Origin: Halorubrum aquaticum
GTDB taxonomy: Archaea > Halobacteriota > Halobacteria > Halobacteriales > Haloferacaceae
Direction: 5' to 3'
DNA length: 64,000 nt
Assembly (NCBI RefSeq): GCF_900113615.1
Contig: NZ_FOPZ01000003.1
Coordinates: 186,001 to 250,000 of the forward strand
Every line of letters starts with the position of its first letter. Positions within the stretch are counted from its first letter, which is position 1. The notes under the pieces were generated by a model that made no database searches, was not told where the DNA came from, and worked only from the letters and a program-made list of their open reading frames with translations. The position numbers and the translations under genes are program-made. Positions 1 through 64,000 of this stretch are shown one piece after another.

Positions 1-2
1 TG

Positions 3-338
3 TTCGGCGCGTATCCACATCCCCGAACATACGGGACCTATCCCCGCGTTCTGGGAACGTACGTCCGTGAGGAGAACCACCTCTCCTTGGAAGAGGCCGT
101 CAGGAAGATGACGTCACTGCCAGCGCGTGCGATGGGGCTCGACCGGAAGGGTGTTCTCCGGCCGGGAATGGATGCCGACCTGGTCGTGTTCGATCCGGTC
201 ACCGTGGAGAATCGGGCGACGTTCGAGAACCCGCGACGGTTCCCGGCCGGGATTCCTCACGTCATGGTCGACGGCACCTTCGTCGTCCGGGACGGCGAGG
301 TGACCGACGCACGACCGGGGACTACGATCAGGAAATAA
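3..338 (+). CDS. N-acyl-D-amino-acid deacylase, C-terminal part (cut by window edge)
   Basis: An open frame runs from the window edge to a stop at 338, giving about 111 residues. It matches the C-terminal fifth of the deacylase at 9188-10783 almost residue for residue, including the metal-site loop FGAYPHPRTYGTYPR ([15 protein letters not shown] in the complete copy) and the ending VVFDPVTVE. The family hydrolyses N-acyl-D-amino acids to D-amino acid plus carboxylate with an amidohydrolase fold. Only the end of the barrel and the small beta domain are visible, so the catalytic HxH motif lies outside. The close identity to the second copy suggests recent duplication. The next gene is convergent, on the minus strand. 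Whether the gene is intact upstream cannot be seen. Confidence 0.85.
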   Translation, partial: FGAYPHPRTYGTYPRVLGTYVREENHLSLEEAVRKMTSLPARAMGLDRKGVLRPGMDADLVVFDPVTVENRATFENPRRFPAGIPHVMVDGTFVVRDGEVTDARPGTTIRK

Positions 339-362
339 CTGGGTTCGTCGTCGACGGTTACA

Positions 363-1502
363 TTATTTCACTTTTCCACGTGCTTGAACGGGCCAGAATT
401 CCTCGACACGGCCGTCACGCACGCCGATGATCATGTCGTGGAGATTGACAGTCGTACAGACGTGGGGAACAATGAACTCGATTCGATCCCCAACCGCGAG
501 TGACCCATCGACGTCGGCGGTGTCGAGCCAGCCGTGCTCCTCGGACGCGTTCACGTATTCGATGTCGTCACGGTATCTGGGCACGGGCAGTTGCGACGTG
601 TCCATCGAGAGCGTTTTGCTCCCGGCGTCGACGACCGCACGGTCCTCGCTAGGGGTGGATATCACGCTCGAGACGACGGTCGCCGCGCAGTCGGTCCGAT
701 CGACTTCGAACGGTCGATGTTCGAGTTCACCCACGTCCATAAACGGATACATTCCCGGATTGATCTCGGTGACGACCGGATGTCGTCCACTGTATCTCGA
801 GGTGGCCGTCCCGCCCACTTTGACTTCCGGGACGGAGATACCCTCGGATTCCAGCAGGTCAACTGTCTCCTGTACACGATCCATTGCCTCCGCACAGTAC
901 GTCTCGTACTCCGCTTGCGTCTCAGCTTCGGATTTGACGTGGGCCTCGTAGGCGAGAAGCCCTTGGAAGTTCAGGTTCGGCTGCTCGCGCACGAACCGTG
1001 CCGTCTCCAGCGCAGGTTCGCCCGGTGCGACGCCCGTGCGGTGTAATCCGACGTCGACCTCCAGGATCACATCGATGTCCTCGCCCCGCTCCGCCGCGGC
1101 CTCCTGGAGCGGTTCGATGTTTCCTGGCCCGTCGACGGTCGTGGCGAATCGATCGAGTTTCTCGGACAACCATACGAGCCGCTCAAGTTTCCGTCGGCCG
1201 ACGATCATATACGAGAGATAGACGTCGTCAATGCCGTTCCTCGCCATGACTTCGACCTCACTGAGGGTCTGACAGACGATCCCGCTGTCACCTCCATACT
1301 CGCTCTGTCGCTTGGCGAGTTCGGCGTTCTTGTGTGTCTTGACGTGCGAACGGAGTCGGACGTCGTTTGCCTCCGCGAACGAGACGTACTCCCGGACGTT
1401 CGCTTCCATCGTGTCGAGGTTGACCAACAGCGCCGGCGTCTCGATCTCGTCTTTCGGCGTCCCTAGAGCTGGTCGCGTCTCCGCGGTCGTCGGGATGGGC
1501 AT
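363..1502 (-). CDS. D-serine dehydratase / D-threonine aldolase-like PLP enzyme (DSD1 family)
   Basis: A 379-aa protein with the alanine-racemase-type N-terminal barrel and the C-terminal D-serine dehydratase-like domain. Motif RSHVKTHK carries the presumed PLP lysine at about residue 55. Near the C-terminus PHVCTTVN supplies a His-x-Cys pair (about H347 and C349). In the characterised family, zinc D-serine dehydratases use His-x-Cys, whereas D-threonine aldolases use His-x-Asp, so the sequence leans toward D-serine dehydratase. The ORF opens upstream at 1589, but those 29 residues look like untranslated leader. The ATG at 1502 gives MPIPTTAETR and matches the family length. Convergent with the truncated deacylase. 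The IS lies 174 bp upstream. Inferred role: removal of D-Ser or D-Thr released by the neighbouring deacylases. Substrate unproven. Confidence 0.85.
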   Translation of the reverse strand: MPIPTTAETRPALGTPKDEIETPALLVNLDTMEANVREYVSFAEANDVRLRSHVKTHKNAELAKRQSEYGGDSGIVCQTLSEVEVMARNGIDDVYLSYMIVGRRKLERLVWLSEKLDRFATTVDGPGNIEPLQEAAAERGEDIDVILEVDVGLHRTGVAPGEPALETARFVREQPNLNFQGLLAYEAHVKSEAETQAEYETYCAEAMDRVQETVDLLESEGISVPEVKVGGTATSRYSGRHPVVTEINPGMYPFMDVGELEHRPFEVDRTDCAATVVSSVISTPSEDRAVVDAGSKTLSMDTSQLPVPRYRDDIEYVNASEEHGWLDTADVDGSLAVGDRIEFIVPHVCTTVNLHDMIIGVRDGRVEEFWPVQARGKVK

Positions 1503-1676
1503 GGGTGAAATACAAAAAACGACGACAAAAGTCTTGCCGCCGGCCTGGCGGCGTTTTCGTTGGAGATACCTTATAAAACAGGCATCCACGATATTTCTTC
1601 ATCAGGAGGTGGTCGTCTGTATACTCTCAAAACGGTTGTCTACATCATTGGTTCAGATACACAGGATAATAGACAA

Positions 1677-2679
1677 CGCTCTTGTGACGTAAATTGTTGG
1701 TGAGTCAGAGAACTTCTCGAATAATCTGTTTCAGTGCTTCTCGTCCTGGTTTGCGGAGGATTCGTCGCCGAAGTTGGAGCGGTCTGAGATACGCTGTCAG
1801 TTTGTCCTTTGAGACGCCTCGATGTGGCGAGAGCCACCGTCGCGCCAGCGACGCGTGGCTCTCGCACGTGTTCACGTGCGCGTCTCCATCAACGTACTCG
1901 CCGTCACCGTGAATAACTGCTTCTCGGTGGAAGTTCTCGTCATCGTCAAGCGGATCGTAGGCCCGAAATCCGTCCGTATAGACGGTCAGCGACTCCTTCT
2001 TGTGGTTGTCGAGAAGGAGTCGCACCGTCGCTTCGTCGGCGGATTTCGCCGGGACGACGTACCGCTGACCGGTGCCGCGATCAACGAGCGTGAACACCGG
2101 CGGTTTGTCCTCTTCATACGTTCCTCGTCCGCGTTTCGAGAGGGCACGCGAGCGCGACCGAGAGTCGCGCTCGCGGCCTTTCTTCCCGGCAGAGACGTAG
2201 AACTCGTCGATCTCAACCGGGCCAACGAGAGAGATGTCTGGCGCGTCGAGCGTTCTGGCGAACTGCTCGACGCGCCGGCGGAGCGAGCGATACGAAACGT
2301 CAATTTCAGCGTCTAGCTGGCGGATACTCGTGTTGAACCGGAGGAACGAGTAGAACGCGAACAACAGCTTGTCGAGGCCGATCTTCGCGTGCGCGAAGAT
2401 CGTGCCGGTCTTGTCGTTGAACGTGCGGTCGCAATCCTTACAGAGATACCGTTGGTACTCTCGATAGCTGCCGTGTTTGATCACCGATTCAGACCGGCAG
2501 CGCGGGCAACAGAGCCCCTCGCGCCAGCGAACCTGCTCCAGCAGGTTCGCGGCGCTCGCCTCTGAGCTCAGCAATTCAAATGGGAACATTGCGTTCGGGT
2601 GACGCGTTCGCGTCACCCTTGCCCGCTACGCTTTCACAGCGACAGCTCTACCCGACCAACAATCTGCTTCGGAAGAGCG
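1677..2679 (-). mobile_element. Complete IS1595-family insertion sequence (ISH4-like), 1003 bp
   Basis: The ends are imperfect inverted repeats. Read inward, the left end starts CGCTCTTGTGACGTAAATTG and the right end CGCTCTTCCGAAGCAGATTG, both continuing TTGGT. The element is flanked by a perfect 8-bp duplication ATAGACAA at 1669-1676 and 2680-2687, as expected for IS1595-family transposition. It contains one intact transposase gene. About 1.0 kb and an 8-bp duplication fit the haloarchaeal ISH4 group. The perfect duplication and open frame indicate a recent, probably active insertion. It sits in AT-rich DNA between the D-serine dehydratase-like gene and the HTH-10 regulator. Confidence 0.95.
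1705..2589 (-). CDS. IS1595-family transposase (ISH4-like)
   Basis: A 294-aa transposase from the ATG at 2589 (MFPFELLSSE); a GTG at 2616 would add nine residues. The N-terminus has a zinc ribbon with Cys pairs CCPRC and CKDC, used for DNA recognition in this family. The ISXO2-like DDE domain shows VEIDEFYVS (first Asp), VYTDGFRAYD (second Asp) and HVNTCESH, followed by RRWLSPHRG, matching the DDNE arrangement of IS1595 transposases. No frameshift or internal stop is visible, so it is probably functional. It would catalyse cut-and-paste movement of its own 1003-bp element and could act in trans on the related MITE at 2817-2970. Confidence 0.95.
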   Translation of the reverse strand: MFPFELLSSEASAANLLEQVRWREGLCCPRCRSESVIKHGSYREYQRYLCKDCDRTFNDKTGTIFAHAKIGLDKLLFAFYSFLRFNTSIRQLDAEIDVSYRSLRRRVEQFARTLDAPDISLVGPVEIDEFYVSAGKKGRERDSRSRSRALSKRGRGTYEEDKPPVFTLVDRGTGQRYVVPAKSADEATVRLLLDNHKKESLTVYTDGFRAYDPLDDDENFHREAVIHGDGEYVDGDAHVNTCESHASLARRWLSPHRGVSKDKLTAYLRPLQLRRRILRKPGREALKQIIREVL

Positions 2680-2816
2680 ATAGACAAAAATTTTGAAATG
2701 GGAAACCATGCTGCTACTATTTCCATATAAAGATATATTTATCGTCAATTTCGATCGCTTTTTCAAATAGTATGGGATAATGGAGCTTTATGTGGGATAC
2801 ACTGTTATATATCCAA

Positions 2817-2970
2817 CGCTCTTGTGGCGTAGGTTGTTGATACAGTTCTCCCGAAGAGAGTGAGGATAGAAAGTGACCGGTAAACCGCTCAGACAGCTGG
2901 TTCTCATCTAGGTTTTTCTATGGCAGAATCGTAAGACGGCACTACATCAACAATGTGCTACGCATGAGCG
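2817..2970. mobile_element. 154-bp MITE related to the ISH4-like element
   Basis: The left end starts CGCTCTTGTGGCGTAGGTTG; the right end, read inward, starts CGCTCATGCGTAGCACATTG. Both continue TTGAT, and both resemble the ends of the IS at 1677-2679. A 9-bp direct repeat TATATCCAA flanks it (2808-2816 and 2971-2979), consistent with an 8-9 bp target duplication. The interior holds no coding frame. Size, ends and duplication fit a miniature inverted-repeat element mobilised in trans by an IS1595-type transposase. Its right end is 57 bp before the HTH-10 regulator, so it may have displaced or supplied promoter sequence. Confidence 0.85.
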
Positions 2971-3027
2971 TATATCCAAATCCTTGCGATCTACTATTAT
3001 TCTTGGTAGTATCCATATAATTTGGTT

Positions 3028-3798
3028 ATGACTGCCGAAACATTTATAATTCTACATCTGGCGCCTGATGGCATGGGAGAAGCTCTCAATAGATCATCAA
3101 CTACGATCCCTCGGACGTCGCAACTCGCGCTCCGCATCTGGCATCCGGACTGTTGGACGCTACAGACGACCGCGGCCGTCGACGCCGGACTCATCGCACA
3201 CGGAGTCTACGAGTACGACGACATCGTGAGTGCGCGACTGACGGCTCATGCAGACACCACCGATCGGATCGACGACCTCGTAGCAGAGATCAAGGAATCG
3301 CCGCTGACCGAACGGGCCAAAGTAATCAACGAGTATTTCAATCCCGGATTACAGACGAATCCGGCCGGAAACGCCACACAGGAGCTCCTCGTCGAATACG
3401 AGCCGGAAAATAGCATCCACGACGCCTTCGTCTCGCGTGGCTTCGTTCCCGAGGAGGAGATCCGGATGAACGACGGCTTTGAGTACTGGACCGTCATCGT
3501 CCGTGCGTCCCGGAACATGATCCAGGAGCGGTTGGACGAGATCCGCCAGGAGATGGACGCCGAGATCCGGATCGAGGGAATGAAATCGGCACAGACGACT
3601 ACCGCTCAGCGCCAACAAAACGATCAGTTGTCGGAACGACAGCGGGAGATCTTCGAGCTCGCACAGGAGGAGGGGTATTACATGTGGCCCCGCGAGACGT
3701 CCGCCACCGATCTTGCGGACGAGGTCGACATCTCGAAGACGACCTTCCTCGAACACCTCCGTAAGGCGGAGGCCAAAATTCTCGGCAAGATGGACTAG
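3028..3798 (+). CDS. HTH-10 (bacterio-opsin activator-like) transcriptional regulator
   Basis: About 256 residues from the ATG at 3028 (MTAETFIIL); a later ATG at 3073 (MGEALNRSS) is an alternative. The C-terminal 60 residues form the HTH-10 domain: LSERQREIFELAQEEGYY, then DLADEVDISKTTFLEHLRKA, the recognition helix region. The N-terminal part contains LALRIWHPDCWTLQTT, a signature of the haloarchaeal Bat/HTH-10 sensory domain (W-H-P-D-C-W), followed by a mixed alpha/beta region that probably binds a ligand. Such proteins are typically local activators. Its place between the D-serine dehydratase-like gene and the threonine-synthase-like gene suggests it controls the catabolic island. Upstream DNA is AT-rich and carries the MITE. 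Confidence 0.85.
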   Translation: MTAETFIILHLAPDGMGEALNRSSTTIPRTSQLALRIWHPDCWTLQTTAAVDAGLIAHGVYEYDDIVSARLTAHADTTDRIDDLVAEIKESPLTERAKVINEYFNPGLQTNPAGNATQELLVEYEPENSIHDAFVSRGFVPEEEIRMNDGFEYWTVIVRASRNMIQERLDEIRQEMDAEIRIEGMKSAQTTTAQRQQNDQLSERQREIFELAQEEGYYMWPRETSATDLADEVDISKTTFLEHLRKAEAKILGKMD

Positions 3799-3867
3799 AT
3801 CTAGCTACCGATCGGTGCCGTCCATGAGAGGCGGTGGATTCTCTTCGTTCCCGCCCGACCGCGGTGT

Positions 3868-5097
3868 ATGGACCACGTCGAAACGTTGGAGTGTACCCTC
3901 TGTGGCGCGGAGTACGACCCCGACCAGGTGATCTACACGTGTCCGAACCACCCCGGCGTGAAGGGCATCCTCGACGTCACGTACGATTACGACGCCGTCG
4001 TCGACCGGTTCGACGAACCCCTCGACGGGGACATCCGCTCGCAGTGGAAGTACCGGGCGTTCCTCCCGGTCGCGGATGACTCGGAACCGGTGACGCTCGG
4101 TGAGGGCGGGACTCCCCTCCTCGAGACGCCCCGGCTCGGGACGGAACTCGGCGTCGACCTCCGCGTGAAGGACGACGGCCGCAACCCGACGGGCGTGTTG
4201 AAGGACCGGGCGACCTCGATCTCGGTGACGAAGGCGGGCGAGTTCGGGCGGGAGGTCGTCACCTGCGCCTCGACCGGGAACGCGGCGGCGTCGCTCGCCG
4301 GCTTCGCCGCCCGGGGCGGACTCGACTGTCGGCTCTTCGTCCCCGGCGACGCGCCGGAGGGGAAGTTGGCACAGCCGCTCGTCTACGGCGCGGACGTGCT
4401 CGGCGTGGAGGGGAGCTACGACGAGGCGTACGACCTCAGCATGGAGGTCACGGAGCGGTTCGGCTGGTACAACCGCAACGCCGCTGTCAACCCCTTCCAG
4501 GTTGAGGGGAAACGGACCGTCGGCCACGAACTGGCCGAACAGACACGCGGCGACGTTCCCGACTGGCTCGTCTTCTCGATGGGCGACGGCTGTACGATCG
4601 CCGGCGGTTGGAAGGGGTTCCGCGAGTTCCACGACCTCGGCTTCGTGGACGAGGCTCCGAGGATGCTCGGCGTTCAAGCCGAGGGCGCGAGCGCGATCCA
4701 CGACACGTTCCACGACCACGACGACGTCGACGACGTCGCCGACACCGTCGCGGACAGCATCTCCGTCGGCCGGCCACGGAACACGGTGAAGGCGTGCTCG
4801 GCGCTCGAGGAGAGCGGCGGCGAGTCGGTCCTCGTGAGCGACGAGGAGATCCTCGCCGCCGAGTCGCTTCTGGGACGGACCGAGGGGATCTACGCCGAAC
4901 CCGCGGGGGCCACCCCGGTCGCCGGCCTCCGGAAGGCGCGCGAGGCGGGGGTCGTCGAGGCGGGCGACTCCGTCGTCGTCGTCGTCACCGGAAACGGGCT
5001 GAAGGACACCGAGAGCGCGATGCGGGCCGGCGGCGAGGTCGACGCGATCTCCCCGGAGATCGACGACGTGGTCGACCGGTATCCCGACGAGGCGTGA
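3868..5097 (+). CDS. thrC: Threonine synthase-like PLP enzyme
   Basis: A 409-aa fold-type II PLP enzyme. The N-terminus has a rubredoxin-like metal-binding start (Cys 9, 12 and 25: CTLCGAEYDPDQ, then TCPNHPG), common in archaeal threonine synthases. The PLP lysine is about K112 in NPTGVLKDRAT; classical enzymes have NPTGSFKDR, so the two residues before the lysine differ. ASTGNAAASLAG binds phosphate and SMGDGCTIAGGWKGF is the second phosphate loop. Threonine synthase converts O-phosphohomoserine to threonine. The altered lysine loop and the catabolic neighbourhood leave open a threonine or serine deaminating role. Lies 69 bp after the HTH-10 gene on the same strand and converges on the deacylase at 5116. 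Confidence 0.85.
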   Translation: MDHVETLECTLCGAEYDPDQVIYTCPNHPGVKGILDVTYDYDAVVDRFDEPLDGDIRSQWKYRAFLPVADDSEPVTLGEGGTPLLETPRLGTELGVDLRVKDDGRNPTGVLKDRATSISVTKAGEFGREVVTCASTGNAAASLAGFAARGGLDCRLFVPGDAPEGKLAQPLVYGADVLGVEGSYDEAYDLSMEVTERFGWYNRNAAVNPFQVEGKRTVGHELAEQTRGDVPDWLVFSMGDGCTIAGGWKGFREFHDLGFVDEAPRMLGVQAEGASAIHDTFHDHDDVDDVADTVADSISVGRPRNTVKACSALEESGGESVLVSDEEILAAESLLGRTEGIYAEPAGATPVAGLRKAREAGVVEAGDSVVVVVTGNGLKDTESAMRAGGEVDAISPEIDDVVDRYPDEA

Positions 5098-5115
5098 CCC
5101 GAACGGGGTCCCGAA

Positions 5116-6735
5116 TCACCGGTCCGAGAGGTCCGGACGACGTGGGTCCTCCCACTCCTCGACGGAGCGGAGCACCCGTCCCGGACGGGTCCCAGTCGGC
5201 TCGCCGTCCTCGACGACGAACTCGCCGCCGACCACGACGTGTTCGATCCCGTCCGATAGCCGCATCGGGTCGTTGAACGTCGCGTTCGCCCGGACTCGAT
5301 CCGGGTCGAAAACGACCAGGTCGGCGACGTATCCCTCGAACACGCGGCCACGGTCCGGGAGGCCGAGCACGTCGGCCGGGTGACCGGCCGCCTTGTACAC
5401 CGCGTCCTCGAGTGGGAGCACCTCGCGGTCACGGACGTACCGCTCCAGCAGCCGAGGGTACGTTCCGACGGCCCGCGGGTGTGGCTTCCCGCCGAAGATC
5501 CCGTCGGTACAGATCGTCCCGCGGAGGTCGGACAAGAACCGGTCGATGTCCTCGTCGTCCATCACGAAGTCCGCCATGGTGACGTCGAGGTCCTCCTCGA
5601 CGAGGAGGTCGCAGATCGCGTCGACCGGGTCCGCATCGTGTTCGGCCCCGATCCCCGCGACGGTCTCGCCCTCGGCTCGCCCGCTTCCCGTGTCGGTGAT
5701 GAGCACGTTCTCCCACGACCCGGCGGCTTTCGCGAGGTTCTCCCAGTCGCCGTCACCGGATTCGATGTCGTGTCGGATCCGGTCGCGGGCGTCGGGATCG
5801 GTCAGTCGCTCGAGGATCTCGTCCGTCTCGCCCGTTCGCGCCCACGGCGGGAGGAGCGCCGTCAGCATCGTGCTCCCCGCCGTCCACGGATACTGGTCGA
5901 ACGTCACCCGGACGCCGCGCTCGTTCGCGGCGTCGAAGACCTCGAGGATCTCCTCCGAGGCTCCCCAGTTGTCCTCGCCGGCGACCTTCAGGTGGGAGAC
6001 GTGCGGCTGACAGCCGGCGGACTCACAGAGCTGGACGAACCTGTCGATGGACTCGACCACCGCGTCGCTCTCGTTCCAGACGTGCGAGACCATGAACGAG
6101 TCGCGGGTCGCCAGCCGTTCACCGAGCGCCTCGAGCTCCTCGTCGGTCCCGTACGAACTCGGCGGGTAGATCATTCCGGTCGAGAGCGCGAACGCGCCGT
6201 CGCCGATCGCGGTATCGAGCGCGTCCGAGACCCGTTCGAGCTCGGCGGGTTCGAGCGGTCGGTCCTCGAAGCCCGCGGCCAACGACCGCAGGTTCCCGTG
6301 TGGGGCGTAGTACGCGCAGTTCACCGCCGGTTCCGCCCGCTCGAGCGCGTCGAGGAATCCGTCCGTCGTCTGCCATCCCCACGATTCGTGGGTCCCGAGA
6401 AGCGTTTGGACGCGGCGAGCCCACTCCTCGCGTCTCCCCTCGGGGACGGGTGCGACGCTAACGCCGTCCTGTCCTAACACCTCCAGTGTCACTCCCTGCG
6501 TCACCTTCTCGACCGTCTCGGGCCGATCCAACAGGCGAAGCTCGGAGTGTGCGTGCATGTCGACGAAGCCGGGAGCGAGCGCGGCCCCGTCGACGTCGAT
6601 CACGCGCTCGGCTCCGATCGGGTCGGCGGATACCTCGTCGATCCGTCCGTCGACGAGTCGAACGTTCGCCTCGATCGCCGGGGCGCCCGACCCGTCGTAT
6701 ACGGTCGCTCCGCTGAACTCGACGTCCTCGGTCAT
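5116..6735 (-). CDS. N-acyl-D-amino-acid deacylase (D-aminoacylase family)
   Basis: A 539-aa metal-dependent amidohydrolase. Features in order: N-terminal beta domain; HAHSE at about 61-65 (HxH metal ligands); EVLGQDGVSVAP at about 85-96; CQPHVSHLKVAG with the later histidine ligands; [20 protein letters not shown] with the catalytic Asp; and the C-terminal beta strands [12 protein letters not shown]. Family members cleave N-acyl-D-amino acids. At the position where the Alcaligenes enzyme has a zinc-ligand Cys (GNCG), this protein has Asp (GQDG), as does its paralogue at 9188. It is divergent from the amidohydrolase at 6825 (89 bp between starts), so the two may share a control region. Confidence 0.9.
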   Translation of the reverse strand: MTEDVEFSGATVYDGSGAPAIEANVRLVDGRIDEVSADPIGAERVIDVDGAALAPGFVDMHAHSELRLLDRPETVEKVTQGVTLEVLGQDGVSVAPVPEGRREEWARRVQTLLGTHESWGWQTTDGFLDALERAEPAVNCAYYAPHGNLRSLAAGFEDRPLEPAELERVSDALDTAIGDGAFALSTGMIYPPSSYGTDEELEALGERLATRDSFMVSHVWNESDAVVESIDRFVQLCESAGCQPHVSHLKVAGEDNWGASEEILEVFDAANERGVRVTFDQYPWTAGSTMLTALLPPWARTGETDEILERLTDPDARDRIRHDIESGDGDWENLAKAAGSWENVLITDTGSGRAEGETVAGIGAEHDADPVDAICDLLVEEDLDVTMADFVMDDEDIDRFLSDLRGTICTDGIFGGKPHPRAVGTYPRLLERYVRDREVLPLEDAVYKAAGHPADVLGLPDRGRVFEGYVADLVVFDPDRVRANATFNDPMRLSDGIEHVVVGGEFVVEDGEPTGTRPGRVLRSVEEWEDPRRPDLSDR

Positions 6736-6824
6736 GGACGGGAAAACCCGCCCGCCACGCTAAATCGTACCCCCACACATGGGAGGCGGAGGAGTGAAAG
6801 CCGGGACGGCCGTTCCATCGAAAC

Positions 6825-8069
6825 ATGCCACGAACGATATCGGGCGAACGGTTCAGAGAGCGGTTCGACCGCTTCAACGAGATCGGGGCGACGGAGCGGG
6901 ACGGCGTGAACAGGCCGACGCTCTCCGACGAGAACGCGCGAGCACGGGACACGCTGGTCGAGTGGTTCGAGGAGGCCGGCCTCGATGTCCGTGTCGACGA
7001 GATGGGGAACCTCTTCGGACGGCGCGAAGGGAGAAACGACGACCTCCCACCGGTGATGGTCGGCTCGCACGTCGACAGCCAGTACAACGGCGGCCGGTAC
7101 GACGGCGTCATCGGCGTGCTCGGCGGCCTCGAGATCGTCGAGACGCTGAACGACGCCGGCATCGAGACGGAACGGCCCATCGAGGTGGTCTCCTGGACCA
7201 ACGAGGAGGGTGTCCGGTTCCAGCCGGACATGCTGGGAAGTGGGGTGTTCGCGGGGAAGTTCGACCTCGAGTTCGCGTACTCTCTCGAGGACAAGGAGGG
7301 GAACACCTTCGGCGAGGAGCTGGAGCGGATCGGCTACCGCGGCGAGGAGCCATGTGAACCTCGCGACCTCCACTGTTATCTCGAGCTCCACGTCGAACAG
7401 GGACCGAAACTCGAGGACCGCGACCTGGCCGTCGGCGTCGTCGAGGGCGTCTACGGCTTCGTCTGGTTTGACGCCGCGTTCACGGGCAGCGCGGACCACG
7501 CCGGCCCGACGCCGATGCACCTACGGAACGACGCGCTGGTCGCGACCGGCGACGTGATCGAGTCGGTCCGGCGCATCGCCGGGACGGGCGGCGACGACCT
7601 CGTGGGGACGGTCGGATCGCTCGACATCGACCCCAACTCGATCAACGTTATCCCGGAACGCGTGGAGTTCACCGTTGACTTCCGCTCGTACGACGACGCG
7701 GTCGTCGACCGGGCGGCCGACCGGGTTCGCGAGGAGATCGACCACGCCGCCTCGCGCGAGGGGATCGAGGCCGAACGCGAGGTGATCATGCGGATCGAGT
7801 CCCAGTCGTTCGACGACGACGTGGTCGAGGCGGTCGCCGACGCGGCCGACGCGCTCGACGCCGACGCCACCCGGCTCGTCAGCGGGGCGGGCCACGACGC
7901 GAGCTACCTCAACCGCGTCTGTCCGACCGGGATGGTGTTCGTCCCCAGCGTCGGCGGCGTCAGCCACACCGAGGACGAGTTTACCGAATGGGACGACGTC
8001 GTCACGGGCGTGAACGTCCTCCTGAACGCGGCGGTCGGGAAGGCGAACGAACGACCCGCGGAGGCGTGA
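6825..8069 (+). CDS. M20-family amidohydrolase (N-carbamoyl-L-amino-acid hydrolase / allantoate amidohydrolase type)
   Basis: A 414-aa di-metal hydrolase. Metal-binding motifs are MVGSHVDSQYNGG (His, Asp), SWTNEEGVRFQPDM (the Glu-Glu catalytic/metal pair), CYLELHVEQGP (His) and SGAGHDASYL (final His). The central segment DHAGPTPMHLRNDA is the dimerisation-domain His loop typical of HyuC/AtzF-like amidases. These enzymes hydrolyse N-carbamoyl amino acids, ureidoglycolate or allantoate to free amino acid, CO2 and ammonia. First gene of a likely operon with the dehydratase at 8080 (10 bp gap) and the deacylase at 9188. Substrate stereochemistry cannot be read from sequence. Confidence 0.9.
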   Translation: MPRTISGERFRERFDRFNEIGATERDGVNRPTLSDENARARDTLVEWFEEAGLDVRVDEMGNLFGRREGRNDDLPPVMVGSHVDSQYNGGRYDGVIGVLGGLEIVETLNDAGIETERPIEVVSWTNEEGVRFQPDMLGSGVFAGKFDLEFAYSLEDKEGNTFGEELERIGYRGEEPCEPRDLHCYLELHVEQGPKLEDRDLAVGVVEGVYGFVWFDAAFTGSADHAGPTPMHLRNDALVATGDVIESVRRIAGTGGDDLVGTVGSLDIDPNSINVIPERVEFTVDFRSYDDAVVDRAADRVREEIDHAASREGIEAEREVIMRIESQSFDDDVVEAVADAADALDADATRLVSGAGHDASYLNRVCPTGMVFVPSVGGVSHTEDEFTEWDDVVTGVNVLLNAAVGKANERPAEA

Positions 8070-8079
8070 GACGGGACAA

Positions 8080-9096
8080 ATGACCCGATACGAACCGGTC
8101 GAGTCGCCCGATTCGACCACGACGTTCCCCTACCACGACCTCACGCCGCCCGAACCGGTCGACGTGTACGAGGCCCGCGAGGTCGTTCGACGGTACCTCC
8201 CGCGAACGCCGCTGGTGAAAAGCGAGATGCTCTCCGCGGAGACCGGCGCGAACGTCTACCTCAAACGCGAGGACACCCTTCCGACCGGGGCGTTCAAGGT
8301 GCGTGGCGGCGTCACGCTCGGCCACCGACTCTCCGAGGAGTTCCGCGAGGCCGGGCTCATCGCCGCGTCGACGGGGAACCACGGCCAGTCCGTCGCCTAC
8401 GCCGGCAGGGAGTTCGACGTTCCGGTGACCGTCGCCGTCCCCGCGGACCCGAACCCGGAGAAGGTGGCCGCGATGGAGCGGTTCGGTGCCGAGGTGGTCG
8501 CGATCGGGGCCGATTACGACGAGGCGCGGGAGTGGGCCGAGGGCCGGGCGGCGTCGGAGGGGCTCCGCTACGTCCACTCGGCGAACGAGCCCGACCTCGT
8601 CGCCGGCGTCGCCACGGCCGGATTGGAGGTGCTCGAGACGCTGCCTGCCGTCGACCGGGTCGTGTGTCCGGTCGGCGGCGGGAGCGGCGCAGCGGGCTAC
8701 TGTCTCACGGTTGGTGCGATCGGCGGCGCCGACATCGTCGGCGTCCAGTCGGTGGCTGCCGATGCGACGTACCGGGCGTACCACGAGGGCCACCTCGATC
8801 CAGTGGACTCGGCGATGACCGAGGCTGAGGGGATCTCCTCGCGCGCCCCATTCGCGCTCACCGTTGAGGTCCTCCGCGACCGGCTGGACGACATGATCAC
8901 CGTCCCGGAGGAGTCGATCTGGGAGGGCGTCGCGGACCTGTTGACGGACGAACGGATCGTCGCCGAGGGTGCCTCCGCGGCAGCGATCGCCGCGGTGCGA
9001 TCGATGGACGACGTCGCCGGCGAGAACGTCGTCGTCCCGATCACCGGCCGAAACCTCTCGACTGAGAAGCTCCGGAACGCGCTCTCCCCGGCGTGA
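8080..9096 (+). CDS. Threonine/serine dehydratase-like PLP enzyme
   Basis: A 338-aa fold-type II PLP enzyme of the IlvA/serine-racemase/EutB group, without the C-terminal regulatory ACT domain of biosynthetic IlvA. The PLP lysine is about K73 in LPTGAFKVRGG. STGNHGQSVAYAG binds substrate carboxylate and PLP, and PVGGGSGAAGY is the phosphate-binding glycine loop. It would deaminate L-Thr or L-Ser (or a hydroxy-aspartate-type substrate) to a 2-oxo acid and ammonia. It begins 10 bp after the M20 amidohydrolase, so the two are almost certainly cotranscribed. The absence of a regulatory domain fits a catabolic role. Exact substrate not assignable. Confidence 0.85.
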   Translation: MTRYEPVESPDSTTTFPYHDLTPPEPVDVYEAREVVRRYLPRTPLVKSEMLSAETGANVYLKREDTLPTGAFKVRGGVTLGHRLSEEFREAGLIAASTGNHGQSVAYAGREFDVPVTVAVPADPNPEKVAAMERFGAEVVAIGADYDEAREWAEGRAASEGLRYVHSANEPDLVAGVATAGLEVLETLPAVDRVVCPVGGGSGAAGYCLTVGAIGGADIVGVQSVAADATYRAYHEGHLDPVDSAMTEAEGISSRAPFALTVEVLRDRLDDMITVPEESIWEGVADLLTDERIVAEGASAAAIAAVRSMDDVAGENVVVPITGRNLSTEKLRNALSPA

Positions 9097-9187
9097 GGTG
9101 GACCGGGCCGATCGATCCGAGAACGATCGGTCCGACCCGAGGATGGACGGGGGCGGGTTTTTCTAGGACGGAACGGGACCACACCCC

Positions 9188-10783
9188 ATGACGGATCTGC
9201 TCATCGAGAACGCTCGGATCGTCGACGGGACGGGCGCGCCGTGGTTCCGTGGTTCGGTGGCCGTCGAGAACGGCCGGATCGAGTCGATACACCGCGAGTC
9301 GTCCCCAGACGCCGATCCGGAAGCGATCGTCGACGCCGAGGGAAAGGTGGCGTGTCCGGGGTTCATCGACACGCACTCGCATTCGGATCTGGAGCTGTTC
9401 GAGGACCCGACGCTCGCACCCAAGATCAGACAGGGGATCACCACCGAGGTCCTCGGTCAGGACGGGTTCTCGATGGCGCCGATGTACCGCGACGGCGGTG
9501 CCGACCAGTGGGCGAAACAGCTCGGCGCGCTCGCCGGCCGGGCCGACGTCGAGTGGACCTGGGGAAGCGTCGCCGACTACCTCGACGCCGTCGAGGAAAA
9601 CGGCGTCGCGCCCAACGTGGCGCTCCTCGTGGGACACGGGGCCGTTCGGTTCGACGTGCTCGGAATGGCCGACCGCGCCCCCACCGACGACGAACTCGAG
9701 GAGATGGGCGAGCTGGTCACCGAGGCGTTGGAGGACGGGGCGGTCGGCCTCTCGACGGGGCTGATCTACACGCCGTGTACCTACGCGGACACACACGAGA
9801 TACGGGAGCTGGCCGCCCGTCTCGGGCCGTACGGGCGGCCGTTCGTCGCACACGTCCGAAGCGAGGGGCGGTGGATCTGGGAGGCGCTCGACGAGTTCGT
9901 CGATATCGGCGCCGACGAGAACGTCCCGCTCCACCTCTCACACTTCAAGGTCGCCGGCCCGATGCAACACGGGAAGGTCGACCGGGCGACGGCGCTCGTC
10001 GAGGCTGCCCGCGAGCGGGGCGTTGACCTCACGGCCGAGCAGTACCCCTACACGGCCGGCAGCACGATGCTCTCGGCCGTTCTCCCGCCGTGGGTTCACG
10101 CGGAGGGGCCGGACGGAACGCTCGAACTCCTGGCCGACGAGACGGCCAGAGAACGGATCCGCCGCGACGTCGAGGAGTGGCGCATCGACGGCTGGGAGAA
10201 CATCGGCAAGCTCACCGGGTGGGAGAACGTCGTCATCGCGAACGTCGAGACGGCGGCGAACGAGCACGTCGAGGGGATGGACGTGGCCGCGATCGCCGCG
10301 GAGCGCGACGTCGAGCCGGTCGACGCGGTCTGCGACCTCCTCGTCGAGGAGGACCTCGCCGTCAGCATGACGATCCACATGCTCGAGGAGTCGGACGTGC
10401 AGGACATCCTCTCGTACGAGCGGGTCTGTGTCGGGTCCGACGGGCTGTTCGGCGGCAAACCGCATCCCCGCGTCTACGGCACGTACCCGCGGATCCTGGG
10501 ACACTACGTCCGCGAGGAGAACCTCCTGACCGTCGAGGAGGCGGTGCGAAAGATGACGTCGCTGCCGGCGCGCGCTATGGGGCTCGACCGGAAGGGCGTC
10601 CTCCGGCCGGGAATGGACGCCGACCTGGTGGTGTTCGACCCGGTCACCGTGGAGAGCCGGGCGACCTTCGAGGCCCCGAGACGGCATCCGAGGGGGATCG
10701 ACCACGTGCTCGTGAACGGCGAGTTCGTGGTTCGCGACGCCGAGACCACCGGCAACCTGGCCGGTCGAGCCGTCCGAAAGTAG
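9188..10783 (+). CDS. N-acyl-D-amino-acid deacylase (D-aminoacylase family)
   Basis: A 531-aa amidohydrolase, closest relative in the window of the truncated gene at 3-338 and a more distant paralogue of 5116-6735. It shows [11 protein letters not shown] (HxH ligands, about 63-65), [12 protein letters not shown] (Asp at about 92 instead of the Cys ligand of classical D-aminoacylase), [27 protein letters not shown] with the catalytic Asp, and the terminal beta strands. Expected reaction: N-acyl-D-amino acid to D-amino acid plus carboxylate. Last gene of the 6825-10783 cluster, 91 bp after the dehydratase, and followed by srp54, which belongs to the core genome. Confidence 0.9.
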
Positions 10784-10837
10784 TCGCCGGGGCGTCCGAC
10801 GGAAGTCGTCCGGAGCCGCTTCCGCGACGAACAAAGC

Positions 10838-10842
10838 CTTTA
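10838..10842 (+). promoter_or_regulatory. Probable TATA-like box of srp54
   Basis: The sequence AAAGCCTTTACC places a TTTA box 27-31 bp before the srp54 ATG at 10869. That is the spacing expected for a leaderless or short-leader haloarchaeal transcript. Weak but well positioned. Confidence 0.4.
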
Positions 10843-10868
10843 CCGCGTGGCCCGCCTACCTCCGGCAA

Positions 10869-12260
10869 ATGGTGCTCGACGACCTCGGAACGTCCCTGCG
10901 GAGCAGCCTCGACAAGCTCCAGGGGAAGACGCGTCTCGACGAGGACGACGTCGAGGAGATCGTCAAGGAGATCCAGCGGTCGCTGCTCTCCGCCGACGTC
11001 GACGTCTCCCTCGTCATGGAGCTGTCGGACTCGATCGAGACGCGCGCGCTGGAGGAGGAGCCGCCCGGCGGCACGACCGCCCGCGACCACGTCCTCAAGA
11101 TCGTCTACGAGGAGATGGTCGCCCTCGTCGGCGACTCCACCGCACTGCCGCTCGAACCGCAGACGATCCTTCTCGCGGGGCTTCAGGGCTCCGGGAAGAC
11201 CACCTCCGCCGCCAAGATGGCGTGGTGGTTCTCGACGAAGGGGCTCCGCCCGGCGGTGATCCAGACGGACACCTTCCGGCCCGGCGCGTACGACCAGGCG
11301 GAACAGATGGCCGATCGGGCGGAGGTCGACTTCTACGGCGACCCCGACGCCGACGACCCCGTCGAGATCGCCCGCGAGGGGATGGAGGCGACCGCGGACG
11401 CCGACGTGCGCATCGTCGACACCGCGGGCCGACACGCGCTCGAGGACGACCTCATCGCCGAGATCGAGGAGATCGACGAGGCGGTCGACCCCGACCGGTC
11501 GCTGCTCGTGCTCGACGCCGCGATCGGTCAGGGGGCCAAGGAACAGGCCCGCCAGTTCGAGGAGTCGATCGGGATCGACGGCGTCGTTATCACCAAACTC
11601 GATGGGACCGCGAAGGGCGGCGGAGCGCTCACCGCCGTCAACGAGACGGGCTCGTCGATCGCCTTCCTCGGCTCCGGCGAGACGGTCCAGGACATCGAGC
11701 GGTTCGAGCCCTCCGGGTTCATCTCCCGGCTGCTCGGGATGGGCGACCTCAAGCAGCTCTCCGAGCGCGTCGAGCGCGCGATGCAGGAGGCGGGCGAGGA
11801 GGACGACGACTGGGACCCCGAGGACATGCTTCAGGGGGAGTTCACCCTGAAGGACATGAAGAGGCAGATGGACGCGATGAACCGGATGGGACCGCTCGAC
11901 CAGGTGATGGACATGATCCCCGGGATGGGCGGCGGGATGATGGACCAACTGCCCGACGACGCGATGGACGTCACCCAGGACCGGATGCGCAAGTTCGAGC
12001 GGATCATGGACTCGATGACCGAGGAGGAGCTGGAAAACCCCCGCGTCGTCGGGCAGGAGCGCACCCGCCGGATCGCCCGCGGCTCGGGGACCGACGAGGA
12101 GACGGTCCAACAGCTGCTCGAGCAACACTCGATGATGGAACGAACCATCCAGCAGTTCCAGGGGATGGGCGAGGGCGACATGCAACGCATGATGAAGAAG
12201 ATGGGCGGCGGCGGTGGCGGCCTCGGCGACATGATGGGCGGCGGCAAGGGACCGTTCTAG
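10869..12260 (+). CDS. srp54: Signal recognition particle protein SRP54
   Basis: A 463-aa GTPase that binds 7S RNA and signal peptides and targets ribosomes to the membrane with FtsY. N domain about 1-90. The G domain has P-loop GLQGSGKTT at about 104-112, then [16 protein letters not shown] and [13 protein letters not shown]. The methionine-rich M domain fills the last ~160 residues, with the RNA-binding helix region ending in [12 protein letters not shown] and a Gly/Met tail. Standard archaeal length and complete motifs. No 7S RNA or ftsY gene is adjacent. It is followed by a copy of the structured intergenic repeat. Confidence 0.98.
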
Positions 12261-12330
12261 ATACCCCGTCGAAGGCGATTCGGCGGTTCGTTTTTCGGCG
12301 GTTTCGAGGCCTTCGTGATCGGGTGAGCAC

Positions 12331-12556
12331 TGCCAAATCCCAAACCCCTCGGCTACCTCCTCGAATCCCGCCCGCACGGCACCACCGGAAGACGATCGCC
12401 TCGCTCGGCTCGGCGCTGCGACTTCCGTACTCCCACTCGCTTCGCTCGCGGGACCGCACCTCACGCCTCCCCAGCCTCGTCAGTCGCCTCCGGCGACTGA
12501 CTCCCTCGCGCGGTACGTTCGCGGCCCGGCGGGCCGCTCACGGCACGCGCCACCGT
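12331..12556 (+). repeat. Structured intergenic repeat, copy 1 (divergent)
   Basis: The shortest match to the first block (TGCCAAATCCCAAACCC, 12331-12347) is followed by the AATCCCGCCC block without a clear first hairpin, then the shared GCACCTCACGCCTCCCCAGC block at 12457-12476. Hairpin 2 is a perfect 10-bp stem GTCAGTCGCC / GGCGACTGAC (12479-12488 with 12492-12501, loop TCC). Hairpin 3 is GCGGCCC / GGGCCGC (12521-12527 with 12531-12537), flanked by TC on both sides and an outer CGT/ACG pairing. It lies between srp54 and the MFS gene, about 80 bp before the MFS start and on its strand. Extra GC-rich sequence (12382-12452) is inserted relative to the other copies. The rest of the 12261-12635 gap shows no gene. 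Confidence 0.75.
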
Positions 12557-12635
12557 GGAACGATCGAGGAGCGCCTGCCGGCAGACTCCGGGCAGTTCAG
12601 GCCTTTTATAGTGGTGACCGGGCTACGGACTGGCG

Positions 12636-13859
12636 ATGAACCTCCGGCGGATCGGCGACTACGACGTGCTGATCCTCGTCTCCCTCATCTGGTTCCTCGG
12701 GAAGTTCGTTCGCTACCTCTTTCCGCCGCTTTTCGGGCCGCTCCAGTCGACGTACGGCGTGAGCAACGCCACGATCGGGGCCGCCTTCTCCGGGTTCATG
12801 GTCGCGTACGCGCTGATGCAGTTCCCCAGCGGCGCGGTCGCCGACCGGATCGGCCCGGTCCGCGTGATCGTCGCCGGCGCGTCGGTCGCGGGGGTCGGCG
12901 CGCTCGCGCTCGTCGTCGACTCGCCGTTCGCGGCGCTCGTCGCCGCCATGGTCGTCATCGGCGTCGGAACGGGCGTCCACAAGACGGTCGCCGTGCGGCT
13001 GCTCGCCCGCGTCTACCCGGCCCGGACCGGGCGGATGCTCGGCGTTCACGACACGTTCGGCGCGCTGAGCGGGATCGCGGCCCCCGCGGTCGTCGTGGTC
13101 TTCCTCTCGCCGCCCGCGGCGCTCGCGCTCGCCCTCGACCGGTTGCCGGGGGCCGACTGGCGCGCGCTCTTCCTGCTCACGGGGATCGCCGCGCTCTCGC
13201 TCGCGATCGCCTTCGGCCTACGCATTCCCGGGCGACTGCCGACCGGCCCCGACGCCGGGGGCGGGAACGGCGCGGAGCCGGGGACGCGCGACTACCTCGG
13301 GCTGTTCCGGAACCCCCGGTTCTCGGCGTTCGTGCTGGCGACGATCGGGTTCTCGTTCGGGTACAACGGGCTCGTCGCGTTCCTCCCGCTGTACCTCTCG
13401 CGGGAGGTCGGGCTGGCGACGACGATGGGGAACCTCCTGTACTCGCTCCTGTTCGCCGTGACGTTCGTCCAACTCGTGACGGGCGACCTCTCCGATCGGG
13501 TCGGTCGCTTTCCGGTGATGGTGGCCACGCTCGGGCTGGCGGCCGTGGCGCTCGCGGCGCTGGTGGTCGTCCCCGGCGTCGGCGTGGGCTCCGCCGCGGT
13601 CGTCGTCGTCCTGCTCGGGCTCGGATCCCACGGGTTTCGCCCGGTCCGGAGCGCCTACCTGATGGAGATCCTCCCCGACTGGCTCGCCGGCGGCGGACTC
13701 GGCGTCGTCCGGACCCTGCTCATGGGCGCGGGGGCGTTGTCGCCGGCGGTCGTCGGGACCGTCGCCGACGCCGCCGGGTTCCGACCCGCGTTCGCGCTGC
13801 TCGCGGGGTCGATGGGGCTGGCGGCGGTCGTGGCCGCCGGGCTGTGGCTCACGGAGTGA
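12636..13859 (+). CDS. MFS transporter
   Basis: A 407-aa membrane protein with about 12 hydrophobic segments in two six-helix halves. The first half contains GAVADRIGPVRVIVAG, matching the MFS loop 2-3 motif (G-x-x-x-D-R-x-G), and the second half has the equivalent TGDLSDRVGRFPVMVA. The central cytoplasmic loop (about 208-222) is acidic and glycine-rich. It is a secondary transporter of unknown substrate, not close to any drug or sugar exporter I can name. Stands alone between srp54 and a CoA-transferase gene, with a structured repeat copy directly upstream. Confidence 0.9.
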   Translation: MNLRRIGDYDVLILVSLIWFLGKFVRYLFPPLFGPLQSTYGVSNATIGAAFSGFMVAYALMQFPSGAVADRIGPVRVIVAGASVAGVGALALVVDSPFAALVAAMVVIGVGTGVHKTVAVRLLARVYPARTGRMLGVHDTFGALSGIAAPAVVVVFLSPPAALALALDRLPGADWRALFLLTGIAALSLAIAFGLRIPGRLPTGPDAGGGNGAEPGTRDYLGLFRNPRFSAFVLATIGFSFGYNGLVAFLPLYLSREVGLATTMGNLLYSLLFAVTFVQLVTGDLSDRVGRFPVMVATLGLAAVALAALVVVPGVGVGSAAVVVVLLGLGSHGFRPVRSAYLMEILPDWLAGGGLGVVRTLLMGAGALSPAVVGTVADAAGFRPAFALLAGSMGLAAVVAAGLWLTE

Positions 13860-14037
13860 GCGCGCTCGCCGGTAGTTTCAGGACGTGGTAGATCAATGTC
13901 CAGTCACCAATGTACACGGATCGGTCGGAAATCGGAAGCGACGGTCGGGGACGGACCGAAGCCGTTCGCGACGGGACATCGGCGGGTGACTCGACGCATG
14001 GCGCGAAGCGATTCGACCGCCGAGCGGGGGCCGGACG

Positions 14038-15249
14038 ATGACCGATCGGGGCAAGATCCTGGAGGGGATCAAGGTCGTCGACCTCTCCACCTTCGTCACC
14101 GGCGGGTTCTGTTCGGCGATGCTCGCGAACCAGGGCGCGGAGGTCGTGAAGATCGAACAGCCCGGCTACGGCGACGCGGTCCGTCACTCCGGGCCGCCCT
14201 TTATCCAGGGCGAGTCGCCGTACTACTGGTCGCTGAACTACGGCAAGCGGAGCCTCGAGCTCGACTTAAAGAACGACCGGGCCAAGGAGGCGCTGTACGA
14301 GCTCGTCGAGGAGGCCGACGTGTTCATCCAGAACTTCCGGCCGGGGACGGCCGAGCGGCTCGACGTGGACCACGAGACGCTCGCCGAGTACAACGACGAC
14401 CTGATCTACCTCGCCATCTCCGCGTTCGGACAGACCGGGCCGTGGCGCGAGCGGTCGGGGTACGACCTGCTCATCCAGGGGATGAGCGGGATCATGAGCG
14501 TCACCGGCGAGGAGGGCCGCCAGCCGGTGAAGGTGGGGTTGCCGATGACGGACCTCATCACGGCCATGTGGGCGGCGTTCGGCACGATGACGGCGCTGTA
14601 TCGCCGGGAGCGGACCGGCGAGGGCGAGTACATCGATCTGGGCATGCTGGAGGCGGCGCTGCCGTGGCTCACCAAGCAGGCCGGGATGACCTTCGCCGGC
14701 GAGGAGACGCGGCGGATGGGAACGAAGGACCCGGTGCTCGCCCCGTACCAGACCTTCGAGACGAAGGACGGCTACATCAACGTCTGTATCCTCAACGAGA
14801 AGCTGTGGGGCGAGCTGTGCGAGGCGATCGACCGCCCGGACCTGCCCGAGGACGACCGCTTCGAGACCAACGCCGAACGGGTCGATCACCTCGACGAGCT
14901 GGAGGCGGAGATCGAGGCGACGCTGACCGAGCGGACGACCGACGAGTGGATCGAGACGATCGCCGAGGACGCGGGCGTCCCCGCCGGCCCGGTGTACGAG
15001 GTCGAGGAGGCGCTGAACAACCCCCAGATCGACGCCCGGGGGACGGTGACCGAGATCGAGCACCCGGAACTCGGCGAGGTCCCGGTGATCGAACATCCGT
15101 TGCGGTACGAGGGAGCGGAGAGCGGGTTCGACCGCGCGCCGCCGCTTTTGGGCGAGCACAACCGCGAGGTGTTCCGCGAACTCGGCTACTCAGACGCGGA
15201 GATCGACGCGCTGGCGGCCGAGGGGGTGTTCGGCGACGACGAGCCGTGA
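14038..15249 (+). CDS. CaiB/BaiF-type (class III) CoA-transferase
   Basis: A 403-aa protein. Family hallmarks: GIKVVDLSTFVTGGFCSAMLA near the N-terminus (start of the Rossmann CoA-binding domain), GAEVVKIEQPGYGDAVR, LNYGKRSLELDLKND, DVFIQNFRPGTAERL, GQTGPWRERSGYDLLIQGMSG and GEYIDLGMLEAAL, the segment that carries the active-site carboxylate in this family. Class III enzymes move CoA between organic acids. The sequence does not distinguish formyl-CoA, succinyl-CoA or carnitine-type substrates. Monocistronic by position, 178 bp after the MFS gene and 477 bp before nhaC. Confidence 0.9.
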   Translation: MTDRGKILEGIKVVDLSTFVTGGFCSAMLANQGAEVVKIEQPGYGDAVRHSGPPFIQGESPYYWSLNYGKRSLELDLKNDRAKEALYELVEEADVFIQNFRPGTAERLDVDHETLAEYNDDLIYLAISAFGQTGPWRERSGYDLLIQGMSGIMSVTGEEGRQPVKVGLPMTDLITAMWAAFGTMTALYRRERTGEGEYIDLGMLEAALPWLTKQAGMTFAGEETRRMGTKDPVLAPYQTFETKDGYINVCILNEKLWGELCEAIDRPDLPEDDRFETNAERVDHLDELEAEIEATLTERTTDEWIETIAEDAGVPAGPVYEVEEALNNPQIDARGTVTEIEHPELGEVPVIEHPLRYEGAESGFDRAPPLLGEHNREVFRELGYSDAEIDALAAEGVFGDDEP

Positions 15250-15726
15250 GACGACGAGCGCGGCGAACGACGTGGCGATCGAGACGGTGATTCGAGGCGG
15301 CGATCGACGGGGCGGCCCGACGCGGCTCGGGAGCGGGTCGGTGCGGTCGGTCGTCGTCGGTTTTCCAGCCGCGTTCGCGCTTTTGACCGAGAACCGAGCG
15401 GGGGTCCCCGTCTTCAGGCACGGCGAGGACATCGGGGGATCACGTACTCGATCCGGTATTTGTTCGGTTTGTTTCGATGTCTAATCGATGGAAGTGTTCG
15501 ATCTGCCATGCCTTCCGGGACTCTCCGTGAGAAGTGACATATTTTGCTCGAACATCGGTGGGTTTATGTATATCTTGTCGCGACACTACACCGGACATGG
15601 TAGGGAGTAGCATATGTTACACGTAAACAGCCTAACTACCCGACCGGAAGCGGAGTACGGGCCGAGAGACGACCCGATGGACGGGGGTCATCGTCTCGAA
15701 ACGCGCCGCGGCGTGGGGGGAGACGG
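15250..15726. other. 477-bp gene-free region with leader of the antiporter gene
   Basis: The first 170 bp are GC-rich without a convincing gene. From about 15450 the DNA becomes AT-richer, and TTTATGTATA (15563-15572) looks like a TATA box on the plus strand. If used, transcription would start near 15595 and give a leader of roughly 130 nt before the antiporter ATG, unusual for haloarchaea. The leader has an imperfect stem between GGGAGTAG and CTAACTACCC. No known riboswitch recognised. Confidence 0.4.
15563..15572 (+). promoter_or_regulatory. Putative TATA box upstream of nhaC-like gene
   Basis: TTTATGTATA within an AT-rich patch, 155 bp before the antiporter start codon. No other strong TATA candidate lies closer to the gene, which implies a long 5' leader or a second, weaker promoter. 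Confidence 0.4.
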
Positions 15727-17340
15727 ATGACGGGAGCGGAGACGTTCGGGGCGATCTCGGTCGTCCCGCCGCTTCTGGCGATCGTTCTGGCGATCGTCAC
15801 CCGTCGGGCGATCCTCTCGTTGTTCCTCGGGATCTGGTCCGGCGGGATCATCTTCACCGGGAGCCACGGGATCATCCAGACGCTCAACTGGACGGTCTCG
15901 TCGCTCGGCGAGAGCCTGTTCAACGCCAAGATCCTCACGATCGTGATGTTCCTCGGCGGCGGAGTCGCCATGATATGGCGGCTCGGCGGGGCGAAAGCCA
16001 TCGCGAACGCCGCCACCTCGCGACTCGACTCACAACGGAAGGTCGGGCTCGCGACCTGGATCTTCGGCATGCTCTGGTTCTTCGGCGACTACTCCAACAC
16101 CGCCATCGTCGGCACGACGATGCGGGACATGGCCGACGAGATGCGGATGTCGAGAGAGAAGCTCTCGTACATCATCGACTCCACCGCCGCGCCGGTGGCG
16201 ACGTTCGGCATCTCCAGTTGGGTCGTCTACCAGCTGAGCATGATCGAACAGGGGTACGAGGCGGCCGGGATCTCGGGGGAGGCTCCCGAGGCGTTCAGCC
16301 TCTTCCTCCAGAGCATCCCGTTCAACATGTACTGTCTGTTCGCCATCGTGATGGTGGGGATCATCATCATCACGCAGCGTGACTTCGGCGAGATGCTCGA
16401 CGCCGAGCACCGTTCGTGGAAACACGGGAAGCTGCTCCGGGACAACGCGGTCCCGATGCAGAGCGCGGAGGACAGCCTCGGCGAGATGGTGACGGACTCG
16501 CCGCAGCTCCGCTACTTCCTCATTCCCGTCGGCTCGCTCATCACCGTCGTCTTCGTCGGCTCCGCCTACACGGGCGTTGCGGGAGCCGGAGAGGGTGCGG
16601 CGCTCGTCGACATCGTCGGCAGCGCCGCGTTCGTCGACGCCCTGCTGTGGGGGTCGTTCTCGATGGTTTCCATGGGCCTGATCACCGGCGTCGCCGGCGG
16701 CCTGATGGACCTCGAGGAGGCGATGGAGACGATCATCGACGGCTTCAGCATGATGCTGACCGCCGCGTCCATCCTGGTCATGGCGTGGACCATCGGCACC
16801 GTCACGACCGAACTCGGGACGGGGATCTACGTGACCAACGTCGCGGAGTCGATCATCTCCCCGATGCTGCTGCCCGTCGTCATCCTCTTCGCCTCGGCGG
16901 TGATCGCCTTCTCCACCGGGACGTCGTGGGGGACGATGGCCATCGTCACGCCCATCGCCATTCCGCTGGCGTGGAGCATCGGCGGCTCCGCCCCGACGCT
17001 CCTGCCGGTCGCGGTGGGGACGGTGTTCAGCGGCGCCATCTTCGGCGACCACTGTTCGCCCATCTCGGACACGACGATCCTGTCGTCGACGTTCACCGGG
17101 GCGGACCACATCGACCACGTGCGGACGCAGATGTACTACGCGGTGACCGTCATCCTCGTTGCCTCGGCGATGCTGCTCGTCTGGGGCGCGACCCGGATTA
17201 CGCCGCTCGTGCTCCTGCCGATCGGCGTCGGGATACTCTACGGGCTCGTCTACGGGCTCTCGGAGTGGGACGCCAGCCGGAAGGACCTCGTGCCGCAGGC
17301 GACGCGGACCCAACAGCAGTCCTCGCCGTCGGACGACTGA
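15727..17340 (+). CDS. nhaC: Na+/H+ antiporter NhaC-family protein
   Basis: A 537-aa protein with about 12 hydrophobic segments. Family-like motifs include ILSLFLGIWSGGIIFTG, WFFGDYSNTAIVGTTMRDM (charged residues within helices), FSTGTSWGTMAIVTPIAIP and GAIFGDHCSPISDTTILSS, the conserved NhaC/malate-lactate antiporter region with buried Asp and His. It would exchange Na+ for H+, or a Na+-coupled organic acid, at the cytoplasmic membrane. Start ATG 15727; a long leader precedes it. Downstream a T-run and a structured repeat copy separate it from polX. Confidence 0.9.
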   Translation: MTGAETFGAISVVPPLLAIVLAIVTRRAILSLFLGIWSGGIIFTGSHGIIQTLNWTVSSLGESLFNAKILTIVMFLGGGVAMIWRLGGAKAIANAATSRLDSQRKVGLATWIFGMLWFFGDYSNTAIVGTTMRDMADEMRMSREKLSYIIDSTAAPVATFGISSWVVYQLSMIEQGYEAAGISGEAPEAFSLFLQSIPFNMYCLFAIVMVGIIIITQRDFGEMLDAEHRSWKHGKLLRDNAVPMQSAEDSLGEMVTDSPQLRYFLIPVGSLITVVFVGSAYTGVAGAGEGAALVDIVGSAAFVDALLWGSFSMVSMGLITGVAGGLMDLEEAMETIIDGFSMMLTAASILVMAWTIGTVTTELGTGIYVTNVAESIISPMLLPVVILFASAVIAFSTGTSWGTMAIVTPIAIPLAWSIGGSAPTLLPVAVGTVFSGAIFGDHCSPISDTTILSSTFTGADHIDHVRTQMYYAVTVILVASAMLLVWGATRITPLVLLPIGVGILYGLVYGLSEWDASRKDLVPQATRTQQQSSPSDD

Positions 17341-17358
17341 GGGCGTCGCGGTAGCCGG

Positions 17359-17365
17359 TTTTTTT
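17359..17365 (+). terminator. T-run terminator after nhaC
   Basis: Seven consecutive T residues within GCCGG-T7-GGCC, 18 bp after the nhaC stop codon. Oligo-T runs are the usual archaeal termination signal. Confidence 0.5.
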
Positions 17366-17465
17366 GGCCGATCCGAGGTAGTAAGGCGAGCGCCGGCGTT
17401 CGTCTGCTTGTGGTACGGATGTTTCGTTCGGAAACGAGTTGATAAAACTGAGACTGTTGCTGGGG

Positions 17466-17756
17466 CGGTGAACTCTTCCAAAGCCCCAGTCGCGAGGACT
17501 CGCGCGGCTTGCTGCGCGCCTCGCTCAGTCGCTTTGCTCCTTCGCTGCGGTGCTTACTGCGCCGTGCTTCGTCCTTCCGAGAGACTTTGTCTCTCGACTT
17601 CCCGTCTCGCTTACGCTCGCGGGAATCACGACTGCCCCTTTGAGTCCCACCCCGCACAGCACCGCACCTCACACCTCCCCAGCCTCGTCGCTCCCTCCGG
17701 TCGCGACATCCCTCGCGGGCTCCTCGTGCCCTGGCGGGCACTCGGAGGCGCGCCAA
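17466..17756 (+). repeat. Structured intergenic repeat, copy 2
   Basis: Block A CCAAAGCCCCAGTCG (17478 on) is closed by CGACTGCCCCTTTGAG (to 17643): CAAAG pairs with CTTTG, an internal C-rich loop follows, then AGTCG pairs with CGACT. The ~125-nt interior holds further hairpins such as GAGAC-TTT-GTCTC. The shared GCACCTCACACCTCCCCAGC block follows. Hairpin 2 is GTCGC/GCGAC (17687-17691 with 17703-17707). Hairpin 3 is GTGCCC-TGGC-GGGCAC (17726-17741) inside an outer CTCC/GGAG stem with TC on each side. It lies 106 bp before polX on the same strand. The remainder of the 17341-17862 gap has no gene. Confidence 0.85.
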
Positions 17757-17862
17757 CCGCACCACATAATCGCCCATTCCTTCGTCTATACTGAGCGACT
17801 CCTTCCGCGATCGACCCGCACGGCCGACGATATAAGACCCATCCGGCCGAACGATCCGTCGA

Positions 17863-19617
17863 ATGAGCCGGAACGACGAGGTCGCGGCCCGTCTCGAGGA
17901 GTTCGCGGACCGCCTCGAGGCGACGGGCGTAGAGTACAAGCCGACGGCGTACCGTCGCGCGGCCGAGAACGTCCGCGAGCACCCGACCCCGATCGAGGAC
18001 CTCGCGGCCGACGGCGAGGAGGCGGTCGCGGAGATCGACCGCGTCGGCGACGCCATCGCCGCGAAGGTCGTCGAGTACGTCGAGACGGGCGAGATCGAGG
18101 AGCTCGAGGAGCTCCGGGCGGAGCTGCCGGTCGACATCGGGGCGCTGACCGCGATCGAGGGCGTGGGTCCGAAGACCGTCGGGACGCTCTACGAGGCGCT
18201 CGGGATCACCACGCTCGACGAGATGGAGGCCGCAGCCGAGGCCGGCGAGATCCGCGAGGTGAAGGGATTCGGCGCGAGGACCGAGGAGTCGATCCTCGAG
18301 AACGTTCCGTTCGCGCGCGAATCACAGGAGCGGACCCGTCTCGGCGACGCCCGTCCCGTCGCCGACGACGCCCTCGCGTACCTCGCGGACGTCGAGGCGA
18401 TCGCGCGCGTCGAGGTGTGCGGGTCGATCCGCCGGTGGCGGGACACGATCGGCGACGTCGACCTGCTCGTCGCGAGCGACGAGCGCGAGCCGATCGTCGA
18501 GGCGTTCGTCGAGTGGCCGGCCGCGGACGCGACGATCGAGGCCGGCACGGGGAAGGCGAGCGTCCGCGCGGACGGCACCCGCGTCGACCTGCGGGTCGTC
18601 GACGACGCGGAGTTCGGGGCGGCCCTCCAGTACTTCACGGGCTCGCGGGCGCACAACGTCGCGGTCCGCAACCGCGCGATCGACCGCGGGCTCAAGCTCA
18701 ACGAGTACGGGCTGTTCGACGTGAGCGACGTCGATGACCCCGACGCCGGCCAACGCGTCGGCGAGCGCGTCGCCGGCGAGACGGAGGAGGGAGTGTACGA
18801 CGCGCTCGACATGGCGTTCGTCCCGCCGGAGCTCCGCGAGGACGCCGGGGAGGTCGCGGCCGCGGCGGCCGACGATCTCCCGGACCTCGTCGGCCTCGAC
18901 GATCTCCACGGCGACCTCCACACCCACACCGACTGGTCCGACGGCGGGTTCACGATCGCGGAGATGGTCGCGGCCGCCGCCGAGCGCGGGTACGAGTACC
19001 ACGCCGTCACCGACCACGCCGCCGGACCGGGCGTGTTCGGGAACGTCGGGCTCGAGGAGGACGAGATCGCGGAGCAGGCGGCGGCGGTCGCCGAGGCGGC
19101 CGACGCCGTTGACGCCGATGTCGAGGTGCTCCACGGGATCGAGGCCAACATCGACGCCGACGGCGCGGTCACGACCGACGACGCGACGCTCGCCGACCTC
19201 GACGTCGTGGTCGCCTCGCCGCACGCCGCGCTCGACGCGGACGCCGACGCCGCCACCGAGCGGCTCGTTCGGGCGGTCGAACACCCGGAAGTCGACGTTC
19301 TCGGGCATCCCACTGGCAGACTCATCAACGAACGGCAGGGACTCGACCCGGACATGGAACGGGTCGCGGCCGCGGCCGCGAGCGAGGGCGTCGCGATCGA
19401 GGTGAACGCGAACCCCGCGCGCCTCGACGCCGACGGATCCGCCGTCCGCGCCGCGGTCGAGGCGGGGGCGACGGTCGCCGTGAACACGGACGCACACGCG
19501 CCCCGAGAGCTGGACAACGCCCGGTACGGCCTCCACACCGCCCGCCGCGGCTGGGCGGAGACCGCCGACGTGCTCAACGCGTACTCGCTCGCCGAGCTTC
19601 GCGAGTTCCTCGGGTAG
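17863..19617 (+). CDS. polX: DNA polymerase/3'-5' exonuclease PolX (Pol beta-type domain + PHP domain)
   Basis: A 584-aa repair enzyme. The N-terminal ~100 residues are the helix-hairpin-helix 8-kDa domain (AIEGVGPKTVGTLYEALG is an HhH). The nucleotidyltransferase core has CGSIRRWRDTIGDVDLLVA with the paired catalytic Asp residues and TRVDLRVV with the third. The C-terminal PHP phosphoesterase domain (about 350-584) shows HTHTDWSDG, AVTDHAAG, LHGIEANID, ASPHAALD, DVLGHPTGR and NTDAHAP, a complete metal-ligand set. Bacterial and archaeal PolX fill short gaps in base excision repair and use the PHP domain for 3' processing. Both active sites look intact. Monocistronic, preceded by repeat copy 2. 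Confidence 0.95.
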   Translation: MSRNDEVAARLEEFADRLEATGVEYKPTAYRRAAENVREHPTPIEDLAADGEEAVAEIDRVGDAIAAKVVEYVETGEIEELEELRAELPVDIGALTAIEGVGPKTVGTLYEALGITTLDEMEAAAEAGEIREVKGFGARTEESILENVPFARESQERTRLGDARPVADDALAYLADVEAIARVEVCGSIRRWRDTIGDVDLLVASDEREPIVEAFVEWPAADATIEAGTGKASVRADGTRVDLRVVDDAEFGAALQYFTGSRAHNVAVRNRAIDRGLKLNEYGLFDVSDVDDPDAGQRVGERVAGETEEGVYDALDMAFVPPELREDAGEVAAAAADDLPDLVGLDDLHGDLHTHTDWSDGGFTIAEMVAAAAERGYEYHAVTDHAAGPGVFGNVGLEEDEIAEQAAAVAEAADAVDADVEVLHGIEANIDADGAVTTDDATLADLDVVVASPHAALDADADAATERLVRAVEHPEVDVLGHPTGRLINERQGLDPDMERVAAAAASEGVAIEVNANPARLDADGSAVRAAVEAGATVAVNTDAHAPRELDNARYGLHTARRGWAETADVLNAYSLAELREFLG

Positions 19618-19705
19618 GCCATCGCGCCCGACCGTGCCGGCTCGCGCGCTCCCGAGCGGTCGCCGAACACAACCCGTATGCCTCGCCCGCCCGTATCACG
19701 GGCCG

Positions 19706-20383
19706 ATGGAACTGGAGCGGGCCGTCGACCGGCTGGAGGCGATCGTCGACCGCGTCGAACGCGAGCCGATGCCCGTGCCCGTGCGCGAGGTGTGGGCGTT
19801 CGGCGACGTGGCGCTCGGGCTCGACCCGATCGACCGGCTCGACGTCTACCTCACGAAGGACGTGCTGATGGAGAGCGACGCGGACGCCGCCGCGGCGTTC
19901 GAGGACGAGTACGGGATCAAGGGCGTGGGGACGACGGTCCGCGCGTCGTGGGCGGAGGCGAACCCCGACCGCGTGCGCGCCAGCGACAACGGGTACGCCG
20001 CCCCGGAGAAGTGTCTCGCAGCCGAGCTGCTCGCCGGGATGGACGCGGACGCCGCCGGCGACGACGGCGACGACGCCCCGATCCACCTCGAGGTCTGTAA
20101 CGCGAGCTTCGGGGACAACGTGACCCAGCGGCTGAAGGGCGCGCTCGCGAGGGAGGCGTACGGGGAGGTCCTCGACCCCCGCGGCGTCTGTCTGTGGGTC
20201 GACGGCCGGCGGGACGGGGAGGCCTTCGAGCGGCTCCGGGAGGCGTCGTTCGCGATGCCGACGCTGCCCGCCGCGCTCTCGTCGCTCGGCGTCGACGACG
20301 ACGTCGCCGGGGCGGTCGCGGACGCGCTCGCAACCGAGCGCGCCGACCAGGACGGGTCGTCGGTGCGCGGCGACATGGTGTGA
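19706..20383 (+). CDS. Conserved haloarchaeal protein of unknown function
   Basis: A 225-aa soluble acidic protein. The start ATG at 19706 (MELERAVDRL) is chosen because the upstream frame back to 19634 looks like leader. It opens with a helix, then VREVWAFGDVALGLDPIDRLDVYLTKD, which resembles a nucleotidyltransferase-like G-D-x-x-x-x-x-D arrangement, but the match is too weak to assign activity. A later segment, GVCLWVDGRRDGEAFERL, is predicted alpha/beta. I know similar proteins only as haloarchaeal families of unknown function. Between polX and an aminotransferase on the same strand; no functional link is obvious. Confidence 0.75.
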   Translation: MELERAVDRLEAIVDRVEREPMPVPVREVWAFGDVALGLDPIDRLDVYLTKDVLMESDADAAAAFEDEYGIKGVGTTVRASWAEANPDRVRASDNGYAAPEKCLAAELLAGMDADAAGDDGDDAPIHLEVCNASFGDNVTQRLKGALAREAYGEVLDPRGVCLWVDGRRDGEAFERLREASFAMPTLPAALSSLGVDDDVAGAVADALATERADQDGSSVRGDMV

Positions 20384-20460
20384 CCCCAGTTCGACGCGTT
20401 TCCGGGTCCGACGATTTCCGCGACCCGACACCTTTTGGGACGGATCCGCGTGGGGACGGT

Positions 20461-21615
20461 ATGCCCACCCCGACCGATCGCGTCCGGAACGCGGACCGAT
20501 CGAGCATCCGCGTGATGTACGACCTCGCACAGCAGCAGGGCGGCGACCTCGTCCGACTCGAGGTCGGCGAACCCGACTTCGACACGCCCGGACACGTGAT
20601 CGACGCGGCCGCGGACGCCGCCCGCGGCGGCGCGACCCACTACACCTCCAACGCCGGGTTGCTCGACTGTCGGCGGGCGATCAGCGACACGCTCGTGCGC
20701 GACTACGGCGTCGAACACGACCCCGACGAGGTCGTCGTCACCGTCGGCGGCATGGAGGCGCTCCATCTGGCCACGCTCGCGACCGTCTCCCCGGGCGAGG
20801 AGCTGCTCGTTCCCGGGCCGACTTGGCCCAACTACGCGACGCAGGCGGCGCTCGCGGACGGGACCTTCCGCGAGGTACCCATGCCAGCGGAGACGGGGTT
20901 CGCCCTCGACGCGGACCGCGTGATAGACGCGATGAGCGAGGACACCGCCGCGGTCGTGCTCACGACGCCCTCGAACCCGACCGGCCGCGTCTTCGACCCC
21001 GAGGAGTGCCGGGCGGTCGTCGAGGCCGCCGCCGACCACGACGCCTACGTGATCGCCGACGAGGTGTACCTCGGGCTCACCTACGACGGCCCCGCCGAGG
21101 GGATCGCCGCCTACACCGGCCACCCCGACCACGTGTTGACCGTCGGCTCCTGTTCGAAGCGGTACGCCATGACCGGCTGGCGGCTCGGCTGGCTCGCCGG
21201 CGACGACCACGTGATCGACGACGTGGTTCGGGTCCACGAGTCGACGACCGCCTGCGCGTCGAGCGTCGCTCAGCACGCGGCGATCGCCGCGCTCACCGGC
21301 CCGCAGGAACCGTACGAGGAGATGTACGACGCCTTCCGCGAGCGCCGGGACCTCGTGGTCGACCGCGTCGAGGGGATCGACGGCCTCTCGTGTCCCCGGC
21401 CGGAGGGCGCGTTCTACGCCTACCTCGACCCCGGACTCGACGCGCCCGCGATCGACGTCGCGAAGTTCCTGTTGCGGGAACACGGCGTCGTCCTCGCCCC
21501 CGGCGACGGCTTCGGCGACTCCACGCCCGGCCGACTCCGGCTCTCCTTCGCGAACTCCACCGAGCGGATCGAGGAGGGATTCGACCGGATCGAGGCCGGG
21601 CTGGCCGAGTACTGA
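20461..21615 (+). CDS. Class I/II PLP-dependent aminotransferase
   Basis: A 384-aa aminotransferase of the aspartate-aminotransferase fold. Motifs: LEVGEPDFDTPGHVI, TVGGMEALHLATL, TTPSNPTGRVFDPEEC (Asn that stacks on PLP), VIADEVYLGLTYDG (Asp-Glu-x-Tyr) and GSCSKRYAMTGWRLGWL with the Schiff-base lysine and the substrate-binding Arg region. RLSFANSTE near the C-terminus holds the second substrate Arg. Substrate is not fixed by sequence; aspartate or a branched/aromatic amino acid is possible. Single gene, followed by repeat copy 3. Confidence 0.9.
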   Translation: MPTPTDRVRNADRSSIRVMYDLAQQQGGDLVRLEVGEPDFDTPGHVIDAAADAARGGATHYTSNAGLLDCRRAISDTLVRDYGVEHDPDEVVVTVGGMEALHLATLATVSPGEELLVPGPTWPNYATQAALADGTFREVPMPAETGFALDADRVIDAMSEDTAAVVLTTPSNPTGRVFDPEECRAVVEAAADHDAYVIADEVYLGLTYDGPAEGIAAYTGHPDHVLTVGSCSKRYAMTGWRLGWLAGDDHVIDDVVRVHESTTACASSVAQHAAIAALTGPQEPYEEMYDAFRERRDLVVDRVEGIDGLSCPRPEGAFYAYLDPGLDAPAIDVAKFLLREHGVVLAPGDGFGDSTPGRLRLSFANSTERIEEGFDRIEAGLAEY

Positions 21616-21739
21616 GGGTCGGCTCCGTTATCGTACCCTCGGATCGTTTCTCGTCCGAAACGGCTGGTCGCTGAAAGATACTAGTTATACGGTTGTTTCG
21701 ATGGGGATCGGGATGAGTAGAAGGAGATCGTTGCTGGCG

Positions 21740-22030
21740 CGGTGAACACCACCAAAGCCCCAGCCGGCTCCGAGAAGACGGCCGACGCAAGCAGCGTGGC
21801 GCTCCGCGCCACGGGCAGCCGGCGACACCGCAGCGAGCGAAGTGAGCGAGGAGCGCAGCGAGGCCCTCGACCGAAGCCGGCTGCTCCTTTGAATCCCACC
21901 CCTCACCATAACCGCACCACAACCGCGCCGCACCTCACGCCTCCCCAGCCTCGCTGCTCGCGCTTTTCAAGCGCTCGCAGCGTCCCTCGCGGTCGAGTTC
22001 GCGCCCTCCGGGCGCTCACCGGCACGCCAC
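21740..22030 (+). repeat. Structured intergenic repeat, copy 3
   Basis: Block A GAACACCACCAAAGCCCCAG (21744-21763) opens the first hairpin: CAAAG with CTTTG (to 21891) and AGCCGGCT with AGCCGGCT, self-complementary arms. The interior differs from copies 2 and 4 and is rich in AGCGAG-type sequence. The GCACCTCACGCCTCCCCAGC block follows. Hairpin 2 is two-tiered: CGCTGC/GCAGCG outside and GCGCTT-TTC-AAGCGC inside, with TC facing TC between them. Hairpin 3 is GCGCCC-TCC-GGGCGC (22001-22015). About 70 bp before block A also align with copy 2 (TTGCTGG-GCGGTGAAC). The downstream gene at 22322 is on the same strand. The rest of the gap to 22321 holds a T-run (about 22119-22123) but no gene. Confidence 0.85.
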
Positions 22031-22321
22031 CGCTCGGGAGATCGCTCGTTCTTTCGTCTGTACTGAACTGGTGATAGAGTGGCTCACCGACGGAGCCGTC
22101 GAAGACGGCGGAGTCGGGTTTTTCCCTCCAGAGTTTTCGAGGAGCGGTTCCCGAAGCGAACGCAGTGAGCGAGGGGACTCGACGAAAAAAGTGGTGTATT
22201 GACCGGAGCCGGATCGGAACGTCTCGCCTGCTGGGGATCTCGACGAAGTCGACTCGGTTCGTCGTGTCGTCTCACCCCCGAAGAGGAACGTTCTTGGCCG
22301 CACACGGAGTCGATCACGGTG

Positions 22322-22654
22322 ATGTATCTCGTTACGTTCCGTCTCGATCCAGGGGAGTACGACGCGGAGTTTCACGAGTTGAACGACGCGATACAGGCGG
22401 TCGCCGAGGAGACGGACGGGTACCTTGACAAGCGGACGTGGCACGACCCGGAGAGCGGAGCGGTCCTCGTCGTGTACTATTGGGAGTCCCTGGACGCGCT
22501 CGAGTCGTTCGGTGCGGATTCCACCCACGAACGGGCGAAAAAGCGGTGGACGGAGTGGTACGACGCCTACGAAGTCGTCGTTACGGAGGTCGTCGACTCG
22601 TACGGGAGCGGCTTCGACGACGCGGACCCGCCGCTGTCAGTGAGTCACGACTGA
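22322..22654 (+). CDS. Small ABM-like (dimeric alpha/beta barrel) protein
   Basis: A 110-aa protein from ATG 22322 (MYLVTFRLDP). The pattern of a beta strand, a helix with EFHELNDAIQAVAEET, then VLVVYYWESLDALESF and a final helix, AKKRWTEWYDAYEVVV, resembles the antibiotic-biosynthesis-monooxygenase/ferredoxin-like fold of small stress or heme-degrading proteins. No clear catalytic residues can be named. The fold call is from overall pattern only. The upstream 290 bp carry no other gene, and repeat copy 3 lies beyond. Converges with the SDR gene. Confidence 0.7.
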   Translation: MYLVTFRLDPGEYDAEFHELNDAIQAVAEETDGYLDKRTWHDPESGAVLVVYYWESLDALESFGADSTHERAKKRWTEWYDAYEVVVTEVVDSYGSGFDDADPPLSVSHD

Positions 22655-22683
22655 GGTCCAACGGGAGACCCCTTCCCCGCCGG

Positions 22684-23412
22684 TCAGTTCATCAACTCGC
22701 CGCCGTTCACGTTCAGCGTCTCGCCGGTGACGAACCCCGCGTCCCGGAGGTAGGCGGCCGCCTCGGCGATGTCAGCGGGCTGGCCGTAGCGGTCGACCGG
22801 GATCGCCGCCAGTTGCTCGCGCTCCTCCTCCGGCGTCCGGTCGCCGGTCATGTCCGTCTCGATGTGGCCGGGCGCGATGGCGTTCACCCGCACGTCCGGC
22901 GCGAAGTCGCCGGCGTGGCTCCGAGTGAGAGAGACCAGCGCCCCCTTCGAGGCGGCGTAGTGACACTCGATCGGCGCGCCCGTGTGTGCGAGAATGGAGG
23001 AGACGTTCGTCACCGAGGGGCCGTCCTCGGAGTCCCGAAGGTACGGGAGCGCCGCCTTCGTGGTGTTGAACGCGGAGTTGACGTTCACGTCCATGACCCG
23101 GTCGAAGTCCGCCGGGTCCAGGTTCTCGGTGTACACGTGCTGGTCGATCCCGGCGTTGTTGACGACGTGGTCGACGCCGCCGAACGCGTCGGCGGCGGTC
23201 TCGACCAGTCGCGCGGCGGCGTCCGGGTCGGAGACGTCCGCCCCGACGACGACCGCCTCTTGCCCCCGATCCCGGACCTCCGCCGCGACCGACTCGGCGG
23301 CGTCCTCGCTCGTGTGATAGTTGACGGCGACGTCGTAGCCGTCCTCGGCGAACCGGAGCGCGATCCCTCGACCGATCCCTCGCGACGACCCCGTCACGAC
23401 TGCGGCTGGCAT
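22684..23412 (-). CDS. Short-chain dehydrogenase/reductase (3-oxoacyl-ACP reductase-like)
   Basis: A 242-aa classical SDR. NAD(P)-binding VTGSSRGIGRGIALRF at the N-terminus, NNAGIDQHVY (the N-N-A-G element), the catalytic Ser region around SSILAHTG, and the active-site CHYAASKGAL (Tyr-x-x-x-Lys). VNAIAPGHIETDM follows, as usual. It ends with VTGETLNVNGGELMN, the FabG-type C-terminus. Haloarchaea make few fatty acids, so it probably reduces another beta-keto substrate or takes part in PHA or general metabolism. Substrate unknown. Confidence 0.9.
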   Translation of the reverse strand: MPAAVVTGSSRGIGRGIALRFAEDGYDVAVNYHTSEDAAESVAAEVRDRGQEAVVVGADVSDPDAAARLVETAADAFGGVDHVVNNAGIDQHVYTENLDPADFDRVMDVNVNSAFNTTKAALPYLRDSEDGPSVTNVSSILAHTGAPIECHYAASKGALVSLTRSHAGDFAPDVRVNAIAPGHIETDMTGDRTPEEEREQLAAIPVDRYGQPADIAEAAAYLRDAGFVTGETLNVNGGELMN

Positions 23413-23482
23413 GTCTCTCCGGTCCGGGCCGACCGACTTCGTCCTTCCGGACCCGGCGAAGGACGGGCCGAAGATCCGAGTC

Positions 23483-24289
23483 TCACCGCACGCGACCCAC
23501 CGTCACCTCGAAGGGAACCAGCTCGACGCGCTCGTACTCGCGCTCGCGCATCGCCGCGACGACGTCACGACCCATTCCGCGCCAGCGCCGGCGGAGGTCG
23601 TCGTACGCCGCGGGCGACAGCGCGGCCTCCAGCTCCTCGCGGTGGTCGGCGAGGCCCGCGCCGGACGCCTTCCGCGCGGCCGACTCGAGGGCGGACTCGG
23701 CGTACGGCGGGGCCGTCCGTTTCTCGTGGAGGTACCGCCGCGTCCGAACGTCGACGAGGCCGGCGTCCGCGAACATCGACTCGACGCGGTCGCCGAGGGC
23801 CACGTCGGTCCCGACGCCGGCGAGATACGCCTCCCGCGCCTCCCGCTCGAGGTCGGCCTCGCGGTCGACCGTCGAGGAGACGGCCACGTCGGCGTTGTTC
23901 GGCTCCACGGCCGCGACGAGGTCCGAGGAGACCCGCGCGAGCTCCCGTATTGCCCGCGCCGGCTCGGGGAGGTTGACCAGCAGCGCCTGACACGCCGCGA
24001 GGTCGACGGCGTCCTCGCGGAGCGGCAGCCGAGTCGCGTCGCCGGCGGCGTACGAGGCGGCCGTCTCCTCACGGGCGACGTCGAGCAGATCCGTGTCGGC
24101 GTCGACGCCGATAACGGTCGCGTTCGGTCCGGTCTCCTCGGCGAGCACGCGGGTGAACTCGCCCGTTCCGCAGCCGACGTCGAGGACGCGCTCGCGGCCG
24201 GGAAGCGAGCAGTCCGCGAGCGCCTCGCGCCCGTCGGCCCACATCCCCTCGCGAGTGAACTCGAGGTACTCGGCTGAGAACCGTCTCAC
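23483..24289 (-). CDS. Class I SAM-dependent methyltransferase
   Basis: A 268-aa protein from a GTG at 24289 (VRRFSAEYLEFTREGMW). The open frame continues upstream but without protein-like sequence. Motif I ERVLDVGCGTGEF (about 34-45) binds SAM, followed by IGVDADTDLL with the acidic ribose-binding residue and AAGDATRLPLREDAVD (motif II). The C-terminal half is helical with TRRYLHEKRTAPPYAE. Similar haloarchaeal proteins are annotated only as methyltransferases. Its substrate cannot be deduced. Confidence 0.85.
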   Translation of the reverse strand: MRRFSAEYLEFTREGMWADGREALADCSLPGRERVLDVGCGTGEFTRVLAEETGPNATVIGVDADTDLLDVAREETAASYAAGDATRLPLREDAVDLAACQALLVNLPEPARAIRELARVSSDLVAAVEPNNADVAVSSTVDREADLEREAREAYLAGVGTDVALGDRVESMFADAGLVDVRTRRYLHEKRTAPPYAESALESAARKASGAGLADHREELEAALSPAAYDDLRRRWRGMGRDVVAAMREREYERVELVPFEVTVGRVR

Positions 24290-24354
24290 GCCGCCCCGTT
24301 CGCGGCGACGGGGATTAAGCGGCGGGGTTGCGGACCGATCGAACCGACGACCGC

Positions 24355-24810
24355 TCAGCCGTCCAAGCCGATCCCCGAGCCGATCCCGACGAGGTCGGCG
24401 ACCAGCGCGGCGGTGACTCCCGCACAGAAGCCGACGAACGCGCTCGCGACGCTGTGGATCAGAAACGAGCCCGTGAGTTCGGCGATCCACACGCCGTCGA
24501 CGCCCGAGACTCCGATCGCGCTCGCGACCGCGAGGAGCGCGCCGAGGACGACGACGGGGACGATCCCGACCGCCAGACAGGCCGGTCCGCCGCAGCGAGC
24601 GTACGCGCCGACGGCGGCGATCGGCGCGGGCGCGTACACCGCCACTACCGGGAGCGTCCGCGCCGAGAGGGCCGCCACCGTCCGGTGATCGACCGCGCTC
24701 GCGACGAGGGTCGCCGCCGCCACGAGCCCCACGGCGACGGTGAACCCGACCACGAGCCCGATCGCTCGCTCGCGTCGGCGACCGAACAGCAGCGCTTTCG
24801 TGGTCGTCAT
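24355..24810 (-). CDS. Small integral membrane protein, function unknown
   Basis: A 151-aa protein beginning MTTTKALLFGRRRERAIG, a short positively charged N-terminus. It has four hydrophobic stretches (about 16-40, 50-70, 78-100 and 112-142). The segment between the second and third contains a Cys pair, CGGPAC. It lacks enzymatic motifs. It follows the positive-inside rule at the N-terminus, so it is probably a multi-pass membrane protein. Encoded just upstream of the methyltransferase gene on the same strand, 65 bp apart, so the two may be cotranscribed. I do not recognise the family. Confidence 0.7.
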   Translation of the reverse strand: MTTTKALLFGRRRERAIGLVVGFTVAVGLVAAATLVASAVDHRTVAALSARTLPVVAVYAPAPIAAVGAYARCGGPACLAVGIVPVVVLGALLAVASAIGVSGVDGVWIAELTGSFLIHSVASAFVGFCAGVTAALVADLVGIGSGIGLDG

Positions 24811-24901
24811 GGGTCGCGTTCACACGCCGAACGGACTTAAAAGCGCGTCAGACGGGATCTCCCTTTCCACGTTCTTCGCGTCTCTCGGGTCTCTCGCGTC
24901 C

Positions 24902-25777
24902 TCACTCGTGACGAAGCTCCCGGACGCGGTCGACGTTCCACGCGAAACTCTTGCCGTCCTCCGTCGGCGTCTCCAACACGAACGGGACGTCCGCGAGGTC
25001 GGGATGGTTGATCACCCGCTCCATCCCCTCCTCGCCGATGAGCCCCTCGCCGACGTGGGCATGCTCGTCCTTGTGGGTGCCGCAGGCGTGTTTCGAGTCG
25101 TTGAGGTGGATGCACTTCAGGCGGTCGAGCCCCACGACGTCGTCGAACTCCGCGACCGTCTCGTCGACCGCCTCGGCCGAGGAGAGGTCGTAGCCGGCCG
25201 CGAACGCGTGGGCGGTGTCGATACAGACGTCGATGTCGGTGTCCGTCCGGTCGATGACGCCCGCGAGGTGTTCGAACTCGCCGCCGAGTTTCGTTCCCGC
25301 GCCGGCGTCGCTCTCGATCAGGATCGTCACGCCCTCCGGGACGTCGACGTCGTCGATGACGCTCGCCGCGTTGTCGAGGCCACCCTCGACGCCCGCGCCG
25401 GTGTGGGCCCCGAGGTGGACGTTCACGTACGGGATCCCCAGTTCGGCGGCGGCATCGACCTCCCGCTGCATCGACTCGAGGGACTTCTCGCGGAGCCCCT
25501 CCTTGGGCGTACAGAGGTTGACGAGGTAGGAGGTGTGGATCACCCACGGCCCGTCGAGGTCGCGCTCGGTGTGCTCGCGGAACAGCTTCGCCTCCTCCTC
25601 GTCGATGTTCGGGTCCTCCCACACCTGCGGGGAGTGGGTGAAGATCTGTCCGCAGTTGCCGCCGAACTGCGTCTGTCTGAACACCGCGTTCGCGATGTTC
25701 CCGTGCGGGGGCGTCTCGGGGTCGTTCGATGCTCTCGACGTGGAGATGGAGACGTGTGCGCCGACTCTCAGGCTCAT
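24902..25777 (-). CDS. nfo: Endonuclease IV (AP endonuclease family 2)
   Basis: A 291-aa TIM-barrel repair nuclease from ATG 25777 ([10 protein letters not shown]); 18 residues upstream in the frame are untypical. Zinc-site and signature motifs are all present: [81 protein letters not shown] and [10 protein letters not shown]. The enzyme cuts 5' to abasic sites through a tri-zinc centre. Length and motif order match EndoIV exactly. Stands next to the lipoate ligase gene, with no evident functional link. Confidence 0.95.
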
Positions 25778-25852
25778 ACGCTCGGTAGGCGGGCGAGGGG
25801 AAAAGCCGCTTCGGAAGCGGTCGGCCCCCAACGGGCCGGGCCGTCGCGTCGG

Positions 25853-26710
25853 CTACTTCCGGTCGCCCGGACGGGACCGGACCCAGTCGTCGTCGCGGTA
25901 CCTCTCCTCGACGAGCTCGCGCGCTCGCTCGAGTTCGGCGTCGGTCCACGAGCCGTCCCGGTCCACCGACCCGTCGCCACCCTCGGGGCCGTCCTCCGAG
26001 CCGATCCCCGCCTCGACCCACTCGAGGAGCGACGCTTCGACCGCTCGAACCGCCTCCGCGCGGTCGACGTCGGCCAGTTCGTCCATCCCGACGACGCGCT
26101 CGCGGAACGTCGTCGAATCCACCGGTGGGTCCGCGAACGCGTCGAGGTGCGCGTCGGCGTCGACCGAGAAGGAGAGCGAGCCGTGTTGGACGACCGCGTC
26201 GCGGGTGCGGTACTGCGCGTTGCCGGCGATCTTCCGTCCCGCGGCGACCACGTCGTGAGCGGGGTGTAACTCCCGGAGGTAACACGCGGGGTGGTACAGC
26301 TCCGGGACGGCCTCCTCGACGTAGTCGGCGTCGATCCCGAGCCGGGCGAACGCCTCGAGTATCGGCTCACACAACTGATGGTAGGCGTCGAGGAGTTTTC
26401 CGGGCACGTCCTCGGCGGGCACGGCGATCGAGTAGGCGACGTCGCCGTGGGAGTCGTGGACGATCCCGCCGCCGCCGGTCCGTCTGCGGGTGACGTCGAC
26501 GCCCGCACGCTCGCAGGCCGCCCAATCGACCGTTTCCGGGTCCTGTCCGTACCCGAGCGTGAGACACGTCGGGTCCCACCGGTAGGTCCGGACCGTGGCG
26601 GGCCCGCCCCCGCTCGCGGTCTCGGCCGCGACCTCGTCGAGCGCCATCTGCATCGGTCCCGGTCGCCGCTCCTCGCGGATCAACCGCCAGTCGCCCTCCG
26701 GCGCGGTCAT
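25853..26710 (-). CDS. lplA: Lipoate-protein ligase A-like protein
   Basis: A 285-aa member of the biotin/lipoate ligase fold. Motifs: TYRWDPTCLTLGYGQ (substrate loop), VTRRRTGGGGIVHDSHGDVAYS (the RRxxGGG lipoate-binding loop) and GRKIAGNAQYRTRDAVVQHGSL, which carries the catalytic lysine. The enzyme attaches lipoyl-AMP-derived lipoate to 2-oxoacid dehydrogenase E2 or GcvH. Length matches the single-domain N-terminal part; the C-terminal ~60 residues are acidic linker-like. Divergent from rio2, with 145 bp between starts. Confidence 0.9.
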   Translation of the reverse strand: MTAPEGDWRLIREERRPGPMQMALDEVAAETASGGGPATVRTYRWDPTCLTLGYGQDPETVDWAACERAGVDVTRRRTGGGGIVHDSHGDVAYSIAVPAEDVPGKLLDAYHQLCEPILEAFARLGIDADYVEEAVPELYHPACYLRELHPAHDVVAAGRKIAGNAQYRTRDAVVQHGSLSFSVDADAHLDAFADPPVDSTTFRERVVGMDELADVDRAEAVRAVEASLLEWVEAGIGSEDGPEGGDGSVDRDGSWTDAELERARELVEERYRDDDWVRSRPGDRK

Positions 26711-26855
26711 GTCCCTCCGTCGACGGGGCGGCCCGAAAGCGGTTGCGTTCGCCGGTCGATCGCGGTCGGTTCGGATTTGCTATCGCAGCATTTGGTTTAT
26801 CGCGTGCGCCCGTCGAACGCGGGCCGTTTTTACGAATCCCCGGAGTAGGGGCCGT

Positions 26856-27770
26856 ATGGTACGCAACGTCGCCGGCGAGATGGCGGAGCTGGACCCCGAG
26901 GACTTCTACCTCCTCTCGGGCGTCGAGCAGGGGATGCGCTTCTCCGAGTGGGTGCGCCGCGACAAACTGCCCGACTACGCCGACCTGACGCCCGAGGAGA
27001 TCTCCTACCGGATCGACCGGTGTCTCGACCGCGAACTGATAGAACGGAAGACGATCCAGTACGAGGGGTACCAGCTCACCTTCGAGGGGTACGACGCGCT
27101 CGCGCTTCACACGTTCTCCGAGCGTGGAACGATAGACGGCGTCGGCTCCCCGCTCGGGCTCGGCAAGGAGGGCGACGTCTACGAGGTCCAGTCGTTCAAG
27201 CCGCTCGCGCTGAAGTACCACCGTGAGGGATACACCAACTTCCGGGCGGTCAACCGCGAGCGCGAGTACACCGCCGACCGCGACCACGTCTCCTGGCTGT
27301 ACACCGCGCGCAAGGCGGCCGAACGGGAGTACGAGGCCATGGAGGACCTGTACCCCGACGTGTCGGTTCCGCGTCCGGTCGACCACAACCGTCACGCGAT
27401 CGTGATGGACAAGTTCGCCGGCGTCGAGCTCGCCCGCGCCAAGCTCGAGCCCGAACAGGCCGCGGGCGTTCTGGACCTGATCTACCGCCAACTGGTGACC
27501 GCCCACGAGCTCGGCTGGATCCACGCCGACATGTCCGAACACAACGTCGCGGTCGCCGAGGACGGGGTCACGGTGTTCGACTGGCCCCAGGCGGTCTCGA
27601 CCGACCACGAGAACGCCCGGGAGTTCCTCGAACGCGACGTGGCCAACCTGCTGCGGTACTTCGGACGGAAGTATCCCCACGAGATAGACCGTGAGACCGA
27701 TACCGCCGCGATCGCCGCCGCGATCGCCGACGGCTCCTTCGAGACCGTTCGGGCGTTCGGCGAGTCATAA
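26856..27770 (+). CDS. rio2: RIO2-type serine/threonine protein kinase
   Basis: A 304-aa archaeal RIO2 kinase, start ATG 26856. The N-terminal ~90 residues are the winged helix specific to RIO2 (AELDPEDFYLLSGVEQGM). Kinase elements: LGLGKEGDVYEV phosphate loop, LALKYHREGYTNFR with the ATP-anchoring Lys, GWIHADMSEHNVAV catalytic loop (Asp, Asn) and VTVFDWPQAVSTDHENA metal-binding Asp. RIO2 acts in late 40S/30S subunit maturation. All catalytic residues are present and the length is normal. Followed 81 bp later by a CBS protein. Confidence 0.96.
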   Translation: MVRNVAGEMAELDPEDFYLLSGVEQGMRFSEWVRRDKLPDYADLTPEEISYRIDRCLDRELIERKTIQYEGYQLTFEGYDALALHTFSERGTIDGVGSPLGLGKEGDVYEVQSFKPLALKYHREGYTNFRAVNREREYTADRDHVSWLYTARKAAEREYEAMEDLYPDVSVPRPVDHNRHAIVMDKFAGVELARAKLEPEQAAGVLDLIYRQLVTAHELGWIHADMSEHNVAVAEDGVTVFDWPQAVSTDHENAREFLERDVANLLRYFGRKYPHEIDRETDTAAIAAAIADGSFETVRAFGES

Positions 27771-27851
27771 ATCACATTCCGCGATACGAAATTTCTGTCT
27801 CGTCGCGATCCTCGTCGTAACGCCTACCACCCGCGACCGCGAGGGTTCGGT

Positions 27852-28343
27852 ATGAACGCACGCGACCTGATGGTCGAGGACGTGAAGACGGTCTCCCCGG
27901 AGGACGACGTGAGCGACGTCTTCCACAAGTTCGCCCGCAACCCCTTCTCGGGGTTCCCGGTCGTCGACGACGACGACAGGGTCGTCGGCGTGATCACGGA
28001 GTCGGACCTCGTCGATCTCTTCGAACCGGAGGAGGAGACGCTGTGGATCCCGATCGGGCTCCCGCCGTTCGTCGACACGCTGACGTATCAGGTGAAGCCG
28101 CCGTGGGCCGACCTCGACCTCGGGATCGACCTCGTCCGCAACGCCGACCGCCCCATCTCCGAGGTGATGACCGCCGACCCGGCCACGGTGACCCCCGACG
28201 CCGACGTCGACGAGGTGCTCGAGTTGCTCTCCGGCGGCGACCCCGACATCAACCGTCTGCCGGTCGTCGACGACGACGGCACTCTGGTCGGGCTCATCGC
28301 TCGACAGGACGTGATCCGCGCGTTCCGGGACCGGCGGATCTGA
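27852..28343 (+). CDS. Two-CBS-domain protein
   Basis: A 163-aa protein made of two tandem CBS motifs. The first begins MNARDLMVEDVKTVSPEDDV and contains GFPVVDDDDRVVGVITESDLVD. The second begins ISEVMTADPATVTPDADVDE and contains INRLPVVDDDGTLVGLIARQD. Paired CBS domains form a Bateman module that binds adenosine nucleotides or SAM. With no attached catalytic domain it probably acts as a regulatory subunit or energy sensor. A short linker (about 50-90) separates the domains. Not clearly in an operon. Confidence 0.9.
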   Translation: MNARDLMVEDVKTVSPEDDVSDVFHKFARNPFSGFPVVDDDDRVVGVITESDLVDLFEPEEETLWIPIGLPPFVDTLTYQVKPPWADLDLGIDLVRNADRPISEVMTADPATVTPDADVDEVLELLSGGDPDINRLPVVDDDGTLVGLIARQDVIRAFRDRRI

Positions 28344-28355
28344 GCCGCCGGCGAG

Positions 28356-29447
28356 TCACTCGACCGCCAGGCGAGTGAGCTCCGCCTCCACGTCCTCGAC
28401 GAACGCGCCCCGTCCGCCCACCGAGACGGGCCCCTCGTCGGTCTCGACGGTGAGCGAGTTCTCGACGGGGAACTCGTTGTTCGTCGGCTCGATCATCGCC
28501 TGTTTGACTGAGCCGACCGGACCGGACACCTCCACCGGTTCGGCGTCCTCGTCGATCCACCTCCCGGCGACGGTCGCGTGGACGGTCCGTCCGGCCCGGA
28601 GGTGGAGCGTGGCCTGAAACACCGCCTGTCTGAAGTCCTCGTACTCGACCGGTAGGGCGGTCGGTTCCGCGAGCGCCACCTCGTCGGCGGCGGGCCAGTA
28701 GTTGCCCATGAACGCCCCGACGATGACGGGAGCGAGCTGTGCTTGCGAGAAGGCGATCGCCTGGCGGTCCGAGTCCGACCGGCGCAACAGCTCCGGCGGC
28801 GCGACGAGCCCCCGCGCCGAATCGACGGTGAGCATCGTCGACATCGCCTCGCTCCAGGTTCTGACGACGCTCGCGATCGTCACGAGGTCGACGGAGTCCT
28901 CCGGACCCTCCGTTCCCCCGAGAACGTCACGGACCTCCGCGGCGTCCTCGACGTCCGTGACGATGAGCAACACGAGGACGCCGCGGTCGAGCGCGTCCGC
29001 GAGCGCGTCCCGGACCGTAGGGAGGTGCTTCGCGGGGATCGAGAGCGTCAACTCAGCGTCGGCGCCCTCGAGCAGCGACCGGATCCGCTTGATGACCGTG
29101 ACGCGGGATTTGACCACCTCGAACTGTTCGGTCTCACGTTCCGCCCGCGAATACCGCTCCTCGAGCCCGGGCCGGATCGCGTCCGCGTCCGACCGGAGCC
29201 GCTCTATCACCTCCTCGGGGGGGTTCGCGCGGATCGTCGTCGGCACGGCGTGGTCGTGGACCTCGACGAACCCCCGGTCCGCGAGCGACTCGCTCACGCT
29301 GTACACGTATCGTTTGGAGACGCCGGCGGCGTCGGCAACGGTGCTGGCCTTCGCCTCGCCGTACTCGAGGAGAGCGAGGTACGTGTCCGTCTCCTTCTCG
29401 GAGAGCCCGAACCGACGGAGGAGGTCGGCCAGCGTCCGGTCGTCCAT
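28356..29447 (-). CDS. TrmB-family sugar-responsive transcriptional regulator
   Basis: A 363-aa protein from ATG 29447 (MDDRTLADLLRRFGLSEKE). The N-terminal winged helix (ALLEYGEAKASTVADAAGVSKRYVYS) matches TrmB-type HTH domains. A coiled linker (about 90-115) leads to the phospholipase-D-like and C-terminal sugar-binding regions, including IPAKHLPTVRDALADAL and a beta-rich end. TrmB proteins respond to sugars and control glycolysis, gluconeogenesis and polysaccharide use. Its gene ends next to the CBS gene and its promoter side faces the end of the GH13 gene, all on the minus strand. The neighbouring GH13 and GH15 genes are its likely targets. Confidence 0.88.
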   Translation of the reverse strand: MDDRTLADLLRRFGLSEKETDTYLALLEYGEAKASTVADAAGVSKRYVYSVSESLADRGFVEVHDHAVPTTIRANPPEEVIERLRSDADAIRPGLEERYSRAERETEQFEVVKSRVTVIKRIRSLLEGADAELTLSIPAKHLPTVRDALADALDRGVLVLLIVTDVEDAAEVRDVLGGTEGPEDSVDLVTIASVVRTWSEAMSTMLTVDSARGLVAPPELLRRSDSDRQAIAFSQAQLAPVIVGAFMGNYWPAADEVALAEPTALPVEYEDFRQAVFQATLHLRAGRTVHATVAGRWIDEDAEPVEVSGPVGSVKQAMIEPTNNEFPVENSLTVETDEGPVSVGGRGAFVEDVEAELTRLAVE

Positions 29448-29504
29448 ACGTCGAACGGGAGGAGGCGACACTTATACCGGTCGGTGACGGACGAAGCGGC
29501 CGCC

Positions 29505-31754
29505 TCACGCGAGCACCGCGACGCTCTCGACCGTCACGTCCCCGTCGACGGGCTGGTCGGCGAACAGCTCCCGGTCGATCCGATCCGGGACCGCGACGGT
29601 CGCGGATCCCGTGCCGAAGTTCACGACGACGAGCAGCCGGTCGGCGGTTCCCTCCGTGTGCGCCGGATCGACGGCCCGTGCGTACGCGGTCACTCGGTCC
29701 GGGTCGCCGTCGACGACCTCGATCGCCTCCGCTCCGGCCGCGAAGTCGACCGTCCCGGAGCGAAGCGACGGCTCGGCGTCCCGGAGCGCCGAGAGCCGCC
29801 GGTGGTACGCCGTGAGCGCGTTGTCGCCGTCGTGCCAGCGGAACGGCCCGCGCGTCGTCTCGTTGCCGCGCTCCTGGCCCGCATACACCATCGGCGCGCC
29901 CGGGAGGGTGAACGTCACCGCGACCGCCGCGCGCAGCGCCGCCTCGCCGTGTGACGCCAGGTATCGGTCCTCGTCGTGGTTCTCGACGTAGCGCAACTGC
30001 GCGCTCGGGTCGTCGAACCCGAGCCAGCGCGCGCGCTCGAACGCGTCCGCCAGCGCGTCGGCCGACTCCCGCCCCGCGCCGACCGCGTTCAACGTCCCGT
30101 ACAGCGAGGTGTCGTAGTGGAGGTCGAACTCCCCCTCGCCGTAGAAGGGGTCGTGGGGGAGCGTCTCGTCAAGCAGCAGGAAGCCGTCGGGGACGCGGTC
30201 GGCGACCTCCTTCCAGAACCCGTGCGGGACGCCCCAGGCCACGTCCGCGCGGAACCCGTCGACCACGCTCGCCCACTCGTCGACGACCGACAGCATCCAC
30301 GCTCGGACGGCCGGGTCGTCGTAGTTCAGGTTCGGGATCCGCCCCCAGTCGAAGTGGTACTCGGGGACCTCGCCCGCCGGCAGCGCCGCCCAGTCGATCC
30401 CCGTCACGTCGACGGCGGCGTCGGCCCGGCGGTAGCGGTCGGCGTACGCCGGGACGCCGGCCGAGTGGAGCTGGAACGCCGGGTGGTCCCGGGAGGTGTG
30501 GTTGATCACCAGGTCGAAGACGACCCGGATCCCGGCGTCGTGGCAGGCGTCGACGAGCGACTCGAACGCCGCCCGCGACCCGAGGTCGTCGGCCGTCTCG
30601 AAGTAGTCGGTGACGTGGTAGCCGTGTTCGGTCGGCGAGGCGAGCACGGGGGTCAACCAGAGCGCGTCGATCCCGAGACCCTCCAGATAGGGGATCCGCC
30701 GCTCGATCTCCCGGAACGTCGTCGGGAGCGTGTCGCCCGCGAACGACCGGACGTACGCCTCGTACACCGTCGGCGACTCCGCCCACGCCGGTCGGGCGTG
30801 CGGGTTCGTGACGGTCACCGGTCCCGCCGCCGCCGACCCGTCCCCGTCCGGCTCGACCCGGACCGTCGCCATCGCGCCGTGCCGCTCCGCGTGCGGGACG
30901 GCGTGGATCCTGAGCCCGTCGTCGACTCCGTCCAGTTCCTCGAGGGGCACGGCGAGCGCGTGTCCGTCCGAGAACCCCTCGACCCGTTCGACGGTCCCGG
31001 GGTCGGCGTCCCGGTCGTCGACGAGGAACGTCACGTCGACGTCCTCCGGATCGATGTCGGAGTCCCGCGGGACGCCGACCTCCGCGTCGACGACGAGGCG
31101 GCGACGGTCGACATCGTCGGCATCGCTGGCGTCGCCGGTTTCGACTCCCTCGGCCGCCTCGATCCGTCCGTCGAGCGAGAGTCGGGGGCGTCCCGGTCCC
31201 TCGACCTCGTGGACGACGTGGCGTTCGGTCGCGCGGTCGTCGTTGGCGACGAACCCGACGCCGTGACGGCCGGGCGGGACGCGGGTCCGGTAGACCCACT
31301 CGTCGCCCTCGCGCGTCGGCCGGTCGCGCGCGAGCAGTCGGTCGTTGTGTCGCCACAGCAAGGAGACCCGATCGACCGCGTCGTCCTCGACCGGGAGGTC
31401 GCCCGCCGGCACGCGGATCTCGGTCTCGCGTCGCTCGTCCGGGAAGACCAGCACGCGCTGCCGGTGTGTCCCGTCGGGAGCGTCGAGCCGCAGGACGTAG
31501 GTCCCCGGCGCGTCCGGGTGGAGGTGAACGACCGGGTCGTCCGGACGGCCCGTCTCGCCGGGCTCGAGGACGTCGTCAGCGCGGTCGCCGTCACCTCCGT
31601 CGTCGTCGACGCCGCCGTCGATGTCGATGTCGTCGCCGTCGGCGGGCGTCTCGAGTAACGTCCACTCGTAGCGTCCCGACGGGTCCGGGTCGCGCGGGGC
31701 CAACTCGACCGACCGACCGACGCTCGTCGCTCGCGGCGGTCCGGGCTCGTGCAT
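29505..31754 (-). CDS. GH13 alpha-amylase-family glycoside hydrolase
   Basis: A 749-aa protein from ATG 31754 (MHEPGPPRATS). The N-terminal ~300 residues are beta-rich, carbohydrate-binding/N-domain-like and acidic. The catalytic barrel has VFDLVINHTSRDHPAF (region I), GFRADVAWGVPHG (region II, nucleophile Asp), FLLLDETLPHDPF (region III, acid/base Glu) and RYVENHDEDRYLA (region IV, Asp). PMVYAGQERGNE follows. No signal peptide, so it is probably cytoplasmic, like cyclomaltodextrinase or neopullulanase-type enzymes. The long N domain also fits that group. Divergent from the GH15 gene across 103 bp, with a candidate operator between. Confidence 0.93.
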   Translation of the reverse strand: MHEPGPPRATSVGRSVELAPRDPDPSGRYEWTLLETPADGDDIDIDGGVDDDGGDGDRADDVLEPGETGRPDDPVVHLHPDAPGTYVLRLDAPDGTHRQRVLVFPDERRETEIRVPAGDLPVEDDAVDRVSLLWRHNDRLLARDRPTREGDEWVYRTRVPPGRHGVGFVANDDRATERHVVHEVEGPGRPRLSLDGRIEAAEGVETGDASDADDVDRRRLVVDAEVGVPRDSDIDPEDVDVTFLVDDRDADPGTVERVEGFSDGHALAVPLEELDGVDDGLRIHAVPHAERHGAMATVRVEPDGDGSAAAGPVTVTNPHARPAWAESPTVYEAYVRSFAGDTLPTTFREIERRIPYLEGLGIDALWLTPVLASPTEHGYHVTDYFETADDLGSRAAFESLVDACHDAGIRVVFDLVINHTSRDHPAFQLHSAGVPAYADRYRRADAAVDVTGIDWAALPAGEVPEYHFDWGRIPNLNYDDPAVRAWMLSVVDEWASVVDGFRADVAWGVPHGFWKEVADRVPDGFLLLDETLPHDPFYGEGEFDLHYDTSLYGTLNAVGAGRESADALADAFERARWLGFDDPSAQLRYVENHDEDRYLASHGEAALRAAVAVTFTLPGAPMVYAGQERGNETTRGPFRWHDGDNALTAYHRRLSALRDAEPSLRSGTVDFAAGAEAIEVVDGDPDRVTAYARAVDPAHTEGTADRLLVVVNFGTGSATVAVPDRIDRELFADQPVDGDVTVESVAVLA

Positions 31755-31793
31755 ACTCCCATCCGGAAGCGGACTCGCTTGAGGGTTTCCGTC

Positions 31794-31820
31794 GTGAAAA
31801 ATCGTGATTGATAATTTCAC
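31794..31820. promoter_or_regulatory. Candidate operator between divergent GH13 and GH15 genes
   Basis: The inverted repeat GTGAAA-N15-TTTCAC (31794-31799 and 31815-31820) sits almost exactly midway between the two start codons (31754 and 31858) in the only AT-rich part of the 103-bp intergenic region. The symmetric position suggests a single regulator controlling both genes. The TrmB-type regulator encoded at 28356-29447 is the obvious candidate. Not matched to a known TrmB consensus. Confidence 0.45.
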
Positions 31821-31857
31821 CAAAGATTCATTCCTACTCGACACGTCCCCTCGACCA

Positions 31858-33966
31858 ATGCAACTACGCGACGCGCTCGACGACTACAAGCGCAACGCGG
31901 GCGACGACCGGCTCTTCGCCGGCGAGCGACGTACCGTAACCGGACGGTTCACGGGCGGGGACGGCCGGCTCGTCCACGTCGATCCCGACGGCGGACTCCG
32001 CGACTTCGGGTACCCGCTCACCGGCGGGAGCGGGCTCTCCCGCTCGCGGTTCGGGCTGGCCGTCCACGGCGACGTGACGTGGTTCGAGGCGTCCCGCTCC
32101 CGGCAGCGCTACGTCGACGACACGCCGCTCGTCGAGACGGTCCACGAGACCGACCGCGCGACCGTGCGCCGGTACGACCTCACGGTCGGCGACGCCCACC
32201 TCACGCGCGCGACGGTCGACCCCGCGCCGGACGCCGGCCTCGACGCCGACGACTTCGTGCTCGTCGCGTACGCGGCGTTCGCCCCCGACGGCCGCGACGA
32301 GCGCGTCGGACAGCTCCGCTACGACGACGCGGTCGAGGTGTACCACGCCGACGAGCACGACTTCCTCGCGAGCGCCACCGGCCTCGCCGACCTCCGCGGC
32401 CAGCTCCCGCCCACGTTCCCCGAGGTGCTCGACGACGCGCCGATGGACCTTCCCCGCGACCGCGGCGCGGCCCGCTACGAGGAGGAGCGGCTCTCCGGCG
32501 AGGTCGTCATCGAAGCCCCCTTCGAGGGGGGGACGACGACCGTCGGCACGCTGCTCACGGACGGCTCGGAGACGCCCTGCGAGGAGGCCCGGGGCCGCCT
32601 CTCGACGCTGTTCGCCGAGCTCGACTCCCCGGAGGCGCTGGCGGACGCCGCCGCCGACACGGTCCCGACGGTTTCCGCGTCGACCCCGGAGCGCGAGTCG
32701 GTCGTCGCGGACCTGCGGGTGCTGTCGTTGCTGTCGGCCGAGAGCGGCCTGCGGATCGCCGGCCCCGACTTCGACCCGCACTACCAGCACTCGGGCGGCT
32801 ACGGCTACACCTGGTTCCGGGACGACGCCGAGATCGCGACGTTCCTCCTCGAGTCGGACGACCGGCTCGGGCTCGGGCTCGATGACTGGCACGCCCGCTC
32901 GGCCGAGATGTACGTCGAGACCCAGCGACCCGACGGCTCCTGGCCGCACCGCGTCTGGCCGCGGAACGGCGCGCTCGCGCCCGGCTGGGCGAACGCGCGC
33001 ATCGAGGACGGTCCCGACGTGGACTACCAGGCCGACCAGACCGGCAGCGTCATCGCCTTTCTCGCGCGGGCGCGGGGAGCGGGAGTCGATGTCGACGAAC
33101 TCGATCGGACCCTCGTCGACGCGCTCGCGAGCCTCGATTCGACCCTCGCGGACGACGGCCGCCCCGTCGTCTGTCAGAACGCCTGGGAGGACTCCGGCGG
33201 CCGGTTCACGCACACCGCCGCGACGTTCCTCGAGGCGTACGGCGCGCTTGCGCGTCACGGCGACGGGCTCGTCGATGACGCCGACCGGTTCGGCGGGGAC
33301 CCCGCCGCCCACGCCCGCCGCCGGGCCCGAGAGGTGTACGACGCGCTCGACGACCTCTGGGTCCCCGACCGCGGCCGGTACGCGCTCCGCGAGACGGTCC
33401 ACGGCGACCTCGACGACCGGATCGACTCCGCGACGCTCGCGCTCGCGAGCGCACACCGCGCGTACGACGCGCTCGGCGACGACGGGAGGGTCGGGAACGA
33501 CGAGTCGCCCGGAGCCGGCGGCGTCGACGACGAGCGGCTCGACCGGCTGGTCTCACACGTCGACCGCGTCGTCGACGGGCTGACCCGCGAGACCGACGCG
33601 GTCTCGGGGCTGTTCCGCTACGAAGGTGACGGCTGGCGGCGGGGCGACCAGCCGGTCGAGAAGGTGTGGACGGTCTCGACCGCGTGGGGCGCTCACGCCT
33701 GCGGGGAGCTCTCGGCCCTGCTCGCCGCCCGCGACGACCCGCGGGCCGAGCGGTTCGCCGAGCGCGCCCGCGACCTGCTCGGGATCGTCTCGCCGGACGG
33801 CCCGCTGTGTGAGCCGACCGGCTACCTCCCCGAGCAGTTCTTCGACGACGGGACGCCCGACAGCGCCACGCCGCTGGGGTGGCCCCACGCCATCCGGCTG
33901 GCGACGGTCGGACTGCTCGACGCGCACGACCTGCTGGCGGTCGAGCCCGTTCCCGCCGACGACTGA
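31858..33966 (+). CDS. GH15 glucoamylase / glucodextranase-type hydrolase
   Basis: A 702-aa protein, start ATG 31858 (MQLRDALDDYKRN). The N-terminal ~270 residues form the beta-sandwich super-domain of prokaryotic GH15 enzymes. The (alpha/alpha)6 barrel contains GYGYTWFRDDAEIATF, QRPDGSWPHRVWP, CQNAWEDSGGRFTHTAATFL with one catalytic Glu region, and TGYLPEQFFDDGTPD followed by PLGWPHAIRL with the second catalytic Glu. The enzyme releases glucose from the non-reducing ends of alpha-glucans. No signal peptide. Together with the divergent GH13 enzyme it gives a complete intracellular maltodextrin/glycogen degradation pair. Confidence 0.93.
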   Translation: MQLRDALDDYKRNAGDDRLFAGERRTVTGRFTGGDGRLVHVDPDGGLRDFGYPLTGGSGLSRSRFGLAVHGDVTWFEASRSRQRYVDDTPLVETVHETDRATVRRYDLTVGDAHLTRATVDPAPDAGLDADDFVLVAYAAFAPDGRDERVGQLRYDDAVEVYHADEHDFLASATGLADLRGQLPPTFPEVLDDAPMDLPRDRGAARYEEERLSGEVVIEAPFEGGTTTVGTLLTDGSETPCEEARGRLSTLFAELDSPEALADAAADTVPTVSASTPERESVVADLRVLSLLSAESGLRIAGPDFDPHYQHSGGYGYTWFRDDAEIATFLLESDDRLGLGLDDWHARSAEMYVETQRPDGSWPHRVWPRNGALAPGWANARIEDGPDVDYQADQTGSVIAFLARARGAGVDVDELDRTLVDALASLDSTLADDGRPVVCQNAWEDSGGRFTHTAATFLEAYGALARHGDGLVDDADRFGGDPAAHARRRAREVYDALDDLWVPDRGRYALRETVHGDLDDRIDSATLALASAHRAYDALGDDGRVGNDESPGAGGVDDERLDRLVSHVDRVVDGLTRETDAVSGLFRYEGDGWRRGDQPVEKVWTVSTAWGAHACGELSALLAARDDPRAERFAERARDLLGIVSPDGPLCEPTGYLPEQFFDDGTPDSATPLGWPHAIRLATVGLLDAHDLLAVEPVPADD

Positions 33967-34045
33967 CCGGGGCGGTCGACGGCGGGGATCCACCGCTGCG
34001 GCGCTCGGGCGCGCTCGGGCGCGTCGACGGCGGACGGTCCCCGTC

Positions 34046-34939
34046 TCACGTCGCGTCCGCGAGCACGGCACCGCCGGTCTGCTGGACGACGTAGTAGACG
34101 ATTATCGAGACGGTGACCAGCGGGTCGGCGAACGGGATCGAGACCAACAGCGCGATCCCGAGGTTCTTCAGGTTCGTGGTGAACAACAGGGAGAACGCCC
34201 GGCCTCGTTCGATGCCGAACGCGCGTTGACAGCCGACGGCGAGCGCCGCACCGAGACCGAAGAGGGAGACCGCGACGCCGATGACGGCGAGCAGCGCCGT
34301 GGCGTCGATCCCGCCGACGCCCGCGCCGGCGACGGCCGTGTAGATCAGGAGGAGTATCGCGAGCGTCGACCCCCGCTCGATCGCGTCGGCCGACAACGCG
34401 CCGGCCGGAACGGCCGCCGTGAGCAGCACCCCGCCACCCACGATCACGGCCAGATCCGTGAGGATCGACGCGGTGGGAACGGCGATCCGCGAGCCGACGA
34501 GCCGGGTGAGTACGAGGGGGGTCGCCACGGGCGCGAGGAGCAGCGACGCGATCGAGGTGATCGTCGCCAGTTGTACGTCGCCGCGCGCGAGCCGCGTCCA
34601 GATGATCGCGCTTCCCGCGGTCGTCGGAACCGAGAGCGCGATCGCGAACCCGAGGACGGCCGCGTCCGCCTCCGCGAACGCGAACTCGACGAGACGGATC
34701 CCCGCGAGCGGCAACACGGCGTACGAGAGACAGAGCGAGAGGGCGACCACCGCGGCGTACGACGAGTAGTCGATCGCCGCGAGCCGAACCCCTCGGAGCG
34801 ACGTGAACACGAGGAACACGACGAGCGGCGTGATCAGCGGATCGAGATACGGCGACGGCTGTGGAACGAGAACGCCGACGGCGACGGACCCGAGCACGAG
34901 GAGCAGGTTCGAGAACCGCGAGACGAACCTCCGTATCAT
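34046..34939 (-). CDS. BASS-family (bile acid:Na+ symporter-like) transporter
   Basis: A 297-aa membrane protein with about nine or ten hydrophobic segments and almost no soluble domain. The order of helices, including TPLVVFLVFTSLRGVRLAA, ALSVPTTAGSAIIWTRLARGD and FTTNLKNLGIALLVSIPF, resembles the BASS fold, where paired helix crossovers bind Na+ and an organic anion. I cannot name the substrate. Converges with the glucoamylase gene, and no operon partners are seen. Family assignment is from general pattern, so moderate confidence. Confidence 0.75.
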   Translation of the reverse strand: MIRRFVSRFSNLLLVLGSVAVGVLVPQPSPYLDPLITPLVVFLVFTSLRGVRLAAIDYSSYAAVVALSLCLSYAVLPLAGIRLVEFAFAEADAAVLGFAIALSVPTTAGSAIIWTRLARGDVQLATITSIASLLLAPVATPLVLTRLVGSRIAVPTASILTDLAVIVGGGVLLTAAVPAGALSADAIERGSTLAILLLIYTAVAGAGVGGIDATALLAVIGVAVSLFGLGAALAVGCQRAFGIERGRAFSLLFTTNLKNLGIALLVSIPFADPLVTVSIIVYYVVQQTGGAVLADAT

Positions 34940-35024
34940 CCGGATTTCACGTCGGATGGGGCGTTGCTGGCGGTCGATAATAAAGCGGTAGTGATCGCTC
35001 GCGAAGCCACGCCGAACGTCTTCG

Positions 35025-35207
35025 CTACCGCCACTCCTCGCGCGGCACGCAGTCGTCCGCCCGCACCGTGATCCACCGCGTCGTCCGCTCGTCGGGGTCG
35101 CGGTCGGCCTCGAAGAACGTCACCTCGGCGTCCGGGGACTCCTCACCCGCCGATCGGCAGACGATCTCCGGCCGCTCGCCGCGAACACGCATCGGTGACG
35201 TGGACAT
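35025..35207 (-). CDS. Small haloarchaeal protein (DUF7511-like)
   Basis: A 60-aa protein from ATG 35207 (MSTSPMRVRGERPEIVC). It has the pattern of a short beta strand, an acidic turn with EADRDPDERTTRWITV and a charged tail ending PREEWR. This resembles a small family of haloarchaeal proteins of about 60 residues (DUF7511) with a conserved T-x-W-I core. Function unknown. Between the BASS transporter and hisF on the same strand, 85 bp from the former. Confidence 0.6.
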   Translation of the reverse strand: MSTSPMRVRGERPEIVCRSAGEESPDAEVTFFEADRDPDERTTRWITVRADDCVPREEWR

Positions 35208-35332
35208 ACATGATCGTTCATGGTCCATCGGATAATAGCTGTTGGTTCGTCTCCATCGGAGAGGATCCGTCGGCTGATCCGTCGAAACCACACCGTTCGA
35301 CGGAATATTGATCGAACGTCCGTTTCTGAGAC

Positions 35333-36151
35333 CTACAGGCGGACCGGAACGCCGCGTTCGTCGAGGTACTCCTTCGTCTCCTCGATGGAGTAGTCGCCGA
35401 AGTGGAAGATTGAGGCGGCGAGGCCGGCGTCGGCGTTCGCCTCGGTGAACACCTCGTACATGTCCTCGGGGCCGCCACAGCCGGAGGAGGCGATGACGGG
35501 CGTCGAGACGGCGTCACACACCGCCTTCATCAGCGGGACGTCGTACCCGTCCTTCGTGCCGTCCATGTCGATGGAGTTGACGAACAGCTCGCCCGCGCCG
35601 CGCTCCTCGGCCTCCTTCGCCCACGAGACGGCGTCGATCCCGGTTCCCTCGCGGCCGCCCTTCTTCGTACACTCGAACCACACCTCCTCGCCGTCGGCGT
35701 CCCGATAGAAGTGCTCGCCCGCGTCGTCGTGGCGTCGCCGGGCGTCGACGGAGATGACGATGCACTGGCTGCCGAAGGCGGCCGCGCCCTCCTCGATGAG
35801 CTCGGGCCGTTCGAGCGCGCCGGTCGTGATCGACACCTTGTCCGCGCCCGCGCGGAGCGTCTCCTTGATGTCGGCTTTCGTCCGGATGCCGCCGCCGACC
35901 GTGAGCGGGATGAAACACTCGTCGGCGACCGCGTTCACCACGTCGAGCATCGTCTCGCGCCCCTCGGCGCTGGCGGTGATGTCGAGGAAGACGAACTCGT
36001 CCGCGCCCGCGGCGTTGTACTTCTTCGCCAGCTCGACGGGGTCGCCGGTGTACTCCAGGTTCTCGAAGTTGACCCCCGTGTAGACGGCGGCGTCGCCGTC
36101 GTCGTCGAGGTCGACGTCGATACAGGGGATGATCCGCTTCGTGAGTCCCAT
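35333..36151 (-). CDS. hisF: Imidazole glycerol phosphate synthase cyclase subunit HisF
   Basis: A 272-aa TIM-barrel protein. It starts [20 protein letters not shown], carrying the first catalytic Asp. Phosphate loops are [15 protein letters not shown] and [16 protein letters not shown], and [13 protein letters not shown] contains the second catalytic Asp. HisF uses ammonia from HisH to convert PRFAR to imidazole glycerol phosphate and AICAR in histidine synthesis. Slightly longer than bacterial HisF because of an acidic insert near residue 155. Monocistronic here; no other his gene is adjacent. Confidence 0.97.
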
Positions 36152-36237
36152 TCGTTACCGACCGTTGGCGACGAGGGAAGTAAAAGGCGCGGGGACGGAG
36201 TCGGCCGTTTCCCCCTCCCATCGGCGGGGTCGCCGAT

Positions 36238-37248
36238 TCACTCCCGGGCGTCGTACCGGGACACCGCGCGGTCCGCGCGCGTCGAGACGCCGTTCGGGTT
36301 GCGCGCGGGGCTTCGGTCGCGTGCCCGAGCGACGAGTCCGTCCGAACCCCCGGAGAGGATCCCGGTCAGCACGTCGCGGCCGTTCGAGACCCACCCCGAG
36401 GGCGTGGCCTCGCCGCGGACCACGTCGCGGGCGACGTCCACCGCGTCCGTGACCGCGTGCTTGCCCGTCCGGGCGAGCGCGGTCGGGCGGACCCCGTAGT
36501 TCTTGACGAGCCGGTACGCGAGCGCCCGGTACTTCCAGCCCCAGTCGCGGGCGGTCCGTCCGCCGTCGGCCGCGGTCGGGTTCGGCGGCTCCTCACGAAC
36601 CGCCATCCCGGGACGCCAGGCGACCTCGCGGTCCATCCGCGCGAGCCGGTGGGCGGCGTCCCGCGCGCCGCCGACCCGAAGGTACTCGTCGAACCCGTCG
36701 AGGTCACGGAGCGTCTCCCGGCGGAACGCGACGTTCCCGCCCGCGAAGTACGTCACCGACCGACCCGCGATCCGGCGGCGCTCCGGACCGTCCGGGCTTT
36801 CGGCCCCTCCGTCACCGCTTCCGTCCCCTCCGTCACCGCTTCCGTCCCCTCCGTCACCGCTTCCGTCCCCTCCGTCACCGCTTCCGTCCTCGTCGGTTTC
36901 GGACTCGGTCGATCGGACCGGTCCGGTCACCACGTCGGCGTCGGCGAGCCCCTCACGGACGCCCTCGAGCCACGACTCGTCGATCCGGTTGTCGTAATCG
37001 ACCAACGCGACCGCGTCGCCGCTCGCGACCTCGATGCCGGCGTTGCGGGCGACGTTGACGGTCCGGTCGGAGATCTCGACGAGCACGTCGACGTCGTCGC
37101 GGTCGCGAACCATTCCGGTGGTGCCGTCAGCGGACGGGCCGTTGACGACGACCACCTCCGTGTCGGGCGCATGCGCCGCCAGCGCGTCGAGGCAGGCGGC
37201 TAACCGGTCCCGACCGTTGAGCGTCGGGACGACGACCGACAGGTCCAT
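36238..37248 (-). CDS. GT2-family glycosyltransferase
   Basis: A 336-aa protein from ATG 37248 (MDLSVVVPTLNGRDRL); a start four codons upstream is also possible. GT-A fold motifs: VVVPTLNGRDRLAACLDAL, NVARNAGIEVASGDAVALVD and VDYDNRIDESWLEGV (DxD-like), then FAGGNVAFRRETLRDLDGF and REEPPNPTAADG. It is probably membrane-associated through its C-terminal basic helix. Likely transfers a sugar to a lipid-linked or surface glycan. About residues 124-148 form a perfect hexapeptide repeat (GDGSGD-type), encoded by an 18-bp tandem repeat at 36805-36890. Confidence 0.88.
   Translation of the reverse strand: MDLSVVVPTLNGRDRLAACLDALAAHAPDTEVVVVNGPSADGTTGMVRDRDDVDVLVEISDRTVNVARNAGIEVASGDAVALVDYDNRIDESWLEGVREGLADADVVTGPVRSTESETDEDGSGDGGDGSGDGGDGSGDGGDGSGDGGAESPDGPERRRIAGRSVTYFAGGNVAFRRETLRDLDGFDEYLRVGGARDAAHRLARMDREVAWRPGMAVREEPPNPTAADGGRTARDWGWKYRALAYRLVKNYGVRPTALARTGKHAVTDAVDVARDVVRGEATPSGWVSNGRDVLTGILSGGSDGLVARARDRSPARNPNGVSTRADRAVSRYDARE
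36805..36890. repeat. 18-bp tandem repeat inside the glycosyltransferase gene
   Basis: Four near-perfect copies of an 18-bp unit (CCGTCACCGCTTCCGTCC plus variants), encoding Gly-Asp-Gly-Ser-Gly-Asp-type hexapeptides in frame. The repeat number can change by slippage without shifting the frame, so length may vary between strains. Confidence 0.85.
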
Positions 37249-37316
37249 ACGCGTGTCCATCGGGTCGAGGATAAAAAAGGGCTCCGTGGTGAGACGACGA
37301 GCGCGGTCGATCCGAA

Positions 37317-37589
37317 CTAGACCGTCAGGAAGTAGACCTGTTTGCGGGCGTCCTTGAAGCTGTACCGGGAGTCGACGAGCTCCTCCTCCTCCAGACGGTT
37401 GAGCGCGTAGCGAACGGTGCGGTCGGGCAGGAGCGACTCCTCGGCGAGTCCGCCCTGCGAGAGGGGCGCGTCGCCCTCCAGGACCTTCGCGACGAGCTTG
37501 GCGCTCGGCGGGAGTTCGCGCAGGCGGTCGCGGTATTCGCTCTCGGAGAGACGGTCTGTTTCGGCTGATCCCACGGGACTGGTACTCAT
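37317..37589 (-). CDS. Small winged-helix (MarR-like) DNA-binding protein
   Basis: A 90-aa protein. The helix-turn-helix spans about 34-78: AKLVAKVLEGDAPLSQGGLA, ESLLPDRTVRYALNRLEEEELV, followed by the wing SRYSFKDARKQVYFLT. No ligand domain. Similar one-domain regulators are common in haloarchaea and annotated as MarR-type HTH. An AT-rich stretch (37620-37670, with TTATTATATAAGG) is the promoter area shared with the divergent methyltransferase gene. Targets unknown. Confidence 0.82.
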   Translation of the reverse strand: MSTSPVGSAETDRLSESEYRDRLRELPPSAKLVAKVLEGDAPLSQGGLAEESLLPDRTVRYALNRLEEEELVDSRYSFKDARKQVYFLTV

Positions 37590-37794
37590 ACGTCCGGAAA
37601 AACTCCCGATCGGTGGTAAAGGTTGGCTACATATGGAAGTATACGATCGTTATTATATAAGGTGTTAATATCACGATCGCCCGGCCGCTCCCGCGGCCAT
37701 CCGGTCGGCCCCCGAGCGGTCGGGGCGACGAGGACGGCTTCCGGCGACGCACATCCAGTACGGTTTTGGTCGTTCGGCGTCCACCGGAGACAAC

Positions 37795-38511
37795 GTGAAG
37801 GGTCAGGACTGGTATCAGGCCGACGAGGTCGCCGAGGAGTACGAGGACCTCCGCTTTTCGGGCGGCGGGGCCCTCATCGACCGGCGCGAGAGGGAGGCGG
37901 TGCTCTCCGCGCTCGGACCGATCGACGACGGCCACCGGGTGTTGGAGGTCGCCTGCGGCACCGGTCGGTTCACGACCATGCTCGCCGACCGAGGAGCGGA
38001 CATCGTCGGACTCGACATCTCCAGGGAGATGCTCGAACAGGGCCGCGAGAACGCGGCCGACGCCGGCCTCTCCGGCACCGTCGAGTTCCTGCGGGGTGAC
38101 GCCTCCAGACTGCCGTTTCCCGACGACCACTTCGACTCGGTGGTCGCGATGCGTTTCTTCCACCTGATGGACGACCCGCTCGAGTTCATGCGGGAGCTCC
38201 GCCGGGTGAGCAGCGAGCAGGTGTTCTTCGACACGTTCAACGCCCGCAGCCTCCGGGTGCTGTACACGTGGCTGCTCCCGATGGGCTCCCGGCTCTACTC
38301 GGAACGACAGGTCGCGGACCTGCTCGGGGAAGTCGACATGACTCTCGCGGGCGAGGAACACGACTTCGTGTTGCCCTACGGGTTCTACCGCGGGCTCCCG
38401 AGCGTCGTCGCGAAACCCTTCCGGGCCGTCGACGAACTGATCGGGAACACGGTCCCCGGCGACTACGTCGCCTCGGTCTCCTACTGGGACGCCCGGATCG
38501 CGGACGAGTAG
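37795..38511 (+). CDS. Class I SAM-dependent methyltransferase (UbiE-like)
   Basis: A 238-aa protein from GTG 37795 (VKGQDWYQADEVAEEYEDL). Motif I is HRVLEVACGTGRFTTML, then IVGLDISREMLEQGRE with the ribose-binding Asp, RGDASRLPFPDDHFDSVVA (motif II region) and VVAMRFFHLMDDPLEF. The pattern is that of methyltransferase domain 11 enzymes acting on quinones or small molecules. The C-terminal part has hydrophobic patches but no clear membrane helix. Divergent from the small MarR-like gene, with a shared AT-rich promoter region. Confidence 0.87.
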   Translation: MKGQDWYQADEVAEEYEDLRFSGGGALIDRREREAVLSALGPIDDGHRVLEVACGTGRFTTMLADRGADIVGLDISREMLEQGRENAADAGLSGTVEFLRGDASRLPFPDDHFDSVVAMRFFHLMDDPLEFMRELRRVSSEQVFFDTFNARSLRVLYTWLLPMGSRLYSERQVADLLGEVDMTLAGEEHDFVLPYGFYRGLPSVVAKPFRAVDELIGNTVPGDYVASVSYWDARIADE

Positions 38512-38583
38512 GCCACCGACTCACGGGGAAACGAGTCGCCGGAAGGAAACGCCTCGCGGACCGAACTCGCCGACTCGGTCCGT

Positions 38584-38991
38584 CTAGACGTCCTCGTCTA
38601 TCACTTCGCCGACCGCGAAGTTCGATTTCACTTCCGTCACCTCGATCTTCACGCGCTCGCCGACCTCCGTGTCGGGGACGATGATCACGTATCCGCGCTC
38701 GACGCGGGCGATCCCGTCGCCCTGCTTGCCGAGGTCCTCGATCTCCACGTACCGCATCTCGCCGGGTTCGACCGGCGGCTGCGGGCCGTCGCCGGCGGAC
38801 GTGGACGCGTCGTCGCGCTCGGCGACCCCGCCGTCGGTCCCGCCCCGCTCGATGAGCGCGACCCGATAGGTCTCGCCCGGCTCCACGGACCCGGTCTCGA
38901 CCTCGCGGCGCGGTACTTCCACGACGTACTCGCCGTCCTCCTCGCGGACGTCGGCGCTGAACAGACAAAGGAGCTTCTCGGAGATTTCCAT
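38584..38991 (-). CDS. TRAM-domain protein
   Basis: A 135-aa protein. The C-terminal ~60 residues are a TRAM domain: RYVEIEDLGKQGDGIARVERGYVIIVPD, then GERVKIEVTEVKSNFAVGEVI, the beta-barrel RNA-binding fold found alone in archaea and fused to RNA methyltransferases. The N-terminal half begins MEISEKLLCLFSADV and is linked by an acidic segment. Single TRAM proteins in archaea have been linked to RNA chaperone (cold-shock-like) activity. Divergent from the dapA-family gene across a 283-bp region containing a 26-bp tandem repeat. Confidence 0.9.
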   Translation of the reverse strand: MEISEKLLCLFSADVREEDGEYVVEVPRREVETGSVEPGETYRVALIERGGTDGGVAERDDASTSAGDGPQPPVEPGEMRYVEIEDLGKQGDGIARVERGYVIIVPDTEVGERVKIEVTEVKSNFAVGEVIDEDV

Positions 38992-39084
38992 GATATACTC
39001 CGACCGGTACGTCGAGACCGGCTATTATAGTTGTACCGCCGCCGACCCGTGAGCGTGTCCCGAGCGTCGTTCGGCCACCCCGTT

Positions 39085-39215
39085 CTCGATTCCCGCGTCC
39101 GACCCCCTGCTCTCGACTCCCGCATCCGAACCCTGCTCTCGACTCCCGCATCCGAACCCTGCCCTCGACTCCCGCATCCGAACCCTGCCCTCGACTCCCG
39201 CGTCCGGCCCCTCAC
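39085..39215. repeat. 26-bp tandem repeat, about five units, in a divergent promoter region
   Basis: Units recur every 26-27 bp with TCGA at 39086, 39113, 39139, 39165 and 39191. The core reads CTCGACTCCCGCATCCGAAC followed by CCTGC. Inner units are identical or nearly so; outer ones have diverged. There are no spacers, so it is not a CRISPR array. The period is not a multiple of three and the region has no good gene. It lies between divergent TRAM and dapA-like genes, 60 bp before the latter. Confidence 0.9.
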
Positions 39216-39274
39216 TCCCGGCAACCGCCGCGGAGGGACGAACGCCTTTGTGACGGCCTGCCGAATCGACACGC

Positions 39275-40180
39275 ATGACCGGACCCGAGTTCCGCCACGG
39301 AGCCGTCTCGCCCCCGATCGTGACGCCGTTCGACGCCGACGGCGACGTCGACGCCGACGCGCTCGCGAGCCACGCCGAGACGCTCGTCGACGCCGGCCTC
39401 GACGGGATCGTCCCCTGCGGGACGACCGGCGAGTTCGCCAGCCTGACCGACGCGGAGTACCGGACCGTGATCGAGACCGTCACCGAGGCCGTCGACGGGC
39501 GCGTCCCCGTGATCGCGGGCGCGGCGGACACGACGGTCTCGGGCGTGCGCGACCGCCTCGCGTTCGCCGAGTCCGTGGGTGCCGACGCGGGACTCGTCAC
39601 GCTTCCGTACTACCACACCTCGACCGCTCTCGAGGGCCAACGGGCGTTCCTCGAGGCCGTCGCCGACGACGCCCCGCTTCCCGTCTTCCTCTACGACATT
39701 CCCTCGACGGTCGGCGAGCCGATCGACCCCGGCGTGCTCGCCGACCTCGCCGACCACGAGTCGATCGTCGGGGCGAAGGACACGACCGGCGACGTCTCGG
39801 CGCTGGACGCGAAGATCCGCGCGACGCCCGACTCCTTCACCGTCTTTCAGGGGTTCGACTCCCAGCTGTATCCGAGCGTCTCCCTCGGCGTCGACGGCGG
39901 GATACACGCGCTCTCGCAGGTGATCCCCGAGGTCTTCGTCGCGCTCGGCGACGCGATCCGCGCCGGCGACGACGACCGCGCGCTGCGGCTTCACCGCCGG
40001 GCGATCGTCCCGCTCTTCGACCGGTGTGGCGAGCACGGCTTCGCGCCCGCGACCAAGGTCGCGGCCGTCCACCGCGGGTTCATCCCGGACCCGGCGGTCC
40101 GGCCGCCGCTGACGCTCCCGGACGAGGCGGCGCGCGAGGCGATCGCCGCCGACGTCGACGCGGCGCTGGACGCGGTGTGA
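39275..40180 (+). CDS. Dihydrodipicolinate synthase-family aldolase
   Basis: A 301-aa class I aldolase of the DapA/NAL/KDG-aldolase superfamily. Motifs: VPCGTTGEFASLTDAEYRTV (pyruvate carboxylate loop), VTLPYYHTS, LYDIPSTVG (the active-site Tyr of the family) and SIVGAKDTTGD with the Schiff-base lysine. Condenses pyruvate with an aldehyde or runs in reverse. The YDIP loop differs from YNVP of typical DapA, so a 2-keto-3-deoxy-sugar-acid aldolase or another role is equally possible. Not next to other lysine genes. Confidence 0.85.
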   Translation: MTGPEFRHGAVSPPIVTPFDADGDVDADALASHAETLVDAGLDGIVPCGTTGEFASLTDAEYRTVIETVTEAVDGRVPVIAGAADTTVSGVRDRLAFAESVGADAGLVTLPYYHTSTALEGQRAFLEAVADDAPLPVFLYDIPSTVGEPIDPGVLADLADHESIVGAKDTTGDVSALDAKIRATPDSFTVFQGFDSQLYPSVSLGVDGGIHALSQVIPEVFVALGDAIRAGDDDRALRLHRRAIVPLFDRCGEHGFAPATKVAAVHRGFIPDPAVRPPLTLPDEAAREAIAADVDAALDAV

Positions 40181-40198
40181 GGGGAGCGGCCGGCGTTT

Positions 40199-41023
40199 TC
40201 ATCCGCCGCCGACCGGCGTCCCGTCCACGTTCTTCGGTCCCTCGGAGTCGAAGACGACGACGTCGCCGTCGGCCCGCTCGGCGGCGGACGGGTCGTAGCC
40301 GTCACGCACCGCGATCGCTTCCTCCAGCTCCCGAATCGCCCGCTCCTTGAGTGCCGCCGCCAGCGACTCGGCGTCCGCACGGGAGATCTCCCTGCCGAGC
40401 CCCTCGCACTCGTGGGCGCGGACCATCCCCTCGCCGTCGACCGCCTCGCCCATCGGCTGGCTCGTCCCGCCGAGCGCGACGCTGAAGGGGTAGGTCCGAC
40501 AGATGAGCGGCCGGGAGTCGTGGACGGTACAGGCGCCCCGTCCGTCCGTCTCCTCGTAGAAGGTACAGTCGCCGCAGTCGTCGGTCGCGAGCGCCCATTC
40601 GAAGGTCTCGCCCGCTGGCTCGCCGTTTTCGTCCTCCGAAAGCCCGTACGGCATGGGGCGGGCCACGTCGCGCCAGTCGTACGCCTCGCCGAAGGCGTCC
40701 TCGGCGGCGTCGGCGACCTCGCGGACCTCGTCGGGAAAGACCGTCGCGGTGTGCGGCTCGCGATCGTCGCCGGCGCGGTCGCCGTGGCAGTCGCCGTCAC
40801 CGGCGCGGTCGTCGTCGCCGGCGCGGTCGCCGTCGGCTACCTCCTCGCCGTCGGCCTCGCCTTCCCCCTCGCCGGCCGGTGCCCCGCCCGGTTCGTCCGG
40901 GGCGTACCCCGTACAGCAGCCGCCACAGCGCGTGCACTCGAACCCGATCGACTCGATCGCGTCGGCCAGCTCGGCCACGTCGAGGTCGCGGGCACGGTCG
41001 AGTTCGGTTTCGAGCGGTTCCAT
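40199..41023 (-). CDS. YkgJ-family Cys-cluster protein
   Basis: A 274-aa protein. The N-terminal CTRCGGCCTGY at about residues 31-41 and the later CTFYEETDGRGACTVHDSRP with CRTYPF form the C-x(2)-C-x(2)-CC...C...C...C set of the YkgJ family, thought to bind zinc or an Fe-S cluster. A very acidic low-complexity insert, about residues 45-92 (rich in Gly, Asp, Arg repeats), separates the first cluster from the rest. Function unknown; homologues occur near metal and flagellar genes in bacteria. Divergent from the DUF5788-like gene, 102 bp away. Confidence 0.87.
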   Translation of the reverse strand: MEPLETELDRARDLDVAELADAIESIGFECTRCGGCCTGYAPDEPGGAPAGEGEGEADGEEVADGDRAGDDDRAGDGDCHGDRAGDDREPHTATVFPDEVREVADAAEDAFGEAYDWRDVARPMPYGLSEDENGEPAGETFEWALATDDCGDCTFYEETDGRGACTVHDSRPLICRTYPFSVALGGTSQPMGEAVDGEGMVRAHECEGLGREISRADAESLAAALKERAIRELEEAIAVRDGYDPSAAERADGDVVVFDSEGPKNVDGTPVGGG

Positions 41024-41125
41024 ACCTCCGATCGCGGCCCGATCGGGTTAACGTCGTTCCTTCCCGGGACCACGGGACGATCGACGGCGAAGGAGCGAAG
41101 TGCGACCGCCTCCTACGCCCCGGTC

Positions 41126-41566
41126 GTGAGAGAGTACGAGCGGAAGGGACTCTTAGAGCGCGTCGAGCGCGAGGCGGCCACTGTCGGCGCGCGGATCCCG
41201 GAGGAGATCGAGGTCCAGGGGGAGCCGATCGACCTTCAGTCGTTCGTCTTCGAGATCAAGCGGCGGGAGACGGTCCCGCCGGGCGAGCGGGACCGCGTCG
41301 AGCGGGCGAAACGGAACCTCCGCCGCGAGCGGCTCGAGCGGCTCGAGCGCATCGAGGAGAACGAGGTGAGCTACGAGCGCGGCGAGGAGCTCGCGGCGTC
41401 GATCATCGGGATCGACCGCGCGCTGGAGGCGCTGGAGGGGCTGAACGCGCCGGACCCGGAGACCGAGGCGGAACGGCAGGCTGCCGCCGACCGGAAACGG
41501 TGGATGAACTTCCTGAAGAAGGCGCTCGGCCGCGATGACGCCGGGGGCGGCCGCACGCGGTTTTAG
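41126..41566 (+). CDS. DUF5788-like haloarchaeal protein
   Basis: A 146-aa, mostly helical and highly charged protein from GTG 41126 (VREYERKGLLERVEREA). The first third contains GARIPEEIEVQGEPIDLQSF, the rest is a long charged helix (RRERLERLERIEENEVSYE) and a C-terminal amphipathic segment RKRWMNFLKKALG. Similar proteins are found only in haloarchaea and have no known function. Its stop codon overlaps that of the convergent Rieske gene (TTAG shared at 41563-41566), so transcription of one runs into the other. Confidence 0.75.
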   Translation: MREYERKGLLERVEREAATVGARIPEEIEVQGEPIDLQSFVFEIKRRETVPPGERDRVERAKRNLRRERLERLERIEENEVSYERGEELAASIIGIDRALEALEGLNAPDPETEAERQAAADRKRWMNFLKKALGRDDAGGGRTRF

Positions 41567-42033
41567 TTTCCGGTGAAGTCGATCCGCGAGTCGCCGGCGT
41601 CGTCGTCGCGACGGCTCGGCCCGCGCCGGACGAACTCGTACGCGTCGTCCGCGAGGTACACCGCGCCGTCGTCGACCGCCACGTCGACGCCCTCGAGGAC
41701 CGCGCCCTCACAGGGTCCGAAGTTACAGTAGCCGGAGCCGCCCTCGAAGGTCGCGCCGTGTTTCTGACAGAACACCTCGCCGTTCCGGACGAACGCGCCC
41801 TCGTCCTTGTCGAGGCGCACGTCCGTCCAGTGTTGACAGTAGTTGCGGAACGCGGAGATGTCGCCGTCGAGCCGGAGCAGGATCGCCTCGGCCTCGACGC
41901 CCCCGTCGTCGTCCGCGCCCACGTCGCCGTCGCTCTCGGAGACCGAGTCCGGATCGACCGGGCGGAGCGTCACGAGAAGCGTGCTGTCCTCCGGCACCTC
42001 GTCGAGGGCGGCGATCCGCCGGTCCGCGTCCAT
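41563..42033 (-). CDS. Rieske [2Fe-2S] domain protein
   Basis: A 156-aa protein carrying both Rieske cluster motifs: NYCQHWTDV (Cys-x-His) and EVFCQKHGATF (Cys-x-x-His), about 20 residues apart. GYCNFGPCEGAVLEGVDV follows. No transmembrane helix or Tat signal, so it is a soluble ferredoxin-like electron carrier, not a bc1-complex subunit. Between the motifs and the N-terminus there is an acidic insert (about 30-48). Partner oxygenase or reductase not present next door. Convergent with the DUF5788-like gene, with overlapping stops. Confidence 0.92.
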   Translation of the reverse strand: MDADRRIAALDEVPEDSTLLVTLRPVDPDSVSESDGDVGADDDGGVEAEAILLRLDGDISAFRNYCQHWTDVRLDKDEGAFVRNGEVFCQKHGATFEGGSGYCNFGPCEGAVLEGVDVAVDDGAVYLADDAYEFVRRGPSRRDDDAGDSRIDFTGN

Positions 42034-42135
42034 ACGTTTCGGTGGCCCGCGCTCGATTTGAACGTTGCGCGTTCGAGTCCGTCGATCCCGTCGGTGCCGT
42101 CGGGATCGCGGTCCCGGCGCTCGGGGCGCTCGGAC

Positions 42136-43734
42136 TCAGATCCCCAGCCACTCGTCGTTTCGGATCGCGTACCCGTTCTCCCGGCAGACCTTCGCCGCCT
42201 GCCGTCGAACGTCTCGAGAGCCCGGAACACGCTCCTTCTCGGCCACCCGATCGACGATCCAGTCGGCGACGGCGTCGATCGCCTCGTCGTCGTCGTCACC
42301 GTCGACGTCCGCGAGCGCCCGGAACGTCCGCTCGTAGGCCTCTCGCTGTGACCGGCTCGTCTCGGCGTTCGGGAGTCGCGCGACCGCCTCCACGACCCGC
42401 TTCATCGCCGTGGCCACGGTCGGTCGCTGAATGCGGTTCCTGACCGCGGCGGGCGAGTCGAACGACTCCGCCGGCGCGTCCGGGATGAGGTCCGCGATCG
42501 TGTACGTTTCGACGACGGACTCGATCTCGCGGTCGCCGACCGCGGAGACGACCTCGGCCCCCGTCGCCGGGAACTCCACGGATTCGAGCTCCGTCTCGAA
42601 GTAGGCGAGCGTCGAGGCGTCGACCGGCGGTTCGGTCTCGTCGCCCCGCTCGAGTTCCGCGGCGATCTCGCGCTCGCGCTGGCGTCGCTCCTCGTCGTGG
42701 GCCTGTTTGTCTCGGCCGCTCTTGTCGTCTGCCATCCCCGATCTACGGGTCCGAGCCGGATAGTCCTGTGGGCGAGATGACGGGTCCGTTCGGGTCTGCG
42801 GCGTGTCGCCGTCGTAACACGCCGCCTCCACGCGTCGGTCGAACAGCCGCGAGAGCAGCGTCGTGAGCGGGCCGGAGACGCCCTCTCCCTCGCCGTCGAC
42901 GGCGATCCCGTCGACCGTCCGAACCGGGCGGATCCCCCACGTCGCGTTCGCGAGGAAGACCTCGTCGGCCTCGCGCACCTCGCTCGGGGCGTAGTTCCCC
43001 TCCTCGACCGGGATCCCCTCCTCCTCGGCGACGTCGATCACCTCGGTGCGAACCACGCGCGGGACGACCGGACCGTCGAGCGAGGGCGTCTCGAGCCCCT
43101 CGCCGTCGGTGAAAAAGAGGGTCGAGTCCGCCCCGCCGACGACGTCGCCGTCGGCGTCGGAAAGCAGCGCCTCGTCCGCGCCCGTCACCCGGAGTTCGAG
43201 CCGCGCGAGGACCTCGTTCACCCGGGCGTGAGTCGTCGCGTCGGCCGGGACCGCCCGTTCCGGCGTCTTCCGGGTCTTGACCGTCTGGAGCGTCGCCGGC
43301 TCGTCGAAGACCGGATCCGACCCGACCCCACCCCTCGGAAGCGGACGGACCGCCACGACGACCGTCGGGTCGCTCTCGACTCGCGGATCGAACCGGTCTG
43401 CGGTCCCGTCGCGGTCGGACCCGTTCGCCGGGCGACCGCGGGTGACGGAGACCTCACAGACCGCGTCCGACAGGCCGTTCGCTTCGAGCGTCTCGTCGAT
43501 CCGGTCCCGCAACTCCGCGTCCGAGAGACCGTGGTCGATCGAGAGCGCCTCACAGCTCCGGGCCAGTCGGTCGGCGTGTCGGTCCCAGCGGAACACGGTT
43601 CCGCCGTACGCTCGTGCGGTCTCGCGGGCAGCGTCGCCGTAGCGGAACCCGCGGTCCTCGACGTGGACCGTCGCCGACCCCGCGGGCACGACCTCGCCGT
43701 CGACGTGGTATCGCCGGTCCGGATCGCCGCTCAT
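42136..43734 (-). CDS. Degenerate aminodeoxychorismate lyase (PabC-like) fused in frame to a DUF5789-like domain
   Basis: A single 532-aa open frame. Residues 1-300 align with haloarchaeal PabC (YHVDGEVVPAGSATVHVEDR, then ADEALLSDADGDVV, LLSRLF). The position where PabC has the PLP lysine (about S-A-K-T-H-N-Y-L-N-G) reads D-A-T-T-H-A-R-V-N-E, giving Thr at residue 167 (codon ACG at 43234-43236). Other conserved spots are changed too: GATSN to GGADST and PGVTR to PRVVR. The frame then runs, without a stop, through intergenic-like sequence (about 302-333) into a DUF5789-like domain beginning MADDKSGRD at residue 334 (internal ATG at 42735), which ends AKVCRENGYAIRNDEWLGI. The two parts are probably separate genes in relatives. 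The second part may still be made from its own start. Confidence 0.8.
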   Translation of the reverse strand: MSGDPDRRYHVDGEVVPAGSATVHVEDRGFRYGDAARETARAYGGTVFRWDRHADRLARSCEALSIDHGLSDAELRDRIDETLEANGLSDAVCEVSVTRGRPANGSDRDGTADRFDPRVESDPTVVVAVRPLPRGGVGSDPVFDEPATLQTVKTRKTPERAVPADATTHARVNEVLARLELRVTGADEALLSDADGDVVGGADSTLFFTDGEGLETPSLDGPVVPRVVRTEVIDVAEEEGIPVEEGNYAPSEVREADEVFLANATWGIRPVRTVDGIAVDGEGEGVSGPLTTLLSRLFDRRVEAACYDGDTPQTRTDPSSRPQDYPARTRRSGMADDKSGRDKQAHDEERRQREREIAAELERGDETEPPVDASTLAYFETELESVEFPATGAEVVSAVGDREIESVVETYTIADLIPDAPAESFDSPAAVRNRIQRPTVATAMKRVVEAVARLPNAETSRSQREAYERTFRALADVDGDDDDEAIDAVADWIVDRVAEKERVPGSRDVRRQAAKVCRENGYAIRNDEWLGI

Positions 43735-43770
43735 TCGCGTCGTCGGATCGGACCGCGGACGGGAGCCACC

Positions 43771-44379
43771 TCAGAACTCCTTGGCGCGGTCGATCCACTT
43801 GGCGGCGCGCTTCTCGCCGATGCTCGCGCCCTCGGCCACGTCGGCGGGATCGGCCGCCGCGAGGTCCTCGACGGTGTCGATCCCGATCTTCCCGAGCCGC
43901 TCGCCGTACGCCGGGCCGATCCCCTTGATCCGGTCGACGGGATCGCCGTCGACCTCGTCCGCCGATTCGTCCTCGACGGTTTCGGCGGCATCGTCCTCGG
44001 CGGCATCGCCGTCCTCGAGCGTCTCCTCGTCGGATCCCGCCGCGTCGGTGTCGGCGTCGGCGTCGGATCCCGCCGCGTCGGTCTCGTCCTCGCGGGCGAC
44101 CGCGTCCTCGATCTCCTCTTCGTCCTCGGTGGCTTCCTCCCCGTCCGCGACGGCGGCCGCGGTCTTCGTGTCGTCGGCTTCGCTCCCGTCGGCCGGTTCG
44201 TCCCTATCGGTCGCTTCGTCCTCCTCGACCGGTTCGTCCCCGTCGATCGCTTCGCTCTCCTCGACCGGCTCGCTTCCGTCGGCGTCCCGCTCGACGGTCA
44301 CCGTCGTCTCCCCGCTCTCGCCGTCTGACGAGTCGCTCCCGAACCCGAGCTTCTCCTTGATCTTCTTCAGCAGGGCCAT
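43771..44379 (-). CDS. Helix-hairpin-helix protein with long acidic linker
   Basis: A 202-aa protein from ATG 44379 (MALLKKIKEKLGFGSDSS). The N-terminal amphipathic segment is followed by ~115 acidic low-complexity residues with repeated units such as DAAGSDADAD and EPVEEDEA. The C-terminal ~55 residues are a double HhH-like domain: DRIKGIGPAYGERLGKIGIDTVEDLA and AADPADVAEGASIGEKRAAKWIDRA, matching the helix-hairpin-helix modules that bind DNA or act in nucleotide-excision-type proteins. Function of the whole is unknown. Lies directly downstream of the pabC-like fusion on the same strand reading away, 36 bp from its start. Confidence 0.82.
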   Translation of the reverse strand: MALLKKIKEKLGFGSDSSDGESGETTVTVERDADGSEPVEESEAIDGDEPVEEDEATDRDEPADGSEADDTKTAAAVADGEEATEDEEEIEDAVAREDETDAAGSDADADTDAAGSDEETLEDGDAAEDDAAETVEDESADEVDGDPVDRIKGIGPAYGERLGKIGIDTVEDLAAADPADVAEGASIGEKRAAKWIDRAKEF

Positions 44380-44489
44380 TGGGTTCCGATACACGCGCCC
44401 GATATTTAAAGGCCCGCGACGGATCCGCCCGCGGAAGCCTCGGGTGCCGGTCTCGCCGCGGTTAAGTCGTCGCAGGCACACGATCTGCC

Positions 44490-44948
44490 ATGTCGATCCT
44501 CGATGCGGTCATGTGGTCCGTACACGTCGGGTTCGCGGTGCTCTGGACGGGAAGCGTGCTGTTCGTCGCGCTCGCCGTGGTCCCGCCGGCGACCCGCGGC
44601 GACGTCGGAAGCGACGCGCTCACCGCGGTGGTCGGCCGGCTCCGGTGGATATCGCGGATCGCGGCGCTCGCGTTCCTCGGGTCCGGCGGACACATGGCCG
44701 GGACCCTCTACACCGTCGAGTCGCTCACCGGCACCGGCCGGGGCCACCTCGTGCTCACGATGCTCGCGCTCTGGTTCGTGATCACGGGACTCGTCGAAGT
44801 CGCGAGCGGAAAGCTCCTCGACGGGCTCGAGACCGGCAAACTCCGTGAGCCCGCCCGCGACGCGAAGCCGTTCTTCTACGGAGCGGCCGGGCTCTCGGTC
44901 GGGCTGATCCTCACGGCCGGGCTGCTGGCGAGCCCCTCCGTGCTATAA
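44490..44948 (+). CDS. CopD-like four-helix membrane protein
   Basis: A 152-aa membrane protein with four hydrophobic helices. His and Trp residues are placed as in CopD-type domains: MWSVHVGFAVLWTGSVLFVA in helix 1, then GSGGHMAGTLYT in the second, with the third and fourth completing the bundle. CopD domains are linked with copper uptake or quinone/heme binding. The first helix is long and the sequence lacks an obvious Cys-metal motif. The link to copper is by family resemblance only. Convergent with aroE. Confidence 0.78.
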   Translation: MSILDAVMWSVHVGFAVLWTGSVLFVALAVVPPATRGDVGSDALTAVVGRLRWISRIAALAFLGSGGHMAGTLYTVESLTGTGRGHLVLTMLALWFVITGLVEVASGKLLDGLETGKLREPARDAKPFFYGAAGLSVGLILTAGLLASPSVL

Positions 44949-44962
44949 GACGACCCGGGCGG

Positions 44963-45814
44963 TCACTCCAGTCGCTCGCGAAGCGCCGCGTTCATCTCCT
45001 CGACCGGCGCGTCCTCGCCGGTCCAGCGCTCGAACGCCTCGACGCCCTGGAAGAGCAACATCCACGCGCCCTCGATAGTCGTCGCGCCTGCCGCCGCGGC
45101 CTCGCGGAGGAGTCGGGTCTCCGTCGGCGTGTAGACCGCGTCGAGGACGGCCAGGTCGGCGTGGAGCAGGTCGGCCGGCACCGGCGTCGCGTCCTCCTCC
45201 ATGCCGACGCTCGTGGCGTTCACGAGCACGTCGGCGGCGGGTACCCGCTCGGCGAGCCCGTCCAGCCCGCCGCCCGTCGCGCCGGGCACGTCGGCGGCGA
45301 GTTCGACCGCCCGCTCGGTCGTGCGGTTGGCCACGTGGACGCTCGCGCCGGCGTCGGCGAGCGCGAACGCCGCCGCGCGCCCCGCGCCGCCCGCGCCGAC
45401 GACGACCGCGTCGGTCCCGTCGAGGGACACGTCGTGGCGCTCGAACGACCGGGTCACGCCCGCCGCGTCCGTGTTGTAGCCGCGGGGCGTTCCGCCCCCG
45501 TCACCGTCGGTTCCGTCCCCGTCGATCCCGCCCTCCCCGCCGTCGGGAAAGACCACGGTGTTCACCGCGCCGATCCGTTCCGCGAGCGGGTCCGGATCGA
45601 CGGCCTCGAGCACGTCCCGCTTGAACGGGATGGTGACGTTGAGTCCGGCCACGCCCAGCGTGGCCGCGCCCTCGACCGCCCGCGCGGCGTCGTCCGGGGC
45701 CGGCTCGAAGGTGACGTAGCGCGCGTCGATGCCGAGCGCCTCGTAGCCCGCCTCGTGCATCGGCGGCGAAAGCGAGTGCTCGACCGGGTTGCCGATCAGT
45801 CCGTAGACGTCCAT
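44963..45814 (-). CDS. aroE: Shikimate dehydrogenase AroE
   Basis: A 283-aa enzyme from ATG 45814 ([20 protein letters not shown]). The shikimate-binding N-domain has [17 protein letters not shown] and [16 protein letters not shown] with the catalytic Lys; [12 protein letters not shown] provides the partner Asp. The NADPH domain has [21 protein letters not shown] and [11 protein letters not shown]. It reduces 3-dehydroshikimate to shikimate in aromatic amino-acid synthesis. A short acidic insert (about residues 106-118) is halophile-specific. No other aro gene is adjacent. Confidence 0.96.
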
Positions 45815-45921
45815 GTCCACCGGGGCGACCCGAACGGACAAAAACCCGACCACTCGCGTTCGGTCCCACGACCGGCTCCTCCGCCCGCTCCCGAAGCCGA
45901 CTGGTTCACGCGTTCACGCGC

Positions 45922-47067
45922 TCACTCGCCTTCGGTCCCGCGGTCCGCGTCGGCGTCCGCGTCCGTCTCGATGACCTCCTCCAACGTCTCGGTCCCCACG
46001 TCGCTCGCGAGTTTGACCCCGACGAGCGAGACGACGACGCCGGCGACGATGAACGCCGCCAGCCGCTGGGCGGGCGCGACCGTGAAGCCGGCGACGACCG
46101 TCGGTTCGAGGAGCGCCTCCTGTTCGAGGAAGTAGCCGGCGAACCCGCGCACGACGAGCGCGACGGCGACGATCACGAACGGGAGGTTGAGGTACGGCGT
46201 CCGGATCCCCTCGTCGCGGATCAGCTCGTCGAGCAGGCGGCCGACCGCCGCGGTCACGCCAGCGACCGCGAGCCACGGGACGGCCGCGTAGGTGAACTCC
46301 ATCGCCTGGACGGTCAGGAGCGCGTCCCCGAGGTCGGTGGCCGCCAGCACGCCGAAGAAGCCCCCGACGAGCGAGAGTCCGCCGGCGACGACGTACGTCA
46401 CGACCGACACCTGCCCGGCGTACAGCGCCTCCCGCACCCGCTCGGGCATCCCCGCGACCAGCCTGTCGATCCCCAGCCCCTTGTACAGGAGCGCCGCACC
46501 GAGCAGGCCGGCGACGCCGGCGACCGCGGCCGGAGCGGAGAACTGGACGAACAACACGGGCAACAACAACAGCGCGATCCCGATCGGGACGAGCACGGTC
46601 GAGCGGAGCTGCTCGTCGGCGAGGAACTGCTTCAACAGGTAGTAGGTCGACTCGATGTCGCGAGCCTGCCGGACCACGACGCGGTCGACGCCGTCGACCG
46701 GCATCCGCGACTCGACGATCGGGAGGACGCGCTCGTCCTCCGCGGAGTCGACGACGACGATGGCGGCGCTCGGGGCGTAGCGGTCGACGAGGTCGTCGAG
46801 CTGGGCGGCGATCGAGCGGTCGGCGCCCACCGGGCTCTCGCTCTCGGCCGAGACGACGGCCACGACCGCGTCCTCGCGCTCGTCGCGGAGGTCGCGGGCG
46901 ACCCGAAGCGCCTCGAGCAGGCAGTTGACGCTGGCGTCCTCGGGGTCGGCGAGCCCCGCGTCGGTGACGAGCGAGCGCACGGCCTCCCAGCCGGCGACCG
47001 GCATCGGGACGTTCGTGGCCCGTCCGATCGTTCCCGAGCGGTCCACGCAGATCACCAGCGTCGTCAC
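45922..47067 (-). CDS. DUF373 family membrane protein
   Basis: A 381-aa protein from GTG 47067 (VTTLVICVDRSGTIGRA); the longer open frame upstream is not protein-like. The N-terminal ~140 residues form a soluble alpha/beta domain (VICVDRSGTIG, AIVVVDSAEDERVLPIVESR). The C-terminal part has about six to seven hydrophobic helices including STVLVPIGIALLLLPVLFV. The architecture matches DUF373, a conserved archaeal family of unknown function. A role in nucleotide or stress-related membrane signalling has been guessed but is not supported by the sequence. Divergent from rtcA, 91 bp apart. Confidence 0.87.
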   Translation of the reverse strand: MTTLVICVDRSGTIGRATNVPMPVAGWEAVRSLVTDAGLADPEDASVNCLLEALRVARDLRDEREDAVVAVVSAESESPVGADRSIAAQLDDLVDRYAPSAAIVVVDSAEDERVLPIVESRMPVDGVDRVVVRQARDIESTYYLLKQFLADEQLRSTVLVPIGIALLLLPVLFVQFSAPAAVAGVAGLLGAALLYKGLGIDRLVAGMPERVREALYAGQVSVVTYVVAGGLSLVGGFFGVLAATDLGDALLTVQAMEFTYAAVPWLAVAGVTAAVGRLLDELIRDEGIRTPYLNLPFVIVAVALVVRGFAGYFLEQEALLEPTVVAGFTVAPAQRLAAFIVAGVVVSLVGVKLASDVGTETLEEVIETDADADADRGTEGE

Positions 47068-47158
47068 GGGTGAGTCCACACCCCGACGGAGTAAAAAACC
47101 CTCTCCGTCCTTTCGGTTAGGCCGACAGGCACAAACCCCCTCCCGCCCCAGCCCGCCC

Positions 47159-48286
47159 ATGATCGACGTCGACGGAAGCGAGGGTGGCGGCGGCGTCCTT
47201 CGGACCGCCCTCGGGCTCTCCATCGCGACCGGCGATCCGGTCCGCATCGACGACCTCCGCGGGAACCGCCCCGAGCCCGGGCTCAAGTCCCAGCACGTCG
47301 CGTGCCTCGAGGCCGCGCGTCTCGTCGCCGACGGCGACACGACCGGCGTCGAACTCGGGAGCGAGCGGGTGACCTTCGAGCCCGGATCCGTGGCGGACGA
47401 CGAAGCAACTGCGAGGAACCCGTACGCGGGCGATGAAACCGCGGCCGAACCGACCGTCGACGTGGGGACCGCGGGCAGCGCGACCCTCGTCGCCTCGACC
47501 GTCCTCCCTGCCGCGCTCGTCGCCGAGCGGACCGTCCGACTGCGGATCGCCGGCGGGACCGACGTGGCGTGGTCCCCGCCGCTCGAGTACTTCGCCGGCG
47601 TGACGCTCCCGGCGCTTCGGGCCCACGGTCTCGCCGTCGGACTCGACGCGCTCCGCCGCGGGTTCTACCCGGCCGGCGGCGGCGAGATCCGGCTGACGCT
47701 CGGGCCGTCGACCCCGGACCCGATCGAGGTCGCGGAACCCCGTGGGATCGACCGGATCGACGCGGCTGCGGTCGCCTCAGCCGACCTCCTCGAGGCCGAC
47801 GTGGCCGACCGGATGGTCCGGGAGGCGGGCGACCGCCTCGCGGACGACGGGGTGACCGTCGGCTCCCGCTCCGCGCGGTACGTCGAGACGGACTCGACCG
47901 GGGCGGTGATCGTGCTCCGCGTCGTCTCGGGCGGCGAGGACGGAGACGACGGAGTCGGCGGGGATCGAACCCCGGGGTCGGTCCCGACCGCCGGGTTCTC
48001 CGCGCTCGGCGAGGCCGGCGTCCCGTCCGAGACGGTCGCTCGCGAGGCGGTCGACGGCTTCCGCGAGTGGCGCGCCGGGCCCGGGGTCGTCGACGCCCAC
48101 CTCGCGGACCAGTTCGTCCCGTGGCTGGCGCTCGTCGGCGGCGCGGTCCGGGTGCCCGCGGTGACCGACCACGTCGCGAGCGCGATCGCGGTCGCTCGCG
48201 CGTTCGGGTTGGAGGTCGGGGTCGATCGGGACGCCGCTGCCGGCGACGGGGCGGTCCTTCGCGGCTCGGGCCGACTCGATCCGTAG
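47159..48286 (+). CDS. rtcA: RNA 3'-terminal phosphate cyclase RtcA
   Basis: A 375-aa protein beginning MIDVDGSEGGGGVLRTALGL, the glycine-rich RtcA signature. GLKSQHVACLEAARLV and ATLVASTVLPAAL follow, then FYPAGGGEIRLTLG of the insert domain, and VVDAHLADQFVPWLAL containing the catalytic histidine (His-Leu-Ala-Asp-Gln) that is adenylylated. It makes 2',3'-cyclic phosphate ends on RNA from 3' phosphates using ATP. Longer than the usual ~340 because of acidic loops (about 85-100). No tRNA splicing gene is next to it. Confidence 0.95.
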   Translation: MIDVDGSEGGGGVLRTALGLSIATGDPVRIDDLRGNRPEPGLKSQHVACLEAARLVADGDTTGVELGSERVTFEPGSVADDEATARNPYAGDETAAEPTVDVGTAGSATLVASTVLPAALVAERTVRLRIAGGTDVAWSPPLEYFAGVTLPALRAHGLAVGLDALRRGFYPAGGGEIRLTLGPSTPDPIEVAEPRGIDRIDAAAVASADLLEADVADRMVREAGDRLADDGVTVGSRSARYVETDSTGAVIVLRVVSGGEDGDDGVGGDRTPGSVPTAGFSALGEAGVPSETVAREAVDGFREWRAGPGVVDAHLADQFVPWLALVGGAVRVPAVTDHVASAIAVARAFGLEVGVDRDAAAGDGAVLRGSGRLDP

Positions 48287-48308
48287 CGGTCCGACCGTCG
48301 ACGCCGCC

Positions 48309-49244
48309 CTAGCGGAACTCGACCTCGACGTCGCGGCCGTCGCCGGAGAGGACGCTGGCGACGCCGTTGCCTGCGGCGAACGCGACGCGCTCCGCGCCGA
48401 TCCCGAGCCGTTCCGCGAGCCCGCGCTCGGGCGTGAACTCCCGGACCTCCACGTCGGCGTCGATCGCCTCCGCGATCCGGCCTTCGACCTCCGACTCGAC
48501 GCCGAGCTCGTCGACGAGGCCGATGTCGAGCGCGTCGGGTCCGAGGTAGACGCGCGCCTCCGTCTCGCGGATCGCCTCGGGGTCCATCTCGCGCCCCTCG
48601 CTCACCGTCTCGACGAACTGCTCGTAGTAGCCGTCGATGAGCGACTGGAGGTACTCGCGCTCGTCCTCCTCGATCTCCCGTAACGGGACGCCCGCGTCCT
48701 TGTACTCGCCGGCGGTGAACTGCTCGTAGGAGATCCCGAGCTTGTCGGCCAGCCCGGCCGCGTTCGGTCGCGAGCCGACGACGCCGATCGAGCCCACGAG
48801 GCTCCCCTCGCGGGCCCACAGCTCGTCACAGCCGCTCGCGATCCAGTAGCCGCCGGAGGCACAGAGGTCCGTCGCGTACGCCATCGTCGGTCCGTCGAAC
48901 TCGGCCACCGCCCGCCGGATGTCGTCGCTGGGGACGACCTCCCCGCCGGGGGTGTTGATCTCGACGAGCAGCGCCTCCACGTCCTCGTCGTCGTCGGCCG
49001 CCTCGACCTGTTCGACGACCTCCTCGGCGGTCGTGCCGCCGGGGCCCGACAGCGGCGAGGGACGGCCCCGGTCCCGGGAGATCGGGCCCGACACCGACAC
49101 CTTCGCTACGTTGTACTCCTCGGCGTCGCCGAGCCGACCGCGGGTGAGCCGGGCGAGGAGTCGTTTGCCCGCCACCGCGCCCACCGCGCCCACCGCGGCG
49201 GCCGCGAGGAGGTCCGATCCGGTCGAACGCGCGTCGCTGTCCAT
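48309..49244 (-). CDS. sppA: Signal peptide peptidase SppA (S49 family)
   Basis: A 311-aa protein from ATG 49244 (MDSDARSTGSDLLAAAA). One N-terminal hydrophobic segment (about 13-26) anchors it in the membrane, with the catalytic domain beyond it. Motifs: VEALLVEINTPGGEVVPSDD, DLCASGGYWIASGCDE, LVGSIGVVGSRPNAAGLADK with the nucleophile Ser and ISYEQFTAGEYKDAGVP with the Lys base. SppA degrades cleaved signal peptides and membrane fragments. All active-site residues present; size typical of archaeal/Bacillus SppA, not the double-length E. coli form. A match to repeat block A lies ~90 bp upstream of its start. Confidence 0.93.
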   Translation of the reverse strand: MDSDARSTGSDLLAAAAVGAVGAVAGKRLLARLTRGRLGDAEEYNVAKVSVSGPISRDRGRPSPLSGPGGTTAEEVVEQVEAADDDEDVEALLVEINTPGGEVVPSDDIRRAVAEFDGPTMAYATDLCASGGYWIASGCDELWAREGSLVGSIGVVGSRPNAAGLADKLGISYEQFTAGEYKDAGVPLREIEEDEREYLQSLIDGYYEQFVETVSEGREMDPEAIRETEARVYLGPDALDIGLVDELGVESEVEGRIAEAIDADVEVREFTPERGLAERLGIGAERVAFAAGNGVASVLSGDGRDVEVEFR

Positions 49245-49334
49245 GTCCACCGGTTGGGGACGGGCGCGTTTCACGTTGTTGGCTCGGTCCGTATCTCGAC
49301 CGTTCTCACAGCGGCGTCGCCGGCGGCGTTGCCG

Positions 49335-49352
49335 CGGCTGGGGCTTTGGCGG
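49335..49352 (-). repeat. Solo block-A match of the structured repeat family
   Basis: On the minus strand the sequence reads CGCCAAAGCCCCAGCCGCGG, matching the first conserved block (CCAAAGCCCCAG) of the five-copy repeat family. No following CCTTTGA or CCTCCCCAGC block is present, so it is a truncated relic or a chance match. It points toward sppA, as the full copies point toward their downstream genes. Confidence 0.4.
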
Positions 49353-49476
49353 CGTTCGCCGCGCTCGCGACGACGGACGGCCGAGCGGCCGGGTCGTTGG
49401 CGATGGTCGTCACTCCGTCTCGTCGTTCCGTCGGGAAAACGCAGAAAGACCGCGTTCGCAGAGAAACCGACCGGAC

Positions 49477-50400
49477 TTACAGGAGGCCGGTCTTCTGCAG
49501 CTTCATCAGGTCCTCGGTGTCGAGGGTCTCGCCCTCCTTGAACTTCTGGTAGATCTCCTCGGCCTCCTCCTTCTCCTCCTCGCGCTTCTCGGCGCGCTCG
49601 TCCTTGCGCTCCTCCTCCTCCTTCTTGTCGAGTTCACGCAGGCGCTTCTGGACGCGGACGAAGTCCTCGTGATGACGGTCGGCCGCCTCCTGGGCCTCGA
49701 CGAAGAGCTCGTGCATCTCGTCGGCCTCGTCGCGGATGTCGTCGGCCTCGCGGTAGGCCTCGATCATCTGGTTGTGGTGCTCCTGGGCCTTGTCCGCGAG
49801 CTCCGTCACCTTCTGGTGGTGTTTCGACGCCTCCGAGCGGACCTCCTCGGCCTCCTCGACGAGGTCGTCGAGCTCGCTGGTGTCGTCGACCTTCTCCTTC
49901 TTCTCGGCGAGCTTTTCGCGCTTGTCGTCGATCTTCTCGATGAGTTCGCGCTCGTCCTCCGCGTCGAGGACCTCCGTCTGCTGGCGGAACTCGAGCTCCT
50001 CGATCTCCTCTTTGAGCTCCTCGATGGACTTGCCGGAGCCGAGCTCCATGTCCCCTTTGAGCTCCTCGACCTCGTCGAACAGTTCGTTCGCCTCCGCGTT
50101 GAGCTCGTTGCGCTTGTCCTTGTGCTCCTGGACCTGCTCGTTGAGCTCGTCGCGCTTCTCGCGGTGTTCCTGGGCCTCGTCGACCTTCTCTCGGGTCTTG
50201 GCGTTGAGGTCGTCGCGGTTCGACGCCCGCTCGGAGGCCATCTGGTTCAGCTCGTTGCGTCGGTCGCGCAGTTGACCGGCGCGTTTGATGAGCTGTCCTT
50301 TGGACCCGTTCTCGAGGTCGTCCTCGGAGAGGTCCACGTTGTCCGCGTCGTTCATCGGCTCGATGTCGTACTGTTCGATGACTTCTTCTTTCGTTACCAT
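49477..50400 (-). CDS. COG1340-type coiled-coil protein
   Basis: A 307-aa protein, almost wholly heptad-like and very rich in Glu, Lys, Asp and Arg (for example RDRRNELNQMASERASNRDD and EEEERKDERAEKREEEKEEA). The ~50-residue N-terminus, MVTKEEVIEQYDIEPMNDAD, precedes the helix and the C-terminus ends in GETLDTEDLMKLQKTGLL. No enzymatic domain. This matches the archaeal COG1340 family of unknown function, sometimes mislabelled as phosphoserine phosphatase-like. Probably a structural, SMC-like or membrane-scaffolding coiled coil. The ~310-bp region upstream has a TATA-like TATTTATATG on its strand. Confidence 0.88.
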   Translation of the reverse strand: MVTKEEVIEQYDIEPMNDADNVDLSEDDLENGSKGQLIKRAGQLRDRRNELNQMASERASNRDDLNAKTREKVDEAQEHREKRDELNEQVQEHKDKRNELNAEANELFDEVEELKGDMELGSGKSIEELKEEIEELEFRQQTEVLDAEDERELIEKIDDKREKLAEKKEKVDDTSELDDLVEEAEEVRSEASKHHQKVTELADKAQEHHNQMIEAYREADDIRDEADEMHELFVEAQEAADRHHEDFVRVQKRLRELDKKEEEERKDERAEKREEEKEEAEEIYQKFKEGETLDTEDLMKLQKTGLL

Positions 50401-50714
50401 TTTTTATCTCTCCATCACCGCTCCGGATGTGGCGGCCGCTCGCCGTCGTGCGTGGGGCCGTTGATAAGAACTCCCGTTCATTTCAGCGTGCGATCCTACC
50501 AGCGCCGGAGGCGTTCTGGTACCTAACGATACTGGAGGACGACATATAAATACTTCGGTGGATCCGTGTGAAAGTCGGTAGCACGGGCCGTGTACCGTCC
50601 GATCTTGCGGGTCCTACACATATGTCATGGGTGGCGTTCACAGGCACAGGTAGTGCCGGATGCGTCGGTGGCGCACGCGGTCGTGTTCGTCCCGGTCCTC
50701 GTCTCGCCGTCGAT
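50401..50714. other. 314-bp intergenic region upstream of the coiled-coil gene
   Basis: No gene is seen. On the minus strand TATTTATATG (50543-50552) is a good TATA-like box about 145 bp before the coiled-coil gene at 50400, which would give a long leader. The remaining sequence separates it from the arfC stop at 50715 and has no repeat-family match. Confidence 0.4.
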
Positions 50715-51386
50715 TCACGCGCGCCCTTCGACGCCGTACGAGAGCACGATCCCGTCGTCGAGCCGCTCGGTTCCCGTCAGTTCCAGACGGGGGAACTCCT
50801 CGAGGAAGCCCTCGCCGTCGGCCAGCGTCGGCGCGTCGCGCCCGCCCACGACGAGCGACCCGACGTACACCTGTAGCTCGTCGACGATCCCGGCCGCGAA
50901 ACACGAGTAGATCACCTCGCCGCCGCCCTCCACCATCAGCCGGTCGACGCCCGCCTCGGCCAGCGCGCCCGTTCCCTCGAGGAGGTCGACGCGCTCCTCG
51001 CCGGCGACGATCACCTCCGCGCCGGCGTCGGACAGTTCCTCGCGGCGCTCGGGGGTCGCCGCCGCCGACACGAGCAGGTAGGTGGTCGCCGCGTCGTCGA
51101 GGATCCGGGCGTCCGTCGGCGTTCGGCCCGTGGAGTCGACGACGACGCGGGCGGGGTCGCCCGGCCGGCCGTTCCGGAGCCGCTCGACCCGGCGCGCCTC
51201 CTCGTCGAGGGTGAGGTGCGGGTCGTCGGCGAGGACGGTCCCGACGCCGACCAACACCGCGTCGGCGGCCGCCCGGATCCGGTCCATCCGGTCGAAGTCC
51301 TCCTCGCCCGAGATCCGGAGCTGCTCCCGGCGACGCGTCGAGAGCTTCCCGTCGACGCTCTGTGCCGCGTTGACCACGACGTACAT
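50715..51386 (-). CDS. arfC: 2,5-diamino-6-ribosylamino-pyrimidinone 5'-phosphate reductase (RibD C-terminal type)
   Basis: A 223-aa protein from ATG 51386 (MYVVVNAAQSVDGKLSTRRR). The dihydrofolate-reductase-like fold is shown by the start motif NAAQSVDGKLSTR, DAVLVGVGTVLADDPHLT, RVVVDSTGRTPTDARIL and RLMVEGGGEVIYSCFAAG, the conserved set of the archaeal RibD-like reductases. It catalyses the NADPH-dependent side-chain reduction in riboflavin and F420/FO precursor synthesis. Archaeal type, without a deaminase domain, and of normal length. Divergent from the VOC gene across a structured repeat copy. Confidence 0.92.
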   Translation of the reverse strand: MYVVVNAAQSVDGKLSTRRREQLRISGEEDFDRMDRIRAAADAVLVGVGTVLADDPHLTLDEEARRVERLRNGRPGDPARVVVDSTGRTPTDARILDDAATTYLLVSAAATPERREELSDAGAEVIVAGEERVDLLEGTGALAEAGVDRLMVEGGGEVIYSCFAAGIVDELQVYVGSLVVGGRDAPTLADGEGFLEEFPRLELTGTERLDDGIVLSYGVEGRA

Positions 51387-51524
51387 ACGCGTGGGTGGTT
51401 CGGGCGTCGAATGGTCGTTTCGGTCCCGTACGTCTACCGCTCGGTTCGATACGTCCCTCATCGAGCGGTAGTAGGTCCTGAAGTCCCAGCCACTCGATGG
51501 TACGATCCGAGATCTCGGAGTGCG

Positions 51525-51819
51525 ATGAACACCACCAAAGCCCCAGCCTCGAGGACTCGCGCGGCTTGTTGCGCGCTTCGGTCACTCGCGCTGCTCGTTC
51601 CCTCAGTGCTTACTGCGCCGTGCTTCGCCCTCGAGGCTGCCCCTTTGAGCCCCACCCCGTACCACACAGCACCGCACCTCACGCCTCCCCAGCCTCGCGG
51701 TTCGCGACTCGCGGCTTCGCCGCTCGTTATCGAGGTGCTCGCTTCGCTCACACCTCGCCCCGCTCACCGCGTCCCTCGCGGGCTGCTCGCGCCCTTCGGG
51801 CACTCGCAGGCGCGCCACG
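51525..51819 (+). repeat. Structured intergenic repeat, copy 4
   Basis: Block A ACCACCAAAGCCCCAG (51531 on) opens hairpin 1: CAAAG with CTTTG (to 51647), then CAGCCTCGAGG with CCTCGAGGCTG, an 11-bp stem. The interior shares ~80 nt with copy 2 (CTCGCGCGGCTTG-TGCGCGC, then GTGCTTACTGCGCCGTGCTT). The GCACCTCACGCCTCCCCAGC block follows. Hairpin 2 region is long, closed by CGCGGT/ACCGCG with inner hairpins GCGGC-TTC-GCCGC and GAGGTG/CACCTC. Hairpin 3 is GCGCCC-TTC-GGGCAC with one mismatch, inside CTGC/GCAG. Lies 140 bp before the VOC gene, same strand; the left neighbour arfC is divergent. The rest of the 51387-51958 gap has no gene. Confidence 0.85.
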
Positions 51820-51958
51820 GTTTCCCGAGGGGTGTGATCGCCGCGAGCACCGGATGAACGCCCGTCGTCGTCGGCGGTTCCTTCCCTTTCGAACCGCGTC
51901 GATGTCGCATCTCGTTCGGGTCGACACCGTTTTCTCGACGGTTGCCGACGCTCCGAGC

Positions 51959-52378
51959 GTGTCCGATCCGACCGCACACCACGTCGGGATCACCGTCTCC
52001 GACCTCGACCGCGCCGTCGACTTCTACGCCGAGGTCTTCGGCCTCGACGTCGTCGCCGAGTTCTCCGTCGGCGGGGAGGCGTTCGCCGATGCCGTCGACG
52101 CCGCCGGCGCGTCCGCCTCGTTCGCGCACCTCGCGGCCGACGGGATCCGTCTCGAACTCGTCGAGTACGACCCCGAGGGCGAGCCGATGCCGGAGCGCTC
52201 GCTCGACCGACCGGGCGCGACCCACCTCGGTCTCGGCGTCGACGACGTGGCGGCCTTCCACGACGGCCTCGCGGACGACGTGGAGACGCTGAGCGAGCCG
52301 CGCACGACCGAGAGCGGGACGACGATCCTGTTCGTCAGGGATCCCGACGGGAACCTGATAGAGGTCCTCGACGCCTGA
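51959..52378 (+). CDS. VOC-superfamily protein (glyoxalase / methylmalonyl-CoA epimerase-like)
   Basis: A 139-aa protein from GTG 51959 (VSDPTAHHVGITVSDLDRAV). ATG 51902 would add 19 residues that look less conserved. Two beta-alpha-beta-beta-beta modules: HHVGITVSDLDRAVDFYAEV with the first metal-ligand His, EYDPEGEPM, then THLGLGVDDVAAFHDGLA with the second and TILFVRDPDGNLIEVLD with the final Glu. VOC enzymes isomerise or open small molecules at a metal centre. The substrate is not assignable. Structured repeat copy 4 lies upstream. Confidence 0.87.
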   Translation: MSDPTAHHVGITVSDLDRAVDFYAEVFGLDVVAEFSVGGEAFADAVDAAGASASFAHLAADGIRLELVEYDPEGEPMPERSLDRPGATHLGLGVDDVAAFHDGLADDVETLSEPRTTESGTTILFVRDPDGNLIEVLDA

Positions 52379-52402
52379 ATCGCCCGGTCGATCCCCGTCC
52401 GA

Positions 52403-52612
52403 TCAGTTCGCGCTCGCCTCGCGCATCACGAGCAGCGACAGCGGGAGGCTCGCGGCGATGAGCCCGTAGACGCCGCCGAGGATCGGCTCGACGCCGAGTT
52501 CGGGGGCGAGCAGGTAGCCGGCCGTGAAGCCGATCGGGTCGAGGACGACGGCGAGGACGACGACTTGTCGCTCGAAGGGCTGCGTCTCGAACCAGCGGGG
52601 AAGCAGGGACAT
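52403..52612 (-). CDS. Small two-helix membrane protein
   Basis: A 69-aa protein from ATG 52612 (MSLLPRWFETQPFERQVVVL). Two hydrophobic segments, about 17-36 and 44-62, are joined by a short loop ELGVEPILGG. No known motif. Next to metG on the same strand, 77 bp after its stop, in a region otherwise free of genes. Conserved small membrane proteins near metG occur in haloarchaea, but I do not know a function. Confidence rests on clean start, size and hydrophobicity. Confidence 0.65.
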   Translation of the reverse strand: MSLLPRWFETQPFERQVVVLAVVLDPIGFTAGYLLAPELGVEPILGGVYGLIAASLPLSLLVMREASAN

Positions 52613-52689
52613 GGGACGGGAGCGGGTTCTCCGGGATCGGGGAAAAATCGTTCGAGAAACGGTTCCGTCGGCCGAGGCCCCCGGACTCT

Positions 52690-54822
52690 CTACAACACCT
52701 TCGTGCCGGGCTCGGCGTCCTCGTAGGTGGTGAGGAGGTCGGCCTCCTCGCCGGCGGCGAGCACCATCCCGTTCGACTCCACGCCGAACAGCTCCGCCTT
52801 CTCCATGTTGGCGAGGACGACCACCTTCGTCCCCGGGAGGTCCTCGACCGCGTGAAGGCCCTTGAGCCCCGCGACGATGGTGCGGGTCTCCGCGCCGAGG
52901 TCGACGCGGAGCTTCAGGAGGTCGTCGGCCCCCTCGATCCCCTCGGCGTCCTCGATCCGCCCGACGCGGATGTCCAGTTCCTGGAACTGTTCGAAGCTGA
53001 TGCGGTCGTCGCTGATGGGGTCGATGTCGGTCATGGCGTCGGTGTCGTCGGGTTCGGTCTCGTCGTTCTCGTCGGCAGTCGCTTCGTCGTCGTTCGTTTC
53101 GTCCGCGTCGCCGGCTTCCGCCTCCGCGACGCGCGACTCCAGTTTCGCGTTCAGCTCCTCGACGCGGTCGTCCTCGACCTTCTCGAAGAGCTCGGTCGGC
53201 TCGGAGAGGTCGCCCTCGGGTCCCTCTCGGGCGGCCTCGACGGTGACCTCGTGGACGGAGCCGTCCTCGCCGAGTTGGTCCCACAGCCGCTCGCACTTCT
53301 CGGGGGCGATCGGCTCGAAGAGGACCGCGATCGCCTTCGCGATCGCGACGCAGTCGTGGATCACCTGGGCGGCCTCCTCGGGCTCGTCGTCGACGAGCTT
53401 CCACGGCTCGTTGTGCTGGATGTACTCGTTGCCGAAGCGCGCGAGGTCGGCCACGGCGTCGCCGAGCGCCCGCACCGAGTAGTCGTTGACGGCGGCCGCC
53501 ACGTCGGCTATCGCCTCGTCGATCCGGTCTGCCACCTCCTCGCTCGTCGCGTCCGCGATGGGCGCGTCCTCGTAGTTGCGGTGCGCGAAGAGCAGCGAGC
53601 GGTAGAGGAAGTTGCCGACGGTCCCCACCAGCTCCGTGTTCACGCGGTCGCGGAACTTCTCCCAGGAGAAGTCCACGTCCTGTTGGAACCCGCCGTTCGT
53701 CGCGAGGTAGTAGCGGAGCGGGTCGGGGTGAAAGCCCTCCTCGAGGTACTCGTCGGCCCAGACGGCGCGGTCGCGGCTGGTCGAGAAGCCCTTGCCGCCG
53801 AGGGTGACGAACCCGCTCGCCATCACCGCGCGCGGCTCGGCGTGGCCCGTCGCCTCCAACATCGCGGGCCAGAATATCGTGTGGTGCTGGATGATGTCGC
53901 GGCCGATCACGTGGACGATCTCGCCGCCCTCGGGGTGCTCGTCGCTCGCGCCCTCCTTCCAGGCGGCCTCCCAGTCGAAGACGTCCGCGCCGACGCGCTC
54001 CGTGTACTGCTTCGTCGAGGAGACGTACTCGATGGGGGCGTCGACCCAGACGTATAAGACGAGGTCCTGCGGGTTCTCTCCGGGCATGTCGATCCCCCAG
54101 TCCATGTCGCGGGTGATACACCAGTCTTGAAGCCCCTGTTCGATCCACTCGCGGGGCTGGTTCCGGGCGTTCGAGGTGCCCTCGAGCCGGTCGAGGAAGC
54201 CGGAGAGATACTCCGAGAACGCCGAGACCTCGAAGAACTGGTGGGTGCGCTCGCGGTACTCCGCGGGGTTGCCGGTGATCGTCGACTCGGGGTCTTCGAT
54301 CTCGCCGGGTTCGAGGTGGCGCTGGCATCCCTCGTCGCACTCGTCGCCGCGGGCGTGTGCCCCGCAGTACGGGCAGGTTCCCTCGACGTAGCGGTCCGGG
54401 AGGAACTGGTCGTCGACGGGGTCGTACGCGACCATGATCTCCTTCTCGTAGACGTGGCCCGCCTCCTCGAGGTCGCGGACGAGCTCCTGGGTGACCTCGG
54501 TGTTCGTTTCGTCGTGGGTGTGGCCGTAGTTGTCGAACTCGACGTTGAACTTCGGGAACGTCGCGGCGTACCGCTCGTGCCAGTCGAGCGCGAACTGCTC
54601 CGGGGAGACGCCCTCCTTCTCGGCGTTGACCGCGACGGGCGTCCCGTGCATGTCCGATCCCGAGACGAACGCGGTCTCCTGGCCGAGCCGCTCGAGCGCG
54701 CGGGCATAGACGTCGCCGCCGACGTAGGTGCGGAGGTGCCCGATGTGGAGGTCGCCGTTGGCGTACGGCAGTCCACAGGTCACCACCGCCGGGTGCTCCG
54801 TGGGGAAGTCGTCGTGGCTCAT
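52690..54822 (-). CDS. metG: Methionine-tRNA ligase
   Basis: A 710-aa class I synthetase from ATG 54822 (MSHDDFPTEHPAVVTCGLPY). NGDLHIGHLRTYVGGD holds the HIGH motif, CPYCGAHARGDECDEGC is the zinc knuckle, and FVTLGGKGFSTSRDRAVW carries the KMSKS equivalent (KGFSTS). The anticodon-binding domain follows. A long acidic linker (about 580-615) joins the C-terminal tRNA-binding domain FEQFQELDIRVGRIEDAEGI, which in archaea dimerises the enzyme. Complete and normal for a haloarchaeal MetRS. The thiR gene lies upstream on the same strand, 89 bp from its start. Confidence 0.97.
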   Translation of the reverse strand: MSHDDFPTEHPAVVTCGLPYANGDLHIGHLRTYVGGDVYARALERLGQETAFVSGSDMHGTPVAVNAEKEGVSPEQFALDWHERYAATFPKFNVEFDNYGHTHDETNTEVTQELVRDLEEAGHVYEKEIMVAYDPVDDQFLPDRYVEGTCPYCGAHARGDECDEGCQRHLEPGEIEDPESTITGNPAEYRERTHQFFEVSAFSEYLSGFLDRLEGTSNARNQPREWIEQGLQDWCITRDMDWGIDMPGENPQDLVLYVWVDAPIEYVSSTKQYTERVGADVFDWEAAWKEGASDEHPEGGEIVHVIGRDIIQHHTIFWPAMLEATGHAEPRAVMASGFVTLGGKGFSTSRDRAVWADEYLEEGFHPDPLRYYLATNGGFQQDVDFSWEKFRDRVNTELVGTVGNFLYRSLLFAHRNYEDAPIADATSEEVADRIDEAIADVAAAVNDYSVRALGDAVADLARFGNEYIQHNEPWKLVDDEPEEAAQVIHDCVAIAKAIAVLFEPIAPEKCERLWDQLGEDGSVHEVTVEAAREGPEGDLSEPTELFEKVEDDRVEELNAKLESRVAEAEAGDADETNDDEATADENDETEPDDTDAMTDIDPISDDRISFEQFQELDIRVGRIEDAEGIEGADDLLKLRVDLGAETRTIVAGLKGLHAVEDLPGTKVVVLANMEKAELFGVESNGMVLAAGEEADLLTTYEDAEPGTKVL

Positions 54823-54911
54823 TGTGTGTCTCGTGTGTCGTGGATACGCGCCAAAAGCCCGCTGGTTTCCGGGTGCGGACCCGTCGCTTACGACGACCTG
54901 CGGACCACCGC

Positions 54912-55820
54912 TTACAACAGCCTGCGGACGGCCCGCGCCGCCTCCGGCGCGGTCGGTGCGAGGACGTACACGATCGGCTCGACGCCGACCGCGCCGGTCT
55001 GATAGAGGACGAGGGCGTCGGCGTCCTTCGGGAGGTCCGCCCCCCGAACCGCCTCCGCGACCGCCTCCCGCGTCTCCCGTTCCGCGTCGAACTCGACGGT
55101 CGGGTGCGACTCGGCGAGCGTCGCGAGGAGGTCGGGGTCGTACCGGACGTTGACCGCCCCGCGGGCCGGAGAGCCCGCCTGGCGGGCGGCGAGAAGCACC
55201 GTCGCGACGTGTTCGCTCACGCCGAACTCCGGCTCGCCCGGCACCATCGCGCGTCCCTTCACGTCGACGAGCCGGCCGGGGACGGCGGCCACGTCGTCGA
55301 CGGAGCCCGCGTCGGCGAGACACTCCGCGACGTTCGCGCCGACGTTCGGGATGAGCCCGGCGAACCCGGAGGCGTTCGTCAGGGTCCGCAGCCCGCGGCG
55401 GACCGACGCGAGGACGGCCTCGCGCTCTCGCAGCCCGCTGTCGGGGTCGTGGACCGAGAACTCCACGTCCGCGGCCTCGAGCGCCGGCATCGCCTCCTCG
55501 TGGAGCTCCGCGAGGAGGTCGCCCTCCTCCAATCGCCGGATCAGCACCTCGATCTCGACGAGCGCCGCGACCGGCGAGAGGTCGCCCGAGGCCAACCCCT
55601 CGCCGACCCGCTCGACGAGGTCGCGCACGCGCTCGTCGGCGACGATCCGCTCGTGGCGGGCCACGTCGCCGTGGGCGTACTTCGAGACCGCCGACTGCGA
55701 GATGCCGAGCGCGTCGGCGACCTCCCGCTGGGTGAACCCGCGATCGCGGAGGTCCTCGGCGAGCATCGAGCGCACGGTCGGCAGGAACTCGTCGACGACG
55801 ACCTCCTCGATGAACTTCAT
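54912..55820 (-). CDS. thiR: ThiR-type regulator: HTH fused to ThiN domain
   Basis: A 302-aa protein. The N-terminal HTH (about 22-52) reads [20 protein letters not shown], followed by [19 protein letters not shown]. The C-terminal ~170 residues form a ThiN-like domain: [35 protein letters not shown], then [20 protein letters not shown]. In archaea such fusions are ThiR, a thiamine-phosphate-responsive repressor of thiamine genes; ThiN alone is the thiamine-phosphate synthase. No thiamine gene is in the window. Its ATG overlaps the stop of dcd by 4 bp, so the two are coupled. Confidence 0.9.
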
Positions 55821-56458
55821 TCCGCCTCGCCTCCCGTGTCGGTCTCGGCAGAAGCCGCGCCGTCGCTCCCGTCGTCTTCCCCCGAAAACTCCGGATCCGA
55901 GCCGATCCGGGACGCCTGCGGGCCGTCCTGGTCCTGGTACTTCGAGCCGCGCTCGCTGCCGTACGGCCGATCCGCCGGCGACTTCAGCTCCGTGAAGGTG
56001 AGCTGTGAGACGCGCATCCCCGGCGAGAGCGCGACCGGCGCGGTCCCGAGGTTCGACAGTTCGAGCGTGATCTGGCCCTTGTAGCCGGGGTCACAGAGGC
56101 CCGCGGTCGCGTGGACCACGATCGCGAGCCGCCCGAGCGACGACCGGCCCTCGACGTGCGCGACGAGGTCGTCGGGGATCTCGACGCGCTCGGTGGTCGT
56201 TCCGAGCACGAAGTCGCCCGGGTGGAGGATGAACTCCTCGCCCTCGGGGACCGTGGTCTCCGTGACGTACTCGCCGACCTCGTCGGCCTCAGTCGGGTGG
56301 ATACACGGGATGTTGGTACGTTGGAACTCCAGGAAGCGCTCGCCGAGCCGGAGGTCGACGCTCGCGGGCTGGACCTGCTGGTCGACGTCCGCGAGCGGCT
56401 CGACCACGAGGTCCCCGGCCGCGAGCCGGTCGAGGATGTCGGCGTCCGACAGGATCAT
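55817..56458 (-). CDS. dcd: dCTP deaminase
   Basis: A 213-aa enzyme. [19 protein letters not shown] and [25 protein letters not shown] contain the catalytic/nucleotide-binding residues of the dCTP deaminase/dUTPase fold (Ser-Ser-x-x-R near the active site and the conserved Gly-x-Asp-Pro-Gly-x-x-G). It converts dCTP to dUTP, upstream of dUTPase. A C-terminal acidic tail of about 30 residues is haloarchaeal. ATGA overlap with thiR downstream implies joint translation of both. Confidence 0.94.
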
Positions 56459-56523
56459 GCCGGGAGAGGCGCGGGGCGCGACCTAAAGACTCCCGGAAAC
56501 CGTCGGAGCGCTCGGTCGACCCG

Positions 56524-57171
56524 CTACTCCTCGTGGGGCTGAACCACGACGAACCCCTCGGAGCCGGTGAACTCCATCTGGATGGACTCGCCGGAGGTCT
56601 GGCCGAACTCGAACGTCTTGTTGATCGACACCGACGGAGAGAGGTCGCTGCTCCACGCGACCGTCGCGTCCGGGTCGGTGAAGACCGGCGGATCCAGCAC
56701 GACGGGGTCGCCGTGCGTCGATATCGCGACCTGTCCCGGGCCGGTGAGGTAGACGTTCGTCAGCCCGCCGGCGGCGGCCTCGGAGACGCTGCCGATCGTG
56801 TCGATCTCGTAGTCGACGGAGGACTCGAACGCGAGCACGTCGTTGCCGCTGACGGAGATCGACTCGCCGGCGTCCAGATCGAGGATCCGTACCTTCTTGC
56901 TCTGCTCGGCGACGTAGAGGTAGCCGCTGCCCTCCGCCTCCATCACCGGCGTCCCCTCGCTGCTCACCGCGTCCTTGAGGAAGCCGGTGACGCCGCCCTC
57001 GGCGGAGGCCTTGCCCGTGAACGTCACGTCGCCGGTGTACGCCACCATCGAGCCGGCCTTCACCGTCACGGTCCCGTCGAGCGGGACCCCGAGCAGCCGG
57101 TTGTTCTCCTTTCGAAACTCGTCGCCGTCGCGTTCTGGCGCGCTCGTGCGCGCGAACTCGTCCAGATCCAT
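56524..57171 (-). CDS. AIM24-family protein
   Basis: A 215-aa beta-rich protein. It shows repeated beta-strand pairs with glycine turns, such as VKAGSMVAYTGDVTFTGKA, GSGYLYVAEQSKKVRILDLD and GLTNVYLTGPGQVAISTHGD. The first motif, K-A-G-S-M-V-A-Y, is a hallmark of the AIM24/TRAP-like fold. AIM24 proteins occur in all domains; the mitochondrial one supports inner-membrane organisation, and the prokaryotic role is unknown. No signal peptide. Divergent from pth2, with 168 bp between. Confidence 0.92.
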   Translation of the reverse strand: MDLDEFARTSAPERDGDEFRKENNRLLGVPLDGTVTVKAGSMVAYTGDVTFTGKASAEGGVTGFLKDAVSSEGTPVMEAEGSGYLYVAEQSKKVRILDLDAGESISVSGNDVLAFESSVDYEIDTIGSVSEAAAGGLTNVYLTGPGQVAISTHGDPVVLDPPVFTDPDATVAWSSDLSPSVSINKTFEFGQTSGESIQMEFTGSEGFVVVQPHEE

Positions 57172-57339
57172 GGGAACCAAGCGTCGCGGGGACGACGCGG
57201 CCGAGGGTCGTCGAGGCCGGCCAATAAATCCCGGCGGTTCGGTCGCGGAGGAATCGCTCGGCCTGCCCGACTCGCCAGGTGAGCCACCCGACCCGTCCGA
57301 GAGAACAGAGCTATACCCGCGGCGGGGCTCTCGGTCGGT

Positions 57340-57678
57340 ATGAAACAGGCGATCGTCGCCCGCCGGGACCTCGGCATGGGCGAGGGGAAACTCGCGGCGC
57401 AGGTCGCACACGCCTCGCTTTCGGCCTACGAGGACACGGGCCGTCGAACCCGCAAGAAGTGGAAGGGCTCGGGCCAGAAGAAGGTCGTTCTCGGGGCCGA
57501 CTCCGAGAGCCAGCTCTTCGAACTCGCGGACAAGGCGGACACGGAGGGGATCCCGTACGCGGTCATCCGCGACGCCGGCCACACCGAACTGGAGCCGGGG
57601 ACCGTCACCGCGCTCGCGGTCGGGCCCGCGAGCGACGACCTCGTCGACCGCGTCACGGGCGACCTCCCGCTCTACTGA
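57340..57678 (+). CDS. pth2: Peptidyl-tRNA hydrolase, archaeal type (Pth2)
   Basis: A 112-aa protein starting [21 protein letters not shown], with [20 protein letters not shown] and [20 protein letters not shown]. The conserved K-L-A-A-Q-x-A-H-A active-site helix of Pth2 is complete. It recycles peptidyl-tRNA released from ribosomes. [21 protein letters not shown] near the end closes the fold. Full-length. Its stop codon is directly followed by the truD start, so they form a translation-factor/RNA-modification operon. Confidence 0.96.
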
Positions 57679-59172
57679 ATGGCCGACCCCTCCACCCGCG
57701 ACCTCCCCGAGGCCCACCCCGTCGAGCGCGCGGTCGGCATCGATCACTTCCTCAGCGACGCCGACGGCATCGGCGGGCGGCTCCGCGAGCGGCCCGAGGA
57801 CTTCCGCGTCACGGAGCTGGAGGCGTTCGAGCCGGACCCGCTCGATTCGGACCGGGGCGGATACCCTGAGCTCGTCGTCCGCGCCACGCTCCGGAACTGG
57901 GACACGAACGACTTCGCGCGCCGGATCTCGGACGCGTTGGGGATCAGCCGCGAGCGCGTCTCCTGGGCCGGCACGAAGGACAAACGCGCCGTGACGACCC
58001 AGCTGTTCACCCTGCGCGAGGTCGACCCCGCCGAGATCCCCGAGATCCGCGGCGTCGATATCGAGCCGATCGGGCGGGCGGGCCGCCGGCTCTCCTTCGG
58101 CGACCTGGCCGGCAACGCCTTCGAGATCCGCGTCGCCGACGCGGTCCCGGACGCCGAGGAACGCGTCGCCGCCGTGGCCCGCGATCTCCGGGCGTTCGCT
58201 GGCGCGGACCCGGACGACTCGGACGACCCGAACCACCCGAACGACTCGGACGCCCCCGTCGCGGTCCCCAACTACTTCGGCCAGCAGCGGTTCGGGAGCG
58301 TCCGCCCGGTCACCCACCGCGTCGGGCTCGCGGTCGTCCGCGGCGACTTCCGGGAGGCGGTCCGGCTGTACGCCGGTAACCCCTCCGCGGCCGAGCCCGA
58401 CGACACCCGCGCCGGGCGCGACCGGGTCGACGACGCGTTCGGGATCGCGGACCGCGGAGACGACGGTGTAGACGGCGACGACGCCTCCCCCGTCGCCGAC
58501 GGCACCGGCGACGGCGACTGGGAGGCGTGTCTCGAGTCGATGCCGCGGAAGCTCCGGTTCGAGCGCGGCATGCTCTCGCGGCTGGCCGAACGGGGCGTCG
58601 ACCCGGCGGCCCCGCCCGCGGACGACGACTGGCGGCACGCGCTCGAGGCCGTCCCCTCGAACCTCCAGCGGCTCTTCGTCAACGCGGCCCAGTCCGTCCT
58701 CTTCAACCGAATCTTGAGCGAGCGGCTCCGCCGCGGGCTCCCCTTCGACCGTCCCGTCGCCGGCGACGTGGCGTGTTTCGCCGACCGCGACGCCCCCGAC
58801 GGACTGTACGCGCCCGACCCCGACCGCGAACAGCGGGTGACCGAGGAGCGGACGTCCGTGATGGCGCGCCACTGCGCACGCGGGCGGGCGTTCGTCACCG
58901 CGCCGCTCGTCGGCACGGAGACCGAGCTCGCGGAGGGCGAGCCCGGCGAGATCGAGCGAGGGATCCTCGACGACGCGGGGGTCGAACCCGCGGACTTCGA
59001 CCTCCCCGGCGAGTTCGACTCGAGCGGCACCCGGCGGGCGATCCAGGTCCGGACCGACCTCGAGGTGACGTTCGACGCGGGCGACCCCACCTTCGCGTTC
59101 GCGCTCCCGAGCGGGTCGTACGCGACCGTCCTCCTCCGGGAGTTCACGAAGGTCGACCCGCTGGAGCGGTAG
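57679..59172 (+). CDS. truD: tRNA pseudouridine(13) synthase TruD
   Basis: A 497-aa enzyme, start ATG 57679 at the pth2 stop. Motif [21 protein letters not shown] carries the catalytic Asp (G-x-K-D-x-x-A). [19 protein letters not shown] follows, and [20 protein letters not shown] with [10 protein letters not shown] and [11 protein letters not shown] complete the TruD insertion domain and C-terminus. It isomerises U13 in tRNA and other sites. Longer than E. coli TruD because of two acidic inserts (about 178-192, with [13 protein letters not shown], and 255-275). Active site complete. Confidence 0.95.
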
Positions 59173-59302
59173 CGGTTCGAGTTCCGAATCGCGGCGTGAT
59201 GATCCAAACACATGGATCGTTTGCGCGGACGGTGGTCGAGAACCGGCACGACCCTGCGGTCCGTTCCGAGTCGTTTTTGTGCCGTCCCCGCGGATCGCGT
59301 CC

Positions 59303-59857
59303 ATGACACGGATCGTCGTTCTCGATCTCCACGGCCAGTTCACCCACCTGGAGCGGCGCGCGCTCCGGGACATGGGCGTCGACACCGAGATCGTCGACGC
59401 CGACACGCCGCCCGCCGAGGTCGACGCGGACGGGGTCGTCCTCTCCGGCGGCCCCGACATGGACCGGATCGGCAAGGCCCGCGAGTACCTCGACCTCGAC
59501 GTCCCCGTCTTCGGGATCTGTCTGGGGATGCAGGTGATCGCCGACGAGCGCGGCGGGCGCGTCGGCGGGGGCGACTACGGCGGCTACGCCGACGTCGACG
59601 TGGAGATCGTCGACGAGGCGGACCCGCTCGTCGGGTCGCTCGCGCCCGACACCCGGGTGTGGGCCTCCCACGCCGACGAGGTGAAGGAACTCCCCGACGG
59701 GTTCGCCCACACCGCGACCTCGGACGTCTGCGGGATCGAGGCGATGTCGAACGTCGAGGAGGACCTGTACGGCGTCCAGTGGCACCCGGAGGTCGCCCAC
59801 ACCGAGGAGGGCGAGGAGGTCTTCGAGAACTTCGTCGCGATCTGCGAGTCGGCGTAG
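59303..59857 (+). CDS. guaAa: GMP synthase, glutamine amidotransferase subunit
   Basis: A 184-aa class I glutaminase from ATG 59303 (MTRIVVLDLHGQFTHLERRA); a start eight codons earlier is less likely. VFGICLGMQVIADE contains the nucleophile Cys and QWHPEVAHTEEGEE the catalytic His and Glu. Archaeal GMP synthase is split into this subunit and a separate ATP-pyrophosphatase (GuaAb), not seen here. It supplies ammonia for XMP amination. Length matches the archaeal single-domain form. Confidence 0.95.
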   Translation: MTRIVVLDLHGQFTHLERRALRDMGVDTEIVDADTPPAEVDADGVVLSGGPDMDRIGKAREYLDLDVPVFGICLGMQVIADERGGRVGGGDYGGYADVDVEIVDEADPLVGSLAPDTRVWASHADEVKELPDGFAHTATSDVCGIEAMSNVEEDLYGVQWHPEVAHTEEGEEVFENFVAICESA

Positions 59858-60118
59858 GACGTTTCGATACCGCCGACATTCATTTCAGCTGATCGGTGTT
59901 GTGCGCTGAATAGGGTGGTTCTCTGTAGCGTAGCGGCATCGACTTCGTTTCAAAAAGAGTGGGCAGCATCCGATCAATACCCGTATATTCGTCAAAAGAG
60001 CGTGGAACTCGCTCAATACGGAGTACCGACAGTTTGGCTCCCCGCTATCGTCCTGCCGACTCGCACTGGATTGATTTCCATCGGAATATTATAGTGTCTT
60101 CTCGTTAACATCTCCCGC

Positions 60119-60934
60119 ATGGAGAGGCGCGGGATTCTGGAATTCATCGGCGGTGTCGGATGTGGGACGTTCGTAGGGTATTACATCGGCGCGAAGGAGT
60201 TACTCGGTATTCAGGGCTCCTCTACGGACAGCGAGCAGCGATCTCCGGATACCGACGGATCGGCGGAGACCTCACCCGAAAGCGAGACCACTCCATCCGA
60301 CGCGGATGAAACCGAGAGTGAAGGCCCTGACACAACCCCGCTGTACGACGATTTCGAAGACGGTACGCTTGATGATCCGGAGTGGCGTGCCGTCGGAGGG
60401 GGACCGGGAGGCCTCGCACAGGAAAACGAGATAGGAGTCGCGAACGACGGACATGAAAGCCAGCATTCGCTCTATCTCGACCAAGGTGGGAGTCTCAGTA
60501 ACTTCAGTGCCGAATCTACCCTTGATCAAACTGTCTCTCCGAGCCGGATCTCTTTCTACATAAAGCCGATGAGCGCGGATCAGTACACGAAAAACCAGCT
60601 CAGGTTGATCAACGGGGACACCATCGGGATTCGGTTCACCAACCACATACAAAACGACGGGCTGTACTTCAGATTTGGAGACGGGAACGATGAGGAGGAC
60701 AGAAACCGGATCCGTGATGGTGCCATCGATCCGGACGTTGAGCGGTTCGTCCAGATCAGCATGCGGGAGATCGACTGGGCCGACGGAACGATCGGAGAGG
60801 TATACGTTGACGGAGAACAGGTCGCCACGGACGCACCGTTCGAGAACGATATCCCTGGATTCGATACGGTTGCCTTTGCGGCTATCGGTGGGGGAGACAC
60901 GGTCTTTAGGGTAGACGATATCGGCTGGCAGTGA
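60119..60934 (+). CDS. Orphan membrane-anchored surface protein with a jelly-roll-like domain
   Basis: A 271-aa protein. The N-terminus MERRGILEFIGGVGCGTFVG has a short basic start and a hydrophobic stretch with Cys at about residue 15, so it may be a membrane anchor or lipoprotein-like signal. Residues ~33-73 are a Ser/Thr/Asp/Glu-rich linker typical of haloarchaeal surface proteins. The C-terminal ~190 residues are beta-rich with GDTIGIRFTNHIQNDGLYFR, GEVYVDGEQVATDAPFEND and a final VFRVDDIGWQ, resembling a LamG/concanavalin-like sandwich. No enzyme motif. Third-position GC is visibly lower than in neighbours, suggesting a horizontally acquired or fast-evolving gene. Confidence 0.7.
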   Translation: MERRGILEFIGGVGCGTFVGYYIGAKELLGIQGSSTDSEQRSPDTDGSAETSPESETTPSDADETESEGPDTTPLYDDFEDGTLDDPEWRAVGGGPGGLAQENEIGVANDGHESQHSLYLDQGGSLSNFSAESTLDQTVSPSRISFYIKPMSADQYTKNQLRLINGDTIGIRFTNHIQNDGLYFRFGDGNDEEDRNRIRDGAIDPDVERFVQISMREIDWADGTIGEVYVDGEQVATDAPFENDIPGFDTVAFAAIGGGDTVFRVDDIGWQ

Positions 60935-61263
60935 GAACCAGCGTGACGATAGAACATCACACCGAAACATACGGAATAGAACGTCTCACCGTTCGGTACG
61001 TATCCTCCATCGAGCGATTCACGCTACTTTTTCGGTAGGGCTTCGGTGTGATATTCGTAGCCTGTATTCAGTACGAAGAAGCTAGACAGTCATCACCGAT
61101 ACCTGACCTCCAGGATGCCTCTCTCTGAAAACTCCGCTTTCGACTCCGTCGTGACCCGTCCGTTCGACGAGTTCACGAGTTGCGTCACCGTTCGTGGGAG
61201 AGCGTCAGTTGATCGGGAACGGTCGGCGGAACATGAACCGATCCGTCGAAGTCGCTACGAGTG
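60935..61263. other. AT-richer intergenic stretch with an inverted repeat
   Basis: No convincing gene. ATCACACCGAA (60956-60966) and TTCGGTGTGAT (61042-61052) are perfect 11-bp inverted repeats 75 bp apart and could form a long stem or mark the ends of a small element. No duplication of flanking bases was recognised. The region keeps the lower GC of the orphan gene before it. Confidence 0.35.
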
Positions 61264-61439
61264 TGGACAACACCTCCAAAGACCCAATCGGGAGAACGCC
61301 GTGCGCCGTCCTCCCGATTGCCCCTTTGAATCCCGCCCCGCGACCGCACCTCACGCCTCCCCAGCCTCGTCGCTCACTTCGTTCGCGACGTCCCTCGCGG
61401 GCTCCTCGCGCCCCTCTGGGACGCTCGGAGGCGCGCCAC
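61264..61439 (+). repeat. Structured intergenic repeat, copy 5 (minimal form)
   Basis: Block A CACCTCCAAAGACCCAATCG opens hairpin 1: CCAAAG with CTTTGA and AATCGGGAG with CTCCCGATT, the stem closing on only ~13 nt (AACGCCGTGCGCC). This is the shortest hairpin 1 in the family. GAATCCCGCCCC and GCACCTCACGCCTCCCCAGC blocks follow. Hairpin 2 is CGTCGC/GCGACG (61368-61373 with 61385-61390). Hairpin 3 is GCGCCCC-TCT-GGGACGC with one mismatch, inside CTCC/GGAG with TC on both sides. Lies 115 bp before the DUF2070 gene, same strand. Confidence 0.85.
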
Positions 61440-61554
61440 CGCGGGAATCGATCACGTTTCATGAGTCGATTTCCTGCTGGCGAGATATGCCGATCTCCAC
61501 ATCGGCGTCCGAAAGCCGGAGAGACTTTTATTCGCGGGCGCGAATCCCGCACCC

Positions 61555-63561
61555 GTGACCGCGACACAGGGACGGCTCGCCGGGCTCTCCAAGTTCATCT
61601 TCCGCGCGCCGCGCTGGCCGAGAACGCTCGCGTTCGCCGTGCTCTTGGGCGGGCTCACGGGGATCGCCGTCTTCGACTCCGCCTCGACGATGGGGTCGAC
61701 GTACCCCGTGTTGCTCGTCGGCCAGGACGCCTGGCAGGGGATCGTCTTTCTCGGCGCGCCGACGGTCGTCGCCGCGCTCACGACCACCACGGTGGACCGC
61801 GCGCTCGGCGGGAGCCTCACGTACAACCGGTCGGCGCTTTTAGCGCTCCTGTGTGAGCTGTTCGTCGTCGTCGTGCTCGTCGTCGCCGGGGTCTTCGCCG
61901 CCGTCCTCGGGCTCTCCCAGCGGTTCGTCTTCGACGCGCTCGTCGTCGCGCTCGCGTCGATCTTCGCCCTCCGGCTGCTCGCCGTCCTCGCCGTCTCGCG
62001 GGTCTCCGTGCCCGCCGCCAGCGTCCCCGCGTTGGTCCAGACCGCCGTCGCCGCGGCCCTGCTCTTCGTGTACGGCGGGACCGCACGCCTCCTCATTGAT
62101 GGCGGGTCCGCCTACGAGGCGTACGTCGTGTTCCTCTCGCGGACCGACCACGGCCCGCCCATCTTCGACGCGGTGACGATCGACCACTTCCTGCTTCTGG
62201 GCGCGCTCTGTCTGCTCTACGCCGTCGCCGTCTGGGCGTTCCTCGTCGCGGTCGAACGACCGTGGCGGCGCGCGCTCGACGTCTCGGTGCTGGATTTCAT
62301 CCGCGGGTTCATCGGCTACGCCGCCGAGGAGTCCCGCGATCTGGAGCGGTTCTTCGAGCGGCTCGGACAGGACGCGGTGGTCCCGGTCTCGGTGCTGTCG
62401 TTCCGGACCATCGAGGGCGATGCGGACGATGCTGACGACGCCGACGACACGGACTCGAACGCCGGAGCGGACGCGGCCGCCGACGGCGGGAGGGTCGATC
62501 CCGACCGACTCGGCGCGGAGAAGGCCCGGTTCGTGCTGCCGATGATCCACCCCGGCCCGCTCGGCGAGATCGGCGGCGGCGACCTCCCGCGCCGGGTCGC
62601 GCTCTCGGCGGAGGGGATCGGCTTCCCCCCGCACGCGACCGCGGGCCACGACTTCAACCTCGTCTCGGAGACCGAGGTCGACTGCGTCATCGACGCCGCC
62701 GACCGCGCGCTCGACGACGCGACGTTCCGACGCGAGGGGACGGTCCCGCAGTCGGTCGCGGCCGGCGAGTCGTCGGTGCTGACCCAGCGGTTCGGCGACG
62801 CCGCGCTCGCGATCTCGACGTTCGCGCCGGGCTCGGCGGATGACGTCGACTTCGCGGTCGGCCAGTCCGCGATGGCGGAGTTCCGGACCGGCGGCGTGGA
62901 GGACGTCCTCCTCGTCGACGGCCACAACTGCCACACGGGGCTGTCGGGGGCGGGCGCCGACCTCGGCCACGTCACGCCGGGATCCGAGCGCTCCTACGAC
63001 CTGTACGACGCCGCGGGCTCCGCCGGGGAGGCGGCCGCGACCGCCGACCGCGGGCGGACGGAACTCGGCGTCGCCTGGGACCCGACGGGGTGGACGCCCG
63101 AGGAGGGGATCGGGCCGCTCGGCGTCCGGGTCGCGGTCACCCGTGTCGCCGGCGTCGAGGCCGCCTACGTGCTCATCGACGGCAACAACATGGTTCCGGG
63201 CCTGCGAGCGGACCTGCTCGCGGCCGTCCGCGAGGCGACCGGGATCGACCACGTCGAGGTCATGACCACCGACAACCACGTCGTCAACCGGACCCGCGCG
63301 GACAACCGGGTCGGGGAGGAGGTCGACGCCGACGCGCTCGCCGAGCGGGTCGCGTCGCTCGCGGTCGACGCACGCGAGGACCTCGAACCCGTCGCGGTCG
63401 GCGGGGGGACCGAACGCACGACGGTGACCGTCTTCGGCAACGACCGAACCGAGACGCTCGCGACGCAGGCCAACGCCGCGCTCTCTCTCGGGGCGGCGCT
63501 GGCGGCGGCGGTGACGCTGTTCGCGATGTCGGTGAGCGTGCTGCTGTTCTTCCTGACGTGA
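61555..63561 (+). CDS. DUF2070 membrane protein
   Basis: A 668-aa protein from GTG 61555. The N-terminal ~230 residues contain six to seven hydrophobic helices. The soluble C-terminal ~430 residues show FVLPMIHPGPLGEIGGGDLP, FPPHATAGHDFNLVSETE, LVDGHNCHTGLSG and DHVEVMTTDNHVVN, conserved His/Asp-rich motifs suggesting a metal-dependent hydrolase-type active site. An acidic low-complexity insert interrupts the domain at about 286-308. The protein ends with a last hydrophobic helix. DUF2070 is a conserved archaeal family of unknown function. The GTG start has the structured repeat 115 bp upstream. Confidence 0.9.
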   Translation: MTATQGRLAGLSKFIFRAPRWPRTLAFAVLLGGLTGIAVFDSASTMGSTYPVLLVGQDAWQGIVFLGAPTVVAALTTTTVDRALGGSLTYNRSALLALLCELFVVVVLVVAGVFAAVLGLSQRFVFDALVVALASIFALRLLAVLAVSRVSVPAASVPALVQTAVAAALLFVYGGTARLLIDGGSAYEAYVVFLSRTDHGPPIFDAVTIDHFLLLGALCLLYAVAVWAFLVAVERPWRRALDVSVLDFIRGFIGYAAEESRDLERFFERLGQDAVVPVSVLSFRTIEGDADDADDADDTDSNAGADAAADGGRVDPDRLGAEKARFVLPMIHPGPLGEIGGGDLPRRVALSAEGIGFPPHATAGHDFNLVSETEVDCVIDAADRALDDATFRREGTVPQSVAAGESSVLTQRFGDAALAISTFAPGSADDVDFAVGQSAMAEFRTGGVEDVLLVDGHNCHTGLSGAGADLGHVTPGSERSYDLYDAAGSAGEAAATADRGRTELGVAWDPTGWTPEEGIGPLGVRVAVTRVAGVEAAYVLIDGNNMVPGLRADLLAAVREATGIDHVEVMTTDNHVVNRTRADNRVGEEVDADALAERVASLAVDAREDLEPVAVGGGTERTTVTVFGNDRTETLATQANAALSLGAALAAAVTLFAMSVSVLLFFLT

Positions 63562-63629
63562 GCGGCCCGGGACGGCGCTCCCGCTGAAAGCCGAAAAAGG
63601 ACGAACGGGTCGAATCCGGCCCGTTCTCG

Positions 63630-63911
63630 TTACTCCCCGAACAGCTCGTCGACGGCGTCGCCCGCGGCCTCGGTGGCCGCCTCGACGACCGCCTCCGGGT
63701 CGGGGTCGTCGTCGCCGTCGGGGGCGTTCAGGTAGACGTCGACATCGAGGACGCCCTCCTCGAAGGTGACCGTGACGTCGAGATCGGTCACGGCCGACTG
63801 GTCGTAGTGTTTGAAGACGACCCCTTCGGCCGCCTCCGCGGCGGTACGAACGACCTCCTCGTCCGTCGGCCCGTCACTCGTCGATTGCTCGCTCGACGCG
63901 TCCTCGCTCAT
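63630..63911 (-). CDS. DUF3194 family protein
   Basis: A 93-aa acidic protein (MSEDASSEQSTSDGPTDEEV, then VVFKHYDQSAVTDLDVTVTF and DVDVYLNAPDGDDD, helical end VDELFGE). It matches the small archaeal DUF3194 family that is typically encoded directly after prefoldin beta, as here. Function unknown. Six bases separate its start from the stop of the prefoldin gene, so they are cotranscribed. Confidence 0.85.
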   Translation of the reverse strand: MSEDASSEQSTSDGPTDEEVVRTAAEAAEGVVFKHYDQSAVTDLDVTVTFEEGVLDVDVYLNAPDGDDDPDPEAVVEAATEAAGDAVDELFGE

Positions 63912-63917
63912 CGGTCT

Positions 63918-64000
63918 CTACGCGCCGCCCGCGCCCGGACCGCCGGGACCCATCGGGCCGCCGCCCGCGCCGCCCTGGAGCATCTGCTGGAGCTCGCCCT
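63918..64000 (-). CDS. pfdB: Prefoldin subunit beta, C-terminal end (cut by window edge)
   Basis: The minus-strand frame ending with TAG at 63918-63920 encodes GELQQMLQGGAGGGPMGPGG followed by PGAGGA. The glutamine/methionine helix end followed by a Gly/Pro/Met tail is typical of haloarchaeal prefoldin beta, and the DUF3194 gene directly downstream supports it. Prefoldin is a hexameric chaperone that delivers unfolded proteins to the thermosome. Only 27 residues are visible. Confidence 0.75.
   Translation of the reverse strand, partial: GELQQMLQGGAGGGPMGPGGPGAGGA

Follow-up and report, generated by a model that had tools for sequence, protein, structure and literature searches.

A 154-bp MITE upstream of an HTH-10 regulator gene is a member of the shorter of two related, length-locked classes of haloarchaeal MITEs

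In this work, we analyzed a short non-coding element in a 64,000-nucleotide stretch of the Halorubrum aquaticum genome, hereafter the window, and show that it is a MITE insertion belonging to one of two related length-locked classes of haloarchaeal MITEs, of 154 and ~165 bp. As a rule, MITEs are seen as variable by-products that do not last long. The element studied here is a member of an unusual family, in which the middles have drifted to ~37% identity with length and register held across an archaeal order. Such a family would offer a naturally occurring measure, of a kind seldom available, of how a transposition complex is arranged in space. We lean towards the reading, which we hold to be somewhat more probable than not, that the element is the product of transposition in an old, length-locked MITE class that tracks its helper IS, and that its length is kept by the geometry of transposition.

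Results

The insertion and the neighbouring IS

The following features were located in this part of the window:

1669..1676, plus strand: target-site duplication of the IS, ATAGACAA; second copy at 2680-2687; empty site in genome G110
1677..2679, minus strand: neighbouring IS of the IS1595 family, ISNph2-like, 1003 bp, with GT-type ends (TTGTTGGT), delimited by its ends and an 8-bp repeat
1705..2616, minus strand: transposase of the IS, 303 aa, IS1595 family (Pfam DDE_Tnp_IS1595, E 1.4e-19)
2808..2816, plus strand: left target-site duplication of the MITE, TATATCCAA; exact second copy at 2971-2979
2817..2970, plus strand: MITE of the 154-bp class, non-autonomous, non-coding, exactly 154 bp
2817..2841, plus strand: left terminal inverted repeat of the MITE, ending in TTGTTGAT; mixed sub-type
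2927..2970, minus strand: conserved right-end block of the MITE (44 bp), within which the right terminal inverted repeat occupies 2946-2970
2971..2979, plus strand: right target-site duplication of the MITE, TATATCCAA, 9 bp, identical to 2808-2816

The element is a genuine MITE insertion, a transposition product that duplicated 9 bp in the intergenic DNA upstream of the HTH-10 gene: it is short and non-coding, it has inverted ends shared with ISs, a 9-bp duplication and empty counterparts of its site, and it belongs to a repeated family. Genome G110, from the same genus, has a single TACATCCAA where the window carries the MITE and both 9-bp repeats. In BLAST alignments with that locus (L218), window positions 1540-1676 correspond to 5982-6118, 2680-2816 to 6111-6249, and 2971-3041 to 6241-6311, and because the flanking pieces overlap by exactly 8 bases at the IS and exactly 9 at the MITE, the repeats are target duplications. 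Both insertions are likewise missing from G105, another congener, as shown by BLAST and alignment; the stretch between them is 72% identical to G105 and 78% to G110, and the insertion points are clear. With at most one mismatch allowed, the window contains the degenerate end motif CGCTCNTNNNNNGNANNTTGTTG at four places only, the two ends of the IS and the two of the MITE, against 0.01 occurrences expected by chance.

These results bear out what the preliminary description observed, and its interpretation in part. The 154-bp element with its 9-bp flanking repeat is confirmed by the exact repeats and by the empty sites in G110 and G105, and the presence of a MITE upstream of an HTH-10 regulator by the inverted ends, the target duplication, the insertion point and the HTH_10 match. 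That description would have fallen with neither other copies nor an empty site; relatives in other haloarchaea and empty sites both exist. Further copies of ~150 bp, for which it had proposed to search the genome, did not appear: neither BLAST nor the end motif gave a second MITE in the 3.18 Mb (40 contigs) of the assembly. The target-rich AT patch that the two insertions were said to mark is loosely in keeping with the duplication-flanked targets of the family, which are A/T-rich at their edges, but a pair of insertions is no proof of a hotspot.

The neighbouring transposase scores 140.5 bits against NCBIfam NF033547 (cut-off 75) and is 96% identical to that of ISNph2. Among 15 measured ISs with TTGTTGGT ends, eight are 1003 bp long and the others 975-1002 bp. 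A second, ISHma4-like group, with transposases 68-74% identical, has TTGTTGAT ends; one of its members is 85% identical to ISHma4. Of the 13 copies measured in this group (a copy present under two locus ids being counted once), 12 are 1001 bp long and one is 996 bp. For both measurements, IS end pairs were sought at 930-1060 bp only, and 3 of 32 loci gave none. The ends of the ISHma4-like ISs are asymmetric, with GGAGA upstream and GCACA downstream, and the ends of the 154-bp class show the same asymmetry. The H. aquaticum assembly, 99.5% complete, holds one intact IS1595-family transposase, which is that of the neighbouring IS; an intact ISHma4-like transposase was not found in it. A decayed relative of the IS1595-family transposases, with several stops, lies elsewhere in the same genome (G000:C4:176124-177734).

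Family distribution and length classes

Using the window element as query, BLAST gave matches in 34 of 170 genomes of the family, many to the right end only, and in 14 plasmid records; some genomes carry several copies (e.g. five in G374). The right-end block (2927-2970), which is conserved in the family consensus, was matched alone in many genomes. A length-free pattern covering 139-169 bp recovered 48 stretches from the species-wide genome collection, 32 of them at 154 bp, seven at 151-153 or 155 bp, nine at 164-166 bp and none at any other length. Judging by the titles of their records, all 48 are presumably haloarchaeal, and the same pattern had 0 matches in viral contigs. Across 392 genomes of the order, 74 end pairs spaced by 147-207 bp were counted by hand. 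They are spread over 48 genomes and 25 of the 95 genera, and they measure 151-155 bp in 52 cases (154 bp in 41), 165-166 bp in 19, and 177, 192 and 198 bp in one each. We extended the scan to 87-147 bp, with no end pair found, and to 208-267 bp, with one, in 73 genomes picked for having the family (the 48 with pairs and 25 other BLAST-positive ones). The scans together span 87-267 bp.

The 177-bp pair (L070), and probably also a 169-bp pair, re-use the end of another element. At L165 (G296:C1:588199-588375) and L070, a 152-bp element adjoins a lone like end of 25 bp, an arrangement that would result from its insertion right beside the end of a different copy. An identical 154-bp element is present at four loci (L060, L069, L082 and L089), on contigs of Halorubrum sp. 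CSM-61 (two), H. halophilum and H. amylolyticum, which suggests, from the identity of these copies, recent transfer or movement.

The 105 elements used in the following comparisons over-represent the 154-bp class, since BLAST searches with the window element supplied some of them; the length counts free of this bias are those of the pattern scans. In the consensus of both length classes the conserved right block measures ~44 bp, and therefore the extra 11-12 bp of the ~165-bp class lie in the middle. This difference is about one helical turn, a hint at most, as two lengths cannot establish a period and the agreement may be coincidence. The window element fits the shorter class in its length, in the TTGTTGAT sequence at both ends and in the presence of the right block. 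A literature search, from which subscription papers and ISfinder were excluded, returned no description of a 154-bp or ~165-bp IS1595-type element in haloarchaea. The claim that such elements are unannotated elsewhere was dropped, as the plasmid gene tables list protein-coding genes only.

Correspondence of the MITE ends with the two IS groups

Positions 24-25 distinguish the two length classes: both ends carry AT there in 69 of the 79 shorter elements (151-155 bp), and GT in 17 of the 21 longer ones (164-166 bp). By sequence, the asymmetric end pair of the ISHma4-like ISs recurs in the 154-bp class, and the end pair of the ISNph2-like ISs, to which the neighbour belongs, in the ~165-bp class. 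The window MITE has AT after TTGTTG at both ends (TTGTTGAT, not TTGTTGGT), as do those 69 members of its length class. Its right end agrees in 24 of 25 bases (96%) with the downstream end of the AT-type (ISHma4-like) ISs L196 and L198, as against 83% over 23 bp for the neighbouring IS. The first 23 bp of its left end, in turn, are closest to the downstream end of the neighbouring IS (87%); over 27 bp, the left end is 81% identical to the upstream end of an AT-type IS, the end type that the family consensus of the left end resembles. The ISHma4-like assignment is thus firm for the class and for the right end, and mixed for the left end of the window copy, and the neighbouring IS is probably not the usual helper of this MITE.

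The proposal that the element is mobilised by the nearby transposase is accordingly weakened, not refuted: the first 23 bp of the left end speak for it, but the right end and the AT at both ends speak against it. Assigning the element to the same family as the IS is correct insofar as both carry ends of the IS1595 type, yet in its right end the MITE shows a sub-type other than the neighbour's. The ends had also been called ISH4-like; they are of the IS1595 type, in a comparison that covered ISNph2-like and ISHma4-like ISs.

Divergence, register and target duplications

We reduced the 64 elements of exactly 154 bp to 30 representatives with less than 80% mutual identity. Over positions 36-106, their mean gapless identity is 36.6%, compared with 25.1% for shuffled sequences, and over positions 43-100 it is 38% in register, compared with 23-26% at shifts of one to six bases. 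Because the middles are so divergent and yet in register, the 154-bp elements are homologous and far drifted, with few net length changes, and the family is old.

Exact target duplications of at least 8 bp are kept by 39 of the 105 elements, against 0.36 expected from shuffled flanks. They are present in 26 of 64 elements of 154 bp, 2 of 4 of 155 bp and 0 of 11 of 151-153 bp (154 bp versus shorter, Fisher 0.013; in the non-redundant set, 24/47 versus 0/11, Fisher 0.0016), although the off-length copies may be without duplications through age and not through an inability to move. In the longer class, duplications were found in 1 of 2 elements of 164 bp, 6 of 9 of 165 bp and 4 of 10 of 166 bp, and since all three lengths keep them, the length tolerance of the ~165-bp class is at least ±1 bp.

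We also compared gaps with substitutions. Independent pairs of the 154-bp class with an identity of at least 0.77 (26 of 39 pairs), a cut set after viewing the pairs, have 9 gaps to 356 substitutions; other cuts give 20/496 (0.70), 9/392 (0.75) and 4/222 (0.85), and all 39 pairs give 76/861 (0.088), a high ratio because distant pairs attract gaps. In the ~165-bp class, 10 pairs give a ratio of 36/343, and the three closest give 0/19. Mutation accumulation in haloarchaea (PMC9997560) gave 19/167 and 10/84 gaps per substitution, and 9/356 lies below both (Fisher 0.0003 and 0.0015, respectively). Against an intergenic control between the window and G105 (same aligner and cut; segments of at least 40 and less than 400 bp with identity of at least 0.77), which gave 9/141 (0.064), the deficit is ~2.5-fold and not significant (Fisher 0.063); a single G137 segment gave 0/7. 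Intergenic BLAST alignments without cuts gave 58/456 (G105), 6/78 (G137) and 0/5 (G110). We therefore regard the gap ratio alone as weak support, and the sharp length classes together with the register as the strong part of the evidence. A search for compensating gaps in equal-length pairs, which 1457 of 2014 pairs "passed", was discarded, as it had no null and free gapping raises the score anyway.

The HTH-10 gene and its surroundings

Downstream of the MITE, the following features were recognized:

2994..3018, plus strand: conserved block between the MITE and the HTH-10 gene, unchanged in G105 and G110 and almost unchanged in G137
3043..3050, plus strand: putative TATA-like box serving the HTH-10 gene; its position is the same in G105 and G137
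3073..3798, plus strand: HTH-10 transcription regulator gene, with a putative start at 3073 (a longer reading, 3022-3798, matches Pfam HTH_10 with E 4.5e-18)

The ATG at 3073 is kept in G105 and G137, and the ATG at 3028 reads ACG in both. The role of the TATA-like box is suggested by its distance of ~27 nt to the ATG at 3073. The MITE ends 102 bp before this likely start codon, upstream of the TATA-like box and of the 2994-3018 block, and the predicted core promoter of the gene is likely intact. The insertion nonetheless separates the box and the block from the sequences further upstream. An effect on the expression of the regulator, as raised in the preliminary description, is conceivable. 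Conserved intergenic blocks (2799-2809 and 2994-3018, in G105 and G110) flank the MITE, and they stand 163 bp further apart because it was inserted between them.

The HTH-10 gene lies among D-amino-acid-type genes (window 363-6735), which we list as a side observation:

363..1589, minus strand: alanine-racemase/D-serine-dehydratase-like protein
3868..5097: PLP-dependent enzyme
5116..6735, minus strand: amidohydrolase

A D-aminoacylase activity of the amidohydrolase is a guess, and the HTH-10 regulator may control these neighbouring genes.

Discussion

The near-constancy of length across very different middles suggests that the distance between the ends matters for jumping. In the mechanism that we propose, the transposase of the matching IS would bind both ends in trans and move the element, either by cut-and-paste or by copying; for the 154-bp class, this would be an ISHma4-like transposase. 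The length of the element is close to the persistence length of DNA, so that both ends would have to reach one transposase complex and would have to sit on the right faces of the helix. Copies gaining or losing bases would then stop moving, and the middle would otherwise be largely free to change. More tentatively, the two classes could be taken as a natural helical-twist experiment, in which two ancient satellite lineages, each tied to one of two related transposases, have over very long times preserved end-to-end distances that differ by one helical turn, since only such distances would close a short DNA loop in an IS1595-type transpososome. Both lineages would come from one ancestral satellite, because the right-end block is common to both, and would have diverged with their helpers; we regard this extended reading as possible but doubtful.

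The constant length might instead reflect a functional module in the interior, such as a small RNA or a sequence bound by some host or regulatory protein, in which the internal spacing counts and transposition geometry plays no part. The conserved in-register columns in the middle would fit such a module, as would the 44-bp right block, which reaches past the 25-bp IS-like repeat. Part of that block, GAGCTGTC, is also seen by eye near the opposite IS end, which we likewise count in favor of this explanation. We nevertheless consider it unlikely. Covariation on 36 gapless sequences was no higher than in the parallel-strand control, any given reading frame is uninterrupted from end to end in at most 8 of the 64 elements, and Rfam had no match in window 1500-3200. 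Besides, the 11-12 bp by which the ~165-bp class differs lie in the middle, its end blocks being as large as those of the 154-bp class.

Two more conventional origins are harder to reconcile with the data. An ordinary MITE moved by the neighbouring IS, spread recently from one 154-bp founder with no time for length change, would account for the typical MITE anatomy, for the left end of the window copy being closest to that IS, and for the identical copies within and between genomes (e.g. L157, L158 and L161; L056 and L099; the four loci described above), but the divergence of the middles contradicts a recent single spread, which we reject, the right end and the whole class point to the other IS group, and the window's own genome is without a second copy, so that this explanation is improbable. 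Still more remote is the classical case of a MITE cut from its parent IS by internal deletion. Such IS1595-family remnants do exist, of 192 bp (L107, in G461), 198 bp (L104, in G441) and 240 bp (L178, in G092), but their lengths are scattered and single, unlike the 154-bp and ~165-bp classes. For the window element itself an IS-deletion origin was rejected, as its matches to the five tested IS loci are confined to the outermost 23-32 bp. We thus retain transposition geometry as the preferred reading of the constant length. The family would be a ready substrate set for testing the geometry of transposition, and it provides an annotation rule for haloarchaeal genomes, namely two such ends 154 or ~165 bp apart.

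The ISNph2-like and ISHma4-like ISs of the IS1595 family share with the MITE inverted ends of ~25 bp and likewise duplicate 8-9 bp of their target, and their two end types correspond to the two MITE classes; in contrast to these ISs of ~1000 bp, the MITE is without a transposase, has an unrelated interior and a fixed length of 154 or ~165 bp. Duplications in the family are usually of 8 bp according to an excerpt of PMC8101967, and ISH4 copies with 8- and 9-bp duplications are tabulated in PMC10264941. Other haloarchaeal MITEs (the Haloquadratum families, ISH2 and MITEHsal1/2), as far as these partial sources describe them, also have IS-like ends and no transposase, and in the Haloquadratum MITEs only the terminal bases are related to the supplying transposon (PMC3119063, in part). 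ISH2 (531 bp) and MITEHsal2 (411-413 bp; PMC10264941) are longer than the 154-bp element, whereas MITEHsal1 and most Haloquadratum families, compared from descriptions without sizes, could coincide with it.

Two other systems can be compared with the proposed length dependence. The original IS50 helical-twist study reportedly used an engineered length series in bacteria. In short IS50/Tn5 transposons, the distance between the ends and the helical phase govern activity (as cited in an excerpt of PMC3464196), so that end distance is in focus as it is here, with the difference that the bacterial length series was engineered and the pattern described in this work is a natural one. The closest precedent for the geometry reading is provided by the internal eliminated sequences of Paramecium, whose lengths show a ~10-bp periodicity that has been read, in the same excerpt of PMC3464196, as DNA looping in a transpososome-like complex. 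These sequences are alike in being transposon-derived and length-patterned; they are, however, eukaryotic, of many lengths and excised in development, whereas the elements described here are mobile archaeal elements of two narrow lengths.

Follow-up and report, generated by a model that had tools for sequence, protein, structure and literature searches.

Locus and gene content

The window, i.e. the whole stretch of DNA analysed (64,000 nucleotides), was taken from Halorubrum aquaticum (assembly GCF_900113615.1, contig NZ_FOPZ01000003.1, positions 186,001-250,000). A single reading frame in it joins a domain derived from PabC to a DUF5789 domain. PabC of the HVO_0708 type is the predicted aminodeoxychorismate lyase of haloarchaea, where its function is only a prediction (PMC8305020). 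The features of the locus are the following.

41563..42033, minus strand: gene for a Rieske-domain protein, downstream flank
42136..43734, minus strand: whole fused open reading frame (ORF), 532 aa, ATG to TGA, a single open frame
42136..42735, minus strand: DUF5789 gene with its own ATG (Pfam PF19102), in frame with the derived pabC in this genome only
42736..42807, minus strand: linker, about residues 310-333, apparently the former spacer between pabC and DUF5789; predicted to be disordered, weak codon-position GC signal
42736..42771, minus strand: conserved, putative promoter-like element ccacaggactatccggctcg..., immediately 5' of the DUF5789 ATG, within the fused ORF
42808..43734, minus strand: PabC-derived domain, residues 1-309 (Pfam Aminotran_4; AlphaFold2 and Foldseek)
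43057..43059, minus strand: Arg226; Gly in functional proteins (PabC G199, phosphate cup)
43135..43137, minus strand: Gly200; in functional proteins Glu, pairing with PLP N1 (IlvE E193)
43222..43224, minus strand: Arg171; Tyr in functional haloarchaeal PabC (IlvE Y164)
43234..43236, minus strand: Thr167, codon ACG, at the position of the Schiff-base lysine (E. coli IlvE K159, E. coli PabC K140)
43735..43770, minus strand: scar left by deletion of pabB-pabA, 36 bp between the helix-hairpin-helix (HHH) gene and the derived pabC (synteny with intact operons)
43771..44379, minus strand: gene for an HHH protein, flanking the ancestral pabB-pabA-pabC operon on its upstream side

A preliminary description had reported a stop-free frame of 532 codons without naming a strand. 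This holds for the minus strand, read from the ATG (43734-42136); the plus strand of 42136-43734 contains stops. The PabC-like and DUF5789-like domains that it recognized within one ORF both score above the curated Pfam cut-offs: Aminotran_4 (PF01063) covers residues 38-273 (E 5e-44; 151.2 bits, cut-off 28.5) and DUF5789 (PF19102) residues 382-444 (E 5.9e-6; 26.6 bits, cut-off 21.7). An AlphaFold2 model was built with 19 sequences. Its pLDDT is mostly 80-97 over the PabC-derived domain and 75-89 over about residues 441-510 of DUF5789; the linker (310-339) and the initial portion of DUF5789 (363-436) both stay under 50. Foldseek placed the model with class IV aminotransferases of archaea (TMt about 0.9; 0.88-0.90 to PDB 5mqz), and the PabC-derived domain is predicted to fold as a class IV aminotransferase (fold type IV). 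Elsewhere in the window (36600-36850), a tandem repeat of GDGSGDG units lies within a glycosyltransferase-like ORF, the length of which varies among relatives.

Relatives and loss of pabB and pabA

PabC-like proteins were searched for in 52 genomes of the genus Halorubrum. A closely similar protein (79-95% identity) occurs in seven species, namely that of the window, G060 (Halorubrum cibi DSM 19504), G014, G019, G011, G026 (Halorubrum sp. 48-1-W) and G062. The position of the Schiff-base lysine is occupied by Thr in six species of this clade and by Ala in G019, by Arg in the sister species G068, and by Lys in the remaining aligned members of the genus. A single path Lys-Arg-Thr and two separate losses require an equal number of base changes. 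A sequencing error at the lysine was ruled out, as six other species carry Thr or Ala there. The preliminary description had suggested looking for a second, normal pabC; none was found elsewhere in the genome of the window, in which the sole other Aminotran_4 gene looks like ilvE (about 31% identity between the proteins).

In other species the gene order is aroE, CopD-like, HHH protein, pabB, pabA, pabC, (DUF5789), Rieske. The PabC-derived protein is the syntenic orthologue of haloarchaeal PabC, with the same flanking genes and about 63-71% identity to intact members of the genus. In all eight species (the seven and G068), an in-place deletion has removed pabB and pabA, so that the HHH gene directly adjoins pabC. 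A tree of eight neighbour genes yields the well-supported grouping (G009,(G068,seven species)); one deletion therefore explains the pattern. Neither pabB nor pabA, the products of which would have to supply the PabC substrate in the same genome, was found elsewhere in these genomes, less surely so in G068, which is only 82% complete. Each genome is left with two Chorismate_bind proteins, which are taken to be TrpE and a MenF-like protein (MenF), and what matches PabA best is in each case a TrpG-like protein next to TrpE (52-54% identity). A FolC-FolP fusion protein and DHFR were retained after the loss of pabB and pabA, and PABA should therefore still be needed. No literature on PABA auxotrophy in Halorubrum was found, and for haloarchaea pabABC are themselves assigned by prediction only (PMC8305020).

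G011 carries TrpE twice, in identical-scoring TrpE-TrpG pairs at G011:C21:2559-4066 and G011:C22:17412-18919, which may reflect a duplication in the assembly or a genuine one of recent date. In G012 (L107, G012:C15:98000-117000, about 8500-9802) pabB is missing and pabA is truncated (residues 91-213 only), while pabC has the lysine and a normal active site; this is a distinct, incomplete decay of the pab operon. In G013, IlvE is the sole PabC match and a third Chorismate_bind protein is lacking, while Pterin_bind (FolP) is retained; all of pabABC appears to have been lost there.

Active site

E. coli IlvE and PabC served as references for the active-site positions. The lysine motif, A-K-T-H-N-Y-L-N-G in haloarchaea, reads A-T-T-H-A-R-V-N-E in the window. 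Absence of the PLP lysine, as first proposed from the single sequence, was confirmed by the codon ACG (Thr167) at the Schiff-base position and by Thr or Ala throughout the seven-species clade, in place of the lysine by which a fold type IV PLP-dependent enzyme is recognized. The alteration of several more active-site residues was likewise borne out, since alignment with relatives showed that further PLP contacts are lost. All seven species share the replacement of Lys140 by Thr or Ala, Lys80 by Glu or Ala, Tyr (IlvE Y164) by Arg, Glu173 by Gly, Gly199 by Arg, Phe26 by Arg or Ala, and Ser (IlvE T257) by Ala. The protein thus differs from haloarchaeal PabC in lacking the PLP lysine, the Tyr, the Glu and the phosphate-cup Gly, as well as in the deletion of pabB and pabA; neither the phosphate-cup glycine nor the Glu to the pyridine N1 is present in any of the seven (Gly to Arg, Glu to Gly).

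Fold type IV is shared with bacterial PabC (P. aeruginosa, E. coli; EC 4.1.3.38; PMC3174152), relative to which Phe27, Lys80, Lys140, Glu173, Gly199 and a conserved Tyr are replaced and the equivalents of Thr29, His43, Arg46 and Arg202 retained. Seven residues are reported to be strictly conserved across four PabC structures (PMC3174152); three of these (Phe27, Lys140, Gly199) differ in every one of the seven species, and the other four are the retained equivalents just named. Among the catalytic residues (PaPabC numbering), Lys80 and Lys140 are replaced and the Thr29 equivalent is kept. Any side chain at Gly199 of PabC is stated to collide with the phosphate of PLP (PMC3174152). From the changes of Tyr to Arg, Glu to Gly and Gly to Arg (phosphate cup) it follows that PLP should not fit, and the PabC-derived protein would be unable to hold PLP as a Schiff base or to make PABA. 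Weak non-covalent binding of PLP is conceivable, with the equivalents of Arg46, His43 and Thr29 still in place. The NCBIfam PabC equivalog scores are 119 bits against a cut-off of 308 and 109 against 176.85, a shortfall that normal haloarchaeal PabC may share. G068 has a partial set of changes (Lys to Arg, Phe to Val, Thr to Val at the cup, Asn to Thr), and its active site represents an intermediate state.

A protein of this fold without the lysine is already known. The aminotransferase-like protein of Variovorax paradoxus (PDB 7z79; 28% identical), one of the Foldseek matches, is a natural class IV fold in which Asn174 aligns with Thr167 and in which, by sequence alignment, Arg stands at the Tyr position as in the PabC-derived protein; unlike the latter it retains the Gly-Ile-Thr-Arg phosphate cup. 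PDB 9j32 is the N174K mutant of the same protein. We know of no link of 7z79 to a deleted pab operon. The closest solved structures in both sequence and fold are archaeal branched-chain aminotransferases (PDB 5mqz, 5e25, 5cm0; 31% identity, TMt about 0.9), which, unlike the PabC-derived protein, are active PLP enzymes with the lysine.

Selection on the PabC-derived protein

Under a branch codon model (298 codons, 18 taxa), omega was 0.053 for normal PabC, 0.107 for the seven-species clade, 0.063 for G068 and 0.135 for the stem, the last two values being rough owing to synonymous saturation on these branches. Omega = 1 was rejected for the clade (2dlnL 417), G068 (41) and the stem (30.5). The clade value is about twice that of normal PabC (2dlnL 26), i.e. 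constraint is relaxed in part. An independent IQ-TREE estimate for the clade, 0.120, lies within the range of the neighbour genes (0.015-0.223). A composition artefact in omega was ruled out by six neutral simulations, in which omega came to 0.74-0.91 and almost all lineages acquired stops. About 31 nonsense changes were expected and none was seen; the ORF is intact in all seven species, and the clade keeps the coding GC pattern as well as 79 of the 104 invariant columns of PabC. Positions that switched are as invariant within the clade (18 of 28) as other positions (177 of 276), and the new residues are therefore themselves constrained. The stem branch of the protein has 0.57 changes per column, versus 0.024 in neighbour genes, and the change therefore came in a burst.

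With catalytic residues lost and an ORF maintained by purifying selection, the protein has the sequence features expected of a pseudoenzyme. One alternative is that selection acts on a moonlighting role which other Halorubrum PabC proteins already have, loss of the PABA pathway having let the active site drift. In G068, where pabB and pabA are gone and Arg replaces the lysine, omega is close to that of normal PabC, as if selection had never stopped; the radical changes fixed across the pocket in seven species, however, suggest a new use of the pocket and not drift alone. A moonlighting role is thus possible, though we would not expect it.

Fusion with DUF5789

DUF5789 (PF19102) is haloarchaeal and normally encoded by a separate gene; no literature on it was found. 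In H. cibi (95% identical) the derived pabC ends in TGA and DUF5789 lies in another frame. G011 and G026 likewise have their own pabC stops, with DUF5789 in the other frame, and in G014 (L037) and G019 (L036) DUF5789 is absent between pabC and the Rieske gene, although the remaining clade members have it. The same fusion was found in none of the relatives; long open frames in some other genomes extend upstream, not into DUF5789. In G068 (L115, about 9800-10150) a GC-rich, inverted-repeat-like stretch lies between pabC and the Rieske gene, where several species have DUF5789.

Compared with H. cibi, the window differs at the junction over about 20 bases, with a net change of -1 and removal of the stop. 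This agrees with the loss of a stop postulated earlier; a difference of this extent makes a sequencing error at the missing stop unlikely. One linked event for the lysine loss and the fusion, as the preliminary description implied, is not supported, the lysine-less protein being unfused in six other species and DUF5789 being absent from the locus in two of these. The lysine loss is old and the fusion young, two separate events.

GC content at the three codon positions is 0.77/0.51/0.90 in the derived pabC and 0.74/0.46/0.89 in DUF5789; the linker, at 0.62/0.72/0.69, departs from both and resembles DNA that was once intergenic. Four unfused members of the clade share the block preceding the DUF5789 ATG, with its spacing unchanged. 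DUF5789 likely retains a promoter of its own, from which it could still be produced separately. A scan of the linker for bacterial-type promoters gave nothing, as expected for an archaeal host.

The fused 532-aa product could be a novel protein of two domains that serves its own function in the species of the window, the frame being open across the junction and both domains intact. Its restriction to one genome, the intergenic character of the linker with its conserved promoter-like element, and the lack of DUF5789 at the locus in two clade members make this rather unlikely.

Interpretation

The PabC-derived protein is probably a pseudoenzyme that arose from an aminodeoxychorismate lyase after the loss of pabB and pabA and that acts free of cofactor, the fusion being later and private to the genome of the window. 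In the ancestor of the eight Halorubrum species, pabB and pabA were excised from the pabB-pabA-pabC operon, leaving pabC. The lysine was replaced, by Arg in the sister species and by Thr or Ala in the seven-species clade, where the rest of the PLP site was rebuilt and purifying selection followed. The protein may use its remodelled, Arg-containing cavity or its dimer surface; its role would most likely be binding or structural. As a later, private step, the small junction change removed the stop and brought the DUF5789 gene into frame. The non-PLP function that the preliminary description had considered remains the best reading, given the missing PLP contacts and the purifying selection, with loss of PLP and of activity judged from the residues.

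A new cofactor-independent catalytic or ligand-sensing protein, rebuilt from PabC after its partner genes disappeared in a lineage that requires PABA without synthesizing it, and possibly tied to PABA or folate salvage, has a smaller chance of being correct. Somewhat less probable still is a non-catalytic, prozyme-like partner of IlvE in a heterodimer. Members of the fold family form dimers that share active sites, the genome retains no related fold apart from IlvE, and catalytically dead paralogues that activate enzymes have a precedent in deoxyhypusine synthase of trypanosomatids (PMC3663545); the low identity to IlvE, the lack of co-localisation and the absence of anything special in IlvE argue against it. 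That the gene is a decaying pseudogene, useless since its partners pabB and pabA were lost and merely not yet disrupted, would accord with the long stem branch, with the fusion as a possible sign of decay and with the complete loss of pabC in G013, but is highly improbable in view of the low clade omega, the strong rejection of neutrality, the stop-ridden neutral simulations, and the intact frames and retained coding GC pattern in the seven species.

Significance

Read as a pseudoenzyme, the PabC-derived protein offers a well-resolved natural record of the passage from enzyme to pseudoenzyme, from the intact operon (G009) through the change of Lys to Arg with deleted partners (G068) to the seven species, in which the cofactor site would be fully lost while selection continues. 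Proteins of this type call for caution with automatic annotation as aminotransferases. Because folP and DHFR are kept, the species of the clade are predicted to need external PABA or to have an unrecognized route to it. What a PLP fold does without PLP is a question that can be tested in culturable organisms such as Halorubrum cibi.
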